Origin: Selenomonas sp. oral taxon 920
GTDB lineage: Bacteria; Bacillota; Negativicutes; Selenomonadales; Selenomonadaceae
Length of the DNA stretch: 64,000 bases
Assembly (NCBI RefSeq): GCF_001717585.1
Contig: NZ_CP017042.1
Span: 1,642,501-1,706,500 of the forward strand
Direction: 5' to 3'
Under the pieces are notes generated by a model. The model ran no database searches and had not been told where the DNA came from. It was given only the letters and a program-made list of their open reading frames with translations. The position numbers and the translations under genes are program-made. This document shows, piece after piece, positions 1-64,000 of the stretch (the first letter of the stretch is position 1; the number at the start of each line of letters is the position of its first letter).

Positions 1-568
1 CCTCACCTTGCTCGCTGTATGTAAAATTGAGCTCTGTCCGTGCGACAAGCAAGGGCGCTGCTGCATCCTTGTCAGAGAGGACGACAGGATCTATCGGCCA
101 CTTTATGCCAATCTCTGGATCATCCCAGCGGATATTTCCGTCGCACTCCGGCGCATAGAGGTTGTCCGCTTTATACAGCACCTCGACATCATTGGTCAGC
201 GTGATGAAACCGTGGGCAAAACCGCGTGGAATGAAAAGCTGTCTATGGTTCTCCGCCGAGAGCTCGACGCCGACCCACTTTGCATACGTTGGTGAGCCGC
301 GCCGAATGTCAACGGCGACATCGAAGATTGTGCCGCGTGAGACACGCAGGAGTTTTGCCTGTGCCATGGGATTCAGCTGATAGTGCAGACCACGCAGCGT
401 CCCCTTCTCTGCAGAAAAAGAATGGTTGTCCTGCACAAAGTCAACGAAGATGCCGGCATCCTCCATCTTCTTTTTCGACCAACTCTCCATGAACCAACCG
501 CGTGCATCGCCAAAGACCTTTGGTTCAAGAATGAGAACCCCGGCAAGCGTTGTTTCAATTACATTCAT
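1..568 (-). CDS. rfbC: dTDP-4-dehydrorhamnose 3,5-epimerase, 3' end cut by window edge
   Basis: This enzyme epimerises C3 and C5 of dTDP-4-keto-6-deoxyglucose on the way to dTDP-L-rhamnose, a cell-surface sugar donor. I translated it from the ATG at 568 to the window edge (189 codons, no stop seen). The family core is visible: LRGLHYQ near residue 58 with the catalytic histidine, RGFAHGF near 116, and a tyrosine shortly after. The start has AGGAG seven bases upstream and lies 9 bases after the rfbA stop, so rfbA and rfbC are one operon. Usual family length is about 180 to 190 residues, so only a few codons should be missing. Confidence 0.95.
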   Translation of the reverse strand, partial: MNVIETTLAGVLILEPKVFGDARGWFMESWSKKKMEDAGIFVDFVQDNHSFSAEKGTLRGLHYQLNPMAQAKLLRVSRGTIFDVAVDIRRGSPTYAKWVGVELSAENHRQLFIPRGFAHGFITLTNDVEVLYKADNLYAPECDGNIRWDDPEIGIKWPIDPVVLSDKDAAAPLLVARTELNFTYSEQGE

Positions 569-577
569 ATAATACTC

Positions 578-1453
578 CTATGTGTCCTTGATGAGGCGCT
601 TCAAATAGATGCCGTACTCATTCTTCGCAAGGGGCTTGGCAAGGCGCAGGACCTGCTCCGCGTCAATGTAACCCATGCGGTAGGCGATCTCCTCAATGCA
701 GGAGATCTTGAGCCCCTGCCGTGCCTGTATGGTCTGGACGAAGGAGGCTGCTGAGAGCAGCGACTCATGTGTTCCCGTATCAAGCCACGCATAACCGCGA
801 CGCAGGCGCTCCACATGAAGTTTTCCCGCTGCAAGATATACCTTGTTCACATCCGTGATCTCGAGTTCGCCGCGTGCCGAGGGACGAATGCTGCGCGCAA
901 TGTCGACGATGTCGCTGTCGTAGAAGTAGAGTCCCGTAACAGCATAGTTCGACTGCGGTTCTTTCGGTTTTTCCTCCAAGGAGAGTGCATTGCCGCTTTC
1001 GTCAAAGGAGACAACGCCGTAGCGCTCGGGATCGGATACATAGTAGGCAAATACCGTCGCCCCGTCCGTGCGGAGTACGGCGCGCTGCAAGACTTGTGCA
1101 AAGTCGGAGCCATAGAAAATATTATCACCGAGCACGAGCGCACAGCTCTCGCCTGCAATAAAGTCCGCACCGATGATGAACGCCTGTGCAAGTCCGTCGG
1201 GGCTTGGCTGTACGGCGTACGAAATGGAAAGTCCGAGCTGACTGCCGTCACCGAGCAGTTCCCGATAGAGGGCGCTGTCATTCGGCGTCGTAATAATGAG
1301 GATTTCCTTGATTCCCGCAAGCATCAGGGCGCTCAGCGGATAGTAGATCATCGGCTTGTCATAGATCGGCATGAGCTGCTTGGATACAACCTTCGTGAGC
1401 GGATAGAGGCGTGTTCCCGATCCGCCCGCAAGGATAATTCCCTTTTTAATCAT
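578..1453 (-). CDS. rfbA: Glucose-1-phosphate thymidylyltransferase
   Basis: This enzyme catalyses the first step of dTDP-rhamnose synthesis, joining dTTP and glucose-1-phosphate. The 291-residue protein has the normal family length. Residues 8 to 18 hold the nucleotide-binding signature [20 protein letters not shown] near residue 108 holds the metal-binding aspartate, and EEKPKEP near 160 holds the sugar-binding glutamate and lysine. The start has GAGAGG just upstream. It is the first gene of the rfbA-rfbC pair; rfbB and rfbD are not in view. Confidence 0.97.
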
Positions 1454-1513
1454 CCCGTCACCTCTCTGAATTTTATTTGTATTTCATTTTACGGTGTTTT
1501 TCGACAGAAGGCA

Positions 1514-1547
1514 AGAAAAACCTGCCGCATTTTTCATGCGGCAGGTT
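1514..1547 (-). terminator. Rho-independent terminator after the DUF819 gene
   Basis: A perfect 12-base stem (1519-1530 with 1536-1547) and a 5-base loop are followed on the minus strand by a short T-run. It ends transcription of the gene at 1573-2736 before rfbA. Confidence 0.85.
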
Positions 1548-1572
1548 CCTCCGAGAGAATGATTTTTCATCG

Positions 1573-2736
1573 TTACTTAAACATTTCCATGGTATGTGCG
1601 ACAAGGATGCCGAACGGCGTACCGATAACGTAGCCCATCAGCGCCATCAGAATACCGACGGGGACAAGCGAGCCGGAGTACGTGCCCGCGAGCACGGGTG
1701 CGGATGCCGTGCCGCCGATGTTCGCGAGAGAAGCGACGCATGCGGTGAACATATCGAGTTTGAAGAGCCGTGCGAGGAAGAACATAAGTGTAAAGTGAAC
1801 GCCGAGGATAATGAAGCCTGTCAGAATCCAGTACGGTGCATCACCGAGCTCAAGCAGCGACGCACGCGAGGCGAGCAGTGCGATGACGGAGTAAAGCAGG
1901 ACGTTTGACATCTCTGCCGAACCCGCCACACGTCCAAGCGGCGAGACTGCGCCGATGAGTCCGAGCACCGTGATGAAGAGGATCGTCCACGTCGCCTTGT
2001 CGAAAAATGGGACGGCGGCATTGAGCATCTTTCCGACGTTCGCGCCAACTGCCGAGACAACCAGCGCAGTGCCGAGCAGGAGAATGAGACTCTGGAATGT
2101 GATCGCGCCCGTATTCAGCTTTGCATCCTCTTCAAGGCTGCGCGATACGGCATCAAGCTGGGTCGTATCAGCCTTATTCCACTTGTTGAAGCGCGGGGCG
2201 AGCGTAATGAGCCAGAGCAGGAACATAACCCAGATGGAGTAGTCAATGGAGTCAACAACAAGCGCATAGCCCATATCCGCCTCCGACACACCGAGCGCCG
2301 CCTGCACAGCGACCATGTTGCCCGATCCACCGAGCCACGAGCCGCAGAGTGCGCCGAGTGCCATCCACGAATCTGCACCGATCAGCCCCTTCATCACAAG
2401 GAAGGCAACAATAAAGCCAATCATAATGGTGACCGATGCAGAGAAGAATCCGAGCAGCATCCGCGGACCGAGTTTCAGCACCTTACGGATGTCGCAGCGC
2501 AGCAGCATGGTAAAGACCATTGCATACGTCAGCGCATTTTTCAGACCTGCATATGCCGGCTTTGTCGCCGCCATATCCCATGTACCGACGGTACAGAGCA
2601 GCATGGAGATGAGGTAGACGAGCACGACAGCGGGCAGGTAACGGAACAGCGTCCAGCCCGTCCCCTTTTCGAGCGTCACCAGAGCTCCCGCGAGCAGGAT
2701 GAGCACTGCGACATAGGTAAATCCGTCCGTAATCAT
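1573..2736 (-). CDS. DUF819 family membrane protein (YjcL-like)
   Basis: This is a 387-residue polytopic membrane protein of the DUF819/YjcL family, whose substrate is unknown; the fold resembles secondary transporters. About ten hydrophobic segments are visible, starting at residues 6-20. The Gly/Ser-rich stretch LCGSWLGGSGNMVAVQAALG lies near residue 135 and a related one, IGGTASAPVLAGTYSGSL, near 345, which suggests an inverted-repeat transporter core. I chose ATG 2736 because AAGGAG lies 8 bases upstream. The longer in-frame reading from 2835 adds a sequence with no ribosome binding site. It is monocistronic, divergent from the dipeptide epimerase, and ends in its own terminator. Confidence 0.85.
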   Translation of the reverse strand: MITDGFTYVAVLILLAGALVTLEKGTGWTLFRYLPAVVLVYLISMLLCTVGTWDMAATKPAYAGLKNALTYAMVFTMLLRCDIRKVLKLGPRMLLGFFSASVTIMIGFIVAFLVMKGLIGADSWMALGALCGSWLGGSGNMVAVQAALGVSEADMGYALVVDSIDYSIWVMFLLWLITLAPRFNKWNKADTTQLDAVSRSLEEDAKLNTGAITFQSLILLLGTALVVSAVGANVGKMLNAAVPFFDKATWTILFITVLGLIGAVSPLGRVAGSAEMSNVLLYSVIALLASRASLLELGDAPYWILTGFIILGVHFTLMFFLARLFKLDMFTACVASLANIGGTASAPVLAGTYSGSLVPVGILMALMGYVIGTPFGILVAHTMEMFK

Positions 2737-2786
2737 AGAATCCACTCCTTTGTTGCGATAAGACCAACCGAATACAATATAATTCC

Positions 2787-2815
2787 TTGAAGAACTACAA
2801 TATTGATTATATAAT
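2787..2815 (+). promoter_or_regulatory. Sigma-70-type promoter of the dipeptide epimerase gene
   Basis: TTGAAG and TATAAT are separated by 17 bases. The hexamers lie in the AT-rich 162-base gap between divergent genes. An oppositely directed promoter for the DUF819 gene must lie in the same gap, but I cannot pick its hexamers with confidence. Confidence 0.65.
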
Positions 2816-2898
2816 AAAGCAACGAAAGAATACAATGGTCTTCTGCCCTAAAATGTGTTTATTTCTGAAAAATTTCTGTATGCCAAAGGAGGATTTTC

Positions 2899-3987
2899 AT
2901 GAAAATCACAAAGGTCGAACTCGGAATGCTCTCTGTCCCTCTGCGCGTCCCGTTCAAGACAGCGCGGCGGCGCGTGGACAGCGTGGAGGATGTCATTGTC
3001 CTCATCCGAACGGATACGGGCATGACGGGCTACGGTGAGGCACCGCCGACAGGCGTTGTCACGGGAGATACAACAGGCGGCATCATCGATGCGATCCGCA
3101 CCCACCTCGCCCCCCTGCTCATCGGGCGGAATGTAAATGAATTTGAGGATTTGATCCAGTCCGTACAGACCGCACTCATTCACAACTCGTCGGCAAAGGC
3201 CGCCGTCGACATGGCCCTCTACGATCTCTACGGCCAGCTATGGAACATCCCCGTACACAAACTGCTTGGCGGTGCAAAGGACAGCATTGTCACGGATATC
3301 ACGATCAGCGTGAACGCCCCCGAGGAGATGGCACGCGATGCGCGCGACGCAATTGCACGCGGCTATGACACGCTCAAGATCAAGGTAGGCATCGATCCCT
3401 CGCTTGACGTGGTACGGCTCCTTGCCGTCCGAGAGGCAGTCGGCAAAGACGTACGCGTCCGCATTGATGCAAATCAGGCATGGAAACCTCGTGAAGCTGT
3501 GCGTATTCTTGCACAGATGGCAGAAAAGGGGCTCGATATCGAACTCGTCGAACAGCCCGTCGCCGCTGCGGACATCGAGGGGCTGGCCTATGTCACGCGC
3601 GAGAGTGACATCCCCGTACTCGCGGACGAGTCGGTATTCAGCCCTGCTGACGCCCTGCGCATCATGCAGTTGCATGCCGCTGATATGGTAAACATCAAGC
3701 TCATGAAATGCGGCGGCCTCTATCCCGCACAGCAAATCATCGCTGCCGCAGAGATCTACGGCATAGAGTGTATGCTTGGCTGTATGCTTGAGGCAAAGAT
3801 CTCCGTCAACGCCGCCGTCGCTCTCGCCTGTGCCAAGAGGATCGTGACGCGCATCGACCTCGATGGCCCCGTGCTCTGCAGTGAGGATCCAATTGAGGGC
3901 GGCGCGGTCTTTGCCGAAAAGAACATCACGGCCTCCTCGGCACCCGGACTTGGCATTCGTGGAGTCGCAGGGCTGCATATGCTGTGA
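2899..3987 (+). CDS. L-Ala-D/L-Glu (dipeptide) epimerase, enolase superfamily
   Basis: This is a 362-residue member of the mandelate racemase/muconate lactonizing group. It most resembles L-Ala-D/L-Glu epimerases, which recycle the murein dipeptide L-Ala-D-Glu. Visible catalytic elements are TGYGEAPPT near residue 41, the KIKVG lysine pair near 160, RIDANQAW near 190, ELVEQPV near 217, LADES near 240 and NIKLMKCGG near 265. Together these supply the two catalytic lysines and the three metal-binding acidic residues. A strong AGGAGG site precedes the ATG. The next gene starts about 11 bases after its stop, so the two are cotranscribed. Exact dipeptide specificity cannot be read from the sequence. 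Confidence 0.88.
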   Translation: MKITKVELGMLSVPLRVPFKTARRRVDSVEDVIVLIRTDTGMTGYGEAPPTGVVTGDTTGGIIDAIRTHLAPLLIGRNVNEFEDLIQSVQTALIHNSSAKAAVDMALYDLYGQLWNIPVHKLLGGAKDSIVTDITISVNAPEEMARDARDAIARGYDTLKIKVGIDPSLDVVRLLAVREAVGKDVRVRIDANQAWKPREAVRILAQMAEKGLDIELVEQPVAAADIEGLAYVTRESDIPVLADESVFSPADALRIMQLHAADMVNIKLMKCGGLYPAQQIIAAAEIYGIECMLGCMLEAKISVNAAVALACAKRIVTRIDLDGPVLCSEDPIEGGAVFAEKNITASSAPGLGIRGVAGLHML

Positions 3988-3998
3988 GGAGACGCCCA

Positions 3999-4559
3999 TT
4001 GAGTACATCAACAAATTTTGCTGTCGGCGAACCGTTTCCCCTGCCCGTCCTCGCACAGGCAGACGGCGGAATGTTCCAAGTGGACAGGAACGGCATGATG
4101 TTCCTGCTCCAACTCTCACGCACGGACGCGATCGCCGTCGAGGCGTTCCGCACAGGAGAGATTGAACTCGCCGCAGCGGAGGTGAACGGCATTCTCTTCC
4201 TCCTCTACCGCATCGACGGCATCTTCAAGGACGGCTGGGGTGATGCGCCGCTCTCTCTCTCCCTCGTCAAGAAAGAACTGTTTCCCGACGAACAAAGCCT
4301 TGCCGATCCGACCATTCATCTCTATCTGATTGACACAAACCTAAAAATACTCCTCGCACAGCGAACGGCAAGCGTGCCCGAGGCGTTCGCAGAGATCATT
4401 CGCAGGAATGTGCGCGCACAAAAAGAAGCGCCGATCTCGGCGCTTGCATTCCAGAAAAAAGTCGCAGCAATCTGGGCGGAGAAATCCGCCGCCGATCTGC
4501 GTGCGATGGCAGGCGCAGCACATGTACTGCCAATGACGCTGGGAGGAAGGGTACATTAA
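3999..4559 (+). CDS. Hypothetical protein following the dipeptide epimerase
   Basis: I do not recognise this 186-residue protein. It is soluble, without a signal peptide or membrane segment. It has an alternating hydrophobic pattern in the first 120 residues and a Lys/Ala-rich helical C-terminal half. I chose the TTG at 3999 because GAGGAGA lies 7 bases upstream; a GTG at 3984 would overlap the epimerase stop but lacks a ribosome binding site. Its position directly behind the epimerase suggests a role linked to that enzyme, but this is inference. It ends just before a strong bidirectional terminator. Confidence 0.7.
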   Translation: MSTSTNFAVGEPFPLPVLAQADGGMFQVDRNGMMFLLQLSRTDAIAVEAFRTGEIELAAAEVNGILFLLYRIDGIFKDGWGDAPLSLSLVKKELFPDEQSLADPTIHLYLIDTNLKILLAQRTASVPEAFAEIIRRNVRAQKEAPISALAFQKKVAAIWAEKSAADLRAMAGAAHVLPMTLGGRVH

Positions 4560-4619
4560 CCGCCCTTTCCACGTCAAACCTTGACAAGATTCTTATCTAT
4601 AACTTATACTGAACATAAC

Positions 4620-4687
4620 AAAGGCTGCCCTTTCCAGTTCCCGCCGGGGTCCAATTCCCCATGGCAACTAGAAAGGGCAGCCTTTTT
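4620..4687. terminator. Bidirectional terminator between convergent genes
   Basis: A perfect 14-base stem (4620-4633 with 4672-4685) encloses a loop that holds a second small GC hairpin. A T-run follows on the plus strand and a shorter one on the minus strand. It serves the hypothetical gene from the left and the nitroreductase operon from the right. Confidence 0.85.
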
Positions 4688-4718
4688 GGACATTCGATTG
4701 CTTTGAAAAATTTTCTTC

Positions 4719-5246
4719 TTACGAAACGTAGTACACGCGGTTCGCACGACGTGCAGGCGGCTTTGGCAGACTGCCGTCCGCATAACCAAGGGCGCAGTGC
4801 CCGATGCCGATATAGTCCCCCGTGATGCCGAGTTTTTCCAGCAGCTCCTGATAGGCAGGCTCCTCGAACTCCTCCTTCGCGCGATTGATCCAGATCGTGC
4901 CGAGTCCGAGCGCGTGTCCCGCGAGCATGAGGTTGCCGAGGACGAGACTGCCGTCCTCAACCGCCGTATGCACCGCCTTCGGTGCGAGCACTATGAGGAT
5001 AACGGGCGCACCGTAGAAGGGATCAAAGTCCTCCTTCCACCCGCCGATGCGGCAGTTGTCACGCGAGATCTGCGCACGGAGATCCGGGTTTGTCACAGCA
5101 ACAATGATGGGTGACTGCTTTCCCTTGCCGCTCGCAGCGTACAGCCCCGCCTCGATCACCTCGTCGATGAGTACCTGCGGCACAGCATCGGACTTGAACT
5201 TTCGAATACTGCGCCGCTCGATCATATCCTTGATGGTCGTATTCAT
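4719..5246 (-). CDS. Nitroreductase family flavoprotein
   Basis: This 175-residue FMN-dependent nitroreductase-like oxidoreductase starts with IERRSIRKF, the family's flavin-phosphate binding arginines, at residues 10 to 18. ASGKGKQS near 38 and GLGTIWI near 115 are also typical. It is short for the family, which usually has 190 to 220 residues. The ATG overlaps the stop of the upstream methyltransferase/reductase gene in an ATGA, so it is translationally coupled as the last gene of the methionine operon. The physiological substrate is unknown, and a link to folate or flavin redox chemistry would be a guess. Confidence 0.85.
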   Translation of the reverse strand: MNTTIKDMIERRSIRKFKSDAVPQVLIDEVIEAGLYAASGKGKQSPIIVAVTNPDLRAQISRDNCRIGGWKEDFDPFYGAPVILIVLAPKAVHTAVEDGSLVLGNLMLAGHALGLGTIWINRAKEEFEEPAYQELLEKLGITGDYIGIGHCALGYADGSLPKPPARRANRVYYVS

Positions 5247-7033
5247 TGACCTGCTCTCCTCGCTTTGATTTCGGCGACAATGCGCGCGACGAGTGCTGTC
5301 CGTGCAAACGGCGTGATGATATAGTAGCCGTCAATATACGGCTCAATGTCCTTCGCGATCTCGAGCGAAAGTTTTACAGCAAGCTCCTCCGCTGCCTCCC
5401 GATCGAGTCCGTGATAGGCGTTGATGATGCGTTCTTCGACATGGATGCCCGTGATCTCGCTCTCCATAAAGCGCGCATTGCGCTCGCTGACGACAGGCAT
5501 GATGCCGCCGAGGATGAGCGCCCCCGGCAGGGTATCGCGTGCCGTGCGCAGATTCTCCTTCGCCCGTGCACTCAGGACGGGCTGGGTGAAGAAGCCTGTC
5601 ATGCCCGCCTCCAGTTTCTTTTTGGCAAGCCCGAGCTGCGACGGGAAATGCTTCGCATTCACGTTGAGTGCGCCAAATACATGGAATGGAACGACATCAC
5701 CGCGCTCTCCGAGGCTCTTGATGAATGCCGACAGTTTGCGTGAGTTGAACTGATAGACGCTCTTCACCTCGTCGCGCTCTGCCGTCGGGATGGGGTCACC
5801 CGTAATTGCAATCATATTGTGGATCCCCTCGGCACTCAGCCCGAGCAGGATGGACTTGATCGCGTTGAGGTTGCGGTCACGGCAGGTCATATGCGGAATC
5901 GGCTCGAGCCCGAGGCCGCGCTGTACGCGGCCCGAGAGCATTGCGGCATCCATGCGCGCGCGCGCAATGGGGTTGTCTGCGATTGTGATGGCGTGAACGC
6001 CCGCCGCCTGTAGTTCCCGTGCACCCGCGATGAATTTGTCTGCATTTCCGGTGTCGGGTGGGTCGAGTTCAACCGCGATGGGGATTTGCCCCGCTTGCAG
6101 AGCCTCGAAGAACGGGCTGTGCGAGGGCGTCAGTTCCGTGCGTTCCTGCTGCACGTGCGCCCCCTCAGCCGCAGCTCCGCCTTCGAGAGCCTTGCATAGT
6201 GCACGAATATGCTCCGGTGTGGTACCGCAGCAGCCGCCGACGATCGTGACCCCCTCACGTGCGACAGCGGCAAGTCCCTCGCCGAAGTAATCCGGCGCAC
6301 TCTCGTAAAAGGTACGGCCGTCGATGACAATTGGATGCCCCGCGTTCGGCATGAGTGAAAGCGGCAGCGTACATGTGCCGAGAAGACGAACCAGCTCCTT
6401 CATCGACTGGACGCCGCTGACGCAGTTGAAGCCGACTGCATCGATATAGCCGCTCTCCGTGACCTCACGTACAAGCTCCTCGACGAAGTAACCGTCGCGT
6501 GTATAGCCGCCGGGAAATGCGGAGAACGATGTCAGAATGAATGCGTCAGGCGCAATCTGCTTGATATGCGCCGCCGTCTCAACAAGGCCCTCCGCTGAGG
6601 AGTTGGTCTCAAAAAGAAAGTGACGTGCACCCAGCGCAAGGAACGTATCAACAAGAAAACAGTTCTCCTCAATGATATCTGCACGCGGCATGCCCGTGAC
6701 CGGACCGATATCAGCAAAGACATAAGCATTGAACGGCTCTGCCGCACGCGCGGCAAGCTCCCATCCCGTGCGGATGATGCCCTGCACCAGAGCCTCTTCC
6801 CCTTGATAAACGATACGATTCGCGGCAAAGGTGTTGGTCTTGATTGCCTGCGCTCCCGCACGCAGGTACTCCGTATGGATTTCCTCGACGACACGCGGCG
6901 TCTCGATGTTCGCAAGTTCCACGCCCTTGCCGCGCGTATGTGTTTTTTGGGCATAATAGGTGCCCATGCCGCCGTCAAAGACGAGCGGCTCTTTTTTTAG
7001 ATGTTCCCGTATTGTCATGCGTTCCTGCGCCAT
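5243..7033 (-). CDS. Bifunctional homocysteine S-methyltransferase / methylenetetrahydrofolate reductase
   Basis: This 596-residue fusion resembles Bacillus YitJ. Residues 1 to about 300 form a homocysteine methyltransferase domain with zinc cysteines in GFNCVSG near 208 and GGCCGTTP near 270. Residues from about 320 form a methylenetetrahydrofolate reductase barrel that opens with AVELDPP. The reductase half makes 5-methyl-THF, the methyl donor used by MetH next to it. The role of the methyltransferase half beside a full MetH is unclear. I chose ATG 7033, which has AAGGAGG 8 bases upstream and stands 25 bases after the metH stop; the longer reading overlaps metH. It is the third gene of the operon. 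Confidence 0.93.
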   Translation of the reverse strand: MAQERMTIREHLKKEPLVFDGGMGTYYAQKTHTRGKGVELANIETPRVVEEIHTEYLRAGAQAIKTNTFAANRIVYQGEEALVQGIIRTGWELAARAAEPFNAYVFADIGPVTGMPRADIIEENCFLVDTFLALGARHFLFETNSSAEGLVETAAHIKQIAPDAFILTSFSAFPGGYTRDGYFVEELVREVTESGYIDAVGFNCVSGVQSMKELVRLLGTCTLPLSLMPNAGHPIVIDGRTFYESAPDYFGEGLAAVAREGVTIVGGCCGTTPEHIRALCKALEGGAAAEGAHVQQERTELTPSHSPFFEALQAGQIPIAVELDPPDTGNADKFIAGARELQAAGVHAITIADNPIARARMDAAMLSGRVQRGLGLEPIPHMTCRDRNLNAIKSILLGLSAEGIHNMIAITGDPIPTAERDEVKSVYQFNSRKLSAFIKSLGERGDVVPFHVFGALNVNAKHFPSQLGLAKKKLEAGMTGFFTQPVLSARAKENLRTARDTLPGALILGGIMPVVSERNARFMESEITGIHVEERIINAYHGLDREAAEELAVKLSLEIAKDIEPYIDGYYIITPFARTALVARIVAEIKARRAGQ

Positions 7034-7058
7034 ATATGCAGCCTCCTTGCCGGCTTTT

Positions 7059-9467
7059 CTATCCCAGTACGCGGCGTGCAATCTCAACAATGCTGCGCGC
7101 GTCTCCCGCGTAGTAATCTGCGCCAATCTCCTTCGCATAGTCCTCGGTCAGCACTGCACCGCCGACAATCGTCTCACACGGATGTCCCGCATCGTGCAGA
7201 GCTTCGATGGTCTTTTTCATCGCCGTGACAGTCGTCGTCATCAGTGCGGAGAGCCCGATCAGTCCGACCTTTTTTTCAATGGCAACCTCCACGACGCGTT
7301 GGATGGGCACATCGCGGCCGAGGTCGATGATCTGATAGCCATAGTTCTCAAGAACGACCTTCACAATGTTCTTGCCGATGTCGTGGATGTCCCCCTCTAC
7401 TGTCGCGAGGATGATCTTGCCCTTCGATACGCCCTGCCCTTCCTCGGCGAGCCGCACCTTGATGAGCTCGAGCCCCGCCGTCGCCGCATTCGCCGCGTTG
7501 ATGAGCTGCGGGAGAAAGATGATTTCCTTCTCGTAGCGATCGCCTACAATATCGAGCGCGGGGATGACCTTCTCCTGGATGATCTCCATCGGTGCCATCT
7601 CCGTGAGAAGTTTTCGCGTGATGCGCTCTGCATCGTCACTGAGTCCACGGATGATCGCGTCCATCAGAGGGTCAGCCTCGCCCGCACTGTCCGCTGCGGC
7701 AGTCTGCACTGCACCCGCCGCCTCATCACCCGTAATGCCGAGTTCCTTGCGCCGGCGCATCTCCGCCTGCTCGGGAGCAAAGCGCTCGATGTAGGCGGCG
7801 CAGTCCACATCCTCCCCCGACACCGCACGGAAGGATACAACAGCGTCCATAACGCCCTTTGTGTTTGGATTGATGATCGGGAAATCGAGTCCGACGTGCA
7901 TTGCCTGAATGAGGAAGTTCTCCGTCATATGCCCGCGCGCGGGCAGACCGAACGAGATGTTGCTGACACCGAGCGCACAGTGAAGCCCCAGACGTTCATG
8001 CACCTCGCGGACGGCACGCAGCGTCTCCATCGCCTGTTCCTGCTGTGCCGAGACGGTGAGTGTCAGGCAGTCGATGATAATGTCCTCACGATCGAGGCCG
8101 TACTTCTCCGCCTCCGTCACAATACGCTCGGCGATGGTGACACGCTGCGCCGCCGTCTCTGGCAGCCCCTTCTCGTCCATCGCAAGTCCGAGTACCGCCG
8201 CCCCGTAGTGCTTTGCGAGCGGGAAGATGGCATCCATGCGCTCACGCTCACCGCTGACCGAGTTGATGATGACGCGTCCGTTCGTCACGCGCAGAGCTGC
8301 CTCGATCACCTTCGGGTTTGCCGAGTCAATCTGCAGCGGCAGATCGACAACACTCTGCACCGCCTTGACAACGTACGGGATAATCTTCTCCTCGTCCACG
8401 CCCTGCGCACCGACGTTGATGTCGAGCACCTGCGCGCCCGCCTCCTGCTGGGAGATCGCAAGTTTCTTGATGTAGCCGTAGTCCTCGTCGAGAAGTGCTT
8501 GTTGGAGGCGCTTTTTTCCCGTCGGATTGATGCGTTCGCCAATGACATTGAGCTTGCCATACTCCGCGACGCGTCCCGGTGAGGCAACGCCCTTGCGTTT
8601 TTTTCGCGCAGGACGCTCTGTCGCCCCCTCTGCCACCGCTGCCGACAGCGCGCGGATAAAGTCAGGGGTCGTCCCGCAGCAGCCGCCCATAATGACGGCG
8701 CCGCGCCGTGCGAACTCCGTCATCTCGCGTCCGAAATCCTCCGCCGTCATCTCATACGCGCCCGTGCGGGGGTCGGGGAGCCCTGCATTCGGCTTGACAA
8801 TAATCGGCAGATCCGTCCACTCCATGAGTTCATCTACAATCGGGACAAGCTCCACAGGGCCAAGCGAACAGTTGACGCCGAGTGCACTGACACCGAGTGC
8901 ATCAAGCGTAACTGCAACGGACGGAACGGCTGCGCCGAGGAAGGTGCGCCCATTCTGCTCGAATGTCATCGTCACCCAGATCGGCAGCTTCGTATGCTCC
9001 TTTGCTGCGAGCACCGCCGCCTTGACCTCATAGAGATCGGTCAAGGTCTCAAAGATCACGAGATCGGCACCCGCCTTCTCACCCGCGGCAACCATCTCGC
9101 GAAAGAGCTCATAGGCATCCTCGAACGAGAGCGTCCCAAGCGGCTCGACGAGCTCCCCGATGGGACCGATATCGAGCGCGACGCGCACGCCCGCAACCCC
9201 TGAGTTCTCCGCTGCACGCCGCGCAGTTGCGACGTTCGCGGCGATCACCTCCGCCACGGTCTTGCCCGTCCCTGTAAGCTTGTGCCCATTCGCACCGAAC
9301 GTATTGCTGTAGATCACACGGCTGCCCGCCGTGATGTAGTTTCGGTGAACCTCCTCAATCACCTCGGGATGCTCCATCCCGAAGAGTTCGGGGCGCTCGC
9401 CCGGTGCAAGCCCACGCGCCTGCAGCTCCGTGCCCATGCCTCCGTCTAATATAATAATGTCGCTCAT
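7059..9467 (-). CDS. metH: B12-dependent methionine synthase lacking the reactivation domain
   Basis: MetH transfers a methyl group from 5-methyl-THF to homocysteine through cobalamin. The 802 residues hold three of the four classical modules. The homocysteine domain covers about 1-290 (NCSLGP, GGCCGTTP). The folate domain covers about 315-570 (IGERINPTG, LDINVGAQG). The cobalamin domain covers about 610-800, with EGDIHDIGKN carrying the cobalt-ligating histidine. The C-terminal AdoMet-binding activation domain of the roughly 1200-residue enzyme is absent and is encoded by the gene just upstream. ATG 9467 has AGGAGA 7 bases upstream. The spacing of 14 bases to that gene indicates one transcript. 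Confidence 0.95.
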   Translation of the reverse strand: MSDIIILDGGMGTELQARGLAPGERPELFGMEHPEVIEEVHRNYITAGSRVIYSNTFGANGHKLTGTGKTVAEVIAANVATARRAAENSGVAGVRVALDIGPIGELVEPLGTLSFEDAYELFREMVAAGEKAGADLVIFETLTDLYEVKAAVLAAKEHTKLPIWVTMTFEQNGRTFLGAAVPSVAVTLDALGVSALGVNCSLGPVELVPIVDELMEWTDLPIIVKPNAGLPDPRTGAYEMTAEDFGREMTEFARRGAVIMGGCCGTTPDFIRALSAAVAEGATERPARKKRKGVASPGRVAEYGKLNVIGERINPTGKKRLQQALLDEDYGYIKKLAISQQEAGAQVLDINVGAQGVDEEKIIPYVVKAVQSVVDLPLQIDSANPKVIEAALRVTNGRVIINSVSGERERMDAIFPLAKHYGAAVLGLAMDEKGLPETAAQRVTIAERIVTEAEKYGLDREDIIIDCLTLTVSAQQEQAMETLRAVREVHERLGLHCALGVSNISFGLPARGHMTENFLIQAMHVGLDFPIINPNTKGVMDAVVSFRAVSGEDVDCAAYIERFAPEQAEMRRRKELGITGDEAAGAVQTAAADSAGEADPLMDAIIRGLSDDAERITRKLLTEMAPMEIIQEKVIPALDIVGDRYEKEIIFLPQLINAANAATAGLELIKVRLAEEGQGVSKGKIILATVEGDIHDIGKNIVKVVLENYGYQIIDLGRDVPIQRVVEVAIEKKVGLIGLSALMTTTVTAMKKTIEALHDAGHPCETIVGGAVLTEDYAKEIGADYYAGDARSIVEIARRVLG

Positions 9468-9481
9468 TTCATATCTCCTAT

Positions 9482-10171
9482 TTAATGTCTTTCGGTTTTT
9501 GCACCTTCCCGACATCTGCGTCCCGCCTTGCGGAACGGACAGTTGCGGAACATCAGGCAGTGCTCGCAGTCAGGCGGCCGATGTGGCTGCGGTGTTCGCG
9601 CGATGCCCATGATCGCTGTCACGGATTTGCGCGGCACCATGATCGTCGTCGGTGTCAGCGAGACCCCGACGCGCCGCGTCATGTCGAGCAGCGCAAAAAA
9701 TTTTGGCTGCTCCGTGATCGGAAGATCACCGTAGCCAGGACTGAATCGATCCGTCAGATAGCGCCCCTCCGCTTCCACGGCGCTTCGCATATCGCTCTCA
9801 AAATTGTTGCAGATATTTTCGATCGCCGTGCTCGCGCACGCATCCATGATCACAGAGTCGGCGGCATTTGTCACCTCATAACGCATCATCAGCCGCTCGA
9901 CACCGGGGCCGAGCGTCGCTCCAAAGAGGACGACCTCCTCACACGGCTCAAGCATCCGTGGGATGTCATTCCCTGCAAACGTCACGCCGAGCACAGCCCC
10001 ACCTTCAAGAGGAGCGTGACGATACGTCAGGCGCGGTGTCGCCGCCGCAAGCACCTCATCCGTACAGCGCTTGATCTGCGCCGCGATCTCCTCCGTCAGT
10101 TCCTGTCCGCGAAAGCCGAGATACTTTAGAATCTCATTCATATTCAGCGTCGTAAAACGCGGTTCAAACAT
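9482..10171 (-). CDS. Methionine synthase reactivation (AdoMet-binding) domain protein
   Basis: This 229-residue stand-alone protein matches the C-terminal activation domain of MetH, which rebinds AdoMet to re-methylate oxidised cob(II)alamin. Diagnostic stretches are RFSPGYGDLP near residue 150 and MVPRKSVTAIMGI near 185. A C-terminal cysteine cluster (CEHC, then NCPF) may bind a metal. ATG 10171 follows TAGGAGAG. It is the first gene of the operon and is driven from the promoter at 10219-10247. The intact MetH-like machine would be this protein plus the product at 7059-9467. Confidence 0.9.
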   Translation of the reverse strand: MFEPRFTTLNMNEILKYLGFRGQELTEEIAAQIKRCTDEVLAAATPRLTYRHAPLEGGAVLGVTFAGNDIPRMLEPCEEVVLFGATLGPGVERLMMRYEVTNAADSVIMDACASTAIENICNNFESDMRSAVEAEGRYLTDRFSPGYGDLPITEQPKFFALLDMTRRVGVSLTPTTIMVPRKSVTAIMGIARTPQPHRPPDCEHCLMFRNCPFRKAGRRCREGAKTERH

Positions 10172-10218
10172 AATCTCTCCTAATTTTCCGTAATGCTCTA
10201 TAACACACAAGTTAAGAG

Positions 10219-10247
10219 ATTATATCACATTCCGCCGCTCCTCACAA
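10219..10247 (-). promoter_or_regulatory. Promoter of the methionine operon
   Basis: TTGTGA and TATAAT are separated by 17 bases on the minus strand. The leader is only about 40 bases, so there is no room for a SAM or B12 riboswitch. The -35 lies 8 bases from the -35 of the divergent trpD promoter. Confidence 0.75.
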
Positions 10248-10255
10248 ATATACTT

Positions 10256-10284
10256 TTGTCATGCGTTCATAAGTGTGCTATAAT
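10256..10284 (+). promoter_or_regulatory. Promoter of trpD
   Basis: TTGTCA and TATAAT with a 17-base spacer, with TGTGC directly before the -10. The hexamers stand back to back with the methionine operon promoter. No trp leader peptide or attenuator fits in the roughly 40-base leader. Confidence 0.78.
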
Positions 10285-10327
10285 ACTGCCTTGTCATTTT
10301 ATATTGCAACTGTAAGGGGGAAACGGA

Positions 10328-11344
10328 ATGATAAAGGAAGCGATCAAAAAAATCGTAGACAAGCAGGATCTTGGCTACGACGAGGCATATGCGGTCATGA
10401 ATGAAATCATGTCGGGCGAGAGCTCGGCAGTCGAGAACGCCGCCTATCTCGCTGCACTCTCTACGAAAAGCAGCGGCATGGAGACCATTGCGGAGATCTC
10501 AGGATCTGCCGCCGCCATGCGCGCGCACGCGGAGCTGGTCGAACACGACATGGAGGTCATTGACATCGTCGGTACGGGCGGCGACCACTCGGGCAGCATC
10601 AACGTCTCGACGACGGCGTCCTTTCTTGCAGCGGCGGCAGGGCTCAAGGTCTGCAAGCACGGCAACCGTGCAGCCTCCTCGAAGAGCGGCACGGCGGACT
10701 GCCTCGAAGCACTCGGCGTGAACATTGACCAGCCGCCCGAGAAGGTGCGCACGGAACTCAGCTCCGTCGGCATGGCATTTCTCTTTGCCCAGCGTTATCA
10801 TCAGTCGATGAAGCACGTCGGGACAATCCGCCGCGAGCTCGGCATCCGTACGGTGTTCAACATCCTGGGACCGCTCACAAATCCATCGCGCCCCTCCTAT
10901 ATGCTGCTCGGTGTCTACGGAGAGCATCTGCTGCGCCCGCTCGCAAAGGTACTGCCCGAACTTGGCGTGAAGCGTGCACTCATTGTTCATGGAACGGACG
11001 GCATGGACGAGATCTCGGTCGGTGCGCCGACGCTCGTACGCGAGATTGTTGACGGCACGGAGAGCGCCTATGAGATTCGTCCCGAGGACTTCGGCATTGC
11101 GCCCGCATCCAAGGACGCAATCCGTGGAGGCACACCTGAGGAAAACGCTGCCGTCACGCGCGGCATCCTCACGGGTGAGATCACAGACGCGCGCGCCGAT
11201 ATCTGCCTGATGAATGCAGGAGCTGCGATCTACATCGGCGGCGCGGCATCCTCCATCGCCGACGGCATCGCCGCGGCACGTGCTTCCATTGCTGACGGTT
11301 CAGCACACCAAAAACTTGAGGATTTCATCAAAATCTCCCAATAA
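10328..11344 (+). CDS. trpD: Anthranilate phosphoribosyltransferase
   Basis: TrpD joins anthranilate and PRPP in tryptophan synthesis. The 338 residues have family length. [15 protein letters not shown] near residue 80 is the PRPP loop, [12 protein letters not shown] near 106 the anthranilate/PRPP site, and [19 protein letters not shown] near 165 the conserved C-terminal signature. AAGGGGG precedes the ATG. No other trp gene is in the window; the next gene is a transporter 20 bases downstream. A different phosphoribosyl acceptor is possible, but the motifs are those of standard TrpD. Confidence 0.92.
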
Positions 11345-11363
11345 AGGAAAGGATTTTGCATCT

Positions 11364-12302
11364 ATGCAGACACTCGAACGACTCAGTAACTTCGTCTCCC
11401 GCTACATGGCATTCTTCGTTATTCTCATCGCGGGCATCTCACTCTTTCAGCCGTGGACATTCAAGTGGACAGTGCCGTGGATCACCATTCTGCTCGGCAT
11501 CGTCATGTTCGGCATGGGCATGACCCTGCGCTTCGCCGATTTCAAGCTGGTTCTGCAGCGCCCGCGCGACGTCTTCATCGGTACGGTCGCGCAGTTCGGC
11601 ATTATGCCGCTGCTCGCATGGGGGCTTGCACACGCATTTTCACTCCCGCCTGAGCTTGCGGCGGGCGTCATCCTCGTCGGTACCTGCCCCGGCGGAACCT
11701 CATCGAACGTCATGACCTACCTCGCGCGCGGTGATGTAGCACTCTCCGTCTCCATGACGATGGCGTCCACCATCCTTGCACCGATTATGACTCCGCTCCT
11801 CACGCTCTGGCTGGCAGGTCAGTGGATTGACATCCCGGCAGAGAAGATGATGATCTCCATCGCACAGGTTGTCATTGCACCGATCCTCCTCGGTATTCTC
11901 ATCAATCACTTCTTTGAGCGCCCCGTTCAGAAAGCAGTCAAGGTACTCCCTCTCATCTCCGTGGTCGCAATCGTGCTCATTGTCGGCGGTGTCGTCTCCG
12001 CGAATGCGGGACGCATCATCGAGACAGGGGCACTCATCATGGTTGTCGTCATGTGCCACAACCTCCTCGGCTATTCACTGGGCTTCCTTGTCGCAAAGCT
12101 GCTCGGCATGAATATGGCAAAGGTCAAGGCGGTCTCCATCGAGGTCGGCATGCAGAACTCGGGGCTTGCGACCTCACTCGCTCTTCTGCACTTCGGTGCG
12201 GCAGCGGCGATTCCCGGCGCACTCTTCAGCGTTTGGCACAACATCTCGGGGTCACTCGCTGCAAACTACCTATCCAGTCGAATGAAAAAAAAGAACGAGT
12301 AA
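11364..12302 (+). CDS. Bile acid:sodium symporter (BASS/SBF) family transporter
   Basis: This is a 312-residue membrane protein with nine or ten hydrophobic segments. The family's two substrate-site stretches are present: GTCPGGTSSNVMTYLARGD near residue 98 and VSIEVGMQNSGLATS near 255. Bacterial members move organic anions such as pantothenate or keto acids with sodium; the substrate here is unknown. ATG 11364 lies 20 bases after the trpD stop with AAAGGA upstream, so it is cotranscribed with trpD. A longer reading from 11214 lies wholly inside trpD and is not used. Confidence 0.9.
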   Translation: MQTLERLSNFVSRYMAFFVILIAGISLFQPWTFKWTVPWITILLGIVMFGMGMTLRFADFKLVLQRPRDVFIGTVAQFGIMPLLAWGLAHAFSLPPELAAGVILVGTCPGGTSSNVMTYLARGDVALSVSMTMASTILAPIMTPLLTLWLAGQWIDIPAEKMMISIAQVVIAPILLGILINHFFERPVQKAVKVLPLISVVAIVLIVGGVVSANAGRIIETGALIMVVVMCHNLLGYSLGFLVAKLLGMNMAKVKAVSIEVGMQNSGLATSLALLHFGAAAAIPGALFSVWHNISGSLAANYLSSRMKKKNE

Positions 12303-12317
12303 AAGTTTCCCGCAGCT

Positions 12318-12356
12318 CCTCCAAAAAATCTAGGACGTTTGGAGGGGTTTTTTTAT
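12318..12356 (+). terminator. Terminator of the trpD-transporter operon
   Basis: CCTCCAAA pairs with TTTGGAGG across a 15-base loop and is followed by seven to eight T residues. It lies 16 bases after the transporter stop. Confidence 0.82.
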
Positions 12357-12459
12357 TTATGTTGAATTATAACAGACTGAGAGAAACAATCCTCGCTTCC
12401 ACGGTATTGGATGCAGGTTGTCAGCGCCGTTTGTGCGTATTATCAAAAGAGGTGAAGGA

Positions 12460-14430
12460 ATGAAATTAAAGACAAAAATGCTCCTGTGGATTGGAACGCC
12501 GCTCGTCGTGATTTTTACCGCGATGGCAGTGTTCTCCTACTGGCAGGCGAGCGACATGATCGAGAAGGCAACGGAACGCGAGATGCGTGCGCTCTCGGAG
12601 TTTCACGCCGAGGAAGTCAATCGCATGGTTGAGGGACCGAAGGGAATCCTCGAAGGCGTCGGCCGCGTATGGTCGACGAATATACCGACGGATGAGCGGT
12701 TCCTTCAAACAGCGAAGGACTTCACCGCACGTCCGGACATTGATTCCCTCTATATGGGTTTCCCGCGCGAGACAAACCGCCCCTTCCTCTACAGCGAGGA
12801 GGGCATTGTTCCTCTTGATGAGTTCGACGCAACGAGCCGTCCGTGGTACAAACTCGCAGAATCCAAGGAGGGTGTACAGCTCAACGAGGTCTCTGCAAAT
12901 GAGCGCACCGGCAAGCCGACGCTTGCCCTGACCCGCGCCATCCGTCACGAAGGCCAGCTGCTCGCCGTGATGGGACTCGAGACTAACTTTGCCGATATTC
13001 AGAATATCGTCGCAAAGATCAAGATCCGCGAACATGGCGCTGCATTCCTCCTCGATGATAAGGGACGCTTCATCTACCACTCTGCTCTCGGACTCGACGA
13101 CAATGTGCATGCACAGGGCGAGGAAGATGCGCGCCGCCTCCTCTCAAAGGAGCCTATTTTCTTTACCAACACATACGCAGGTGTTGAGAACTACTACGCT
13201 GTCCATCCGGTCGGCACAACGGGCTGGTCGCTTGTCCTCTTCGTGCCGAAGGCAGAGGTGCTCGCCGATGTAAACAACCTCAAATGGACGATGATTGTGG
13301 GACTTCTCGTCTCCCTCGCCCTTCTCTGCGGTCTGCTCTATAAAATTGCCGACTCGATTGCAGGCCCCCTTGAGAATATGGCAGGGGCAGCGCAGGAGGT
13401 GGCAAAGGGCAATCTCGCCATCGTCCCGCCCCAGATGGATCGCGATGACGAGATCGGACAGCTCCACAACTCCCTGCTCACAATGGTCAAGAACCTGCGT
13501 GAGCTGATTCAGAAGACGGCACAGACCTCCGAACAGCTCGCCGCCGCCTCCGAGCAGCTGACTGCCTCGGCAGATCAGTCGGCACAGGGCGCACAGAGTG
13601 CAGCCGAAGCGATCGTGAAAATCACGGGCAGCACCATCGAGCAGAATGAGGTTGTCGATCAGTCCTTTAAGACGGTAGACGGCATCACTCACGCGATCAA
13701 CGAGATCACGATGGGAATCTCGGATGTCTCCGCCGCAACTCATCGTGCCGAAACAGCAACAGTCGAGGGACAGCAGGGACTCGGCATTGCCGTGAGAGGC
13801 ATGGACGTGCTCAACCAGAGTGCAAGCGACGTCTCCGATGCTGTCACGGCGCTCTATGAGAGCTCCAAGCGCATCTCCGAGATCGTCGAGATGATTACCG
13901 AGATCGCGGGACAAACAAACCTCCTCGCCCTCAACGCGGCCATCGAAGCAGCACGCGCGGGTGAACAGGGACGCGGCTTTGCCGTCGTTGCCGAGGAGGT
14001 ACGCAAGCTCGCCGAGCAGTCCGAGACAGCGGCGCAGGAGATCACAGAGCTCATCACCGAGAACGCAAACCGCATCGAGGACACGTTCAAGGTCATGCAG
14101 GAGCAGAGAGAACACGTCGGTGAGGGCGTCAAGCATGTCAATCAGGCGGGCGAACAGTTCGATCGTATCGCGGGTGTTGTGAGCGAGCTCACCGAGAAGG
14201 TGGACGCAATCCTGAAGAGCACCGAGGGTATCAAGGCGGGCAGTGACCGCATGACCAATTCGGTGAAAGCCGTACAGAAGGTCTCGAACGCTGTCCACAC
14301 AGAGGCAGAGAACGTCTCTGCTGTTTCTGAGGAACAGGCAGCCTCCATGCAGGAGATTGCGGCATCCAGTCAGACCCTTGCACAGCTCGCACAGGATCTG
14401 CAGCGGATTGTTGGCGGCTTCAAACTCTAA
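12460..14430 (+). CDS. Methyl-accepting chemotaxis protein with extracytoplasmic Cache sensor (copy 1)
   Basis: This 656-residue chemoreceptor has a transmembrane segment at about 7-27, an extracytoplasmic double-Cache sensor to about 280 ([12 protein letters not shown] near 125), a second membrane segment near 283-303, a HAMP linker to about 360 and a long cytoplasmic coiled coil. The hairpin tip [20 protein letters not shown], the CheA/CheW contact, is near residue 480. ATG 12460 has AGGTGAAGG upstream. A close paralogue follows at 14610, so a ligand-specific pair is likely. The ligand is unknown; the RxWY pattern is seen in Cache domains that bind amino acids and other small molecules. Confidence 0.93.
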
Positions 14431-14447
14431 CCAATCAAATTTGACAA

Positions 14448-14485
14448 AGAAGGCACCGTTCGTACAGAGCGGTGCCTTCTTTTTG
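14448..14485 (+). terminator. Terminator after chemoreceptor 1
   Basis: An 11-base perfect stem (AGAAGGCACCG with its complement) and a 12-base loop are followed by a T-run. The two chemoreceptor genes are therefore separate transcription units. Confidence 0.85.
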
Positions 14486-14609
14486 TATCATTTTAATTTA
14501 TTAAATTCGAATTTACACTTTATTTCGCTTTATTAAAGGGTAATGTGTTTTTATGTCGAATGCTTACAGATAGGTTTTTTCGGAGCGCATACAGAAAGGA
14601 GTTGGTGTT

Positions 14610-16571
14610 ATGAAGCTGCAGTCGAAGATGCTCCTCTGGATCGGAGGATCGTTCATCGCAATCTTTATTGCGATGGCAGCATTCTCCTACTGGGAAGCGA
14701 GCAGGATGATCGCGTCGGCAACACAGCGAGAGATGAAGGCTCTCGCCGAGTACCACGCCGAGGAGATCAACAGTCTGGTACAGGAACAACGCGGTATATT
14801 GGAGGGTCTTGGACAGATATGGTCAACGGAGCTGCCGTCCACAGATGCCTTTACTTCTGCAGCGGCGGACTTCAATGCACGGCCTGACATCGACGGCATC
14901 TATCTCGGCATCCCCGGCCGTGACTTCCTTTACGGACACGAGCGCATTGTACCAAAGGAGGAGTTTGACCCAACCACACGCCCGTGGTACCGAATTGCGA
15001 AGGAGAATGACGGCGTACAGGTCTCGGAGGTATTCATCAACAAATTCCATCAAAAGAAGGTCTTTGCCCTAAGCCGTGCGCTTCATCCAAGTGACGGAAC
15101 GGAAGCAGTTCTCGGGATGGATGTCCCCTTCTCCAGTGTGGAAAAAACCGTCGCCGCCTTCAAGATCCGCGAAAGCGGTGCCGCCTTCCTGCTCGACGAC
15201 AAGGGACGCTTTATCTGCCATTCGGTGCTGACAATGGACAACAACGTCCACGAGCAGGGCGAGGAGGCAGCAAAACGCTTCCTTTCGAAGGAGCCGCTCT
15301 TCTTTGAATCCAGCTATCAGGATGTCGACTACTACTACGCCGTCCACCCTGTCGGCAATACAGGCTGGTCGCTCGTCCTATTTGTGCCGAAGGCAGAGGT
15401 GCTCGCCGATGTGAACACCCTGAAATGGGCAATGATAGCGGGGCTGCTCCTCGCCCTCGCCCTCCTCTCCGGGCTGCTCTACGCGATCGCACGCTCGATT
15501 GCAGGGCCGCTCGAGAATATGGCCGCAGCGGCAACCGAGGTTGCAAAAGGAAATCTCGGCATCGTTCCGCCCGAACTGAATCGCACGGATGAGATCGGAC
15601 AGCTGCACAACGCATTTCTCGCGATGGTCAAGGGGCTGCGCGAACTCATTCAGAGCGCGGCACAGACTGCAGAGCAGGTTGCCGCTGCCTCCGAACAGCT
15701 GACCGCATCGGCAGATCAGTCGGCACAGGGGGCGCAGCACGCAGCCGAGGCAATCGTCAAGATCACGGGCAGCACCGTCGAGCAGCGCGAGGTCGTCGAC
15801 GAGTCCTTCCAGACAGTGGATCGGATCACGCACGCCATCAATGATATCACCAACGGGATCACGGATGTCTCTGCGGCAACGCAGCGCGCGCAGACTGCCA
15901 CAGTCGAGGGACAGCAGGGGCTCGGCATTGCCGTGAAGGGGATGGATGTCCTCAATCAGAGCGCACAGGATGTCGGCGATGCCGTGACGGCACTCTATGA
16001 GAGCTCCAAGCGCATCTCCGAGATCGTCGAGATGATTACAGAAATTGCGGGACAGACGAACCTCCTCGCTCTCAACGCCGCCATTGAAGCGGCGCGGGCA
16101 GGCGAACAGGGACGAGGCTTTGCCGTCGTCGCCGAGGAGGTCCGAAAGCTTGCCGAACAGTCTGAGAATGCTGCGCAGGAGATCACGGAGCTCATCACAG
16201 AGAATGCGAACCGTATTGAGAGCACGTTCAAGGTCATGCAGGAACAGAAGGAACGGGTTGGCGAGGGCGTCACACAGGTCAATCAGGCGGGCGAACAGTT
16301 CGACCGCATTGCAGGCGTCGTCAAAGAACTCTCGCATAAGGTGGACACGATTCTGAAGAGCACCGAGGGCATCAAGGCGGGAAGCGAGCAGATGTTCAAC
16401 TCTGTCGAATCGGTGCAGAAGGTCTCGAATGCCGTGAGTTCCGAGGCGGAGAACGTCTCTGCCGTCTCCGAGCAGCAGGCAGCTTCCATGCAGGAGATTG
16501 CGGCTGCAAGCCAGACACTCGCACAGCTTGCACAAGATCTGCAGCGGCTTGTGGGACGCTTCCAACTCTGA
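14610..16571 (+). CDS. Methyl-accepting chemotaxis protein with extracytoplasmic Cache sensor (copy 2)
   Basis: This 653-residue paralogue of the preceding receptor has the same architecture: membrane anchor at 7-27, Cache sensor with [13 protein letters not shown] near 125, second membrane segment near 280-300, HAMP and signalling coiled coil. From HAMP to the C-terminus the two proteins are nearly identical, whereas the sensor halves differ in many positions. That pattern fits duplication followed by sensor divergence, or gene conversion of the signalling half. The ATG follows GAAAGGAG. The 124-base leader after the upstream terminator has TAAAGGG and, about a dozen bases on, TGTCGAA, which faintly resembles a flagellar sigma-28 promoter. 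Confidence 0.93.
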
Positions 16572-16594
16572 GTGTTTCTGTTGAAACCATACAC

Positions 16595-16625
16595 AAAGGG
16601 GCTGCCCCGTTGGGGCAGCCCCTTT
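16595..16625. terminator. Strong hairpin between convergent chemoreceptor 2 and sdhB
   Basis: A perfect 14-base GC-rich stem (16595-16608 with 16612-16625) has a 3-base loop. Neither side has a long T-run, so intrinsic termination is likely but not certain. Confidence 0.65.
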
Positions 16626-16654
16626 GCTGTTCCGATTCTCGCCGAGAATACGGA

Positions 16655-17407
16655 TTAGTGATTGAACATATTGCGCAGTGCCTGCTTGTTGACCTCACGG
16701 TTCAGCTGTGCAAGATGCTGCGTAAGCTTGATGCTCTTCGGACAGACGCGCTCGCAGTTCTGGCTGTTGCCGCAGCTTGTGATGCCGCCCTTCTCCATCA
16801 GCGCATTCAGGCGCTTCGGTGCGTCGAACTTCCCGAGCGGATGGAGGTTGAAGAGAAGCGTCTGCGCCGTCGGTGCGGGACCGATGAAGTCAGACTGCGG
16901 CCCGACATTCGGGCACGCCTCAAGGCAGCAGCCGCAGGTCATGCAGTGTGAGAGCTCATAGCACGTCTCTGCCGTATACGGATTCTGGATCGGGGCATCC
17001 TTGTTGTCCCATGTACCGTCCACCTCGACCCAGCCATGGATGCGCTTGAGGCTCTCAAACATGACCGAGCGGTCGATAAGAAGGTCGCGGATCACGGGGA
17101 ACGTACGCGCCGGCTGGACGCGGATCGGCTGCGTGAGGTTGTCGACCAGTGCGCAGCATGCCTGCTGTGCGTGGCCATTGATGACCATCATGCACGCACC
17201 GCAGACCTTCTCAAGGCAGTTGCACTCCCAGACCGGAGGCGGAACGCGCTTGCCGTCCACCGTCACGGGGTTCTTCTGGATCTCCATGAGGGACGCAACG
17301 ACGTTGAGACCGGGACGATAGTCGACCTCGAACTCCTGCGTATAGGGGTTCTCGTTCGGTCCATCCTGACGCTCGATGATAAAACGAACTTTTTTCTGTT
17401 CTGCCAT
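16655..17407 (-). CDS. sdhB: Fumarate reductase/succinate dehydrogenase iron-sulfur subunit
   Basis: This 250-residue subunit carries electrons between the flavoprotein and the membrane haem subunit. Three cysteine groups fit the usual clusters: CNCLEKVCGACMM near residue 63 plus a later cysteine for [2Fe-2S], and CMTCGCCLEACP near 155 with CGNSQNCERVCPKS near 210 for [4Fe-4S] and [3Fe-4S]. It is the last gene of sdhC-sdhA-sdhB, starting 15 bases after the sdhA stop. The C-A-B order with a single cytochrome subunit is that of Wolinella fumarate reductase and Bacillus succinate dehydrogenase. In an anaerobic fermenter, fumarate reduction is the likelier direction. Confidence 0.95.
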   Translation of the reverse strand: MAEQKKVRFIIERQDGPNENPYTQEFEVDYRPGLNVVASLMEIQKNPVTVDGKRVPPPVWECNCLEKVCGACMMVINGHAQQACCALVDNLTQPIRVQPARTFPVIRDLLIDRSVMFESLKRIHGWVEVDGTWDNKDAPIQNPYTAETCYELSHCMTCGCCLEACPNVGPQSDFIGPAPTAQTLLFNLHPLGKFDAPKRLNALMEKGGITSCGNSQNCERVCPKSIKLTQHLAQLNREVNKQALRNMFNH

Positions 17408-17422
17408 GACTTCTATCCTCCC

Positions 17423-19234
17423 TTACTCCTTCTTGGCGACGGCGTAGTTACGCGCACGCGCCTTGATGAGCGAATGCTCGAAATCCATGTAGCTGACCTG
17501 AGGCTCCTCGGTCTTCGGATCGTAGTCCACGATGGAGGTCTTCATGAAACGCTCATCGTCACGGCCGTAGAACATGAGCTCACCTGCCTCATCCGTCATA
17601 CGTTCGCCCTTGTCGTCAAGCAGGATCTTCGCATGTGCGCCGCGGCTCTCGTCACGGCAGCGTGCCGCCTTCGTAACCGCCATCGCATAGAGGATCATGT
17701 TGCGGAGCTGACGCACGAACATGGCTTCCTGGTTCGCCCATGTGCCGTGATCGGTCACACCGATATCATCCCAACGCTTGAGGATGTCCTTGAGCTTCTC
17801 AAGGCAGATATCAAGACCCTTGTTGTCACGCTCGATCGAGACGTAGTCGTACATGATCTCGCCCATCTCCTGATGGAGTTTGTGCGCATTCTCGGAGCCT
17901 GTCATGTTGCGGATCTTGTCGAACTCCGCGACACATTCCTTGCGTGCCGTCTCGAGTTCTTCCTCCGTGAGTGCCGTGCCGAGCTCGCCGCTGCGTGCCC
18001 AGCGCAGAGCCTCAGGACCCGCAACGTAGCCGGAGTAGCTCGCCGAGAGAAGCGAGTTCGCCCCGAGACGGTTCGCACCGTGATACTGGTGATCGCACTC
18101 GCCCGCCGCCATGAGACCGGGGATGTTCGTGTGGTGCATACGGTCGACCCAGATGCCGCCCATCGAGTAGTGCACAGACGGGAAGATCTCCATCGGCACC
18201 TTGCGCGGATCCTGACCGACGAACTCGGAGTACATCTCGAGAATGCCGCCGAGCTTGTGCTCGAGGTAGTCCGCAGGGATGTGCGAGAGGTCGAGGTAGA
18301 CGCGGCGGTCGTTGTTGACACCGAGCCCCATGTGTACGCAGACCTTGAAGATCGCGCGTGAGGCAACGTCACGCGGAACGAGGTTGCCGTATGCGGGGTA
18401 CATCTCCTCAAGGAAGTACCAAGGCTTTCCGTCCTTGTACGTCCAGACGCGTCCGCCCTCACCGCGGCACGCCTCGGACATGAGACGGTTCTTATCCGAG
18501 CCGGGGATTGCGGTCGGATGGATCTGGATGAACTCGGGGTTGCCGATGTGCGCGCCCTGCTGGTATGCGGAGGAGACCGCCGAGCCGTTGCAGATGGTCG
18601 ATGCCGTGCAGCGACCGAACACCTGTCCGGGGCCACCCGTCGCGAGGATGACGACATCCGCAGGGAATGCCTTGATCTCGTTTGAGTTCATGTTCTGTGC
18701 GACCAGACCGCGGACGATGCCGTCCTTGTTCTTGATCGCGCGGATGTATTCCCAGAACTCGTATTTCGTGATCTTGCCCTTGACCTCCCAACGGCGCACC
18801 TGCTCGTCGAGTGCATAGAGAAGCTGCTGCCCCGTCGTAGAACCGGCAAAGACCGTGCGCTTGTTCTTCTGTCCGCCGAAGTTGCGCAGATCGAGTACGC
18901 CCTCGGGCGTACGGTTGAACGGAACACCCATGCGGTCAAACATCTTGACGAGCTTCGGTGCTGCCTCAACCATGCCCTTGACCGCAAGCTGGTCGGCAAG
19001 GAAGTCGCCGCCGTAAACGGTGTCGTCGAAATGCTCGTAGACACTGTCGTGCTCGCCCTTTGTATCCATGCAGGCATTCATGCCGCCCTGTGCGCAGAGC
19101 GAGTGCGAACGCTTCACCGGGCAATAGGAAAAGAGGTCGACCTTACCGCCGCCCTCGCAGATCTTCAGTGCTGCAAGAAGTCCCGCAAGACCGCCGCCGA
19201 TGATCGCAATGTTGTTTTCTGGTAGCTTAGCCAT
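17423..19234 (-). CDS. sdhA: Fumarate reductase/succinate dehydrogenase flavoprotein subunit
   Basis: This 603-residue catalytic subunit interconverts fumarate and succinate. IIGGGLAGLLAALKI at residues 10 to 24 is the FAD dinucleotide fold. RSHSLCAQGG near 43 contains the histidine that carries covalent FAD. IQIHPTAIPG near 240, HHTNIPG near 368 and GANRLGANSLLSA near 388 hold substrate-site histidines and arginines. Length is normal. It stands between the cytochrome and iron-sulfur genes with gaps of 24 and 15 bases, so all three are one transcript. Confidence 0.96.
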   Translation of the reverse strand: MAKLPENNIAIIGGGLAGLLAALKICEGGGKVDLFSYCPVKRSHSLCAQGGMNACMDTKGEHDSVYEHFDDTVYGGDFLADQLAVKGMVEAAPKLVKMFDRMGVPFNRTPEGVLDLRNFGGQKNKRTVFAGSTTGQQLLYALDEQVRRWEVKGKITKYEFWEYIRAIKNKDGIVRGLVAQNMNSNEIKAFPADVVILATGGPGQVFGRCTASTICNGSAVSSAYQQGAHIGNPEFIQIHPTAIPGSDKNRLMSEACRGEGGRVWTYKDGKPWYFLEEMYPAYGNLVPRDVASRAIFKVCVHMGLGVNNDRRVYLDLSHIPADYLEHKLGGILEMYSEFVGQDPRKVPMEIFPSVHYSMGGIWVDRMHHTNIPGLMAAGECDHQYHGANRLGANSLLSASYSGYVAGPEALRWARSGELGTALTEEELETARKECVAEFDKIRNMTGSENAHKLHQEMGEIMYDYVSIERDNKGLDICLEKLKDILKRWDDIGVTDHGTWANQEAMFVRQLRNMILYAMAVTKAARCRDESRGAHAKILLDDKGERMTDEAGELMFYGRDDERFMKTSIVDYDPKTEEPQVSYMDFEHSLIKARARNYAVAKKE

Positions 19235-19258
19235 TCTTACTCTCCTTTGCTGCGGTTC

Positions 19259-19891
19259 TTACATGAAATAGCTTGCCATAAAGGCGAGCGTAATGAGACT
19301 CATCAGCGTGCAGAGACCCATCGACAGTGCGTTGATCACAGACTGTGCACGTGGTCCCTTTGCGATGCCCCACGTCATGCAGAACGTCGAAATGCCGTTG
19401 CAGAAATGGAAGATCGCTGCGAGCATGCCGATCGTGTACAACACCGTGTGGAGGATCGCATAGTCGCCGGTCACAAAGTAGGTGTAGAGCAGGTCATAGT
19501 TGATATGCGTTCCCATGACGCCCTTTTCCCAGACACGCATATAGCCGACGTGCCAGATGAGGAACGGGATGAGCAGCCATGCCGTATAACGCTGCACGGC
19601 AAACTGCCAGTTGCGGACGTAGCCATAATTGCTCGGGTTGTTCTTCGCCTGTGCCGCAATGTAGATGCCATAGATTGCGTGGAAGAGAATCGGTACGGCG
19701 ATGGCAAAGACCTCGAGCCCGTAGAACACGGGACGCGGGATGAGCTCCATCATGGCAAGTGAATCATTGAACGCCTTCGCCCCGCCCAGCACGGTTGAGT
19801 TCGTGAAGACGTGCTCGAAGAGGAACACGCCGATGATGACGAGTCCGACCAATGAATGCAGCCGCCGCATGTAAAAGGTTGTGTGGAACAT
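19259..19891 (-). CDS. sdhC: Succinate dehydrogenase/fumarate reductase cytochrome b558 subunit
   Basis: This 210-residue membrane anchor has five hydrophobic segments and conserved histidines (RLHSLVGL near residue 10, FLFEHV near 24, LFHAIYG near 75, IPFLIWHVGY near 110, IFHFCNG near 150). These match the diheme, single-polypeptide type-B subunit. It passes electrons to or from menaquinone. AGGAGGT precedes the ATG. It is first in sdhCAB and lies 142 bases downstream of the fumarase beta gene, with a perfect hairpin in that gap. Confidence 0.93.
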   Translation of the reverse strand: MFHTTFYMRRLHSLVGLVIIGVFLFEHVFTNSTVLGGAKAFNDSLAMMELIPRPVFYGLEVFAIAVPILFHAIYGIYIAAQAKNNPSNYGYVRNWQFAVQRYTAWLLIPFLIWHVGYMRVWEKGVMGTHINYDLLYTYFVTGDYAILHTVLYTIGMLAAIFHFCNGISTFCMTWGIAKGPRAQSVINALSMGLCTLMSLITLAFMASYFM

Positions 19892-19926
19892 TTCATACCT
19901 CCTGAAATATGTAGACCTTTGGAGCC

Positions 19927-19953
19927 GCAGCCTCGGAGCATATCCGAGGCTGC
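19927..19953 (-). other. Perfect hairpin between fumarase beta and sdhC
   Basis: An 11-base perfect stem (GCAGCCTCGGA and its complement) has a 5-base loop and no T-run after it. It lies about 40 bases before the sdhC start. It may stabilise or process a joint fumarase-sdhCAB mRNA, or partly end transcription. Confidence 0.55.
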
Positions 19954-20033
19954 GCCCCCGAATGATTTGTCATGCGCCAAACCATCGGCATGAACACGTT
20001 GATGAGGATGTGCGAGGCGGAATGCGAGCCGCC

Positions 20034-20591
20034 TTAGAGTTTCCGATAGGGCTTCTGCCCCATCTCGTAGAAGTTGTTGCCCTCGGAGTCAATCACGACG
20101 ATGCAGGGGAAATCCTCGACCGTCAGCTTTGCAACCGCCTCCGGGCCAAGCTCGGGATAGCCAACTACTTCGTACTTCTTCACGGATTTTGCGATGAGCG
20201 CTGCGGCACCGCCGACTGCGGCAAAATAGGTAACACCGTTCTTCTTCATCGACTCCACAACGGCCGCCGAACGTGAGCCCTTGCCCACCATGCCCTTGAT
20301 GCCCTGCTCAAGCATCGTCGGCGTGTAGGCATCCATGCGGCCGGAGGTCGTTGGCCCCGCCGAGCCGATCGGATCGCCCGGCTTCGCCGGTGTCGGTCCG
20401 AGGTAGTAGACGATCTGATCGTGCCAGTCAACCGGCAGCGGCTCGCCCTTCGCGAGAGCCTCCGTCATCGCCTTGTGTGCTGCATCGCGCGCGCTGATGA
20501 TCGTGCCCGTGATGAGAACGCTGTCGCCCGCCTTGAGCTTACGCGACATTTCCTCCGTGAACGGAGTCGTAATACGGATACTTTCCGCCAT
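20034..20591 (-). CDS. Class I fumarate hydratase, beta (C-terminal) subunit
   Basis: This 185-residue protein matches the C-terminal half of class I fumarases and the beta subunit of tartrate dehydratase. GPTTSGRMDAY near residue 80 is the conserved carboxylate-binding signature, and GKGSR follows near 102. It pairs with the iron-sulfur alpha subunit encoded just upstream. GGGAGG stands before the ATG. Position next to sdhCAB supports fumarate as substrate, making malate to fumarate the step before fumarate reductase. L-tartrate dehydratase is the alternative. Confidence 0.92.
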   Translation of the reverse strand: MAESIRITTPFTEEMSRKLKAGDSVLITGTIISARDAAHKAMTEALAKGEPLPVDWHDQIVYYLGPTPAKPGDPIGSAGPTTSGRMDAYTPTMLEQGIKGMVGKGSRSAAVVESMKKNGVTYFAAVGGAAALIAKSVKKYEVVGYPELGPEAVAKLTVEDFPCIVVIDSEGNNFYEMGQKPYRKL

Positions 20592-20629
20592 GAGTATTCC
20601 TCCCTAATGATAATACACAGAAAAGGCTG

Positions 20630-21472
20630 TTACAGGACGCGATGCGCATGCCGGAGGGCATGGCAGCAGATCGTCACCGCAACGGGGAGGCCCGCGATGT
20701 GCGTCGCGCCCCATTCAATGTTCACGGCAAGTGCGGTTGTCGTGCCGCCAAGCTGCGGTCCGATGCCCGTCTTGTTGATCATCTCGAGGAGCTCACCCTC
20801 GAGTTTTGCATACTCGGGCATCGGATGACGCTGGTCGATCGGACGCGTAAGTGCCTTCTTCGAGAGGAGTGCCGCCTGATCCATCGTGCCGCCGATCCCG
20901 ACACCGACCACCTCAGGCGGACACGGATTCGGGCCTGCGTGCTGGATGATCTCCATGACCGCCTTTTTCACACCCTCCACGCCGTCCGCAGGAACAAGCA
21001 TCTTGACGCCGGACTTGTTTTCCGAACCGAAGCCCTTCGGCGCAATCGTGATGCTGAGCTTGTCGCCCGCAACGATCTTCGTGTAGATGACTCCCGGCGT
21101 GTTGTTCTGCGTGTTCTTGCGGTTAAAGAGCGGCTCCGCGACAACCGACTTGCGCAGATACCCCTCCGTATAGCCCTTGGCAATGCCCTCGTTGATGGCA
21201 TCCTCAAGGAGACCGCCTGTGATATGGAGATCCTGCCCGACCTCCACGAACACAATCGTCATGCCCGTATCCTGGCAATACGGACGATCCTCTTCGCGCG
21301 CGATCTCGGCGTTGCGGATGATCTGATCCAAAACGACCTTTCCTACGGGTGACTCCTCCGTCTCTCGCCCCTTTTTGAGTCCCTCGTAGACATCATTCGG
21401 GAGATAGTACGCCGCTTCTTTGCACATCTCGGCGACGTTCTCCGTGATTGCTTGTGCGCTTAGCTCTCGCAA
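20630..21472 (-). CDS. Class I fumarate hydratase, alpha (iron-sulfur) subunit
   Basis: This 280-residue subunit should hold the oxygen-sensitive [4Fe-4S] cluster. Cysteines in PYCQDTGM near residue 62, GPNPCPPEVVGVG near 182 and AVTICCHALRH at the very end fit the three ligands. The start is a TTG at 21472 with AGGAGG 7 bases upstream. Thirty-eight bases separate it from the beta subunit gene, and its own promoter lies at 21516-21544. Confidence 0.93.
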   Translation of the reverse strand: MRELSAQAITENVAEMCKEAAYYLPNDVYEGLKKGRETEESPVGKVVLDQIIRNAEIAREEDRPYCQDTGMTIVFVEVGQDLHITGGLLEDAINEGIAKGYTEGYLRKSVVAEPLFNRKNTQNNTPGVIYTKIVAGDKLSITIAPKGFGSENKSGVKMLVPADGVEGVKKAVMEIIQHAGPNPCPPEVVGVGIGGTMDQAALLSKKALTRPIDQRHPMPEYAKLEGELLEMINKTGIGPQLGGTTTALAVNIEWGATHIAGLPVAVTICCHALRHAHRVL

Positions 21473-21515
21473 AGTAATCCCTCCTATAAATATAACTTAT
21501 ACACAGGTTAGTTAG

Positions 21516-21544
21516 ACTATATCATATTTTTTTCTTGCTTTCAA
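21516..21544 (-). promoter_or_regulatory. Promoter of the fumarase (and probably sdhCAB) operon
   Basis: TTGAAA and TATAGT are separated by 17 bases. The leader is about 38 bases. No clear FNR or Rex palindrome is seen around it. Confidence 0.7.
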
Positions 21545-21571
21545 GTCTTTCAAATTTGCCGTAAAGCCTTG

Positions 21572-21610
21572 AAAAAAGTGAATCTCATTCAAATTGGAAA
21601 TGAGATTCAC
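21572..21610 (-). terminator. Terminator upstream of the fumarase promoter
   Basis: A perfect 12-base stem (21578-21589 with 21599-21610) and a 9-base loop are followed by six T residues on the minus strand. It would end transcripts entering from the phosphodiesterase side. Confidence 0.78.
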
Positions 21611-21826
21611 AAGCTGAAATAATATCGTTCTTTTGCGCTTTTATCTTATTGTTTTATATTTCAATCGAATCATTTACCTCTAAATAATTTATTGTTTATA
21701 TTGTATTTGTTATTATATATATAAAATCCATATCTTATGATATGGATTTTATATGGTAAATTTTTTTGAAAATTTTTTATATAGAAAAACCCTTGAATTT
21801 GCGGGCTTTCGTACATTTTTTCACAA

Positions 21827-22309
21827 TCAAATGCGAATGAGATTTACCTGGGGAGTCTCTCCTGCATTCAGATCCACAAGCATGAACGAACCACGCTGCT
21901 CATCACGCGGGCGGGCAATGCTGCCGGGGTTGAGTACAGTGACTTCTCCGTGCTCCTCAAGAGCAACGTGCGTATGCCCATATACGGCGATGTCCGCCCC
22001 CGCCTCACGCGCTGCCTCTTGCAGCATCGCCGTATCGAAGCGCACGTTGAAGAGATGACCGTGCGTCAAAAAGATACGATGCCCCGCGACTTCGACAACC
22101 GCTTCCTCATAGACCCCATCCACGAAGAGGTCGCAGTTGCCAAGCACACGCGCAACGCTCTTCTCCGACAGGATCTCCAGATCGTCCGCATCGGGTGCAA
22201 AGTCCCCCGCGTGCAGCCACATCTCTGCCTCCGCTGCACCAGGGACGGCAAGCATCTTTTCAAACATGCGCGTATCTCCGTGACTGTCACTGACAATTCC
22301 GATTCTCAT
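21827..22309 (-). CDS. YfcE/MJ0936-type metallophosphodiesterase
   Basis: This 160-residue protein of the calcineurin-like fold shows all metal motifs in order: SDSHGD at residue 7, the aspartate in LHAGDFAPDAD near 40, GNCD near 60, THGH near 85 and GHTH near 115. Members hydrolyse phosphodiesters in vitro; the natural substrate is usually unknown. ATG 22309 is used because the motif start MRIGIVSDSH is canonical. It is the last gene of the rph-rdgB set, with a 27-base gap. Confidence 0.9.
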   Translation of the reverse strand: MRIGIVSDSHGDTRMFEKMLAVPGAAEAEMWLHAGDFAPDADDLEILSEKSVARVLGNCDLFVDGVYEEAVVEVAGHRIFLTHGHLFNVRFDTAMLQEAAREAGADIAVYGHTHVALEEHGEVTVLNPGSIARPRDEQRGSFMLVDLNAGETPQVNLIRI

Positions 22310-22336
22310 AGCAAACTCCGATCTGTGCACGCAGCT

Positions 22337-22963
22337 TCATTTCACTTGAAAGAGAGTGCGCAGCTGCTCTTTCATATTGTTCAGCGCCGCGCCGCGATGG
22401 CTGATCGCATGCTTCTCCTCGCGGGTCAGCTCTGCCATCGTGCGTCCGTCCGCACAGTAGAAATACGGGTCATACCCAAAGCCCTCCGTCCCCCGCGCCT
22501 CGGGACGGATAAAGCCCGTACACACGCCCTCTGCGGCGAGCTCCTCCCCAGCCGTAAGTGCAAGAACGAGCGCGCAGTGATAGGCGGCAGCCGCATTCTC
22601 TGTACCGCGTGCCCGAATGTCCGCAATCAGCTTCGCATTGTTCGCCGCGTCATCACCGTGCACGCCCGCATAGCGTGCCGAGTAAACACCGGGAGCACCG
22701 CCCAGCACCTCCACAGAGAGCCCCGAGTCATCGGCAAGCGCAGCGAGCCCCGTCTGCTCCATGTAGTAACGCGCCTTAATCCGCGCGTTCTCCAAAAAGG
22801 TCGCGCCGTCCTCCACAGGCTCCTCGATCTCCCCCGCATCCGGCAAGATTTCACGGATGCGCGAGAGCGGCACGAGTCGTACGGGCAGTCCCTCGAACGC
22901 CCTCTCCATCTCGCGCACCTTTCCTGCGTTCGACGTGGCAATCAGTATGAGCTTTTCTTCCAT
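22337..22963 (-). CDS. rdgB: Non-canonical purine NTP pyrophosphatase (RdgB/HAM1)
   Basis: This enzyme hydrolyses ITP, dITP and XTP, clearing damaged purines. The 208-residue protein has SNAGKVREM near residue 10, DDSGLSVEVLGGAPGVYSARYAG near 68, FGYDPYF near 158 and SHRGAALNNM near 187, the full family set. ATG 22963 follows GGGAGG. The start is separated by one base from the rph stop, the usual rph-rdgB arrangement in Firmicutes. Confidence 0.95.
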   Translation of the reverse strand: MEEKLILIATSNAGKVREMERAFEGLPVRLVPLSRIREILPDAGEIEEPVEDGATFLENARIKARYYMEQTGLAALADDSGLSVEVLGGAPGVYSARYAGVHGDDAANNAKLIADIRARGTENAAAAYHCALVLALTAGEELAAEGVCTGFIRPEARGTEGFGYDPYFYCADGRTMAELTREEKHAISHRGAALNNMKEQLRTLFQVK

Positions 22964-22964
22964 G

Positions 22965-23711
22965 CTATCCCTCCCGCCCCGGCAGCCATGAAAGCACGGT
23001 GCCGAGCGCCGTCTTTTGATGGTCGATGAGCTCGCGTATCCCGTGTTCTCCAAGATCGAGCAGTACATTCATCTCCGTGCGCGAGAACGAACGGCCTTCG
23101 CCTGTTCCCTGCACTTCGACAAACGCTCCCGCACCCGTCATGACAAGATTCATATCCACCATCGCGGCAGAATCCTCCTCATAGCAAATGTCGAGGAGCG
23201 GCGTGTTCTCCGCACTCACGCCGACACTGACCGCCGCCACGTAGTCACGCACGGGAAAGACCCCGTGCTTCGTGTAAAATGTTGCACACGCCTCCACAAG
23301 TGCGACAAAGGCACCCGTGATCGACGCCGTGCGCGTCCCCCCATCCGCCTGCAGGACATCGCAGTCAATGTGGATCGTGCGCTCACCGAGTGCCTGTGTA
23401 TCTACCACTGCGCGCAGAGCACGCCCGATGAGCCGTTGAATCTCCTGCGTCCGCCCCGTCTGATGTCCGCGCATCGCCTCGCGCGCCGTACGCTCCGTGC
23501 CCGCACCGGGAAGCATGGAATACTCCGCCGTCACCCAGCCCGTCCCCGTGCCTTTCAGAAAGAACGGCACACGCTCCTCGACCGTCGCCGCACACAGGAC
23601 GCGCGTATGTCCCATCTCAATGAGGGCGGAGCCTGCAGGATAGCGCTGATAGCCGCGCTCGATCCGCACGGGGCGCAGCTGGTCGGCACGCCTCAGATCT
23701 CTTCTTGGCAT
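22965..23711 (-). CDS. rph: Ribonuclease PH
   Basis: This phosphorolytic 3'-5' exoribonuclease trims tRNA ends. The 248-residue protein shows RRADQLRPV at the start, [21 protein letters not shown] near 57, [15 protein letters not shown] near 85 and [16 protein letters not shown] near 115, typical of the hexameric enzyme. AAGGAG precedes the ATG. A terminator for the upstream genes lies about 31 bases before its start, so its own promoter or read-through must serve it; I cannot identify one. Confidence 0.96.
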
Positions 23712-23741
23712 GAAAGTTTTTCTCCTTTATGAGAGTCGTTC

Positions 23742-23770
23742 AAAAAAGCGGGAAGAAGTCACTTCCCGCT
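23742..23770 (-). terminator. Terminator of the murI operon, before rph
   Basis: A 9-base stem (AGCGGGAAG with its complement) and a 6-base loop are followed on the minus strand by six T residues. Confidence 0.8.
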
Positions 23771-23776
23771 CCTATT

Positions 23777-24439
23777 TTACGCCGTGTGGGTCTCCTGATA
23801 CTGCCGATAGTTCTTGATGATGCAGATGGGTGTCTTCTGCGAGGCATTGCCGAACGGATTGTCAAGCAGCAGCTGCGCTGCGAGTTCCCCGTTCACCCCG
23901 TCCGACACCCCGACTACGCGTGAACGCCTCAAATCGTTCACGTCCGCAATCATTCCGCCGAACGCCCCCACGCGGTCACGAATCCGTGCAGCAACCCGTT
24001 CCGGCTCCGCAGGACCATAGACGATGCACTTATCGAATGGCGGCATCGTGCCCGTCACGTCATCGATGAGAGCCGCCTCCTTGCCGCCCCACTGGTAGAA
24101 GAGCCCGCTCTTGCCGACGAGCTTGCCGAGGAATCCCGCAAAGAGCGCAAAGAGGACGCGCCACTTCCCCTCCACATCCATCAGTGCCTGCATTCCATGC
24201 GGACTCGCAAGACTGCCGTAGTCGGGGATGAAGCGGCACGCAAAGCATGCGGCACCCGAGATCTTCAGCTCCTCGGGGCGCGCGATGCGCCCCTGCGTCA
24301 CGGCGACCACACTCTCTGCACAGCAGACAAGGTCATCCGCCGTCACCTGTGCCCCCGCATAGTACTCGATGGCATCCACGATGTCATCTGCATCGGTCAG
24401 AATCCGCGTCGGAACGGGGAGAATATTCAGCTCAGCCAT
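23777..24439 (-). CDS. Coenzyme F420:L-glutamate ligase-like domain protein
   Basis: This 220-residue protein resembles the CofE-like F420-0:gamma-glutamyl ligase family. VVAVTQGRI near residue 48, a glycine-rich centre, and MIADVNDLRRSRVVGVSDG near 160 are the recognisable parts. No other F420 gene is in view and F420 is not known in this bacterial group, so a ligase acting on another substrate is more likely. ATG 24439 overlaps the end of the upstream gene by 8 bases. It is the last gene of the murI operon, before the terminator at 23742. Confidence 0.72.
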   Translation of the reverse strand: MAELNILPVPTRILTDADDIVDAIEYYAGAQVTADDLVCCAESVVAVTQGRIARPEELKISGAACFACRFIPDYGSLASPHGMQALMDVEGKWRVLFALFAGFLGKLVGKSGLFYQWGGKEAALIDDVTGTMPPFDKCIVYGPAEPERVAARIRDRVGAFGGMIADVNDLRRSRVVGVSDGVNGELAAQLLLDNPFGNASQKTPICIIKNYRQYQETHTA

Positions 24440-25004
24440 TCTTCCTGCCCCCTTCCTGCACAAGTGCAACCCCAGCAAGCGCGCCGATCTCTGCTGCGGT
24501 CACCTGCAGCATAATCTTGGAGTAATGCGCCGGCAGACGCCCCGTCTCCTGATAGATGAGATCCATGCGGAAGTCCGGCAGATGTGCAATCGCCTCTTCG
24601 AGTGTATTTCCCTTGCGTCCCTCAATGGAGAGTTTAAGGACGAGGTCGATGCGCTCACGTTTCTGGATCAGCACCGCCTCGAAATAATCGTCCTCACGTA
24701 CTGTGCCTGCAAGTTCCACCTTGCCGCGCACCAGTGCGCCGTCGTACTGCTCGTAGGGCAGCTGCACGCGCAGAATCGCGTCCATGATCGTCGCGCACTG
24801 CTTGCCCTCGTTTGCAAACGGAATCGTCGCACCGATCACAAGGCGCTCCGCCGTGCGCTCGACGACAGAATACGCTGTCATCTCATCGACTTTCGGTACG
24901 ACCTTCTCTATACCGAGATAGGCAAAGAGCGCACGCCGCCCGATTTCTTCGACCAACAGCACCGCAATCAGAACGTGCAGCCACCAATTAAATTCAGATC
25001 CCAA
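24432..25004 (-). CDS. Membrane-anchored protein of unknown function
   Basis: I do not recognise this 190-residue protein. It has one N-terminal hydrophobic segment (about 7-20), then a soluble region with ERTAERLVIGATIPF near 50 and a C-terminal hydrophobic stretch AAEIGALAGVAL. The start is a TTG at 25004 that overlaps the thioesterase stop by 11 bases, and its end overlaps the F420-ligase-like gene. The tight overlaps on both sides suggest that it works with that ligase-like protein. Confidence 0.7.
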   Translation of the reverse strand: MGSEFNWWLHVLIAVLLVEEIGRRALFAYLGIEKVVPKVDEMTAYSVVERTAERLVIGATIPFANEGKQCATIMDAILRVQLPYEQYDGALVRGKVELAGTVREDDYFEAVLIQKRERIDLVLKLSIEGRKGNTLEEAIAHLPDFRMDLIYQETGRLPAHYSKIMLQVTAAEIGALAGVALVQEGGRKNG

Positions 25005-25428
25005 TGTCCCGTCCCTCTTTCTCCGCGATCATCGCCGCCTCCAGCGGCTCATAGAACTCCTTCGGCAGACGTGTGATGTGCCCCGTCTCGCGGAGCGTGA
25101 ATACATTCTCCGAAAAGCCCGTCACGAGCACCGTTCCCGCCGCATTCAAAATGCGGTACGAAAACGCCATCTTCGCTCTCGTCAGTGCTGTCGCCGTTGT
25201 CTCAATCACAAGTTCATCATCAAAATGCCCAGGCGCGTGGAACTCAGCCCCAACCTTCGTGATGGGAAAGACATAGCCCGCCTCCATCAGTGCTCCCAGT
25301 GTGATGCCGATGCGGCGCAGATAGGCAACGCGCCCGATCTCGAACCAGCGAATGTAGTTCGCGTGATGGACGACCTCCATTGCATCCGTATCGTAAAAAT
25401 TCACCCGATGTGTCACATGAATCGGCAT
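24994..25428 (-). CDS. Acyl-CoA thioesterase, YbgC/FadM hotdog family
   Basis: This 144-residue hotdog-fold protein has the 4-hydroxybenzoyl-CoA thioesterase signature: VNFYDTDAMEVVHHANYIRW at residues 9-28, with the catalytic aspartate in YDTD. It should cleave acyl-CoA thioesters; substrate unknown. It starts 15 bases after the murI stop, within the murI operon. Confidence 0.9.
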   Translation of the reverse strand: MPIHVTHRVNFYDTDAMEVVHHANYIRWFEIGRVAYLRRIGITLGALMEAGYVFPITKVGAEFHAPGHFDDELVIETTATALTRAKMAFSYRILNAAGTVLVTGFSENVFTLRETGHITRLPKEFYEPLEAAMIAEKEGRDIGI

Positions 25429-25443
25429 GAATACTCCCTTCCT

Positions 25444-26232
25444 TCAAACAATCTCCTCCATGCGGGCGGCGCGCTCAATGGAACGCTCCAGCCGCGCGAT
25501 TGCCTCCGTTCCTGTGATTGGACGCCCGGAGGCAAAGAACCTGCAGGGAGCCTTTGCCACCCCCGCAGGTACGGTATGAACGCCCGCCCGCCGCGCAAGC
25601 TCCTCAATCGACCCCTCATTTCCATCTACAAAATGCATGGTCTTTGGAAGAATGCGCCGCAGCGTATCCTTAAAGTAGTTGAAATGCGTACACCCGAGAA
25701 CGATGGAGGAGTAACGAATAAGGTCGAACGGCGCGAGGGCGTTCCACAGATACTCCTCCACGCGCGGGGAGACGAACTCCTCGCGCTCTGCAAACTGCAC
25801 AAGACGCGGCAGAGCAACGAGATCGATGAGATGGTTCGTATCGTACTCCTCGATGAGACGGCGCAGCTTCTCTCCGCGCACGGTGATCGGCGTCGCCGCG
25901 ACGAGGACACGCCGCTCCGCATCCTGTGCGAGCGCCTTCTTTACCGCCGGCTCCATGCCGATGATCGGTACATCGTAAATGTTGCGCATTTCCTCTGCCG
26001 CGACGGAGGTCGCCGTATTGCAGGCGATGAGTACAGCGTCTGCGCCCTGCTCCTCGATGAGGAAGGTCACTGCGTCGCGCACATAGCCGCGTACCTCCTC
26101 CTCGGTCTTCGTTCCGTAGGGCACGTGATCGCGGTCGGCAAGGAAAAGGAACTCCTCAGACGGGAGTACCCGCCGCGCGTGACTGAGCACGGTCAACCCG
26201 CCAATCCCCGAATCAAACAGAGCAATGCGCAT
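25444..26232 (-). CDS. murI: Glutamate racemase
   Basis: This enzyme makes D-glutamate for peptidoglycan. The 262-residue protein has FDSGIGGLTVL at residues 6-16, the two catalytic cysteines in ACNTATS near 70 and GCTHFNYF near 178, and VPYGTKT near 38. AAAGGAGG precedes the ATG. It is first in an operon running to 23777 and is transcribed from a promoter that overlaps the brnQ promoter. Typical length is 255 to 270. Confidence 0.96.
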   Translation of the reverse strand: MRIALFDSGIGGLTVLSHARRVLPSEEFLFLADRDHVPYGTKTEEEVRGYVRDAVTFLIEEQGADAVLIACNTATSVAAEEMRNIYDVPIIGMEPAVKKALAQDAERRVLVAATPITVRGEKLRRLIEEYDTNHLIDLVALPRLVQFAEREEFVSPRVEEYLWNALAPFDLIRYSSIVLGCTHFNYFKDTLRRILPKTMHFVDGNEGSIEELARRAGVHTVPAGVAKAPCRFFASGRPITGTEAIARLERSIERAARMEEIV

Positions 26233-26269
26233 ACGCCCATCTCCTCCTTTGCGTCAATGATATTGTCCT

Positions 26270-26298
26270 ATTATAGCAACTTCTTCTGTCTTTGACAA
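26270..26298 (-). promoter_or_regulatory. Promoter of murI, overlapping the brnQ promoter
   Basis: TTGTCA and TATAAT with a 17-base spacer on the minus strand. Its -35 (26293-26298) covers five of the six bases of the brnQ -35 (26292-26297) on the opposite strand. Confidence 0.8.
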
Positions 26299-26320
26299 AT
26301 CACATCCTTACCGTTATAAT
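26292..26320 (+). promoter_or_regulatory. Consensus promoter of brnQ
   Basis: TTGACA and TATAAT, both perfect, with 17 bases between. The predicted start is about 40 bases before the brnQ ATG. Confidence 0.85.
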
Positions 26321-26365
26321 CAATTCGTTAAAATTTTTCGATATTTGTACGGGATGATGTAAATA

Positions 26366-27718
26366 ATGAAACGCCGTCTCAGAAAACAAGAATACATCTT
26401 CGTTGCGTCCTTGCTCTTCGGTCTTGTCTTCGGTGCGGGCAATCTCATCTTTCCTGCCGCGATGGGGCAGCAGGCAGGTACAGCGATGCTGCCCGCGCTC
26501 ATCGGTTTCTGCATCACAGGCGTCGGGCTGCCGCTCCTCGGCATTGCGGCGATCAGTATTACGGCAAGTGAAAGTCTCTTTGACATCGGCAGAAAGGTCG
26601 GACACCGCTTTGCCTATGCCTTCACCTGCGCACTCTACCTCTGCATCGGCCCCCTCTTTGCGATTCCGCGCACGGCGACTGTCTCCTTTCAGGTGGGCGC
26701 GGCACCATTCGTTCCGACGTTCATGCAGAGCAAGACACTGCTGACCTTTACCCTCGCATTCTTTGCCATCGTCCTCTACTTTTCCCTGCGCCCCTCGGGC
26801 ATCCTGATCTGGGTGGGCAAGGTGCTCAACCCGCTCTTTTTGCTCTTCCTCGGCATTCTCATCGTGACAGCAATGATCACGCCGATGGGTACGGTGTGGG
26901 ATGCCGCCCCCATCGATGCGTATGCGAAGCACGCCTTCTTCACGGGGCTCCTCGAGGGATACAACACAATGGATGTACTCGCCGCGCTTGCGTTCGGAAA
27001 TATTCTCGTGAACGCAATCCGGCGTCTGGGGCTTACAGAACCAAAGGATCTCTCCTACAGCACGATTGTCTCAGGCGCGTTCAGCACCGCGCTGATGGCG
27101 CTCATCTATCTCGCCCTGACCTATGTTGGAGCACAGAGCCGTGCAGTCTACGGCATTGACGCAAACGGCGGCGATGTGCTCGCCCATATTGCGGCGCACT
27201 ACTTCGGCTCATTCGGCGGCATCCTGCTCGGCATCACGATCACCTGCGCCTGTCTCAAAACCGCCATCGGGCTTGTCACAGCATGCGGCATGACGTTCTC
27301 CGCCCTCTTCCCGCACACCCTCTCCTATCCGAAATACGCCATTCTCTTCGCTCTCTTTTCCTTTGCCGTCTCGAACATCGGGCTCAGCCGCATCATTGCA
27401 TATTCGCTGCCCGTGCTCTACTTTCTCTATCCGCTCGCGATCGTCCTCATCGCGCTGTGCCTGATCGAAGGGCTGATCGGATATCACCGCCCGCTCTACC
27501 TCTGCACAATGATCGGCACAGGCATTGCAGCGGCATTTGACTTCTTCCGCGCACTCCCTCCTGCCCTTCATACACTTCCTCTGATGGAGCCCCTTCTTGC
27601 ACTTGGCAATATCCTTCCGCTTTCCTCCATCGGCATGGGCTGGGTCATCCCATCGCTGATCGGGCTCGCCGTCGGTACACTTGCGTGTGCAGGGCAGAGG
27701 CTTGACAGCACTCCGTAA
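26366..27718 (+). CDS. brnQ: Branched-chain amino acid:cation symporter
   Basis: This 450-residue LIVCS-family carrier imports leucine, isoleucine and valine. FGAGNLIFPAAMGQQAG near residue 22 is the hallmark, followed by GIAAIS near 60 and GPLFAIPRTATVSF near 100. About twelve hydrophobic segments span the protein. The ribosome binding site is weak (GGGATGATG). The end of the gene contains the promoter of the following tRNA. Confidence 0.93.
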   Translation: MKRRLRKQEYIFVASLLFGLVFGAGNLIFPAAMGQQAGTAMLPALIGFCITGVGLPLLGIAAISITASESLFDIGRKVGHRFAYAFTCALYLCIGPLFAIPRTATVSFQVGAAPFVPTFMQSKTLLTFTLAFFAIVLYFSLRPSGILIWVGKVLNPLFLLFLGILIVTAMITPMGTVWDAAPIDAYAKHAFFTGLLEGYNTMDVLAALAFGNILVNAIRRLGLTEPKDLSYSTIVSGAFSTALMALIYLALTYVGAQSRAVYGIDANGGDVLAHIAAHYFGSFGGILLGITITCACLKTAIGLVTACGMTFSALFPHTLSYPKYAILFALFSFAVSNIGLSRIIAYSLPVLYFLYPLAIVLIALCLIEGLIGYHRPLYLCTMIGTGIAAAFDFFRALPPALHTLPLMEPLLALGNILPLSSIGMGWVIPSLIGLAVGTLACAGQRLDSTP

Positions 27719-27731
27719 TTTCTGATACAAT
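27702..27731 (+). promoter_or_regulatory. Promoter of tRNA-Ser
   Basis: TTGACA and TACAAT with an 18-base spacer; the -35 lies inside the last codons of brnQ. The tRNA begins 13 bases after the -10. Confidence 0.78.
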
Positions 27732-27744
27732 AGCTACGCTTCGG

Positions 27745-27833
<89 letters not shown>

Positions 27834-27846
27834 TAAACTGCAACAC

Positions 27847-27876
27847 AAAAGACGACTGCATGCGCAGTCGTCTTTT
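27847..27876. terminator. Bidirectional terminator between tRNA-Ser and upp
   Basis: A perfect 9-base stem (GACGACTGC with its complement) and 4-base loop are flanked by A and T runs, so it works on both strands. Confidence 0.87.
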
Positions 27877-27886
27877 TCATATGCAG

Positions 27887-28543
27887 TCACAGGGTTCCAA
27901 AGATGCGGTCGCCCGCGTCGCCAAGCCCCGGCACGATGTAGCCGTGCTCATTGAGACATTTGTCGACGGCGGCAACGTAGATGGGCACATCGGGATGATC
28001 CTCAGCCACACGGCGAATCCCCTCAGGAGCGGATACAAGACACATGAGGATGATGTTTTTTGCCCCCTTCTGTTTGAGCAGTGTGAGTGCCGCCGACGCG
28101 CTGCCGCCCGTCGCGAGCATCGGGTCCGGAACGATGAGCGTCCGATCCTCCACGCCGCTCGGGAGCTTGGCGTAGTACTCGACAGGCGCGAGCGTCTCCG
28201 GATCGCGGTAGAGGCCGATGTGTCCCACGCGTGCGGCGGGAACAAGCGTCAATATACCGTCGAGCATGCCGAGTCCTGCGCGCAGAATCGGTACGATGCC
28301 AAGCTTCTTGCCCTCGAGCACCTTTGCACGGCAGGGGGCGACCGGAGTCTCGATCGCCACGTCGCGCAGGGGGAAATCACGCGTGATCTCATAGGCCATG
28401 AGCATAGCGATCTCCGAGAGCAGTTCGCGGAACTCCTTTGTCCCCGTCTCCTTCATGCGCATGAGTGTCAGCTTGTGCTGGATGAGCGGATGGTCGACCA
28501 GATGGAGATTCGGAATGTCGGACGGATGAAATGTATCAGCCAT
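27887..28543 (-). CDS. upp: Uracil phosphoribosyltransferase
   Basis: This enzyme salvages uracil to UMP. The 218-residue protein has [13 protein letters not shown] near residue 84, the PRPP loop [16 protein letters not shown] near 137 and the C-terminal uracil-binding [21 protein letters not shown] precedes the ATG. It follows glyA after 26 bases in an rpiB-glyA-upp operon, a common Firmicute order. Confidence 0.97.
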
Positions 28544-28569
28544 GGAAAGGCTTCCTTTCTGACAGAAAA

Positions 28570-29817
<1,248 letters not shown>

Positions 29818-29828
29818 AAAAACTCTCC

Positions 29829-30281
29829 TTAATTCGTTTTCTTATCCTGCAGTGCCATGATCTTCTCGACGCGGCGCGCATGCCGCCCTCCCTCAAACTC
29901 TGTGCGGATCCACGCGCGCACGATCTCGCCCGCAGGACCAAAGCCCGTCACGCGTCCGCCCATAGCGAGCACATTGGCATCGTTGTGCTTGCGCGACATG
30001 ATCGCCGAATAGACATCCGTGCAGAGCGCAGCGCGGATGCCGTCAATCTTGTTCGCCGCAATCGAGATGCCGAGCCCCGTACCGCAGAGGACAATGCCGC
30101 GATCCGCCTTGCCTGAGACAACATCGGCGCAGACCTTCTCCGCAATATCTGGATAGTCGACCGCCTCCTTGCCGAATGTGCCGACATCCGTCACATGGAT
30201 ATCACCGAATTCGTGAAGCACCATCTTGACCTCTTCTTTGAGATCCACAGCTCCGTGATCACTGCCAATCGTAATATTCAT
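29829..30281 (-). CDS. rpiB: Ribose-5-phosphate isomerase B
   Basis: This enzyme interconverts ribulose- and ribose-5-phosphate. The 150-residue protein has [13 protein letters not shown] at 5-17, [10 protein letters not shown] near 42, [14 protein letters not shown] near 65 with the active-site cysteine, and [15 protein letters not shown] near 97. ATG 30281 is supported by GGAGG 10 bases upstream; the longer reading to 30605 runs into the neighbouring znuB gene. It heads the rpiB-glyA-upp operon; I see no convincing promoter in the 86-base gap before it. Confidence 0.95.
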
Positions 30282-30367
30282 GAAAATGCCCTCCTTCTCA
30301 CATGTCACAATATTTGCTGTCATTTTAACATAAAACAATGAAAAATAACAGGGCATCACCCAGGATA

Positions 30368-31210
30368 TCAGCGTTGAAAGTGCGGACGAAGGGCAAGCGA
30401 CAGGAAGAACATCACGGCAGCCGCCGCAACAATCGCCGCCCCTGCTGCGATCCCAAGATAGTACGCCGAAAACAGCCCGACGAGCCCCGAGACAAATGCA
30501 ATCATGACAGACACGAGATGATATTCCTTGACACTGCGCGCGATGTTGCGCGCGCCAGCCCCCGGCAGCACGAGCAGGGCATTGATGATGAGGATGCCGA
30601 CCCATTGGATGCTGACGGCGACGACAACGGCGAGCAGGGCGGCGAAGAGCGATTCGATGCCAAAGACGCAGATACCGCGACTGCGCGCAAGCGACGGATT
30701 CACCGAGAGCAGCAGCAGCCGATTGAAGAGCATAACCCAGCCGAGGAAAACGAGAGCGTCAACTGCGAGAAGTCCCGCAAGATCAGCGGGCGTAATGCTC
30801 AGGATATCGCCGATGAGGAGCGGGGAGAACTTCGAGAAGCCTCCGCCGTGACTCATCATCATGAGCCCGACTGCAATTGCCGTCGAGGAGAACACCCCGA
30901 TGACCGTATCCGCTGATGCCGCCGTTCGATGTTTGATGTAGGTGATGAGGAGTGCGAACAGCACGGAGAAGAGGATGAGTGACGTAAGCGGCGCAAATAT
31001 CCCGACGAGTGCGCCCACAGCAATGCCGGTGAACGCCCCGTGCCCGAGCGAGTCCGAGAAGAACGCCATGCGGCTTGAAACTACCATCGTACTGAGCAGC
31101 CCGAAGAGCGGGGTCATGAGGAGAATCGCCAGGAGTGCGTTCTTCATGAACGTGTACTCCATCCACGCAAACGGCAGGAGCGTATCGAGGACGCTGTAGA
31201 TCAGTTCCAT
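30368..31210 (-). CDS. znuB: Metal (zinc/manganese) ABC transporter permease
   Basis: This 280-residue ABC-3 family permease of the ZnuB/MntB type has eight or so hydrophobic segments. MAFFSDSLGHGAFTGIAVG near residue 48 is the characteristic stretch, and VGILIINALLVLPGAGARN near 203 the second. The start overlaps the end of the ATPase gene by 10 bases. No periplasmic binding protein gene is nearby, so specificity is not shown. It is the last gene of a five-gene operon. Confidence 0.9.
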   Translation of the reverse strand: MELIYSVLDTLLPFAWMEYTFMKNALLAILLMTPLFGLLSTMVVSSRMAFFSDSLGHGAFTGIAVGALVGIFAPLTSLILFSVLFALLITYIKHRTAASADTVIGVFSSTAIAVGLMMMSHGGGFSKFSPLLIGDILSITPADLAGLLAVDALVFLGWVMLFNRLLLLSVNPSLARSRGICVFGIESLFAALLAVVVAVSIQWVGILIINALLVLPGAGARNIARSVKEYHLVSVMIAFVSGLVGLFSAYYLGIAAGAAIVAAAAVMFFLSLALRPHFQR

Positions 31211-32019
31211 ACTGTGCCCTCCTCTCCCTCGCCTGCCGCACGCATCTCCAGATGTCGGAGATCAGGCAGGATGCCAAATATCCGCTCCATCTGAGGAGCC
31301 GCAAAGACCTCGCACGGCGTTCCCGCAGCCGCGATTCCGTGCTCCATCAGAACGACCTTGTCCGCATGGCGTGCGACCATGCCGAGATCGTGTGAGATCA
31401 GTAGGATTGCGAGATCCTCCTGTGCGCGCAGCTCTCCGACAATGTCATAAAAGAGCGTGAGCCCGCTCTGATCGACACCCGATACCGGCTCGTCGAGGAG
31501 CAGGAGGTTCGGCATCGGATCCAGTGCAAGCGCGAGCAGAACGCGCTGCAGTTCCCCGCCCGAGAGCGCGCCGAGACGGCGGCCAATCAAGTGCTCTGCG
31601 CGTACGCGCGCAAGATTTTTCATGATGCGCGGGCGCAGGGAACGCGTTGGAAAGAGCCAGACAGGGCGTGCCGTGAGGCATGCCATAAAGAGATCCATGA
31701 CTGTCGTCGGCGCACTCAGATCGAGGCGCAGATACTGCGGCACATAGCCAATGACGGGACGTATGCGCCGATCATCCGCATCGACGAAGCGCAGACTGCC
31801 CGTATGCGGCACTTCACCGAGGATGGCACGCAGGAGCGTACTCTTGCCCGCGCCGTTTGCCCCGATGATGGCGGTCAGCTCCCCGCAGTGAACATGCAGG
31901 CTGACATGCGAAAAGACTTCGAACGTCCCAAAGGAGACGCCGAAGTCCTCGATTTTAGTGCAGCAGAAATGTGCACAGCCCTCCGCTGCACCTCTGTGAT
32001 GAAAAATATGCCTGAGCAT
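31201..32019 (-). CDS. znuC: Metal ABC transporter ATP-binding protein
   Basis: This 272-residue ABC ATPase has Walker A GANGAGKST near residue 60, the signature LSGGELQRVLLALAL near 155 and Walker B LLLLDEPVSGVD near 177. Unusually, the first 22 residues are rich in histidine and cysteine (HIFHH, CAHFCC), which could bind a metal ion. ATG 32019 has AAAGGA upstream; the longer reading lies in the neighbouring gene. It partners the permease that overlaps it. Confidence 0.88.
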   Translation of the reverse strand: MLRHIFHHRGAAEGCAHFCCTKIEDFGVSFGTFEVFSHVSLHVHCGELTAIIGANGAGKSTLLRAILGEVPHTGSLRFVDADDRRIRPVIGYVPQYLRLDLSAPTTVMDLFMACLTARPVWLFPTRSLRPRIMKNLARVRAEHLIGRRLGALSGGELQRVLLALALDPMPNLLLLDEPVSGVDQSGLTLFYDIVGELRAQEDLAILLISHDLGMVARHADKVVLMEHGIAAAGTPCEVFAAPQMERIFGILPDLRHLEMRAAGEGEEGTVWN

Positions 32020-32033
32020 AATGATCCTTTGTT

Positions 32034-32771
32034 CTAATCCGTCAGCCGACGGAACTTCCACGTTCCCGCTGCGATGCCGAGCACCGCATAGCCAACAACG
32101 ACAACAAGTGAGAGCATGGAGAACTCCCCTGTTCCCCCGATGCTGCGCAGGAGATGGCTCGTATGCGTGAGCGGCAGCACTTCCACAATCCAACGCACGA
32201 CATCCGGCAGTGCCGCTGTCGCGAAGAACGTCCCGCAGAGAAACGACATCGGCAGGAGCACATAGAGGTTGACCTGGCTCATCTCTTCGTAGGTGGAGAT
32301 ATACATCGCCGCGAGGAATCCAATCTCCGCGAAGATCATGCAGTTCAGCGCAAGCACGAGGAGAAACAGCGGCGTAATCATAAAATGTGCGCCGAACAGA
32401 TAGCTCAGCACCACGATGATCGCCGATGAAATCAGCCCCCGCACGACGGCCCCTGCCACTTTGCCGACAACAAATGCGTCGGGGCGAATCGGCGCAATCA
32501 GGTACTCCTCAAGACTCTTGTGATAAACGCGTTCCGCATGCACGGAGATGATGCTGTTAAAGCTGATGTTCATTGAGTTCATCGCGAGAAGTCCCGGCAC
32601 GAGAAAGTCCAGATACGAGCCCGTGCCCACATCGATACTGCGTCCGAGCCCCCAGCCAAACGCGATGAGAAACATGAGCGGCGAGACCATGCGGCTCAGA
32701 ATGTATTTCGTCAGACGGCGGCGCAGAACGATCCAATCACGCCAGAACACCGTCCAGATATCCCGCAGCAT
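32034..32771 (-). CDS. ABC-2 type transporter permease
   Basis: This 245-residue exporter permease of the DrrB/ABC-2 family has six hydrophobic segments. FLVPGLLAMNSMNISFNS near residue 57 and EEYLIAPIRPDAFVVGK near 87 are typical. ATG 32771 has AGGAGG 7 bases upstream and overlaps the stop of the ATPase gene by one base. Exported substrate is unknown; drugs or lipid-linked compounds are usual for the family. Confidence 0.9.
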   Translation of the reverse strand: MLRDIWTVFWRDWIVLRRRLTKYILSRMVSPLMFLIAFGWGLGRSIDVGTGSYLDFLVPGLLAMNSMNISFNSIISVHAERVYHKSLEEYLIAPIRPDAFVVGKVAGAVVRGLISSAIIVVLSYLFGAHFMITPLFLLVLALNCMIFAEIGFLAAMYISTYEEMSQVNLYVLLPMSFLCGTFFATAALPDVVRWIVEVLPLTHTSHLLRSIGGTGEFSMLSLVVVVGYAVLGIAAGTWKFRRLTD

Positions 32772-33658
32772 CAAAGTCCCTCCTTTCGTCCCGTCAGCTC
32801 GATGAATACATCCTCGAGATTCGTCGGGCGCAGGAGAACGCGCTGCATCTGCTCCTCAAGCATACGCGCATGAACACGCGCTTCCTCACGTGTGTGGAAA
32901 AACTGATAGGCGCGGCCGCCCTCCTCATCCCACTCCACAGCATATGACCCCAAATTCTCACAGAACGCACGCGGTGTCTGCACATCGACAAGCACACCCT
33001 TATTGATGATGGACACGCGGTCACAGAGTGCCTCTGCCTCCTCGATGTAGTGCGTCGTCAGAAGCACGGTCACACCGCCCCTAGCGATCTCGCGCACGAG
33101 ATCCCAGATATGACGGCGAATCTGAGGGTCAAGCGCCACCGTCGGCTCATCCAAAAAGAGCACCTGCGGACGGTGGATCAGTGCGCGTGCGATGAGCAGC
33201 CGACGCTTCATCCCGCCGGAGAGGCGGCGCACATTGTCGTTGCGCACCTCGGTCAGCTCCATCTCTGCAAGCAGTTCCTCTATCCGCGCCGTGCGCTCCG
33301 CGTGTCCCATGTGATGCAGACGCGCGTGCAGCTCCATATTCTCCCAACAGGTGAGCTCCTGATCGAAATTCACATGCTGCGGCACCACACCGATCCGCTC
33401 CTTGACAACACGCGGATCACGGCGGATGTCCGCACCGCCGATACGGATCACGCCGCTCGTCGGCTGCGTCTGCATCGTGAGCATACGGATGATCGTCGTC
33501 TTCCCTGCACCGTTCGGACCGAGCAGTCCAAACACCTCACCGTGACGGACGGAGAGGGAGATCCCTGCAACTGCCGTTTTCCACGTCTTTTCCTTTGCCG
33601 CATTCGTATGCGGAAATTTCTTGACGAGATCCTCCATCTCAATCATCATCGGTTCCAT
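32771..33658 (-). CDS. ABC transporter ATP-binding protein (DrrA-like exporter)
   Basis: This 295-residue ATPase partners the ABC-2 permease. Walker A GPNGAGKTT is near residue 47, the signature LSGGMKRRLLIARAL near 142 and Walker B VLFLDEPTVALDP near 163, followed by the switch histidine in LLTTHYIEEAE near 193. The C-terminal 80 residues are the extra domain seen in DrrA-type exporters. I chose ATG 33658, five bases after the oxidoreductase stop; the start region has several ATGs and no strong ribosome binding site, so a few codons are uncertain. Confidence 0.9.
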   Translation of the reverse strand: MEPMMIEMEDLVKKFPHTNAAKEKTWKTAVAGISLSVRHGEVFGLLGPNGAGKTTIIRMLTMQTQPTSGVIRIGGADIRRDPRVVKERIGVVPQHVNFDQELTCWENMELHARLHHMGHAERTARIEELLAEMELTEVRNDNVRRLSGGMKRRLLIARALIHRPQVLFLDEPTVALDPQIRRHIWDLVREIARGGVTVLLTTHYIEEAEALCDRVSIINKGVLVDVQTPRAFCENLGSYAVEWDEEGGRAYQFFHTREEARVHARMLEEQMQRVLLRPTNLEDVFIELTGRKEGL

Positions 33659-33663
33659 CAATC

Positions 33664-34650
33664 TCAATCCGCCCGAAACTGGATGCCCGCCACCAAACGC
33701 GCCTTCTCCATCACCGCCATCACCGTCCGCGAGGTTCGGAGCCCCTCCTCCACACGCAGATAGTCCTTGCGTTCAAAGATCTCCCGTATTGCCTCGAACT
33801 CGTGCACCATACGATGTTCATACTTGTTCAGCGCATACGTCTTCGGCTCCTTGCCGCGCAGTCCGACTGTAAAGGATGTGAGTTCGTTCGGTGTACCGTC
33901 CGCACGAATCCACCCCGACTCCCCCTGAATCAGGAAGAAGGACGGGCTCGAACTGTCCTTTGCCGCCGCCGCCGTTGCAACAAAGCCATCATAGCGCAGC
34001 GTCAGCACTCCCGAGGTATCAATCCCGTTGAAGCCGATATTCGCGGTGTAGGAGGCGGACTGCGGACGCCCGAAGAGCGCGACGATGAGCGCAAGGTTGT
34101 AGACATTCAGGTCATAAAGTGCCCCGCCCGAAAGCACAGGATCAAACGCCGGCGCCACGTCGCGCGCGAGATAGCGCTCGTAGCGGCTCGAGTACTGCGA
34201 GAAATTTGCCTGCACGAGGCGAATGAGTCCGAGCTGCGGGAGCGCGGACAAGATCCCGAGATAGTTTGGCAGGAAGAGCGGTGTCACTGCCTCGAACAGA
34301 TAGCACCCTGCTGCACGCGCACGCGCGATCAGCTCCTCCGCCTCTGCGAGCGTCGAGGTAAAGGGTTTTTCCACGATGACGTGCCAGCCCGCCTCAATCG
34401 CCGCACGTGCATACGAGAAATGCGCGCTGTTCACAATGCCGAGGTAGACAACGTCCGCCTCATGTGCCGCAAGCATTGCCTCGTAGTCCGTCACCGTCTG
34501 CGGGACACCGAACTCACGCGCCAATGCCTCCGCTTTCTCCCGACTGTGCGGGCGCGCACAGATTGTTTTCACCTCGACATTTCCCACCTGACGCAGGGCA
34601 ATGAGTGCCTCCCGCGCAATCATTCCCGTACCGACAATCGCTATCTTCAT
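33664..34650 (-). CDS. Gfo/Idh/MocA family NAD(P)-dependent oxidoreductase
   Basis: This 328-residue protein begins with the Rossmann motif VGTGMIA at residues 6-12. VIVEKPFTSTLAEAEEL near 91 supplies the family's catalytic lysine in EKP, and SGGALYDLNVYNLALI near 172 its second signature. It probably oxidises a sugar or related hydroxyl; the substrate is not evident. It heads the operon with the ABC-2 exporter and znuCB. A -10 TATAAT stands 60 bases upstream. Confidence 0.87.
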   Translation of the reverse strand: MKIAIVGTGMIAREALIALRQVGNVEVKTICARPHSREKAEALAREFGVPQTVTDYEAMLAAHEADVVYLGIVNSAHFSYARAAIEAGWHVIVEKPFTSTLAEAEELIARARAAGCYLFEAVTPLFLPNYLGILSALPQLGLIRLVQANFSQYSSRYERYLARDVAPAFDPVLSGGALYDLNVYNLALIVALFGRPQSASYTANIGFNGIDTSGVLTLRYDGFVATAAAAKDSSSPSFFLIQGESGWIRADGTPNELTSFTVGLRGKEPKTYALNKYEHRMVHEFEAIREIFERKDYLRVEEGLRTSRTVMAVMEKARLVAGIQFRAD

Positions 34651-34709
34651 CGATCAGTTCTCCTTGTTATGCGGAATCCGCTGTCTCCACACGGCAAACA
34701 TCGTACTCT

Positions 34710-34738
34710 ATTATAACAGGGTACGCATACAAAGAAAA
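34710..34738 (-). promoter_or_regulatory. Probable promoter of the oxidoreductase-ABC operon
   Basis: TATAAT is perfect at 34710-34715. The hexamer 17 bases upstream, TTTTCT, is a poor -35 and lies in the T-tract of the cbiK terminator. Confidence 0.45.
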
Positions 34739-34777
34739 GGGGCTGCTGCGGAAGTGAAACACTTCCGCAGCAACCCC
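34731..34777 (-). terminator. Terminator of cbiK
   Basis: A perfect 18-base stem (34739-34756 with 34760-34777) and 3-base loop are followed on the minus strand by TTTTCTTT. Confidence 0.9.
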
Positions 34778-34806
34778 TTCACCGCAGTCTGCGTAAAACG
34801 CCGATC

Positions 34807-35838
34807 TTACTTCATGATTTTGAGATGATCTGCGTCTGCATCCTTGTTCCCCTGCAGAGCATCCCACGCATCATTCGCGCGCTCTACAAATGCAGCCCGA
34901 ATATTCTTGTTCTCGCCGAGACCGTGCAGATAGGTATTCACCTTAAAGCCCTTGCTCTCAAGAATACTCTTGTGCGAATCCGAATCTTTGCCCGCCATAT
35001 CGTTGTGTGCATGATCGCCCGCAACCATCATAATCGGCATGAGCGTTACTGTCTTGACATTCGCATTGTTGAGCTTCGGAACGACATCCTCGAGACTCGG
35101 CCACCCCTCAACCGTGTAGACGTAGACATTCTTATATCCGAGCGCATCGAGCTTCGCCTGAATCACGGAATAGTAAGCATTGGAAACGTGCGGTGTGCCG
35201 TGTGCCATGAGGAGGAGAGCCTCATCCTTGCCAAGCTTCGGGAACTGGCTGGAGACGGCCTTGATGAACTCCGCAACGTCATCCGACTGCTCTTCCTGCC
35301 CCTGCCAGTACATAAGCGATGTCCCGCAGGTCATCGTCTTGAACTGTTCTTTATACTCATTGAACACGGCCTTGACATAGGAGTACTCCATGCCCGGGAT
35401 GACATCAAGCGAGACGAGAGCCACACGCGAGTAGCCGTCTGCCTTGAGTTGTGTCAGCGCCTCCTCGGGGGTCGGATACTTCTTTCCCTCATTCTTTTCG
35501 ATACGGTCGATGATAATGTGGGAGGTGAATGCCGTCACAACCTTCACACCCGGATGGGCCGCCTGAATGTCACGCACGGTTGCCTCAATCGTCTTTTCAC
35601 GCGTCTCCTTGAACGTCGTGCCGAAGCTCGCCACGACGATGGCATCCTTGTTCGTGTAGTTCCGCATCTGCGGATTATCATACTTCAGGACACCGATCTC
35701 AGACGCCTCCATGAGTGCCGGTGTTGCCGTCTTCACCTCGGGGTTCAGCTCATACGCGGCCTCCGCAGGGCTGTAGGAAAAGCCCAGAACAGCTGAGCAG
35801 GCAAGGGATGCGACCAGCATTTTCTTCCAATTCTTCAT
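34807..35838 (-). CDS. cbiK: Secreted sirohydrochlorin cobaltochelatase (CbiK)
   Basis: This 343-residue class II chelatase would insert cobalt, or iron, into sirohydrochlorin. An N-terminal signal peptide is clear: KKMLVAS, a hydrophobic core, and a likely cut after AEA at residue 27, so it acts outside the cytoplasmic membrane. Metal-site candidates are the histidines in LLLMAHGTPH near 203 and MMVAGDHAHNDM near 275. VVASFGTTF near 67 is the family start. GGGAGG precedes ATG 35838. It is the only gene directly behind the cobalamin riboswitch, which fits B12 control. Exported CbiK forms are known in Desulfovibrio. Confidence 0.92.
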   Translation of the reverse strand: MKNWKKMLVASLACSAVLGFSYSPAEAAYELNPEVKTATPALMEASEIGVLKYDNPQMRNYTNKDAIVVASFGTTFKETREKTIEATVRDIQAAHPGVKVVTAFTSHIIIDRIEKNEGKKYPTPEEALTQLKADGYSRVALVSLDVIPGMEYSYVKAVFNEYKEQFKTMTCGTSLMYWQGQEEQSDDVAEFIKAVSSQFPKLGKDEALLLMAHGTPHVSNAYYSVIQAKLDALGYKNVYVYTVEGWPSLEDVVPKLNNANVKTVTLMPIMMVAGDHAHNDMAGKDSDSHKSILESKGFKVNTYLHGLGENKNIRAAFVERANDAWDALQGNKDADADHLKIMK

Positions 35839-35850
35839 CCGAATTCCTCC

Positions 35851-35895
35851 CAAAAAATATAAATTAAAGGCTTTCCTGCAAGAGCAAGAAAGCCT
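35851..35895 (-). terminator. Riboswitch expression-platform terminator
   Basis: An 8-base stem (AGGCTTTC with its complement) and 12-base loop are followed by an AT-rich tract ending in TTTTTT, just before the cbiK ribosome binding site. It fits transcription termination when B12 is bound. Confidence 0.78.
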
Positions 35896-35929
35896 CGTGA
35901 AATCATCTCCACGAATCCCCTTCCTGTCA

Positions 35930-36140
35930 CTCGCAGGTATGTGCCTACGGCACACGGTGGATTGTCAGACAGGCAGTTCTCCTGGCTCGGTTCATCACTC
36001 CCCTGCGCCTTCCCGGAAGGTCTGTCTTCCAGTGGCTTCCTTGCAGGTTCGCTCCCCTCACAGTGGCGGGACCGCGCCGGCTCCCCCGGCTTCTCTATTA
36101 AGCATGTGCCATACAGCACTGCACCTGTCTCCCGTTCATT
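35930..36140 (-). promoter_or_regulatory. Cobalamin (B12) riboswitch upstream of cbiK
   Basis: The minus strand carries the two strongest conserved blocks of the element. The B12 box AGCCAGGAGAACTGCC is at 35972-35987, and the motif GGTCCCGCCACTGTGA, with its GCCACTG core, is within 36057-36073. GC-rich stems lie between and around them. It lies in the 330-base leader between the promoter at 36170 and cbiK. Ends are approximate. Confidence 0.92.
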
Positions 36141-36169
36141 CAGTTATGCAACAATATGTCACAGCTATT

Positions 36170-36198
36170 AGAATACATCGTTATGTGTAAATTGTCAA
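36170..36198 (-). promoter_or_regulatory. Promoter of the riboswitch-cbiK transcript
   Basis: TTGACA (perfect) and TATTCT are separated by 17 bases. The -35 lies 14 bases after the VWA gene stop, so cbiK has its own transcript. Confidence 0.75.
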
Positions 36199-36211
36199 TC
36201 GGTGCACCGAC

Positions 36212-36946
36212 TTATTTTGACGTGTCCTCTTCCACACGGGAACGCCAACGCCCCTTCTCTGCCGTCGAGGGCTCTGCTGTCTCTTCGACAAATGCGGAAA
36301 CGGCATCATAGTTCGCGCGGACACCGGACTCCGTGTTCCGATAGGTCACGGCATTCGCCTTTTTCACGCCGATCGCATCCGCCTCCTCCACCGCGTCGAT
36401 GTTCGCACCGAGGTAGACAAAGTCCCAGCCCGCCTTTTCCTGCTTGTCCGAAATCAGCTGTTTGACCTTCGGCTTAGTGAACTCCGTGCTCGCGTTCTCC
36501 ATTCCATCCGTGATGATGACGAAGATCACCTTTGTTCCCTCGCGCTCCGAGACGCCCCTCTGCTCCATTCGCAGGATCGTCGCCCCCACGGCATCGAGCA
36601 GTGCCGTCGTACCGCCTACCTCGTACTCCTTCGCCATCAGTGGTTTTACGAAATGAATATCCTTGCGCTCGTAGAGCATATCCACCTCATCGTTAAAGAG
36701 AACCGTCGTCACACGCACGGGAACGGCGAGTGCTTTCTGTTTCTCGATCATGGCATTAAAGCCGCCAATCGTGTCGGACTCCAGCCCCGACATCGATCCA
36801 CTCTTATCGAGGATCAGCACAAGCTCGATGCGCTCCGGCTTCTCGGCAGACAGCGGCATCTCCTTTGCCGTCTCCGCCGCGCCGACTGCTGCAAATGCCA
36901 TGCACAGCAGACAGGCAAGGACAGCAGAATAAATTTTCTTCCACAT
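36212..36946 (-). CDS. Secreted von Willebrand factor A domain protein
   Basis: This 244-residue exported protein has a signal peptide with a likely cut after VGA or AAA near residue 23. A VWA domain follows: the MIDAS motif DKSGSMS at residues 47-53, GGTTALLDAVG near 111 (the MIDAS threonine) and FVIITDGMEN near 143 (its aspartate). It should bind a divalent metal and a protein or surface partner; the partner is unknown. AAAGGAGGT precedes the ATG. The C-terminus is charged. Monocistronic, with its own promoter. Confidence 0.88.
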   Translation of the reverse strand: MWKKIYSAVLACLLCMAFAAVGAAETAKEMPLSAEKPERIELVLILDKSGSMSGLESDTIGGFNAMIEKQKALAVPVRVTTVLFNDEVDMLYERKDIHFVKPLMAKEYEVGGTTALLDAVGATILRMEQRGVSEREGTKVIFVIITDGMENASTEFTKPKVKQLISDKQEKAGWDFVYLGANIDAVEEADAIGVKKANAVTYRNTESGVRANYDAVSAFVEETAEPSTAEKGRWRSRVEEDTSK

Positions 36947-36998
36947 AGTATGCGACCTCCTTTGCAGTTAGAACATTGAAACAACTTTCTCTGTCCAC

Positions 36999-37027
36999 AT
37001 CTTATCAGGTTCAAAAGATTATTTCAA
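36999..37027 (-). promoter_or_regulatory. Promoter of the VWA protein gene
   Basis: TTGAAA and TAAGAT are separated by 17 bases. The rest of the 310-base gap to sigH (37028-37170) shows no gene or repeat that I can support. Confidence 0.6.
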
Positions 37028-37170
37028 TCAGGCAAAGGTTAGATGCCAAAACGATATATTGCTGTCTTTGTTTACCTCACCTATTTCAAAAGCATCCACT
37101 TTTTCTTTAGTGTTTTCGCAAGTCCTCTGCCAAAGCAAAAATCATCGTACGCTTAAACTTTTCTCCACCG

Positions 37171-37209
37171 AAAACAAAAAATCCATACGCCGAATGTGAC
37201 GTACGGATT
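37171..37209 (-). terminator. Terminator of sigH
   Basis: A 10-base stem with one G-T pair (37180-37189 with 37200-37209) is followed on the minus strand by a T-rich run. Confidence 0.8.
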
Positions 37210-37256
37210 CTCCTCGATGTGAAATTCCAAGCCGTATTTTCTCCCGTCGTATTTCC

Positions 37257-38069
37257 CTATTCCTCCTCCGACGTACGTGTTCCACGATTGATTGTTGTAA
37301 GTCCGCGGTAAACGGTACCGATATCGAGATCGTCGCCGCGCGACTCCATGTATTTCTCCAGTTTGCGCTTCACACGCTGAAGTGCATTGTCGATGGATTT
37401 CACCTGACGGTGCAGATCGACGGCGATCTCCTGATAGGATTTGCCGTCGAGATAGCTCATGAGTACGCGCCATTCAAGGTCGCTCAGGATCTCCTCCATT
37501 TTCTGTTCGATGTCAATGAATTCCTCGTGGCTGATCACAAGCTCCTCGGGATCGCTGATGCGTGCGCCCGAGAGCACATCGAGCAGCGTACGGTCGGAGT
37601 CCTCGTCATAGATGGGCTTGTTCAGTGATACATAGGAGTTCAGAGGAATGTGCTTCTGCCGCGTCGCCGTCTTGATCGCCGTGATAATCTGGCGCGTAAC
37701 ACAGAGCTCGGCAAACGCACGGAAGGACGATAATTTATCCTCGCGGTAGTCGCGAATCGCCTTGAAGAAGCCGATCATGCCCTCCTGTACGATGTCCTCA
37801 CGATCTGCACCAATCAGGAAATAGGAACGCGCTTTGGAGCGCACGAAATTACGGTACTTGTTGATGAGATAGTCGAGCGCCTCATCGCCCTCGGCAGTGC
37901 GGATGTACGCAAGCAGTTCCTCATCACTGCAGCCGTCATAGATGCTGTTTTCTGCGGCAGTGTCCTCAAGCTCCTCGTCCTCAGCATCGAGTTCGACAGG
38001 CTCCAGGTCATCCGGAACCGCCTGCTCCTCATCCAACATGGACTTTTGCTTATCGCCGTAAAAAATCAT
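37257..38069 (-). CDS. sigH: RNA polymerase sigma factor SigH (sigma-30 type)
   Basis: This 270-residue sigma-70 family factor most resembles SigH/Spo0H. Region 2 covers about 60-150 (KYRNFVRSKARSYFLIGADREDIVQEG) and region 4 about 200-245 (SYQEIAVDLHRQVKSIDNAL). It is about 50 residues longer than Bacillus SigH because of an acidic N-terminal extension (residues 11-45, mostly Glu and Asp). In Bacillus SigH drives stationary-phase and competence genes. The start has GGAG 8 bases upstream. It is monocistronic between its own promoter and terminator. Confidence 0.9.
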   Translation of the reverse strand: MIFYGDKQKSMLDEEQAVPDDLEPVELDAEDEELEDTAAENSIYDGCSDEELLAYIRTAEGDEALDYLINKYRNFVRSKARSYFLIGADREDIVQEGMIGFFKAIRDYREDKLSSFRAFAELCVTRQIITAIKTATRQKHIPLNSYVSLNKPIYDEDSDRTLLDVLSGARISDPEELVISHEEFIDIEQKMEEILSDLEWRVLMSYLDGKSYQEIAVDLHRQVKSIDNALQRVKRKLEKYMESRGDDLDIGTVYRGLTTINRGTRTSEEE

Positions 38070-38136
38070 ACGATTGCTCCGTCACTTTCAAAGGATCCTT
38101 CCTAATCAGCACTCATGCAAATGATCCGGTACCAAT

Positions 38137-38166
38137 ATTATACCTCGATTACAGATTTTCCGTCAA
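38137..38166 (-). promoter_or_regulatory. Promoter of sigH
   Basis: TTGACG and TATAAT with an 18-base spacer, starting five bases after the pyrR terminator. The leader is about 60 bases. Confidence 0.75.
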
Positions 38167-38170
38167 GATA

Positions 38171-38202
38171 CAAAAAGAGAGCCGCCCTGCACACGGCTCT
38201 CT
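38171..38202 (-). terminator. Terminator of pyrR and the upstream run of genes
   Basis: A 9-base stem (AGAGAGCCG with its complement) and 9-base loop are followed by TTTTTG on the minus strand. Confidence 0.85.
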
Positions 38203-38212
38203 CCATATGGTG

Positions 38213-38761
38213 TCACAGGCGCTCGCGAATGACAACCTTTTCTTCTTCATCCGTATCCCGAAGCATCACGGACACATCCTCCAGTGCGGCGGTCGGGACG
38301 TTCTTGCCGACGTAGTCCGCGCGGATGGGCAGTTCCCTGTGCCCGCGGTCGATGAGTACAGCAAGCTGAATCGTGCGCGGACGCCCGATGTCGAGCAGTG
38401 CATTCATAGCCGCGCGGATCGTTCGTCCCGTATAGAGTACATCGTCCACGAGAATGACCGTCTTGCCCGTGATATCCAGCGGCATCTCCGTAGGATGCAC
38501 GATGGGCTGATAGGACAGTTCGTTGAGATCATCGCGGTAGAGCGTGATATCGAGCACGCCGCGCGGCAGCTCACGCTGTTCGATGCGCGCGATCTCGGCG
38601 GCAATGCGTGCGGCAATGGGAACACCGCGCGTACGGATTCCAACGAGCACGAGATTTTCCGTTCCTTTGTTCTTCTCTACAATCTCATGTGAGATTCGCA
38701 TAAGTGCACGCCGAATGCCGTCGTCATCCATGAGCACTGCCTTTTCCCTGAACTGTGTCAT
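38213..38761 (-). CDS. pyrR: PyrR, pyrimidine operon attenuator / uracil phosphoribosyltransferase
   Basis: PyrR binds pyr mRNA in response to UMP and has weak uracil phosphoribosyltransferase activity. The 182-residue protein has [14 protein letters not shown] near residue 43 and the PRPP loop [17 protein letters not shown] near 98. AAGGAG precedes the ATG. It follows rluD after 12 bases, as in Bacillus (lspA-ylyB-pyrR), but no pyr biosynthetic genes follow here: a terminator and sigH do. Confidence 0.95.
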
Positions 38762-38773
38762 ATCATCATCTCC

Positions 38774-39679
38774 TTACTGGTGCAGCACTCGCAGAATCTC
38801 CTCCATATCTGCGGGGAGCGGTGCTGTGAACTCCATCTCCGCCCGCGTGCGCGGATGCGTGAGACGAAGAGTCAGCGAGTGCAGCGCCTGTCCCGAAATC
38901 GCAAAGGGGTTCTTCTTCGCCGTGTATTTCGTATCGCCGACGAGCGGATGCCCGATGCTCGTCATATGGACGCGGATCTGATGGGTTCGCCCCGTCTCGA
39001 GACGGCAGGAAACATAGGTATAGTCGCCGAACCGCTCCAACACTTCAAAATGCGTGGTCGCGGGCTTTCCATTCTCGCGTACAATCGCCATCTTCTTGCG
39101 GTCGGTCGGATGCCGTCCAATATCCCCCGTAATTACGCCCGCACGCGGGACGATATTGCCGTGCACAACAGCGCGGTATGTGCGCTGTGCCTCCTTATCC
39201 CGAATCTGGCGCGCGAGAAAGTGATGTGCCATGTCATTTTTTGCCGCGACCATAACGCCCGAGGTATCCTTGTCGAGGCGGTGCACGATGCCGGGACGCA
39301 GCGCGCCGTTGATGCCGGAGAGATCCTGACAGTGCCAGAGCAGCGCATTGACCAGCGTTCCCGTATAGATGCCCGCAGCAGGGTGAACCACCATGCCTCG
39401 TGCCTTGTTGACGATGATGATGTCCGCATCCTCATAGAGCACGTCAAGAGGGATGTCCTCTGCACAAATCTCCACCTCTTCGGCGGGCGGCAGCGTATAG
39501 ATGATCTCCTCTCCGCCGCGCAGTTTGTAGTTCGCCTTACGCACCGTGCCGTCCACCGTGACCCGCCCATCCTCAATGAGGCGCTGCGCATAGCTGCGCG
39601 AGAGATCCGGCAGCTGCCGCACGAGCGCACGATCCAGCCGCTCCCCCGTACAATCTGCGGTAAATGAACTGCTCATCAT
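38774..39679 (-). CDS. rluD: RluD-family 23S rRNA pseudouridine synthase
   Basis: This 301-residue protein has an N-terminal S4 RNA-binding domain (residues 12-75, RLDRALVRQLPDLSRSYAQRLI) and the synthase core. GIVHRLDKDTSGVMVAAK near 130 contains the catalytic aspartate, with TGRTHQIRVHM near 225. It makes pseudouridines in large-subunit rRNA or tRNA. ATG 39679 follows AAGGAA and overlaps the lspA stop. Bacillus YlyB in the same position is the closest functional match. Confidence 0.93.
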   Translation of the reverse strand: MMSSSFTADCTGERLDRALVRQLPDLSRSYAQRLIEDGRVTVDGTVRKANYKLRGGEEIIYTLPPAEEVEICAEDIPLDVLYEDADIIIVNKARGMVVHPAAGIYTGTLVNALLWHCQDLSGINGALRPGIVHRLDKDTSGVMVAAKNDMAHHFLARQIRDKEAQRTYRAVVHGNIVPRAGVITGDIGRHPTDRKKMAIVRENGKPATTHFEVLERFGDYTYVSCRLETGRTHQIRVHMTSIGHPLVGDTKYTAKKNPFAISGQALHSLTLRLTHPRTRAEMEFTAPLPADMEEILRVLHQ

Positions 39680-40140
39680 CGAATTTCCTTCTTCTGCACA
39701 AAGAGTGCCCAGAGAACTGCTGCCGTTCCGAGGACGATGGCGATGTCTGCGATGTTGAACACGGGCCATATGCGAAAGTCAAAGAAATCCACAACGTGCC
39801 CAAGCCGGATGCGGTCGATCAGATTGCTCACAGCTCCCGCTGCGAGTGCGACGCTGCCGAAGTGAATGAGGCTGCCGCTGCGGTACAGGCGCTCATAGAA
39901 CGCGGCAAAGACTGCGAAGAACGCGAGTGCCGTCGCGAGAAAGAGCCACTGCTGATCGCGGAAGATTCCAAATGCCGCCCCCGGATTGAGGACGAATGTG
40001 ATATGAAAAAACGGGGCTGCAACAGGGATGCTCTCCCCCGGCAGCATCGTCTGTTCCACATAGTATTTCACGAGCTGATCGATCAGTAAAATACCCAAGA
40101 AAGAAACTGCGGCTTGTACACGTCCGCTCATGGATCTCAA
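39676..40140 (-). CDS. lspA: Lipoprotein signal peptidase (signal peptidase II)
   Basis: This 154-residue inner-membrane aspartyl protease cleaves prolipoproteins. Four hydrophobic segments are present. The catalytic aspartates lie in GAVSNLIDRIRLGHVVDFFDF near 103 and FNIADIAI near 130; NPGAAFGIF near 52 is also conserved. The start is uncertain: TTG 40140 lies close behind AGGAGG and overlaps the divIVA stop by four bases; ATG 40131 is the alternative. Confidence 0.93.
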   Translation of the reverse strand: MRSMSGRVQAAVSFLGILLIDQLVKYYVEQTMLPGESIPVAAPFFHITFVLNPGAAFGIFRDQQWLFLATALAFFAVFAAFYERLYRSGSLIHFGSVALAAGAVSNLIDRIRLGHVVDFFDFRIWPVFNIADIAIVLGTAAVLWALFVQKKEIR

Positions 40141-40691
40141 CTGTCCTCCTGCTGCTCACTGCGCTCTGCAGCACGCTCTTTTTCCGCCTGTTTCTCCGCT
40201 GCCGTGTCAGGCATCTCCGCGATTGCGTCCTCAATGAGCGCAAGCTCCGCCTGCACATTTCCCTTCATGCGGCGCAGAAATTTATGCTTCTCCCGCACAA
40301 GGCGTTCGTACTCCGCTACAACCGCACGTACCTTGTCCGCCGCCTCATCGAGTTGTGCTTTCGCCTGAAGCGCTGCCTCACGGCGTATATTCTGCGCCTC
40401 CTTGGCAGCCGTCTCGATTGTGAGTTCAGCATTCCGCTTCGCGCTCGCCGTCATGTCCTCGGCGGTTTTCTGTGCCGCCGCGATAGTCTCGCGCATACTC
40501 TGCTCGATGCGCCGGAAGTCCTCAATCGTCTCCTTTGCACGTGCGAGATCCGCCTGCAGGCGTTCCTTCTCATCAATCACATCGGCATATGCCTGCATGA
40601 CTTCGTTCAGGAAGTCGTTGACCTCTGCCTCATTGAATCCGCGAAAGCTTCTCCCAAAATCCTTCGCATGTATATCCATCGGTGTCAGCAC
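40137..40691 (-). CDS. divIVA: DivIVA domain cell-division/polarity protein
   Basis: This 184-residue protein is almost wholly coiled coil after residue 30. The N-terminus (LTPMDIHAKDFGRSFRGFNEAEV) is the DivIVA membrane-binding head. The tail from about 165 is rich in Glu, Ala and Gln. It marks curved membrane at poles and septa. The start is a GTG at 40691 with GGGAG upstream. It stands in the conserved ylm-divIVA cluster. Confidence 0.92.
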   Translation of the reverse strand: MLTPMDIHAKDFGRSFRGFNEAEVNDFLNEVMQAYADVIDEKERLQADLARAKETIEDFRRIEQSMRETIAAAQKTAEDMTASAKRNAELTIETAAKEAQNIRREAALQAKAQLDEAADKVRAVVAEYERLVREKHKFLRRMKGNVQAELALIEDAIAEMPDTAAEKQAEKERAAERSEQQEDS

Positions 40692-40708
40692 ACTGCTCCC
40701 GCCTTTCC

Positions 40709-41503
40709 TCAGAAGAACCGGTTCAATACGACGACCGTACGCCCCTTCTTCGTCTGCCCGCGCACCTCGGTCACCTCGACACGCCCGCGGCCGCGCATGG
40801 AGAGTACATCCCCCTCCTTGATCGTCTTGGACGCGCTCGCTGCACTCTGCCAGTTGAGCTTCACCTTGTCCGCCGCAATGTCGTCCGCCGCGCGGCTGCG
40901 CGAGATTCCAAAGCCCGCTGCAACAATGGAGTCGAGCCGCAGAGAGGCCACCGTCGCACGGATCTCCTTTGTTCGCTCCTCACGCGGCGCGATCTCCTCC
41001 AACCTCGAAAGAACTGCCTTGACGCCGACCGCACCGATCATCGTCAGATTGGTTACGATAAAATCTGCAATCTTTGCGTCACAGATAATCTTTGCTGTAT
41101 CCGGCGCAGGCAGGATGTCCCCAATGAGTTCCCGCTCGATCCCAAGACCCATGACGGCACCGAGCACGTCACGATGCGTGAGGCGCGCGAACTGTCCGTT
41201 CCACGCCGCCTCCACACAGGCAATCGCAAAGCCGTCCGGACGCCCCGCGAAATCCCGATGGCGCAGCATGGCACGCTGGCGCTCCGCGCCCGCATAGCCG
41301 CCGTCAAAGTCAAGCTGCACATCGTCATAGGCAGCACAGATGATCTCCGCGATCTCCTGCCCGTAGGGATCGAGAAAGGGACTGATCCGGAATTTTACCG
41401 TCTTTACGACCGCCTCTGTGAGATCCAGGAGGCGCATCGCCGTCTCCTCGCCCTCCGTCCCGCGATAAAAGCGAAGAATCCGCTCTTTCTGCTGCTCTGC
41501 CAT
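40709..41503 (-). CDS. YlmH-family S4 RNA-binding protein
   Basis: This 264-residue protein is like Bacillus YlmH, with a C-terminal S4 domain (about 185-245: LRLDSIVAAGFGISRSRAADDIAADKV) and a central region found in this family. YlmH is linked to ribosome quality control and division. The ATG shares a base with the proC stop (TAATG). Seventeen bases separate it from divIVA. Confidence 0.9.
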   Translation of the reverse strand: MAEQQKERILRFYRGTEGEETAMRLLDLTEAVVKTVKFRISPFLDPYGQEIAEIICAAYDDVQLDFDGGYAGAERQRAMLRHRDFAGRPDGFAIACVEAAWNGQFARLTHRDVLGAVMGLGIERELIGDILPAPDTAKIICDAKIADFIVTNLTMIGAVGVKAVLSRLEEIAPREERTKEIRATVASLRLDSIVAAGFGISRSRAADDIAADKVKLNWQSAASASKTIKEGDVLSMRGRGRVEVTEVRGQTKKGRTVVVLNRFF

Positions 41504-42315
41504 TATCCTCTCCCCAACTCTCTGGAACGCTCCGCTCCCGCCAGCACGGCTTCGATGAGTGCCGAGCGCACGCCCGCATGCTCCATGACACGCAGACCTG
41601 CGGCGGTGGTGCCCGCCGGACTTGTGACCGCCGCGCGCAAATCGGCGGGCGACTGCTTCGACGTAAGCGCCATCTGTGCGGCTCCCAGCAGCGTCTGCGC
41701 TGCAAGCACAGATGCCGTCTCGCGTTTCAGCCCTGCGGCAACACCGCCCTCAACAAGTGCTTCAAGTATCAGGAAGGCATACGCGGGACCGCTGCCCGAG
41801 AGCCCCGTCACGGCATCGAGGTCACTCTCATGCACCTCGATGGTACGCCCGGCGGAACCAAGCACCATCTCCGCCGTGCTGCTGTATGCCGTATCCGCAT
41901 ACATCCCGCGTGCATAGGCGGACATTCCCGCTCCCACAGCGAGCGGCGTATTCGGCATCGCACGAATGACGGGATGCTGCGGATATGCCGCCTCGATCTC
42001 TGCGATCGTCAGCCCCGCGACAATCGAGAGGATGAGTGCCCCCTTCTTTAAGAGCGGTGCCGTCTCACGCATGGCTGCCGCAGCTGCCGCAGGCTTTACG
42101 GCAAGAATGAGCACAGAAATACGGGGCAGAAAGGATTCTGCCCCTACCTGCGCGTGCACGCCGTACCTGTGCATGAGTTCGTCGCAGCGCATTGCCTTGT
42201 GCTCGGACACGCTGATCTGTGACGGCGGCAACGTTCCCGCGTGCACCATCCCCGCAGTCAGCGCCTCTGCCATTGCACCGCCGCCGATGATGCCGATCTG
42301 AATATCATCGCGCAT
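41503..42315 (-). CDS. proC: Pyrroline-5-carboxylate reductase
   Basis: This enzyme makes the last step of proline synthesis. The 270-residue protein has the NAD(P) site IGIIGGGAMAEALTAGM at 7-23, MPNTPLAVGAG near 118 and DAVTGLSGSGPAYAFLILEAL near 162, the family's catalytic-site signature. It sits between sepF and ylmH, a slot filled by ylmG in Bacillus, with 6 bases and 1 base of spacing. Length is normal. Confidence 0.96.
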   Translation of the reverse strand: MRDDIQIGIIGGGAMAEALTAGMVHAGTLPPSQISVSEHKAMRCDELMHRYGVHAQVGAESFLPRISVLILAVKPAAAAAAMRETAPLLKKGALILSIVAGLTIAEIEAAYPQHPVIRAMPNTPLAVGAGMSAYARGMYADTAYSSTAEMVLGSAGRTIEVHESDLDAVTGLSGSGPAYAFLILEALVEGGVAAGLKRETASVLAAQTLLGAAQMALTSKQSPADLRAAVTSPAGTTAAGLRVMEHAGVRSALIEAVLAGAERSRELGRG

Positions 42316-42321
42316 TGCCGT

Positions 42322-42840
42322 CTACCTGTTCAGAAACGACATATCATCCCCGAGCCGGTGCTCCTCCTCGGAGTAACTGACATTGACGTTGTGCGGCGCA
42401 CAGAGGATTACATTGTTGCTGATCTTTTTGATATCGCCGCCCAAGGCATACGTCGTGCCGCTGATGAAGTCAATGATGCGGTTCGCAACACTCTTCTCCG
42501 TTTTTTCGAAATTGAGCACGACGGGCTTCTTCTTCTGCAGATTAACCGCCACCTGCTGAGCATCATCGAACGTCTGCGGCTCGATGACGACGACATTCAT
42601 GCGGTACGCCGCGACCACGTTGTCGATCGTCGAGCCGCCCGCACTGCCGGAGGACGAAGAGAAGTCCGGAAACGCGGAGAGGTTCGCGCCCGTCTCCGCA
42701 CGCCGATTCGCATGCGATCCAATTTCGGTGACAGAGGCAGACTTCTTTGCCTTCTCGTCTTCCTGCTGCTCGTTTTCCTCTGCCTCATCCTCGGGTGTAA
42801 TGCCGATGAACTTCGTTGATATTTTCTTAAAGATACTCAC
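42322..42840 (-). CDS. sepF: Cell division protein SepF
   Basis: SepF tethers FtsZ to the membrane. The 172 residues show an amphipathic N-terminal helix (residues 1-14), an acidic/serine-rich linker and the SepF core from about 80 (VVVIEPQTFDDAQQVA, DFISGTTYALGGDIKKI). It starts 7 bases after yggS. Confidence 0.94.
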   Translation of the reverse strand: MSIFKKISTKFIGITPEDEAEENEQQEDEKAKKSASVTEIGSHANRRAETGANLSAFPDFSSSSGSAGGSTIDNVVAAYRMNVVVIEPQTFDDAQQVAVNLQKKKPVVLNFEKTEKSVANRIIDFISGTTYALGGDIKKISNNVILCAPHNVNVSYSEEEHRLGDDMSFLNR

Positions 42841-42847
42841 AGATCCC

Positions 42848-43570
42848 TCACACTCCTAGGGCGTTATATTGACGTGCGCCAAAAATCGCCGTGCCGACAC
42901 GCACGAGATTTGCGCCTTCCTCCACCGCAATTGCGTAATCGTTGGACATCCCCATCGAGAGATAACGGATGTCCGCCGTACGCGGCGCGCATTCCTTTAC
43001 CTGCTGATAGAGCTCATACATCGCACGGAAGAGCGGGCGACACTCTTCCACATCCTCATAATTCGGCGCAATACACATAAATCCCTGCAAGCGAACGCAG
43101 TGCAGTTCATCAATTCGTGCGAGCATTTCGTCCAATTCCTCACGGTCAATGCCGAATTTGCTCTCCTCGCGTGCCAGATTGACCTGTACGAGGATGTTCT
43201 GTACTTTGCCGAATTTCTCCGCCGCCTTGTCGATTTCACGCGCAAGCCGCAGGGAGTCCACCGAATGAATGAGGTCAAACTGCCGCACGGCGTGCTTCAC
43301 CTTATTCGTCTGCAGATGACCGATGAGGTGCCATTTCACCTCGCGTGCTAAGGTCTCAGCCTTATCCAGAGCCTCCTGCACACGGTTCTCGCCGATGTTC
43401 GTGATGCCCGCGTCGATGGCTTCCTGCATTGCCGCAACGGGGTGGTTCTTCGTCACGGCAATGAGTTCCACGGGCACATCGTTCGGTATATGCGTGCGCC
43501 GTTCACGCGCATCAGCAATCGCCGCGCGCACCTCTTGAATCCGCATTGGGATCGTCATATCCTCACTCAT
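42848..43570 (-). CDS. yggS: YggS-family PLP homeostasis protein
   Basis: This 240-residue PLP-binding protein is the YlmE of Bacillus. The PLP lysine is in VELIAVTKNHP near residue 38; IGENRVQEALDK near 58, HLIGHLQTNKVK near 83 and LSMGMSNDYAIAVEEG near 205 are conserved. It keeps vitamin B6 and amino-acid pools balanced; no enzymatic activity is known. The ATG overlaps the pgeF stop in ATGA. Confidence 0.95.
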   Translation of the reverse strand: MSEDMTIPMRIQEVRAAIADARERRTHIPNDVPVELIAVTKNHPVAAMQEAIDAGITNIGENRVQEALDKAETLAREVKWHLIGHLQTNKVKHAVRQFDLIHSVDSLRLAREIDKAAEKFGKVQNILVQVNLAREESKFGIDREELDEMLARIDELHCVRLQGFMCIAPNYEDVEECRPLFRAMYELYQQVKECAPRTADIRYLSMGMSNDYAIAVEEGANLVRVGTAIFGARQYNALGV

Positions 43571-44382
43571 CTCAGCTCCATCACCGCCGCCAACCGTCCC
43601 GTCCTGCCGCCTGCGGCACGATAGGAATAGAAGAAACTGCGGTCACACGAGGTACATATGTCCGCACGATCAATATTGTCTGCCAAAACACCCGCTTCCA
43701 CGAGCTGAATGCTGTTCGCCGCCCAAAGGTCGAGATGGATCTCCTCATCCTGCACCCGCACAAGTTCGGCTGCATGTGCCGAAAATTCTGTACGGAAACG
43801 CTCCGCGACCTCTGCACCGACTGTATAGCAGCCTGCCCCGATCGAGGGACCAATCCCCGCAAGCACCTCGGAGGGCGACGTGCCGAATTCCTCGCCCATG
43901 CGTTCCACGGTCTTGGCCGCAATCCGCTGCACCGTCCCCTTCCACCCTGCATGGACAAGCCCTGCCGCATTGTGCACGGGATCGTAGAGCAGTACGGGCA
44001 CACAGTCTGCATAGCAGAGCAGGAGAGTGACACCGCTGTCGTTCGTGACAACGGCATCTGCATCTGCAAGGGTATCCGCATAGTCACGCGCCCCACGTCC
44101 CGCATCGCGGCGAAACGCGCGCACAATCTCCGTGCCATGTACCTGCCGGATCGTGCAGATCCGTTCTGCGTCAAGCCCCAGCGCTGCAAGATAGCGCCGC
44201 CTGTTCTCCCAGACATGTGCAGGATCGTCACCGACGTGCAGCGCCATGTTGAGCGTATCAAACGGTGCAGGACTCACGCCGCCCTGCCGCGCAGAGAACC
44301 CGTGCACAATCCTGTCCTCGGGAAAAATATCGAGCCGCCCGCTCCAGAGATTGTCGCGCATATGCCGCAGTACAAAACTCAT
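43567..44382 (-). CDS. pgeF: Peptidoglycan editing factor PgeF / laccase-domain protein
   Basis: This 271-residue protein belongs to the YfiH/YlmD family, which hydrolyses misplaced residues in peptidoglycan precursors or deaminates purine nucleosides. Zinc-site residues are in RQVHGTEIVRA near 78, LLCYADCVPVLL near 118 and AGLVHAGWKGTVQRI near 138. ATG 44382 follows AAAGGA and overlaps the radical SAM stop by four bases. It opens the ylmD-ylmE-sepF set. Confidence 0.92.
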   Translation of the reverse strand: MSFVLRHMRDNLWSGRLDIFPEDRIVHGFSARQGGVSPAPFDTLNMALHVGDDPAHVWENRRRYLAALGLDAERICTIRQVHGTEIVRAFRRDAGRGARDYADTLADADAVVTNDSGVTLLLCYADCVPVLLYDPVHNAAGLVHAGWKGTVQRIAAKTVERMGEEFGTSPSEVLAGIGPSIGAGCYTVGAEVAERFRTEFSAHAAELVRVQDEEIHLDLWAANSIQLVEAGVLADNIDRADICTSCDRSFFYSYRAAGGRTGRLAAVMELR

Positions 44383-46130
44383 ACGTTCGTCCTTTCTTCC
44401 TTTCTGCCGCAGACGCCGCAACGCGTACAGCCGTCAAAACAGCCAATTGTCTCTTTCAGTGCCGCTGCTTTTTCATACTCCCGCCGCAAATAGCTCTTCG
44501 AAAAGCCCATGTCCAGATGTTCCCATGGGAGATATTCCTCTGCCCCCCATGTACGCGTAAGGTAATCCTCGGGAGCAAGCCCCTCCGTGCGCATCTCACT
44601 CACGAGATCCTTGCCCCCGCGGCCCACAGCTGCACGCATGAGCGGTTTTCCAAGCCGCCGGTCGCCGCGCGCGAGAATCGCCTGCACAAGGGCCTCCTTC
44701 GGCGACTCAAAGTGAACAACGATCTTTTTATGGCGGCGCAGTGCCTGTGTGATCTCCTTCATAATCGCATCGAGCCGTTTCTTGTCTGCCATCGGCATCC
44801 ACTGGAACGGCGTAAAGGGCTTTGGGACAAACGGGTTCACGCTGAGCGTCAGCGTCCCGCGGCTCCCCTTCTCATCCATATAGGTGCGCAGACGCTCAGC
44901 GAGATCGATGATCGCCGCAATGTCCGCTGCCTCCTCGAATGGAAGCCCAACCATGATGTAGAGTTTGAAATTTGGAATATGCGCTGCCGCCCCGAGATCG
45001 ATTGCCGTAAAGAGATGATGCTCCTCGATGCCCTTGTTGATGACAGCACGCATGCGCGCGCTCCCCGCCTCGGGCGCGAGTGTCAGCGTCTGCAGGCCGC
45101 TCGCGGCAAGTGCCTCGACGAGTTCCTGCGTCACCGAGTCCGCACGGAAGGACGCGACAGACATGGAAAGCCCCTCGCCGAGAATGGAGCGGCAGAGTTC
45201 GTCGATCTCCGGATAGTCCGAGATCGCCGCCCCCATCAGTCCGATTTTCTTCCCGTAGGGCAGGGCAGCACGTACCTGCTCCTCGATGACGGCGAGAGAG
45301 CGGTTGCGCGGACGGCGAAAGCAGTAGCCCGCCATGCAGAAGCGGCAATGTCGTCCGCAGCCGCGCGCCGTCTCGATGAGATAGAGATTGAACTCCGTCT
45401 CCTCTGTGACCACGACCGTATGTGCAGGGTATGCATCGAGATCCTCCACCCACTGACGGGCAACAGTGGCCGGTGCATCCGCAGTTGGTGTGAGCGCAGC
45501 AATTTTGCCCTCCCCATCATAGGCGGGAACGTAGAGTGCAGGTACATAGACCCCGGGCACACGCGCAAGCCGTCGGAGCAGTGCCCCGCGATCCAGTCCC
45601 TCCCGAGCGGCTTCATGGTAGGCATCCATCAGGGCAGGCACAATCACCTCCCCCTCACCGATGACAAAGGCATCCACAATCTCCGCGAGCGGTTCCGGGT
45701 TGAACGTCGCACACGGGCCGCCCGCAATGACGAGCGGATCACGCGCACCGCGTTCCGCAGACCGCAGCCGCACATGGCTGAGCGCAAGCATTTTGACGAC
45801 ATTGAAATAATCCATCTCAAAGGAAATGGCAAAGCCGATGACGGCAAAGTCCGCAAGAGGCGTCTGCGTCTCCACGCTCATCATCGGCGTCTGTGTGCGC
45901 TCGTAGCGCGGAAGTTCCGTTCGGTCAGGCAGAAAGAAGCGCTCACACGCTGTATCCCCGCGCTGATTGAGAAGATCGTAGATGATGTGAAGTCCGAGGT
46001 TCGACATCCCGACAAAGTACGTATTCGGATAGACGAGCGCAAAGCGCGTGCGCCCCCCCGCCGGATAGCGGTAAGCGCCGTGCTCTTTCGCGAATTGCTC
46101 CTGCAAACGCCTTTTCAGTCGATGATCCAA
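44379..46130 (-). CDS. Radical SAM protein with N-terminal B12-binding-like domain (TIGR03960-type)
   Basis: This 583-residue protein has an N-terminal region like a cobalamin-binding domain (about 1-190). The radical SAM cluster motif GCGRHCRFCMAGYCFRRP follows near 255 with the CxxxCxxC pattern, then the barrel, and a C-terminal Cys cluster (CFDGCTRCGVC). It matches the uncharacterised TIGR03960 radical SAM family; the reaction is unknown. The start is a TTG at 46130 behind GAGGG. It is cotranscribed with nrdR upstream and pgeF downstream. Confidence 0.88.
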   Translation of the reverse strand: MDHRLKRRLQEQFAKEHGAYRYPAGGRTRFALVYPNTYFVGMSNLGLHIIYDLLNQRGDTACERFFLPDRTELPRYERTQTPMMSVETQTPLADFAVIGFAISFEMDYFNVVKMLALSHVRLRSAERGARDPLVIAGGPCATFNPEPLAEIVDAFVIGEGEVIVPALMDAYHEAAREGLDRGALLRRLARVPGVYVPALYVPAYDGEGKIAALTPTADAPATVARQWVEDLDAYPAHTVVVTEETEFNLYLIETARGCGRHCRFCMAGYCFRRPRNRSLAVIEEQVRAALPYGKKIGLMGAAISDYPEIDELCRSILGEGLSMSVASFRADSVTQELVEALAASGLQTLTLAPEAGSARMRAVINKGIEEHHLFTAIDLGAAAHIPNFKLYIMVGLPFEEAADIAAIIDLAERLRTYMDEKGSRGTLTLSVNPFVPKPFTPFQWMPMADKKRLDAIMKEITQALRRHKKIVVHFESPKEALVQAILARGDRRLGKPLMRAAVGRGGKDLVSEMRTEGLAPEDYLTRTWGAEEYLPWEHLDMGFSKSYLRREYEKAAALKETIGCFDGCTRCGVCGRKEERTNV

Positions 46131-46151
46131 GTCGTCCCTCTTTCCGTATCA

Positions 46152-46616
46152 TTACTCCTTCCCGCGGCGCGCACGAAGCGTTTCCAATTCCTCAATAAAA
46201 TTCGTAATATCATCGAATTTTCGATAGACGGAGGCAAAGCGGATGTACGCGACCTCATCGAAATCCTTCAGCCGCTCCATGACGATCTCACCGATCTTCT
46301 CGGACGGCACCTCCGGCTCCGTGCGGTTGCGGATATCGCGCTCGATCTCCGCGACGAAATTCGTGATCTGCTCCATCGAGATGTCACGTTTGTCACAGGA
46401 GCGGATGATCCCCGTAAGGAGCTTGTCACGGCTAAACGGCTCGCGGCGATTATCTCTTTTCACCACCATCAGCGGCAGCTTCTCTACCACCTCATAGGTT
46501 GTGAAACGCCGCCCACATTCCGCGCACTCACGGCGGCGACGGATCGTCGTTCCATCGTCCGCGGCTCTCGAGTCAATCACCCGACTGTCCGGCTTTTTGC
46601 AAAAAGGACATTTCAT
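46152..46616 (-). CDS. nrdR: NrdR, repressor of ribonucleotide reductase genes
   Basis: This 154-residue regulator has a zinc ribbon with CPFCKKPDSRVIDSR at the start and CAECGRRFTTYE near 31, followed by the ATP-cone domain (VVKRDNRREPFSRDKLLTGI). It represses nrd genes when dATP is high. I chose ATG 46616 because AGGAAGG lies 9 bases upstream and MKCPFC is the family start; ATG 46625 is possible. No nrd genes are in view. Confidence 0.96.
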   Translation of the reverse strand: MKCPFCKKPDSRVIDSRAADDGTTIRRRRECAECGRRFTTYEVVEKLPLMVVKRDNRREPFSRDKLLTGIIRSCDKRDISMEQITNFVAEIERDIRNRTEPEVPSEKIGEIVMERLKDFDEVAYIRFASVYRKFDDITNFIEELETLRARRGKE

Positions 46617-46645
46617 CGTACTCATCCTTCCTCATGCGCCGTGAT

Positions 46646-47545
46646 TCACTGCGTATTCGCAGCCCCCTTTGCCGGCTTTGCAGGCTTGTCGCTGCCTGCC
46701 GTGCTCTTCTCCGCATGTGCAGACGCTTCCGTCGGCAGTGTATCCTTCAGGTCCTTTGTTGTCTTGGTAAAGCGGCGCTCAACAACTTCCCCATTGTCGC
46801 CGAACTTGCCAAGCTTCTTCCCGTTGAATGTCACATCCAGTGCACCCGCATTGCCCGCGCGAACGACGACGGATTCCTTGCCCTGCCAGGTTTCCGTCTT
46901 GCCCCTTTCGATGATTCCCTCAAAGACGCTCTTGCCGTCGACGCTGACCTCTGTCCAGCAGCGCTCCGCGAGTGTCACGCTCACGCGCACCCCGTCGACA
47001 TTCGCAGCTGCACGCGTCGCATCGGATGCATCTGCCTCTGCGGCTGCCGATGCCGGAGCAGGCTGCTCCGTCTTGACCGGCGGGGGCGCCGCCGTCTCCC
47101 GCGCAGGCGAATTGATCGCGGAGAGCACAGCCGCGCCTCCGCCTACAAGTGCAGCAAGGACGATGATGCCTACCGCAAGTTTGCCAAAGATCCCCGCATA
47201 GGACGCGCTCGAACTGCCAATGGAGATCTTCGAGAGCGACTCATCACCGACATTGCTCAGCGATATACGGCGCGTCGGTGCCGGTGTCTCCAGCTCCGGC
47301 GCGGAGGGCGCCGATACGCTCCCATTTTCCTCGGCAAACTGCTGCACTAGGTTCTCCGCATTCAGCCCCAAAAACTTCGCATAGTTGCGCACAAAGCCCT
47401 TTGCATAGACCATTCCCGGCAGCTCAGCAACATTGCCCCGTTCGATATGCTCAATATAGAGTCCACGAATGCTCGTCCCCTTCTCCACATTGGCAATCGT
47501 CAGCCCTTGTTTCTCGCGCTCTCTTCGCAAGATGTCCCCTACCAT
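46646..47545 (-). CDS. rodZ: RodZ-like helix-turn-helix membrane protein
   Basis: This 299-residue bitopic protein has a cytoplasmic HTH domain (residues 1-70, LRREREKQGLTIANVEKGTSI), a linker, a membrane segment at about 121-143, a Pro/Ala linker and a periplasmic RodZ/DUF4115 domain (about 185-255). A Lys/Ala-rich tail follows. RodZ links MreB to the elongation machinery. GGGAGG precedes the ATG. It has its own promoter. Confidence 0.9.
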   Translation of the reverse strand: MVGDILRREREKQGLTIANVEKGTSIRGLYIEHIERGNVAELPGMVYAKGFVRNYAKFLGLNAENLVQQFAEENGSVSAPSAPELETPAPTRRISLSNVGDESLSKISIGSSSASYAGIFGKLAVGIIVLAALVGGGAAVLSAINSPARETAAPPPVKTEQPAPASAAAEADASDATRAAANVDGVRVSVTLAERCWTEVSVDGKSVFEGIIERGKTETWQGKESVVVRAGNAGALDVTFNGKKLGKFGDNGEVVERRFTKTTKDLKDTLPTEASAHAEKSTAGSDKPAKPAKGAANTQ

Positions 47546-47591
47546 GAGACTCCCTCCCTGACTTTTGTCACTTCCAGACTACATTGTTCTA

Positions 47592-47620
47592 ATTATACAT
47601 GAAGTTTCCTGCAAAGACAA
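47592..47620 (-). promoter_or_regulatory. Promoter of rodZ and following genes
   Basis: TTGTCT and TATAAT are separated by 17 bases, right after the nifS stop. No terminator separates nifS from this promoter. Confidence 0.7.
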
Positions 47621-47626
47621 ATACTT

Positions 47627-48769
47627 TCAGCATTGCCCCGCAATGGCCAAGATGGTCTCGGCAAACGCAAGAACCTCCGAACGTTCCGTAAAGCGTCCGA
47701 GACTCACACGGACGGCGCATTTTGCCTCTTCGGGCGAAAGTCCCATCGCGGTGAGGACGTGGGACGGGTGTGCAGCACCCGCACTGCATGCACTGCCCGC
47801 CGATACGGCGAAGCCCGCGAGATCGAGACGGATAAGAAGTACGTCCTGCGTCCTGCCGCGTATGCTGAAGTTAAGGATTCCCGCGAGACGCTTGTCCTGC
47901 GCACCGTGAAAGGCAATGCCGTCCACCGCCGCGAGTTTTGCACGCAGCAGCTGCGTATATGCACGCATACGCTCGTCTTCTGCGTCCATCTCCGCGCGTG
48001 CAATCTCGGCTGCACGCCCGCATCCGACAATCGCCGCCGTATTCTCCGTGCCCGCGCGGCTGTCGCGTTCCTGTGCGCCGCCATGGAGGAACGGCGTGCA
48101 TTTCGTTCCGCGCCGCAGATAGAGTACGCCGATGCCCTTGGGGCCGCAGAATTTATGTGCCGAGAAGGACAGTGCGTCGACATGCAGGACATTGACGTCG
48201 AGCGGGATATGTCCAGCCGCCTGCACGGCATCCGTATGAAGCGGAATCCCCCGCGCACGGATGCGCGTGCCGATCTCCGCGACCGGCTGTATGGTACCGA
48301 CCTCGTTGTTCGCCGTCATGATACTGACGAGTGCCGTGTCTGCACGCAGTGCCGCCTCCACGGCGCGGGGCTCGACGCATCCATCCCGATCAACGGGAAC
48401 CTCAGTTACCGCGAAGCCCCGATGCTCCAGCGCACGGCACGTCTCGCGCACAGCTGCGTGCTCCACAGAGGAGATCACAATGTGTGCGCCGCAGCCCGCC
48501 GCCCTGCGTTCCTCCGCAATCCCGCACAGCGCCCAATTGTCGCTCTCTGTACCTCCGCTCGTAAAGTAAATCTCTTCCGGCAGCGCCCCAATCAGTGCTG
48601 CTGCCTGTTCCCGCGCGCGTGCAATCGCATGGCGTGCCGCCTGTCCGAAAGAGTGCAGGCTCGACGGATTGCCGTAGATCTCCGTCAAATACGGCTGCAT
48701 TGTCTCTAGAACACGCGGATCGATCGGGGTTGTCGCCGCGTAGTCGAAATAGATGGGGGCAGGCTTCAT
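47627..48769 (-). CDS. Cysteine desulfurase (NifS/IscS family)
   Basis: This 380-residue PLP enzyme donates sulfur from cysteine for Fe-S clusters or thiolated tRNA. FDYAATTPIDP near the start, SGGTESDNWALCG near 71, the PLP lysine in FSAHKFCGPKGIGVLY near 197 and the active-site cysteine in SAGSACSAGAAHPS near 325 are present. ATG 48769 overlaps the iscR stop in ATGA and has GGGGTG upstream; a GTG three codons earlier is less likely. No iscU follows, so a separate scaffold gene must be elsewhere. Confidence 0.94.
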   Translation of the reverse strand: MKPAPIYFDYAATTPIDPRVLETMQPYLTEIYGNPSSLHSFGQAARHAIARAREQAAALIGALPEEIYFTSGGTESDNWALCGIAEERRAAGCGAHIVISSVEHAAVRETCRALEHRGFAVTEVPVDRDGCVEPRAVEAALRADTALVSIMTANNEVGTIQPVAEIGTRIRARGIPLHTDAVQAAGHIPLDVNVLHVDALSFSAHKFCGPKGIGVLYLRRGTKCTPFLHGGAQERDSRAGTENTAAIVGCGRAAEIARAEMDAEDERMRAYTQLLRAKLAAVDGIAFHGAQDKRLAGILNFSIRGRTQDVLLIRLDLAGFAVSAGSACSAGAAHPSHVLTAMGLSPEEAKCAVRVSLGRFTERSEVLAFAETILAIAGQC

Positions 48770-49209
48770 TGGTTGCACCCCATGCGATTTTGATTGCGCT
48801 GCATGAGATCGGCGAGTGAAATATTGTTCAAGACGGAGTTGATGCTGTCGCGGACTTCCTCCCAGATGCGGCGCGTCACGCAGCTGCCCGCACGCACACA
48901 GCTCTGATCGACCGCCTCCGCACTTGTCAGCAGACAGTCTACGAGTGCGATCGGGCCCTCCACAGCCGTGATGATGCGCCCGATCGTCACTTCTTCCGGC
49001 GGCAGTGCGAGTGTATAGCCTCCCTGTGCCCCGCGAACACTCTCCACGAGCCCCGCGCGCCGCAGCGGTGCCATCAGCTGCTCCAAGTAGTTCTCCGAGA
49101 TTCCCTGCGTCTTTGCAATCGTCTTGAGAGGCACAACCCCCTCCCCGTAGTGCAGGGCAAGCTCATAGAGCGCTGTCACACTGTAGCGCCCCTTCGTTGA
49201 AAGTTTCAT
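48766..49209 (-). CDS. iscR: Rrf2-family regulator, IscR-like
   Basis: This 147-residue winged-helix regulator begins KLSTKGRYSVTALYELA. GISENYLEQLMAPLRRAGLVESVRGAQGGY is the DNA-binding wing. Three cysteines near residues 92-108 (DCLL, SCVRAGSC) match the [2Fe-2S] ligands of IscR. It probably senses Fe-S status and regulates itself and the desulfurase coupled to it. ATG 49209 follows GGGAGA. Confidence 0.92.
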   Translation of the reverse strand: MKLSTKGRYSVTALYELALHYGEGVVPLKTIAKTQGISENYLEQLMAPLRRAGLVESVRGAQGGYTLALPPEEVTIGRIITAVEGPIALVDCLLTSAEAVDQSCVRAGSCVTRRIWEEVRDSINSVLNNISLADLMQRNQNRMGCNQ

Positions 49210-49230
49210 AACATCTCCCAAACGGATGCA

Positions 49231-49250
49231 GGAATCCTAGTTTGTATCAA
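49231..49250 (-). promoter_or_regulatory. Candidate IscR operator in the iscR leader
   Basis: The minus strand reads TTGATACAAACTAGGATTCC between the predicted start site and the iscR gene. ACTAGGATT-like sequences occur in operators of this regulator type in other Firmicutes. This is a motif guess, not an alignment. Confidence 0.4.
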
Positions 49251-49259
49251 TACATCGTC

Positions 49260-49288
49260 ATTATAAATGAGATTCGTTTTCCTGTCAA
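49260..49288 (-). promoter_or_regulatory. Consensus promoter of iscR
   Basis: TTGACA and TATAAT, both perfect, with 17 bases between. The -35 overlaps the last codons and stop of dut. Confidence 0.82.
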
Positions 49289-49740
49289 AGATTCCCCGTC
49301 GAGCCGAATCCGCCCGCACGCGCAGCACCGCGTCCTGCGGCATCACCGTCCACCGTGAGATAACTCGTAAAGATCCCCTGCGCAATGCATTCACCCGCCT
49401 CAATGAACACCGTCTCCTTGCCGTAATTGTAGAGCGGGATGTAGATATGCCCCTCATTCTCCGCGTTTCCGTAGTAATCCGCATCGATCACGCCCACGCT
49501 GTTCATCAGCATGAGGCGCTTCTTGAGCGCCGTACTCGAGCGGATGTAGATGAGCAGCACCTCGTCTGGCTGCATATATGCCTTGACTCCCGTCGGGACA
49601 AGAGCACATTCTCCCGACGGGATCGCGACCGTCTCCGCCGCCGCGAAGTCATAACCTGTGCTCGCCCCCGTCTTACGCTGCGGCAGATGGATCCCAGAGT
49701 TCTCGTAGACCGAAACAATTTCAAATCCGCGTGTCTTCAT
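49285..49740 (-). CDS. dut: dUTP diphosphatase
   Basis: This trimeric enzyme hydrolyses dUTP to dUMP. The 151 residues show the five family motifs: GASTGYDFAAAE near 25, YIRSSTALKKR near 64, VGVIDADYYGN near 83, IEAGECIAQGIF near 113 and the C-terminal RGAARAGGFGSTG that closes over the substrate. GAGGAG precedes the ATG. A terminator lies just upstream, so expression may depend on read-through from hfq. Confidence 0.95.
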   Translation of the reverse strand: MKTRGFEIVSVYENSGIHLPQRKTGASTGYDFAAAETVAIPSGECALVPTGVKAYMQPDEVLLIYIRSSTALKKRLMLMNSVGVIDADYYGNAENEGHIYIPLYNYGKETVFIEAGECIAQGIFTSYLTVDGDAAGRGAARAGGFGSTGNL

Positions 49741-49754
49741 ATCTTCTCCTCAAA

Positions 49755-49790
49755 CAAAAAGCCGCTGCGCCGAATGCGGTGCAGCAGCTT
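49755..49790 (-). terminator. Terminator after hfq
   Basis: A 10-base stem with one G-T pair (49759-49768 with 49781-49790) and 12-base loop are followed by a T-run. Confidence 0.8.
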
Positions 49791-49806
49791 TCCTATGTCC
49801 GCACGT

Positions 49807-50040
49807 TCAGGGCTCTTCAACCATTGTCTTGACCGGCTGCGCCGGGGTAATCGTAGAGATTGCATGCTTGTAAATCATCTGCTGTTTCCCCATTACATCC
49901 GCCATGACGACGAAATTGTCAAAACCGCGTACCGTTCCCTTGATCTGGAAACCATTCACGAGATGGATCGTCACAGGAATCCCGTCTTTGCGCACCTGAT
50001 TGAGAAAATTGTCCTGCAAGTTGATGATTTTTGCCGTCAC
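49807..50040 (-). CDS. hfq: RNA chaperone Hfq
   Basis: This 77-residue Sm-like protein mediates pairing of small RNAs with mRNAs. [24 protein letters not shown] is the Sm1 motif and YKHAISTI the Sm2 motif. The start is a GTG at 50040 with AAGGAG upstream; it overlaps the miaA stop as GTGA. The miaA-hfq order is common across bacteria. Confidence 0.96.
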
Positions 50041-51005
50041 GCCTGAGCGCTCCTTTCTCGTTCTTCCCTCCATGCACGCACATCTGCAAGGATCGCGTGC
50101 AGGAGCTCCGTCTCCGACTGTGCATCTGCATCGTACCAGTGAATATAGGGCATCCGGCGATACCATGTGAGCTGCCGCTTTGCGAAATGCCGCGTCGCCG
50201 TCTGAATAGCGAAAATTGCCTCCGCAAGGCTCATCTCACCCGCAAGATATGCCGCTGTCTCCTTGTAGCCGATGCCCTTCATCGCGGGTGCATCGCGCCC
50301 GATGCCGCGCGCGAGCAATCCTGCAACCTCATCTGCAAGCCCCGCTGCGAACATTGTCTCCACACGCAGGTTGATGCGCTCGTAGAGATGCGGACGCGCT
50401 CGATGCAGCCCAATGACAAAGGCGTCGTAGGGCTGCGTCCCGTTCATCAGCGCACTCTCCTGTGAGATGCGTTCGTCTCCATAGCGCACAACCTCGATCG
50501 CACGGATCACACGCCTGAGATTGTTGATGTGCAGGCGCTTTGCTGCCTCGGGATCATGATGCGCGAGGAAGGAATGCACGCGCGCATTCCCGCGCCGCGC
50601 AGCAACGCCCTCCATCGCACGGCGAAAAAGTCCCTGCTCCTGCGTCTCGTTGAAAGCATACCCCTCTACGAGAGCCTTGATGTAGAGCCCCGTCCCGCCG
50701 ACGATAAACGGCAGACGATCCGTGCTTTCATGTTCACGCACAAGGGCAGCGACGCGTGCAGCAAACTCCGTGACGGAGAACGGCTCATCCGCATCCAATA
50801 TGTCCACGAGATGATGCGTGACACGCGCCCGCTCCTCTGCGGTCGGTTTCGCACTGCCGATGTCGAAGCCGCGATAGATGCACATGGAGTCGCCCGAGAC
50901 GATATCCGTCCCGAGCACCTCCGCAAGATGAAGGGAAAGCGCCGTCTTCCCCACTGCCGTTGGTCCGACAAGGACGAGCAGCGGACTCTTTGCATGCACG
51001 GTCAA
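50037..51005 (-). CDS. miaA: tRNA dimethylallyltransferase
   Basis: MiaA adds a dimethylallyl group to A37 of tRNAs reading UNN codons, such as the tRNA-Ser here. The 322-residue protein has the P-loop [10 protein letters not shown] near residue 13, [17 protein letters not shown] near 38, [15 protein letters not shown] near 64 and [10 protein letters not shown] near 280. The TTG start at 51005 overlaps the upstream stop as TTGA; a GTG two codons later is an alternative. Confidence 0.95.
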
Positions 51006-51679
51006 AGTTCGATGGTTTCACCGGGTGCAACGACGTTTACCTTTGCGCGCGTCATTGCCTCCGTAACTTCCTTGTAGTGGTTTACTTCCTGCGCGATGAC
51101 CGGCCACGTATCGTAGTGGATCGGGATGACATGACCTGCATTGAGCCACTGCGCCGCCTGCGCCGCATCCTCGAGACCCATCGTATAGTTGTCACCGATG
51201 GGGAGCACCGCATAGTCGATTACATCCTTGCGCCCGATCAGCTGCATATCGCTGAAGAGTGCCGTGTCGCCGGAGTAGTAGACGACCTTGCCGCCGATGT
51301 AGACGACAAATCCGCACGCTATACCGCCCGCAACACCTGCACTGTGCTGTGCAAATGTCATGCGCACCTTACCGAACGGCAGACTGAGAGAGCCGCCGAT
51401 GTTCATCGGATGCGACCGGATCTCTCCGCGTGCCTGCCCCTCGCAGGCAGAGATCACCTCAGGAATCGCAACAATCGCCGCTCCCGTACGCACCGCAATC
51501 GCGGGCGCGTCGCCGAGATGATCCCCGTGCGCGTGTGTGAGCAGGATGAAGTCACAGTCGACCTCGTTCGCCGCGATGCTCGACATCGGATTTCCCGTCA
51601 GAAATGGATCCACGAGCACCTTGTGCGTCCCGTCATCAAGCAAAAAAGCCGCATGACCATAGTAGCTGAATTTTACCAT
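51002..51679 (-). CDS. Metallo-beta-lactamase fold hydrolase (UPF0173 type)
   Basis: This 225-residue protein has the metal motif THAHGDHLGDA near residue 46 and further histidines (GGSLSLPFGK region, HYDTWP near 200). It belongs to the UPF0173 metal-dependent hydrolase family of unknown substrate. ATG 51679 follows AGGAGA. It heads the miaA-hfq operon. Confidence 0.88.
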   Translation of the reverse strand: MVKFSYYGHAAFLLDDGTHKVLVDPFLTGNPMSSIAANEVDCDFILLTHAHGDHLGDAPAIAVRTGAAIVAIPEVISACEGQARGEIRSHPMNIGGSLSLPFGKVRMTFAQHSAGVAGGIACGFVVYIGGKVVYYSGDTALFSDMQLIGRKDVIDYAVLPIGDNYTMGLEDAAQAAQWLNAGHVIPIHYDTWPVIAQEVNHYKEVTEAMTRAKVNVVAPGETIEL

Positions 51680-51717
51680 TGCGACCACTCTCCTATTTCA
51701 CAGATATTATTATTGTT

Positions 51718-51745
51718 ATTATACGATATGTCAAAACAATGTCAA
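51718..51745 (-). promoter_or_regulatory. Promoter of the MBL hydrolase-miaA-hfq operon
   Basis: TTGACA and TATAAT with a 16-base spacer, immediately after the ileS terminator. Confidence 0.75.
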
Positions 51746-51748
51746 TAG

Positions 51749-51792
51749 AAAAGCCGCCTCATTCGGGCAGTCCCCGAACGAAGCGGCTTTTT
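51749..51792 (-). terminator. Terminator of ileS
   Basis: A 9-base outer stem (AAAAGCCGC with its complement) and an inner TTCGGG/CCCGAA stem are separated by a small internal loop. A short T-rich end lies on the minus strand. Confidence 0.72.
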
Positions 51793-51801
51793 CAACCAAA
51801 T

Positions 51802-54800
51802 TTATTTAATGCCGATCGTCAGCTTTTCGCCGTTGATGTTCCACTCTTTGCTTGTACCGGCAGGTGCATTGTAGGACACGGCGTCGGCGAGCGTGATCTC
51901 GCGGATAAACGACTCGTTCTTTGCGGCAATCTGTGTCAGTTTGTCGTTGCCGGAAAGATCAAGTGCGATATGATCCGTCACCTCGAGCCCGCACTCCTTG
52001 CGCATCGTCTGCACCTTGCTGATGATCTCGCGGACGAACCCCTCCTCGAGGAGTTCCGGCGTGAGCGTGGTCTCGAGTGCAACGGTCACGCCGCCATAAC
52101 TCTGGCAGTTGTAGCCTTCCTGCTGGGAGACCGTAACCTCGACATCCTCGGATGTGACGGTGACATCGCCGTCCGCAAGGTGAAGCGTATAGCTGCCGTC
52201 ACCCGCAAGCGCGTCCTTCACTGCCGCACCGTCGCTCTCCTCGAGCGCCTTCTTGACCGCACCCATGCGCTTGCCGACCTTGGGACCGAGCGCATGGAAG
52301 TTCGGCTTCACATGATATGCGAGGAAGTCCGACATATCGTCGCGGAACGCGACCGCCTTGACGTTAAGCTCATCTTCAATAATCTCAACGAAGAATGCCG
52401 GCAGCGCGTGCTCCGCCTTGACAAACATATTTGCAACCGGCTGACGATTCTTGATGTTCGCCGCGTTGCGCGCCGCACGCCCGAGCGTCACGACCTCAAG
52501 GACGATCTCCATGTTCTCCTCAAGCGCGGGATCAATCAACGCCTCGTCCACCGTTGGGAAATCCACAAGGTGCACGGAGATCGGCGCAGTCTTGTCCACC
52601 GAGCAGACGAGGTTGCGGTAGATGCTCTCTGTGATGAACGGCACCATCGGTGCCGCCGCCTTTACCGTCGTCACAAGCGCGGTATAGAGCGTGAGGTAGG
52701 CATCCACCTTGTCTGCTTCCATCCCCTTCGCCCAGAAGCGGCTGCGGCTGCGGCGCACATACCAGTTGGACAGCTCCTCGACGAAGGACTGTACCGCCTT
52801 TGCCGCCTCAGTCACACGATAGTTTGCAAGGCAGTCGTCCACCGTACGCACCATTGTATTCAAACGTGAGAACACCCAGCGATCCATGACCGAGAGGCGG
52901 CTGTAGTCGAGCGTGTGCGCCGTCGGGTCGAACTCGTCGATATTCGCGTAGAGGACATAGAACGCGTATGTGTTCCAGAGCGTCCCCATGAACTTGCGCG
53001 CGCCCTCCTGCACCGCATCGTCGAAGAAGCGGTTCGGCAGCCACGGCGCACTGTTCTCGTAGAAGTACCAGCGGATCGCATCCGCCCCGTGACGGCGCAG
53101 TGCGTCCATCGGCTCGACCGCATTGCCCTTCGACTTGCTCATCTTCTGCCCGTTCTCGTCCTGCACATGACCGAGGACAATGACGTTCTTGTACGGGCTC
53201 TTGTCAAAGAGCAGCGTCGAAATCGCAATCAGTGAGTAGAACCAACCGCGCGTCTGATCGACTGCCTCAGAGATGAAATCTGCGGGGAAGTATTTCTCAA
53301 AGATCTCCTTATTCTCAAACGGATAGTGCCACTGCGCAAACGGCATCGCACCGGAATCGAACCAGCAGTCGATCACCTCGGGCACACGGTGCATCTCAGC
53401 ACCGCACTGCTCACACGGGAACGTGATCGCGTCGATATACGGACGGTGCAGCTCGATATCGGCGGGGCAGTTTGGCTGGAGCTCGCGCAGCTCCGCAATC
53501 GAACCGACGGAGTGCTCGTGCCCGCAGGAGCATTTCCAGATGTTGAGGGGCGTACCCCAGTAGCGGTCGCGGCTGATTCCCCAATCCTGCACATGTTCGA
53601 TCCAGTTGCCGAAACGCCCGTCACCGATGGTCTTCGGAATCCAGTTGACCGTATTGTTGTTCGCAACAAGTGCGTCGCGCACCGCCGTCATGCGGATGAA
53701 CCACGAGGCACGTGCATAGTAGATCAGCGGCGTGTCGCACCGCCAGCAATGCGGATAGCTGTGCGTAAACTCGGGTGCCTTGAACAGCTTGCCGCTCTTT
53801 TCGAGATCCGCAAGGATCAGGGGGTCGGCATCCTTGACAAAGACGCCCGGCCAATTCGTCTCCTCCGTCATCTCGCCCTTGTCGTTGACGAACTGAACAA
53901 ACGGCATGCCGTACTTGCGGCAGACACGGTTATCGTCCTCACCAAAGGCAGGCGCGATGTGAACGATGCCCGTGCCGTCCTCGGTCGTGACATAGTCATC
54001 GCAGGTGACAAAGAATGCCTTATCCTGCACATCCTTGTCCGCAAATGGATAGAGCGGCTCATACTTGCGGTGCTCAAGATCGCTGCCCTTCATCGTCGCG
54101 AGAATCTCGCGGTCGCCCCACGAGTCCGCGAATACGCTGTCCATCAGAGCTTCGGCGAGATAGTAGACCTTGCCATAGACGCGCACCTTCACATAGGTCA
54201 CGTTCGGGTTCACACAGAGGCCGAGGTTCGACGGGAGCGTCCACGGTGTCGTCGTCCACGCGAGGAAGTAGGCATCCTCGTCCGCTGCCTTGAAACGCAC
54301 GACTGCCGAGCGCTCCGTCACGTCCTTATAGCCCTGTGCCACCTCATGCGAGGAGAGCGGCGTACCGCAGCGCGGGCAGTACGGAACAATCTTGTGCCCC
54401 TGATAGAGCAGCCCCTTCTTCCAGATCTCCTTCAGCGCCCACCACTCGGACTCGATAAAGTTATTCTCGTACGTGATGTAGGGATGCTCCATATCCGCCC
54501 AGAACCCAACGACATCGGAGAACTCCTCCCACATCGCCTTGTACTTCCAGACGGACTCGCGGCATTTCTTAATGAACGGCTCGATGCCGTAGTCCTCGAT
54601 CTGCTCCTTGCCGTTGATACCGATCGCCTTCTCGACCTCAAGCTCCACGGGCAGACCGTGCGTGTCCCAGCCCGCCTTGCGGAGCACCTTGCGCCCCTTC
54701 ATCGACTGGTAGCGCGGCAGCATATCCTTGATGACGCGCGTCAGGACGTGACCGATGTGCGGACGACCGTTCGCCGTCGGCGGGCCGTCGTAGAACGTGA

Positions 54801-54921
54801 ACGTCTCGCAGCCCTCACGCTGATCCACCGCCTGCTGTGCAATATGATTCTCGCGCCAAAAATCCGCAACGGCTTTCTCGCGCGCGGCAAAATTCAGATT
54901 GGTATCTACTTTCTCGTACAA
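51802..54921 (-). CDS. ileS: Isoleucyl-tRNA synthetase
   Basis: This 1039-residue class I synthetase has the HIGH motif at residues 55-58 and KMSKS near 592, with the large editing insertion between them (WTTTPWTLPSNLG near 230). Its length, the YDGPPTANGRPHIGH start and the C-terminal region without a zinc-finger cysteine set suggest the eukaryote-like IleRS type 2, which is often mupirocin-resistant. The start is TTG 54921 with GGGAGGGG upstream. The leader is about 25 bases, so there is no T-box. Confidence 0.95.
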   Translation of the reverse strand: MYEKVDTNLNFAAREKAVADFWRENHIAQQAVDQREGCETFTFYDGPPTANGRPHIGHVLTRVIKDMLPRYQSMKGRKVLRKAGWDTHGLPVELEVEKAIGINGKEQIEDYGIEPFIKKCRESVWKYKAMWEEFSDVVGFWADMEHPYITYENNFIESEWWALKEIWKKGLLYQGHKIVPYCPRCGTPLSSHEVAQGYKDVTERSAVVRFKAADEDAYFLAWTTTPWTLPSNLGLCVNPNVTYVKVRVYGKVYYLAEALMDSVFADSWGDREILATMKGSDLEHRKYEPLYPFADKDVQDKAFFVTCDDYVTTEDGTGIVHIAPAFGEDDNRVCRKYGMPFVQFVNDKGEMTEETNWPGVFVKDADPLILADLEKSGKLFKAPEFTHSYPHCWRCDTPLIYYARASWFIRMTAVRDALVANNNTVNWIPKTIGDGRFGNWIEHVQDWGISRDRYWGTPLNIWKCSCGHEHSVGSIAELRELQPNCPADIELHRPYIDAITFPCEQCGAEMHRVPEVIDCWFDSGAMPFAQWHYPFENKEIFEKYFPADFISEAVDQTRGWFYSLIAISTLLFDKSPYKNVIVLGHVQDENGQKMSKSKGNAVEPMDALRRHGADAIRWYFYENSAPWLPNRFFDDAVQEGARKFMGTLWNTYAFYVLYANIDEFDPTAHTLDYSRLSVMDRWVFSRLNTMVRTVDDCLANYRVTEAAKAVQSFVEELSNWYVRRSRSRFWAKGMEADKVDAYLTLYTALVTTVKAAAPMVPFITESIYRNLVCSVDKTAPISVHLVDFPTVDEALIDPALEENMEIVLEVVTLGRAARNAANIKNRQPVANMFVKAEHALPAFFVEIIEDELNVKAVAFRDDMSDFLAYHVKPNFHALGPKVGKRMGAVKKALEESDGAAVKDALAGDGSYTLHLADGDVTVTSEDVEVTVSQQEGYNCQSYGGVTVALETTLTPELLEEGFVREIISKVQTMRKECGLEVTDHIALDLSGNDKLTQIAAKNESFIREITLADAVSYNAPAGTSKEWNINGEKLTIGIK

Positions 54922-54950
54922 AGAAACCCCTCCCGTAGCGTAGTCACGTC

Positions 54951-54979
54951 ATTCTAGCACACGGGAGGGGATTTTTCAA
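54951..54979 (-). promoter_or_regulatory. Promoter of ileS
   Basis: TTGAAA and TAGAAT with a 17-base spacer, the same hexamers as the fbp promoter. The spacer contains half of a 10-base inverted repeat whose other half overlaps the ribosome binding site. Confidence 0.75.
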
Positions 54980-55009
54980 GGAACAGGCGGCATCTGCCCA
55001 AGATTTCTC

Positions 55010-55038
55010 TTGCACCTTTATGCAAAGAGTGCTATAAC
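55010..55038 (+). promoter_or_regulatory. Promoter of the phytase-like gene
   Basis: TTGCAC and TATAAC are separated by 17 bases with TGC before the -10. The leader is about 95 bases. Confidence 0.65.
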
Positions 55039-55141
55039 CAACGATGAATATAGAAAGCACAGATAAAATCCACGCCAATTCGAGCAAAGGTTTTATCAGC
55101 GATTCCGAAAGGATCGTCGATTTACACAGCAGAGGGATATC

Positions 55142-56128
55142 ATGTACGCATTCAAACATTTACTCACTGCCCTGCTATTATGCACGCTATGCATCATCCC
55201 ATACACCGCCTCTTCCGCCGATACGAATGCAGACTACCGGGGTTATGTCTGGCGCATCGATACAGCGGCGGGCAATGCGGCGGAGCTGCCGCACAATTTC
55301 CGCACGGCGGCATCGCCATTCCAAACACGGACAGACGCGGCGAAGTTCGGTGTCGACCCGAACTACACTCCCTCTCGCGAGGGGCTAGACGCCCTTCCGC
55401 TCTCGGGAAGCGCGGAGTTCTCCGTCCCTGCCTTTCACGCGCTGCTGAAAGACCTGCACACGCGCGCAAAAGGCTCGATCTGTATCGTCGATCTGCGGCA
55501 GGAGTCGCACGGCTTCATGAATGGGAACGCCGTCAGCTGGTATGGCAAGCACGACTGGGGCAATATCGGCCGGACGAAGCACGAGGCACTGCGTGACGAG
55601 AACATGCGCATTCGCAGTGCACAGGGCAAGGATGTCGTGCTCGCGCACCTCGACAAGAAAAAGCAGCCAAAAAATCAGCAGACCATCCGCGTCACGGCGG
55701 CGATGACGGAGCGTGAGCTGGTCGAGGATGCGGGAGTGCGCTACGTCCGTCTCGCCGTCACCGACCACAAATGGGCAGACCCACAGACCATCGACAATTT
55801 TGTCGATCTCGTGAAAAAAATGCCTGCGGATACATGGATGCACTTTCACTGTCAGGCAGGCAAGGGACGCACGACCAGCTTTATGGCGATGTACGATATG
55901 ATGAAAAATCCCTCCGTCCCGCTGAAGGACATTCTCTATCGTCAGTACCTGCTCGGCGGAGCATACCTCGCCTACGACCCGACCACGCAGCATGCACCGG
56001 CGGGATGGGAGGATGCAGACTACCATTACAAGTCAGAAATGATCGCAAAGTTCTACGACTACGTTCAGCAGAATCACGAGGGCAACTATGCCGTACCGTG
56101 GAGTACGTGGCTGAAGAAGAATCCATAA
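55142..56128 (+). CDS. Secreted PTP-like phytase / inositol polyphosphatase
   Basis: This 328-residue exported cysteine phosphatase is like Selenomonas ruminantium phytase. It has a signal peptide (about 1-25, cut after SSA). The P-loop HCQAGKGRTT at residues 236-245 gives catalytic Cys237 and Arg243, and Asp208 in VTDHKWAD is the likely general acid. It would remove phosphates from inositol phosphates outside the cell. Compared with the usual HCEAGVGRTT loop it has Gln and Lys at two positions, which could change charge selectivity. AGAGGG precedes the ATG. It is monocistronic. Confidence 0.9.
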   Translation: MYAFKHLLTALLLCTLCIIPYTASSADTNADYRGYVWRIDTAAGNAAELPHNFRTAASPFQTRTDAAKFGVDPNYTPSREGLDALPLSGSAEFSVPAFHALLKDLHTRAKGSICIVDLRQESHGFMNGNAVSWYGKHDWGNIGRTKHEALRDENMRIRSAQGKDVVLAHLDKKKQPKNQQTIRVTAAMTERELVEDAGVRYVRLAVTDHKWADPQTIDNFVDLVKKMPADTWMHFHCQAGKGRTTSFMAMYDMMKNPSVPLKDILYRQYLLGGAYLAYDPTTQHAPAGWEDADYHYKSEMIAKFYDYVQQNHEGNYAVPWSTWLKKNP

Positions 56129-56183
56129 GAGAATAAGAAAGCCCGCACATTGTATTTGATGTACGGGCTTTCTTATTCTCTTA
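56126..56183. terminator. 20-base-stem bidirectional terminator containing both stop codons
   Basis: Positions 56126-56145 pair perfectly with 56164-56183 around an 18-base loop. The stem starts with the TAA of the phytase gene and ends with the TAA of fbp on the other strand. Confidence 0.9.
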
Positions 56184-58085
56184 CTGCGGCTTGATATGCC
56201 CCGTCTGATACGCGCGCAGGAGGGCGTGCAGGTCGGCGATCTCGTCCATGATCGCCGCGCCGCGATCCGTGTCGCGCACGAGGCAGCTGCGCGCCTGCAG
56301 CTCAACCGTCTGCGAGACGGACTCGATGTCGCGGTTCTCGCGCAGTGCCTCACGTACATTCGCCACCGTCTGATGCTGGAGGAGACGCAGCCCGCGCGAG
56401 TTGTAGATGAGCGTGTAGCCCGAGATGCCCGTCTTGGAATGGTATGGCGTCGCAAAACCGCCGTCGATGATGATCGCGCGACCATTCGCACGCAACGGAC
56501 TCTCCCCCTTCTTTACCTTGACAGGAACGTGCCCGTTGATGATGTGCCCGTGTTTTGGGTCAAGCCCGAACTCCGCAAGGATTTTCTCGCAGATTTCCTC
56601 TTCCTTGATGAGACGGAAATACGGGTCGGACGGCTCTTTCCACGTCGACTCGTCGGAGATAAAGGAACGCTCAAACGTTGTGAACGAGCGTCCCGAGGTC
56701 GGCGCAAGCAACCCGCACCAGAGGAAGTACATAAAGTCCAGCCCTTCCTGCGTGTGTTCGTTCCAAGCCGCGCGCGCCTTTTCCTCACAGAAGTCCATCC
56801 ATGCACGTCCCGTGTATTCCTCGCCCTTGTAGATAATGGTACGGAAACTCCCATCCTCGTTCATGGGAACGCAGCCGTGAAAAAGCAGATTGCCGTTGCA
56901 GCACATATACATACTGCCGCGCTCGTAGAGATAGTCCACATGGCGTTGGAGTGCCTTGCTCTCAAGGAAATAGGAGCGCAGATCGTCGATGATGTGCCGC
57001 TCCTCCTCCGTCAGTTCGTAGCAATCTGCGCCGTCGTCAATCGTCGGGAAGTAGGCACTATCGAGTTCCACGCGCCGCCCGTTGTTGAGGGTGACACAGG
57101 ATAGGCTGAAGTTGATCTTATCGAGGAGCAGACGATCCTCCATGTGGAAGTCCGGATTGCGCTTGATGAGTGCCCCCTCGAGCTTGAACATCATCATCGA
57201 GATCGCCCGCTCTGCCGCCTTGATTGGGTTCGCATCCGGATAGATGCGCGAGGCGAACGTCGAGAGCGGGCGCAGGCTGATGCCGTAGCCGCGTTCCAGC
57301 ACGTCCGTATTGCGGTAGCGCAGCGAGTTGCGGATGACCGCTGCAATGCAGACCTCGCTGCCAAGTGCTGCGCCCATCCAGAGCACGTCGTGGTTGCCCC
57401 ACTGGATGTCAACGGACGGATGCTGCATGAGGAGGTCAATGATGCCGTCGGGACGATCGCCGCGATCGAAGAAGTCGCCGACGATATGGATGCGCTCGAC
57501 CGCGAGCCGCTTGACGAGTACGCTGAACGCATCGATAAAGTCCGTACCGCCGCCGATCTCCACGATGGTCTCGATCAGTTGTTTATAGTAGTAGAGCTGC
57601 GCCTCATCCAGTTCGGGGCGCGTACTCAACAGCTCCACGATGACGGATTCGTAGCGTTTTGGAATGTAGCTGCGCATCTTGCTTGCAGGGAATTTCCAGC
57701 TCATGAGTTTGGTCAGTTCGAGCAGATTTGCAATGTTCTGCTGATACCAGATTGCGTCCGCCTTGCCCTCTGCTGTCAGCTGCTCCACCTTCTCGCGCGG
57801 ATAGTAGATCAGCGTGCAGAACTCCTCCTTCTCCTCCTCCGTCATGCGCTCGCCGAAGCAGTAGTCCACCTTCTCCTTGATGACACCCGAGCAGTTGTTG
57901 AGGATGTGAAAGAACGAATCATACGCACCGTGCAGATCGCTCATGAAGTGCTCCGTGCCCTTCGGCAGCATGAGCTGCGATTTCAGATAGACGATCTTCT
58001 CGTAGACGATCTCCTTCGTCGGGTACTTCTCCGCCATCAGCCGAAGCACCTTGTCCTGCTCCGCCTTTGTCGTGTTTATGCTCAT
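56181..58085 (-). CDS. fbp: Fructose-1,6-bisphosphatase class III
   Basis: This gluconeogenic phosphatase, typical of Firmicutes, has 634 residues (Bacillus 671). Metallophosphatase motifs are SDLHGAYDS near residue 49, VGDFFDRGDRPDG near 200, WGNHDVLWMG near 229 and NGHVPVK near 540. GAAGCGATATG is the context of the start; AGGAGG stands 5 to 10 bases upstream. It is monocistronic with its own promoter. Confidence 0.95.
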   Translation of the reverse strand: MSINTTKAEQDKVLRLMAEKYPTKEIVYEKIVYLKSQLMLPKGTEHFMSDLHGAYDSFFHILNNCSGVIKEKVDYCFGERMTEEEKEEFCTLIYYPREKVEQLTAEGKADAIWYQQNIANLLELTKLMSWKFPASKMRSYIPKRYESVIVELLSTRPELDEAQLYYYKQLIETIVEIGGGTDFIDAFSVLVKRLAVERIHIVGDFFDRGDRPDGIIDLLMQHPSVDIQWGNHDVLWMGAALGSEVCIAAVIRNSLRYRNTDVLERGYGISLRPLSTFASRIYPDANPIKAAERAISMMMFKLEGALIKRNPDFHMEDRLLLDKINFSLSCVTLNNGRRVELDSAYFPTIDDGADCYELTEEERHIIDDLRSYFLESKALQRHVDYLYERGSMYMCCNGNLLFHGCVPMNEDGSFRTIIYKGEEYTGRAWMDFCEEKARAAWNEHTQEGLDFMYFLWCGLLAPTSGRSFTTFERSFISDESTWKEPSDPYFRLIKEEEICEKILAEFGLDPKHGHIINGHVPVKVKKGESPLRANGRAIIIDGGFATPYHSKTGISGYTLIYNSRGLRLLQHQTVANVREALRENRDIESVSQTVELQARSCLVRDTDRGAAIMDEIADLHALLRAYQTGHIKPQ

Positions 58086-58121
58086 ATCGCTTCCTCCTGC
58101 GCAATATTTTTACTCTTCTGT

Positions 58122-58150
58122 ATTCTAACATTATGCAGAGAGATTTTCAA
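58122..58150 (-). promoter_or_regulatory. Promoter of fbp
   Basis: TTGAAA and TAGAAT with a 17-base spacer, following directly on the hairpin after the osmoprotectant transporter gene. Confidence 0.75.
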
Positions 58151-58165
58151 GGAATAGCATAAAGT

Positions 58166-58195
58166 GCCCCCACCACCGCCTGCAGTGATGGGGGC
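58166..58195 (-). terminator. Hairpin after the osmoprotectant transporter gene
   Basis: An 11-base GC-rich stem with one G-T pair (58166-58176 with 58185-58195) starts 13 bases after the stop. The T-run is poor, so termination may be partial. Confidence 0.6.
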
Positions 58196-58207
58196 GCATA
58201 TTCACGC

Positions 58208-59749
58208 TCAAACAATTCCTTTCCCGTGCAGAAACTCTTCCGCAACGGCGCGTGGCTCTTTGCCCTCACTCTCGACGGCGTAGTTCATTGCCGCCATCTC
58301 CTCATCTGTGATCTTATCCGTCAGCTTTTCGAGCGCAGCATCAAGCTCTGGATGCCGATCCAAGACCTCCGCGCGCACGACGTTGCCGCAGCGATAGGAC
58401 GGAAAGAATCCCTGATCGTCCGTCAAGACGCGTGCATCTGCCGCCGCAAGCTGCCCATCCGTCGTGAACACAATCATCACATCAATTTGCTTGTTCGCAA
58501 GCGCCTGATATTTCAGCCCGATATCGAGATCAACCGTACGTGCAAAATCAAGTCCGTATGCCTTGCAGAGCGCGGGAAATCCATCCGCACGCTCGAAGAA
58601 ATCATACTCCGCACCAAACGTCAGCTGCGGGGCAGCGCGGCGCAGATCAGAGTAAGTGTGCAGATCGTACTTCTCAGCAATTTCCCGCCGAACGGCGATG
58701 CCGAAGGTATCGTTGAATCCGTACATCCCGACCCAACTCATGGCAAATCGCTGCTCATATCCCTCGGTCAGCCTCGGGAACAAGTCCTCGTTGTACTTCG
58801 ATTCTTCCTTCAATACCATATTCCACCCCGTCCCCGTATACTCAGGGTAGATGTCGAACACGCCGTTCTCCATCCCAGGGTGTATGTTCGAGGTGCCGCC
58901 GCCCACACCGGCGGTAATGCGCGCCTCAAGACCCGTATCATGCTCGATCACAAGTTTCAGCATTTCGCCCATAATGAGCTGCTCCGTCATCGGCTTAGTC
59001 GCGATATGGACAATGTCCGCCCTGCCGAAGAATCCATAGGTGACTCCACTCACAGCAACAATCAGAGCAGCCGCCGCTCCTGCATACGCCGCACGCGGTG
59101 TTCCGCTGATGCGTGCAGGACGTTTCAGCCACGCCTCCACCTGCCCCAAAGCACCGTCCATCACGAGCGCGAGGATTGCAATCAGCAGACTGCCTGCAAT
59201 CGTGAGCGCTGGATTGTTCGTTGTGATGCCGCGATAGATCGCAACGCCGAGCCCGCCCGCACCGATGAAGGAGGCAATGCCCGTGAGCGCAATCGTCATC
59301 GTCGCCATATTGCGGATGCCGGACATGATGACGGGCATGGCGAGCGGAATCTGAACGCGCGTCAGTACATGCAGCGCCGTACCACCCAAGCTGCCCCCCG
59401 CCTCAACAAGTGCGGGCGGGATCTGCGAGAGTCCCGTATGCGTTGCACGCACCATCGGCAGCAGGGCGTAGATTGTGAGTGCGATGATTGCCGAACGGTT
59501 GCCGATGCCAAAGAACGGAATCAAAAAGCCGAGCATCGAGATCGATGGGATCGTATAGAGAAAATTGACCGTCCCGAGCGTCGGCGCTGCCGCACGTTCG
59601 TATTTGTGGATCATGATACCCGCTGCCCCGCCAAGCACGATCGCAATGCCGATCGCCGCTCCAGAAATCCAGAGATGTTCCACCGTCAGCTGCACAAAGA
59701 ATGCGCTGCGCTCCGCAAAAATCGAAAGAACGTCCTGTATTAGCTCCAT
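58208..59749 (-). CDS. Osmoprotectant ABC transporter, permease fused to substrate-binding protein (OpuB/OpuC type)
   Basis: This 513-residue fusion imports glycine betaine, choline or carnitine. Residues 1-215 form an ABC permease with six hydrophobic segments and the coupling stretch EAGGSLGGTALHVLTRVQIPLA near 115. Residue 220-240 is a further anchor. The rest is an OpuAC-like binding domain (VGGGTSNIHPGMENGVFDIYPEYTGTGW near 285, DLDIGLKYQAL near 415). GGAGA precedes the ATG. The ATPase gene that normally accompanies it is not adjacent on either side. Confidence 0.92.
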   Translation of the reverse strand: MELIQDVLSIFAERSAFFVQLTVEHLWISGAAIGIAIVLGGAAGIMIHKYERAAAPTLGTVNFLYTIPSISMLGFLIPFFGIGNRSAIIALTIYALLPMVRATHTGLSQIPPALVEAGGSLGGTALHVLTRVQIPLAMPVIMSGIRNMATMTIALTGIASFIGAGGLGVAIYRGITTNNPALTIAGSLLIAILALVMDGALGQVEAWLKRPARISGTPRAAYAGAAAALIVAVSGVTYGFFGRADIVHIATKPMTEQLIMGEMLKLVIEHDTGLEARITAGVGGGTSNIHPGMENGVFDIYPEYTGTGWNMVLKEESKYNEDLFPRLTEGYEQRFAMSWVGMYGFNDTFGIAVRREIAEKYDLHTYSDLRRAAPQLTFGAEYDFFERADGFPALCKAYGLDFARTVDLDIGLKYQALANKQIDVMIVFTTDGQLAAADARVLTDDQGFFPSYRCGNVVRAEVLDRHPELDAALEKLTDKITDEEMAAMNYAVESEGKEPRAVAEEFLHGKGIV

Positions 59750-59791
59750 ATCTTATCTCCAAAATGTAATTTACAGTATCACAATAATGGT

Positions 59792-59820
59792 ATTATACCA
59801 CAGAAAGTATCTTCATACAA
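59792..59820 (-). promoter_or_regulatory. Promoter of the osmoprotectant transporter gene
   Basis: TTGTAT and TATAAT with a 17-base spacer and TGG before the -10. Confidence 0.7.
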
Positions 59821-59848
59821 GAAAATCCCTCCCGCAGAGGGAGGGATT
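59820..59848 (-). terminator. Terminator of the oxidoreductase gene
   Basis: A perfect 10-base stem (59824-59833 with 59839-59848) and 5-base loop are followed by a short T-run. The stem begins within the stop codon of the gene. Confidence 0.78.
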
Positions 59849-60807
59849 CACTTCTGCACAAGTACAACCGCTTTGCCAAATCCGTTCTGGCCCTCGAGCC
59901 AGCGATGCGCATCCGCCGTCTCCGAGAGGGAAAAGACGCGCTCCGGCTGCACGGGAACAGCGTACTGTTCGATGTAGTCAAACATCTCACGCAGACGCTC
60001 CGCGCTCACATTGCCCGAATAAAAGGACGTAAGGTATGCGTCCTCCGCAAGATCGACGATGGGGTCGAATTCCTCAAGGAACCACTTCCCGCCGAGCTGC
60101 CCCGTACTGCACAGGACACCGCCGCACCTGAGATGCTGCATGCTGTCTTTGATGGCTGAAGGTCCGACCAGATCAAGGATACGGTCATATTGCTCCTCGG
60201 TATCGAGTGTCCCGTTTGTTTCGGTCACAATATCGCTGTATCCTGCCACGTGCAGCTGCTCTCCCATCTCCGCGCGCCGTGTCGTCCCAACGATACGCAT
60301 CTGAGGAAACTGTGTACGCAGGAGACGCAGAAATGCGATGCCGACACCACTTGCTCCGCCGCGCACAAGCACGACATTGCTATCGGATACACGCAAATTC
60401 TTCAGAGAGCCGAACGCCGTATAATACGTCTCCGGAATTGCCGCAAAGATTTCCCACGGGAGTTCACTGTCCACGGGATAAATCTGCTCATTCGGCAAGA
60501 GCGCATACTCTGCATAGCCGCCGTCAAAGGCGCGTCCCATCTCCCCCATGAGCGAGACGACACGCTGCCCCACAGGCAAACGATCTGCATCCGTCGTTTC
60601 CTCGACCGTCCCCACACATTCGATGCCGAGAATGCGCGGAAAGGTGACGGTCAGAGAAAGCCCCTGCCGCGTGAAGATCTCCGAGTGATTGACTCCGAAT
60701 GCACGCACGCGGACGAGCGACCAACCTTCTCGGAGCACAGGGCGAGGAACATCCGTATAGACAAGCTGCTCCGCTCCGCCGGGTTCATACACGACAACTG
60801 CTTTCAT
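59848..60807 (-). CDS. Zinc-type alcohol dehydrogenase-like / quinone oxidoreductase (MDR family)
   Basis: This 319-residue medium-chain reductase shows the MDR start KAVVVYEPGGAEQLVY, GVNHSEIFTRQG near 37, ECVGTVEET near 60 and a nucleotide-binding region VVLVRGGASGVGIAFLRLLR near 150. Structural zinc cysteines are absent, so the quinone reductase branch (NADPH-dependent) is likelier than an alcohol dehydrogenase. ATG 60807 has GGAGGAA upstream. Substrate unknown. Confidence 0.88.
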   Translation of the reverse strand: MKAVVVYEPGGAEQLVYTDVPRPVLREGWSLVRVRAFGVNHSEIFTRQGLSLTVTFPRILGIECVGTVEETTDADRLPVGQRVVSLMGEMGRAFDGGYAEYALLPNEQIYPVDSELPWEIFAAIPETYYTAFGSLKNLRVSDSNVVLVRGGASGVGIAFLRLLRTQFPQMRIVGTTRRAEMGEQLHVAGYSDIVTETNGTLDTEEQYDRILDLVGPSAIKDSMQHLRCGGVLCSTGQLGGKWFLEEFDPIVDLAEDAYLTSFYSGNVSAERLREMFDYIEQYAVPVQPERVFSLSETADAHRWLEGQNGFGKAVVLVQK

Positions 60808-60887
60808 CCCGTTTCCTCCAGACCACGAATCATTTTCTTCCATATTATCATCTTCCCATCGCAAAGGGCAAGTACGCACGAATAGAT

Positions 60888-60916
60888 TTGTCACATTCCC
60901 CCGCCTGTGCTATAAT
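60888..60916 (+). promoter_or_regulatory. Promoter of the P-type ATPase-like gene
   Basis: TTGTCA and TATAAT with a 17-base spacer and TGTGC before the -10, the same elements as the trpD promoter. Confidence 0.78.
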
Positions 60917-60949
60917 GCCCCTGTAAAAAGTATCAGGAGATGAACGTCC

Positions 60950-62308
60950 GTGAAGAAATTTTTCTCCACATTTTCACATTTCATTGCCAGCGTCATTCTC
61001 GCAGCGGGTGCAGCTGGGTATTGGTATGCGGCGGGCGATGTTTCAATCGAAACGGCATCCGAAATCTTTCTCGGTGTCTTCCTCGCCGCGTCACCGCTGC
61101 CATTTTTCGTCTCACGCAGGTTCATTGCGCTGCGCATCAAACGCCGTCTGCATGGCTGCGGGGTAACATGCAGCCGCACGAGCGCACTGACCGAACTGCT
61201 GCACGTTGACACGATTGCATTCAACCGCAACGGCACGCTCACAGAGGGCAGTGTATTCATCTCCGCACTTGTGCCCGAAGGCATGACGCAGGGCTCGCTG
61301 CTCGCACTCGCCGCCAGTGCCGAACGCGAAGCGACGCATCCCTATGCGCACGCGCTCTACGATACCGCCGTTCAGCGCGGTCTGCATCTGCAGCGTCACT
61401 CTGCCGCACATGAGACGGAGAGCTTCGGAGTCGAAGCACTGATCGCGCGTACGCCCGTACGTGTTGGAAAGAAGGAATGGCTGCAGGAGGAAAACATTGA
61501 GATCAGTGCTGCGCTCCTCACGCGTGCCGACCAGCTCGCCACGAGCGGACAGACGCCGCTCTTTGTCAGCTCGAGCAAGTACGCACGCGGCATTATCGCC
61601 GTCCGCGACGATATACATGCTGAGGTCAGACGTGCACTGCAGGCCCTCAAGGAGCGCGGGCTATCCCTCATCCTCCTCACAGGCGAGACAAAGCGTCTCG
61701 CGAACGCGACGGGCAAGGAGCTCCGCATCGCCGAGGTGCGCTCCGATCTCACAAGCGCAGATAAGGCGCGTGAGATCCGACTGCTCCAATCACACGGCTC
61801 CGTTGTCGCGATGGTCGGCGACCCGATGGCAGATCAAGCCGCTATGCGTGCAGCAGACATCAGCATCGGCTGCCCATCCTCCTACGAGAAGCAGCCCGCA
61901 GTCGAGTCGGACGAGACACCGCACGATCCGCTGCACGAGGAGCTTCTGCGCGGACCGGACGCAGAAGAAGTGCCGCAGGAAACCGAACCGCTGATGTCGC
62001 CCGAGGATGCCGCCTACTTCGAAGCACAAGCGCTGCGCAATCAGGGACGCTCTACGAATTTCACTCCCGACATCACGCTTGCCGCTGAGGGGCTTCCGAG
62101 TCTCGTCGACCTCTGGGATACGAGCAACGCTGCACGCGCACGTGCAAAGCAGAACCTCTGGCTCGGCATTCTCTTTCTCCTCCTCTTCTCGCCCACTGCA
62201 GCAGGAGTATTCAGTTTCCTCGGCGTTGCAGCGCTCCCCTATCAATTTGTGGGAGGTGCCCTTATTTTCTTCCTTGTTCTGCTTGTTGTGAACGCGCTTC
62301 GGGAATGA
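60950..62308 (+). CDS. Degenerate P-type ATPase-like membrane protein (HAD pseudoenzyme)
   Basis: This 452-residue protein aligns by eye with the catalytic core of P1B metal ATPases but has lost key parts. The phosphorylation motif DKTGT is NRNGT at 92-96, so the acceptor Asp is Asn. The hinge GDGxND is GDPMAD at 290-295. The metal-site CPC is replaced by ASPLP near 47. The actuator domain (TGE) is missing. The N-domain THP at 129-131 and LLTGET near 242 remain. Two hydrophobic segments lie at each end (10-27, 37-56; 403-420, 432-449), and an acidic insertion lies at about 312-365. A GTG start follows AGGAGA. cydA follows 161 bases later. Function unknown. Confidence 0.85.
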   Translation: MKKFFSTFSHFIASVILAAGAAGYWYAAGDVSIETASEIFLGVFLAASPLPFFVSRRFIALRIKRRLHGCGVTCSRTSALTELLHVDTIAFNRNGTLTEGSVFISALVPEGMTQGSLLALAASAEREATHPYAHALYDTAVQRGLHLQRHSAAHETESFGVEALIARTPVRVGKKEWLQEENIEISAALLTRADQLATSGQTPLFVSSSKYARGIIAVRDDIHAEVRRALQALKERGLSLILLTGETKRLANATGKELRIAEVRSDLTSADKAREIRLLQSHGSVVAMVGDPMADQAAMRAADISIGCPSSYEKQPAVESDETPHDPLHEELLRGPDAEEVPQETEPLMSPEDAAYFEAQALRNQGRSTNFTPDITLAAEGLPSLVDLWDTSNAARARAKQNLWLGILFLLLFSPTAAGVFSFLGVAALPYQFVGGALIFFLVLLVVNALRE

Positions 62309-62354
62309 AAGCAACAAATATCTATTCCTATATAAGTAAAAATATTCATCTAAC

Positions 62355-62383
62355 TTGTATTTCATTTTAACCTATGATATAAT
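62355..62383 (+). promoter_or_regulatory. Promoter of cydAB
   Basis: TTGTAT and TATAAT with a 17-base spacer. The leader is about 80 bases. Confidence 0.75.
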
Positions 62384-62400
62384 TCACCGAATCAAGGGCT

Positions 62401-62423
62401 TTTGTCGCAATCCGTGTGACAAA
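62401..62423 (+). promoter_or_regulatory. Inverted repeat in the cydA leader, candidate operator or hairpin
   Basis: TTTGTC and GACAAA are separated by 11 bases about 10 bases after the predicted transcription start. It could bind a redox regulator or fold in RNA; it is not a good Rex site. Confidence 0.4.
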
Positions 62424-62469
62424 GGGCGGTGATATTATCACAGGTTTTATTTTTAGGAGGGGTTTGGAA

Positions 62470-63840
62470 ATGGAAGAAGTGCTGCTGTCACGATGGCAGT
62501 TTGCAATCACCACCATCTATCACTTTCTCTTCGTCCCCGTCACCCTCGGCATGGCGATCTTCGTCGCCCTGCTCGAGACGTGCTACGTGAAGACGAAGAG
62601 ACCGGAATGGAAGAAGACCTGCCGAAAGCTGCTGCATTTCTTCGGCACGCTCTTTCTCATCAACTTTGCGATGGGTGTCGCTACCGGTCTGGTGCAGGAA
62701 TTCCAGTTCGGCATGAACTGGTCGGAGTACGCTCGCTTCATGGGTGATATCTTCGGTGCACCGCTCGCACTCGAAGCACTTACGGCGTTCTTCCTCGAGT
62801 CGACGTTCCTCGGCATCTGGATGTTCGGCTGGGACAAGCTGTCCGAAAAGGCACACTGCGCGTGTATCTGGCTCGTCGCGATCGGCAGCAACCTGTCGGC
62901 ATTCTGGATTCTCGTTGCCAACTCCTTCATGCAGCACCCCGTCGGCTACACGATCGCCAACGGACGCGCAGAGATGGCAAACTTCTTTGAACTCATCACG
63001 AACCACTATATCCTCGGTGAGCAGTCGCACACGCTCTTCGCGGGCATCACAACGGCAGGCTTCGTCATCATGGCGGTCTCGGCATGGAAGCTGCTCCACG
63101 ACGAGGAGTCGCGCTACGCCTTTACACAGGCGATCAAGGCGGGTGCAATCTACACCATCGTCGGCGTCATCGGCGTCATCATGAGCGGACATTTCCACAC
63201 GCAGTACCTTGCACAGGCAAGTCCGATGAAGCTTGCGGCAATGGAGGCGCTCTGGGAGACGGAGGATCCCGCCCCGTTCGCCGTGCTCGCCTATCCAAAC
63301 ATGGAGAAGGGGCATAACGACTTTGAGATCACGATTCCCTATATGTTCACCATCATGGTGCATGACAACATCAAGGGCGAGGTGCGCGGCATCAACGACC
63401 TCCAGAAGGAAGCGGTCGAGAAGTTCGGCCCGGGCGACTACCGTCCGCACGTAACGATGCTCTTCTACTCCTTCCGTGCGATGGTCGGCGCCGGATTCTT
63501 CATGGTACTTGTCTCGCTTGTCGTATTCTACCTGGCAAAAAAGGACAAGCTGTTCTCGGCAAAGAAGCTGCTCTATGCGCTCCCGTGGCTTGTCATCGTT
63601 CCTTTTATTGCGAATTCCTGCGGCTGGATCGTTGCGGAGATGGGTCGTCAGCCGTGGCTTGTCATGGGGCTGCAGAAAACCATTGACGGCGTGTCGCCGA
63701 ACCTCAGCGCAGGAGAGATCATGTTTACAATGATCGGCTTCACCGTGCTCTATCTGCTGCTCATCATCACGGCACTCTACATAGCCTTCCGCTTCATCCG
63801 CCGCACGCAGATCACACCTGCCATCGAAGGAGGAAAGTAA
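62470..63840 (+). CDS. cydA: Cytochrome bd ubiquinol/menaquinol oxidase subunit I
   Basis: CydA holds haems b558, b595 and d and reduces oxygen with quinol. The 456-residue protein is the short-Q-loop type. SRWQFAITTIYHFLFVPVTLG opens the protein with His18, a haem ligand. FFLESTFLGIW near 100 holds the conserved glutamate, and GRQPW near 394 is the family signature. Nine or so membrane segments are present. AGGAGG precedes ATG 62470. cydB follows after 2 bases. Confidence 0.96.
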   Translation: MEEVLLSRWQFAITTIYHFLFVPVTLGMAIFVALLETCYVKTKRPEWKKTCRKLLHFFGTLFLINFAMGVATGLVQEFQFGMNWSEYARFMGDIFGAPLALEALTAFFLESTFLGIWMFGWDKLSEKAHCACIWLVAIGSNLSAFWILVANSFMQHPVGYTIANGRAEMANFFELITNHYILGEQSHTLFAGITTAGFVIMAVSAWKLLHDEESRYAFTQAIKAGAIYTIVGVIGVIMSGHFHTQYLAQASPMKLAAMEALWETEDPAPFAVLAYPNMEKGHNDFEITIPYMFTIMVHDNIKGEVRGINDLQKEAVEKFGPGDYRPHVTMLFYSFRAMVGAGFFMVLVSLVVFYLAKKDKLFSAKKLLYALPWLVIVPFIANSCGWIVAEMGRQPWLVMGLQKTIDGVSPNLSAGEIMFTMIGFTVLYLLLIITALYIAFRFIRRTQITPAIEGGK

Positions 63841-63842
63841 GC

Positions 63843-64000
63843 ATGGACTACAATATTCTCTGGTTTGTGCTCATCGTAGTTCTCTTCACAGGATTCTTCT
63901 TCCTCGAGGGATTCGACTACGGTGTCGGCACACTGCTCACACTCCTCTCGGACAAGGAGAGCGATCGCTCTCAGATCGTTCGCTCCATCGGTCCGGTCTG
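63843..64000 (+). CDS. cydB: Cytochrome bd oxidase subunit II, 5' end only
   Basis: The first 52 codons are in the window: an N-terminal membrane helix (WFVLIVVLFTGFFFLEGFDYGVG) with the conserved EGFDYG of CydB. GGAGG precedes the ATG. It is coupled to cydA with a two-base gap and runs off the window edge. Confidence 0.93.
   Translation, partial: MDYNILWFVLIVVLFTGFFFLEGFDYGVGTLLTLLSDKESDRSQIVRSIGPV

Follow-up and report, generated by a model that had tools for sequence, protein, structure and literature searches.

A conserved family of P-type ATPase pseudoenzymes of CopA descent in the Selenomonadaceae

The present study identifies a real and conserved family of pseudoenzymes in the Selenomonadaceae that descends from the copper exporter CopA. 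The member analyzed here lies directly upstream of cydAB in Selenomonas sp. oral taxon 920 (Table 1), in a window (the whole stretch of DNA analyzed) of 64,000 nucleotides, and one locus still shows the whole series: active pump, full-length dead pump and dead half pump. The reading that we favor, with modest confidence, is that a redundant copper pump was exapted as a membrane protein that no longer pumps and is organized around its nucleotide domain. A more specific version, which we put forward only tentatively, is that the exapted pump may be a membrane-anchored nucleotide (energy-charge) sensor, which binds ATP but cannot consume it and controls a partner in the membrane. P-type ATPases are generally viewed as pumps or flippases whose mechanism involves an aspartyl phosphate; a conserved family that keeps the nucleotide domain while dropping the transport and phosphorylation residues would show that the P-type scaffold can serve another purpose. 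Moreover, with a series at one locus and an active paralogue as a control in the same genomes, the birth of a pseudoenzyme becomes directly testable.

Table 1. Features of the pseudoenzyme gene and of the adjoining cydA region (window positions)
Feature	Position	Strand	Basis or detail
Promoter-like site of the gene	60888..60916	+	TTGTCA, 17 nt, TATAAT; TG before second hexamer
CopA-derived P-type ATPase pseudoenzyme gene	60950..62308	+	452 codons/452 aa, GTG start, open ORF
First membrane segments, residues 4-69	60959..61156	+	Predicted structure aligned to CopA 7r0g 333-725
NRNGT (residues 92-96) replacing the phosphorylation motif DKTGT	61223..61237	+	Translation, family alignment
N (nucleotide) domain, about residues 108-205	61271..61564	+	Has E125, H130-P131, G160, E162, G173
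P (HAD) domain, second part, about residues 206-310, with K272	61565..61879	+	Alignment, predicted structure
GDPMAD replacing GDGxND, residues 290-295	61817..61834	+	Translation, family alignment
Acidic, low-confidence linker, residues 312-365	61883..62044	+	Low pLDDT; pN/pS 0.42
Last membrane helices, residues 383-450, M5-M6 equivalents	62096..62299	+	Family alignment, predicted structure
Candidate own promoter of cydA	62355..62383	+	TTGTAT, 17 nt, TATAAT
cydA, cytochrome bd subunit I (named from its sequence family)	62470..63840	+	ORF, ATG at 62470; homologue in 119/151 family genomes

Profile matches and structure alignments together identify the window protein as the second half of a CopA. 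The best PDB matches of its profile are CopA copper ATPases, CopA (PDB 3rfu, 7r0g, 3j08 and 3a1c-e) being the closest known system, and its AlphaFold model (mean pLDDT 83.4, pTM 0.70, with block means of 41-55 across residues 311-350) aligns over 389 residues with residues 333-725 of CopA 7r0g (Z 25.7, rmsd 3.6) and over 263-268 residues with the nucleotide-bound P/N domains of CopA in 3a1c-e (Z 30.3-30.7, rmsd 1.7-1.9). Residues 4-69 correspond to the helices located before the P domain in CopA, and the P/N domains and last helices are homologous to those of CopA in both sequence and structure, which places the protein in the P1B-1 group by descent. The initial annotation had described a P1B-like relative with membrane segments on each side and had proposed a comparison with CopA or ZntA; the predicted structure does have helices before and after the cytosolic P/N unit, and the description can be refined, the closest kin being copper CopA-type ATPases. 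The nearest NCBIfam model, that for heavy-metal P-type ATPases (TIGR01525), scores 173.6 bits, under its cut-off of 346, and TIGR01494 (HAD-IC family P-type ATPase) scores 86.1 bits, over its curated cut-off of 62.3. The latter name would mislead, since the catalytic residues are absent; an automatic rule could call the protein an ATPase on that score, so counts of metal pumps may wrongly include proteins of this kind.

Although it shares the second-half fold of CopA, the window protein has fewer helices and lacks parts that a working pump needs. In the acceptor motif, FDKTGTLTEG has become FNRNGTLTEG, which puts Asn at residue 92; the CPC metal site reads S-P49-L, in which the Pro is retained and both Cys are gone; and the last helices have lost the YN and MxxSS copper ligands and retain the terminal N-x-L-R. 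The CopA metal-binding domain is missing, and no actuator domain, with its TGES motif, was found by Pfam scan or in the predicted structure, the sole Pfam match at E <= 0.001 being PF00702 (Hydrolase) at residues 86-303. The N domain has kept E125, H130, G160 and G173 among the nucleotide contacts of P1B ATPases, and the first Gly of GxG is replaced by Ser158. The substituted acceptor, the altered GDGxND, the degenerate CPC, the missing actuator and the retained HP, from which a membrane pseudoenzyme had originally been proposed, were all confirmed by translation, domain search and family alignment, and the proposal itself is supported; the protein is conserved across genomes. The acidic insertion reported with them exists as a low-confidence stretch, though a poorly conserved one. 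The ORF list and translation reveal no internal stop in the gene.

Homologues were counted in a sample of 151 Selenomonadaceae genomes. The window protein has a match at E <= 1e-40 in 120 of them, and a 14-member profile gives some match in every genome because ordinary ATPases match too. Counting each genome's best listed match yielded 134 orthologues; G004 and G033, whose first matches resembled ordinary CopA, were initially omitted, and a later check of the 17 omitted genomes found in each of these two a degenerate copy beside ispE (552 and 627 aa), while the other 28 matches made into loci all had DKTGT. An orthologue is present in 136 of the 151 genomes, the acceptor motif having been read in all: six are active-looking CopA copies with the Asp (G009, G015, G023, G024, G038 and G048, that of G023 being cut by a contig end) and 130 are degenerate. 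The latter total is the sum of 71, 57 and 2. The alignment set has 77 degenerate rows and omits duplicates, L003, L004 and the broken frames L032 and L068; these last two were returned in a set of 57 further copies, and L137, L143, L145, L146, L150 and L164 were taken as the same genomes as rows of that set. Apart from G095 (a fragment) and G140, the degenerate copies can be read at the acceptor column, and 127 of these 128 lack the Asp.

All 14 sampled genomes of the window's genus keep NRNGT (13) or NRSGT (1), which points to more than chance, and named relatives at 71-86% identity include S. noxia, S. infelix, S. artemidis, S. felix, S. flueggei, S. massiliensis and Centipeda periodontii (the oral Selenomonas/Centipeda group). 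A class-wide search at E <= 1e-75 found matches in 52 of 250 genomes, 50 of them in the same family; the two outside it are open frames of 842 and 789 aa. No relative of the window protein was found in the viral contigs searched. Conservation of the Asn, which the initial annotation proposed to check, holds throughout the sampled genus, apart from no member, and not across the family, where the 77 degenerate rows have N in 17, A in 16, S in 14, G in 14, P in 8, T in 4, R in 2, C in 1 and D in 1. The number of degenerate copies excludes a decayed pseudogene of a single strain. Homologues with an intact DKTGT in the same place, the other observation that might have overturned the initial annotation, do occur, in the six genomes named above and beside ispE in at least three; they represent the ancestral state and do not imply that the window protein is active.

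Among the degenerate copies, an acceptor Asp occurs in one of the 77 aligned rows, in none of the 55 further readable copies and in neither of the two copies found last. The first and second CPC Cys survive in 11 and 3 of the 77 rows and the CPC Pro in 74 of 76, the M5 Tyr and Asn in 1 and 2 of 75, and the TGES columns are a gap in 66 of 77, with Glu in only one of the 11 others. Neither the GDG residues nor the K, T and G of DKTGT are held constant, which suggests that precise P-domain chemistry is not required. In the N domain, G160, E162 and G173 are present in 77/77 rows, E125 in 73/77, H130 in 70/77 and P131 in 65/77; the first Gly of GxG is present in 55/77, and Ser occupies its column in 17/77, the window protein included. 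The His of HP is Asn in 10 of the 57 further copies, all of one genus, and is missing from both g5 copies. E155 is found in 87% of degenerate rows and in none of the 12 active rows, a pattern that we take as a sign of new constraint; R171, W177, Q195, R274 and E275 are likewise more conserved in degenerate than in active rows. One full-length degenerate copy beside ispE and cydA (G019; L065:4284-6224) retains the Asp, in YDRSGT, but no longer has GDGxND or the greater part of the actuator domain; it may be a missing link or may represent a reversion.

Gene maps of 110 loci, some genomes being represented twice, reveal a recurrent place in which genes that we take by eye from their sequences to be prs, glmU, a GntR regulator and ispE lie on one strand and the ATPase-like gene is divergent from ispE. 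Active copies, dead copies of full length and dead copies of half length are all found there. Only in the two g24 genomes (G024, locus L077, and G048, locus L320) does ispE adjoin a csoR-copA-copZ-cydA group with an active pump, in which a CsoR-type repressor (PF02583) stands before CopA and a CopZ-like HMA protein and then cydA stand after it. Megamonas (L046) has a CsoR-like gene, an active CopA and ispE, and active CopA orthologues thus occupy the same place in both lineages. Full-length dead copies occur in that place in L061, L065, L069-L075, L078, L145, G004 and G033; around another, in L062, only the GntR gene was called of the conserved neighbors. Full-length dead copies therefore bridge the active and half-length copies at one place, and the cyd neighborhood of the window gene is inherited from the active csoR-copA-copZ-cydA arrangement.

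In the tree, the degenerate clade lies beside the active Megamonas-type copies L046/L047, with full support (100) for the joint clade and a support of 77 for the degenerate clade, a value at which one loss and several losses are indistinguishable. L060/L063, which are not beside ispE in the maps, and L077 branch below the joint clade, and the degenerate copies sit on long branches. The gene has been lost from its place in g10 and g22, where ispE and cydA are still neighbors; in the 1.1 kb ispE-cydA interval of g10, tblastn at E <= 1e-3 found no remnant, and an iron-sulphur ferredoxin-like ORF is there instead. Among the CopZ-like neighbors of dead pumps, both Cys of MxCxxC are missing in that of L069, whose Pfam score is under the cut-off, one is missing in that of L072 and both are present in that of L070; the losses suggest that the chaperone decays with the pump. 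In g21 (L231 and L232) the dead gene is directly followed by a TPR-like gene that, judged by eye, follows cydC in the window genome, and a TPR-like gene, again by eye, lies near the dead gene of L305 (g5); the layout looks as if cydABDC had been excised.

Purifying selection acts on the gene in the window's genus. Median pairwise Nei-Gojobori dN/dS in the window's genus is 0.118 for the gene (13 sequences, 78 pairs), 0.071 for cydA and 0.15 for the active CopA paralogue (12 sequences, 66 pairs), and in other degenerate clades it is 0.115, 0.119, 0.171, 0.159 and 0.261 (the last being g12), ratios that are rough because dS is high for the gene (median 1.09 in the genus and 1.3-1.7 in the other clades). 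In the dead protein, pN/pS is 0.06 in the N domain (the lowest of eight segments), 0.07 in the acceptor region, 0.16 in the second P part, 0.20 in the first helices, 0.37 in the last helices and highest in the acidic linker, whereas in the active paralogue it is 0.29 in the N domain, 0.22 in the acceptor region, 0.18 in the second P part and 0.11 in the last helices. The constraint map is thus inverted relative to that of the active paralogue of the same genus.

Collectively, these data are consistent with a model in which the ancestor was a CopA exporter encoded next to ispE in a csoR-copA-copZ group that preceded cydABDC. As comparison of the copies shows, the degenerate forms have lost the copper ligands and the phosphorylated Asp, and most of them the metal-binding and actuator domains as well. 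The membrane helices and cytosolic P/N unit that remain are held, in the window's genus, by purifying selection centered on the N domain. The window protein would then be neither phosphorylated nor pumping, and its N domain may either still bind an adenine nucleotide or present its former site as a docking face, in a membrane-anchored regulator or scaffold whose candidate partners are the second CopA, from co-occurrence, and CydAB/CydDC, from neighborhood. A metal or haem sensor, as initially suggested, is not borne out, the copper ligands being gone. In the sodium pump, removal of the acceptor charge raises ATP affinity, a point for which a literature search gave no confirmation and on which we do not rely. 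In PMC5089723, the equivalent Glu contacts adenine, the glycines line the pocket and the HP His contacts the phosphates; E125, H130, S158, G160 and G173 of the window protein were matched to these contacts by spacing and alignment. According to the same paper, isolated plant N domains did not bind ATP when tested, so the kept residues do not prove binding, and for this reason, and because the HP His is lost in some copies, the nucleotide-sensing step is an inference.

Other systems offer partial parallels. Truncated ATP7B copper ATPases arise from alternative transcripts, and there, as here, the second half is a separate protein; however, those forms keep the catalytic Asp and are products of alternative transcription, unlike the window protein. 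A fold kept under selection after the loss of catalytic residues is typical of pseudoenzymes generally, the subject of PMC5106787 and PMC10211241. The initial annotation knew of no such family beside cyd genes, and we found no dead P-type ATPase family described in the open-licence PMC literature, which is weak evidence of absence.

The second CopA bears on both the origin and the possible partner of the pseudoenzyme. With the window genome's other CopA (L002, 879 aa) as query, 145 of the 151 genomes have one match each at E <= 1e-150. In the six active-copy genomes this match is the orthologue itself, the next-best ATPase being at most 37% identical, so that a separate CopA is present in 124 of 130 degenerate-copy genomes versus 0 of 6 active-copy genomes; separateness was judged by eye from positions, and the separate CopA genes are identified by this match. 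The six degenerate-copy genomes without a separate CopA (G011, G018, G031, G068, G077 and G111) are draft assemblies, 69-94% complete and split into 190-380 contigs. Redundancy therefore goes with degeneration, an association that may reflect a single event, given that in the tree the active copies diverge below the degenerate clade, and that must not be counted as 136 independent cases. The same counts, together with the common ancestry of the membrane and P/N parts, could be explained if the half pump pairs with the second CopA as a regulatory partner or decoy and tunes copper export. We consider this unlikely, since redundancy alone would give the same association, the last membrane helices, a likely contact surface, are weakly constrained, and the two genes are not adjacent.

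That the protein serves cytochrome bd alone, as a factor for its assembly, insertion or regulation encoded with its operon, in line with the assembly factor initially proposed, is unlikely. The window gene is indeed directly upstream of cydA, after which come genes that we take by eye from their sequences to be cydB, two ABC genes resembling cydD and cydC and finally one of TPR-like type. The 14 genomes of the genus all have the gene 159-650 nt upstream of the cydA match, though in the maps it is no longer beside ispE, and its promoter-like site and that of cydA have similar hexamers. Across the 136 orthologue genomes, however, cydA (searched at E <= 1e-40) is adjacent in 39, with its match on the same strand and at most 900 nt downstream; in 70 it lies elsewhere, and in 27 there is no match; when elsewhere, it is on the same contig in 4 of 70 and on another in 66, some of which may be assembly breaks since the contigs differ. 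In addition, ten genomes have cydA and no orthologue was found in them. The constant linkage or co-occurrence expected of a bd accessory factor is thus absent, and bd factor as a general role is rejected; a conserved cydA neighborhood, which the initial annotation proposed to check for, is a property of the window's genus and not of the family, and a lineage-specific role with cytochrome bd is possible. The neighborhood itself derives from the active copper operon, and the dN/dS of 0.115 noted above, equal to that of the genus, belongs to seven S. ruminantium-type copies away from cyd. The gene's promoter-like site is predicted by consensus scan at 11/12, with TTTGTC and TATAAT invariant in 9/9 aligned genus members and an AGGAG site 5' of the gene conserved in 9/9 relatives; both hexamers of the cydA candidate, which the scan did not list, are invariant in 7/7 genus members. 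Because each has its own conserved promoter-like site, the gene and cydA could be expressed apart. Cytochrome bd contains no copper. The CopA2-type ATPase CcoI/FixI, which acts in cbb3 oxidase biogenesis (PMC8475189), is a CopA relative that serves a respiratory oxidase; however, that oxidase is a copper enzyme, and the transport site of the window protein is gone.

A slowly decaying, functionless relic would account for the long branches, the drifting motifs, the gene losses in g10 and g22 and the Cys losses in the CopZ-like neighbors of two dead pumps, and up to nine of the 130 degenerate copies may be interrupted or shifted (G029, G077, G140, G147, G061, G105, G126 and G132, with G056 leaving the alignment near residue 413). 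We nevertheless regard this as very unlikely: frames are open in at least 121 of the 130 copies, dN/dS is below that of the active paralogue, the promoter-like site and AGGAG are kept in 9/9 relatives, and new constraint, as at E155, has appeared. The profile matches of G105, G126 and G132 (g21) cross an in-frame TAG, which lies outside the open frames, since these, at 381-386 aa, have no stop. Least probable of all is an unusual working phosphatase or ATPase with another nucleophile, for although the HAD Lys272 persists in 66/77 and the Asp of ND in 61/74 degenerate rows, HAD chemistry requires the motif-I Asp, and the replacements of that Asp are many and varied.

Three smaller points concern the surroundings of the gene. 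A split gene with its actuator half next door was considered and rejected: the upstream neighbor is on the opposite strand and looks like a quinone oxidoreductase. The cydA leader carries TTTTGTC...GACAAA-like inverted repeats (window positions 62396-62430), which take a varied form in other genus members and are a candidate operator or leader structure. Farther upstream, positions 55142-56128 encode a probably exported protein with HCQAGKGRT, which we take to resemble the PTP-like phytase of Selenomonas.
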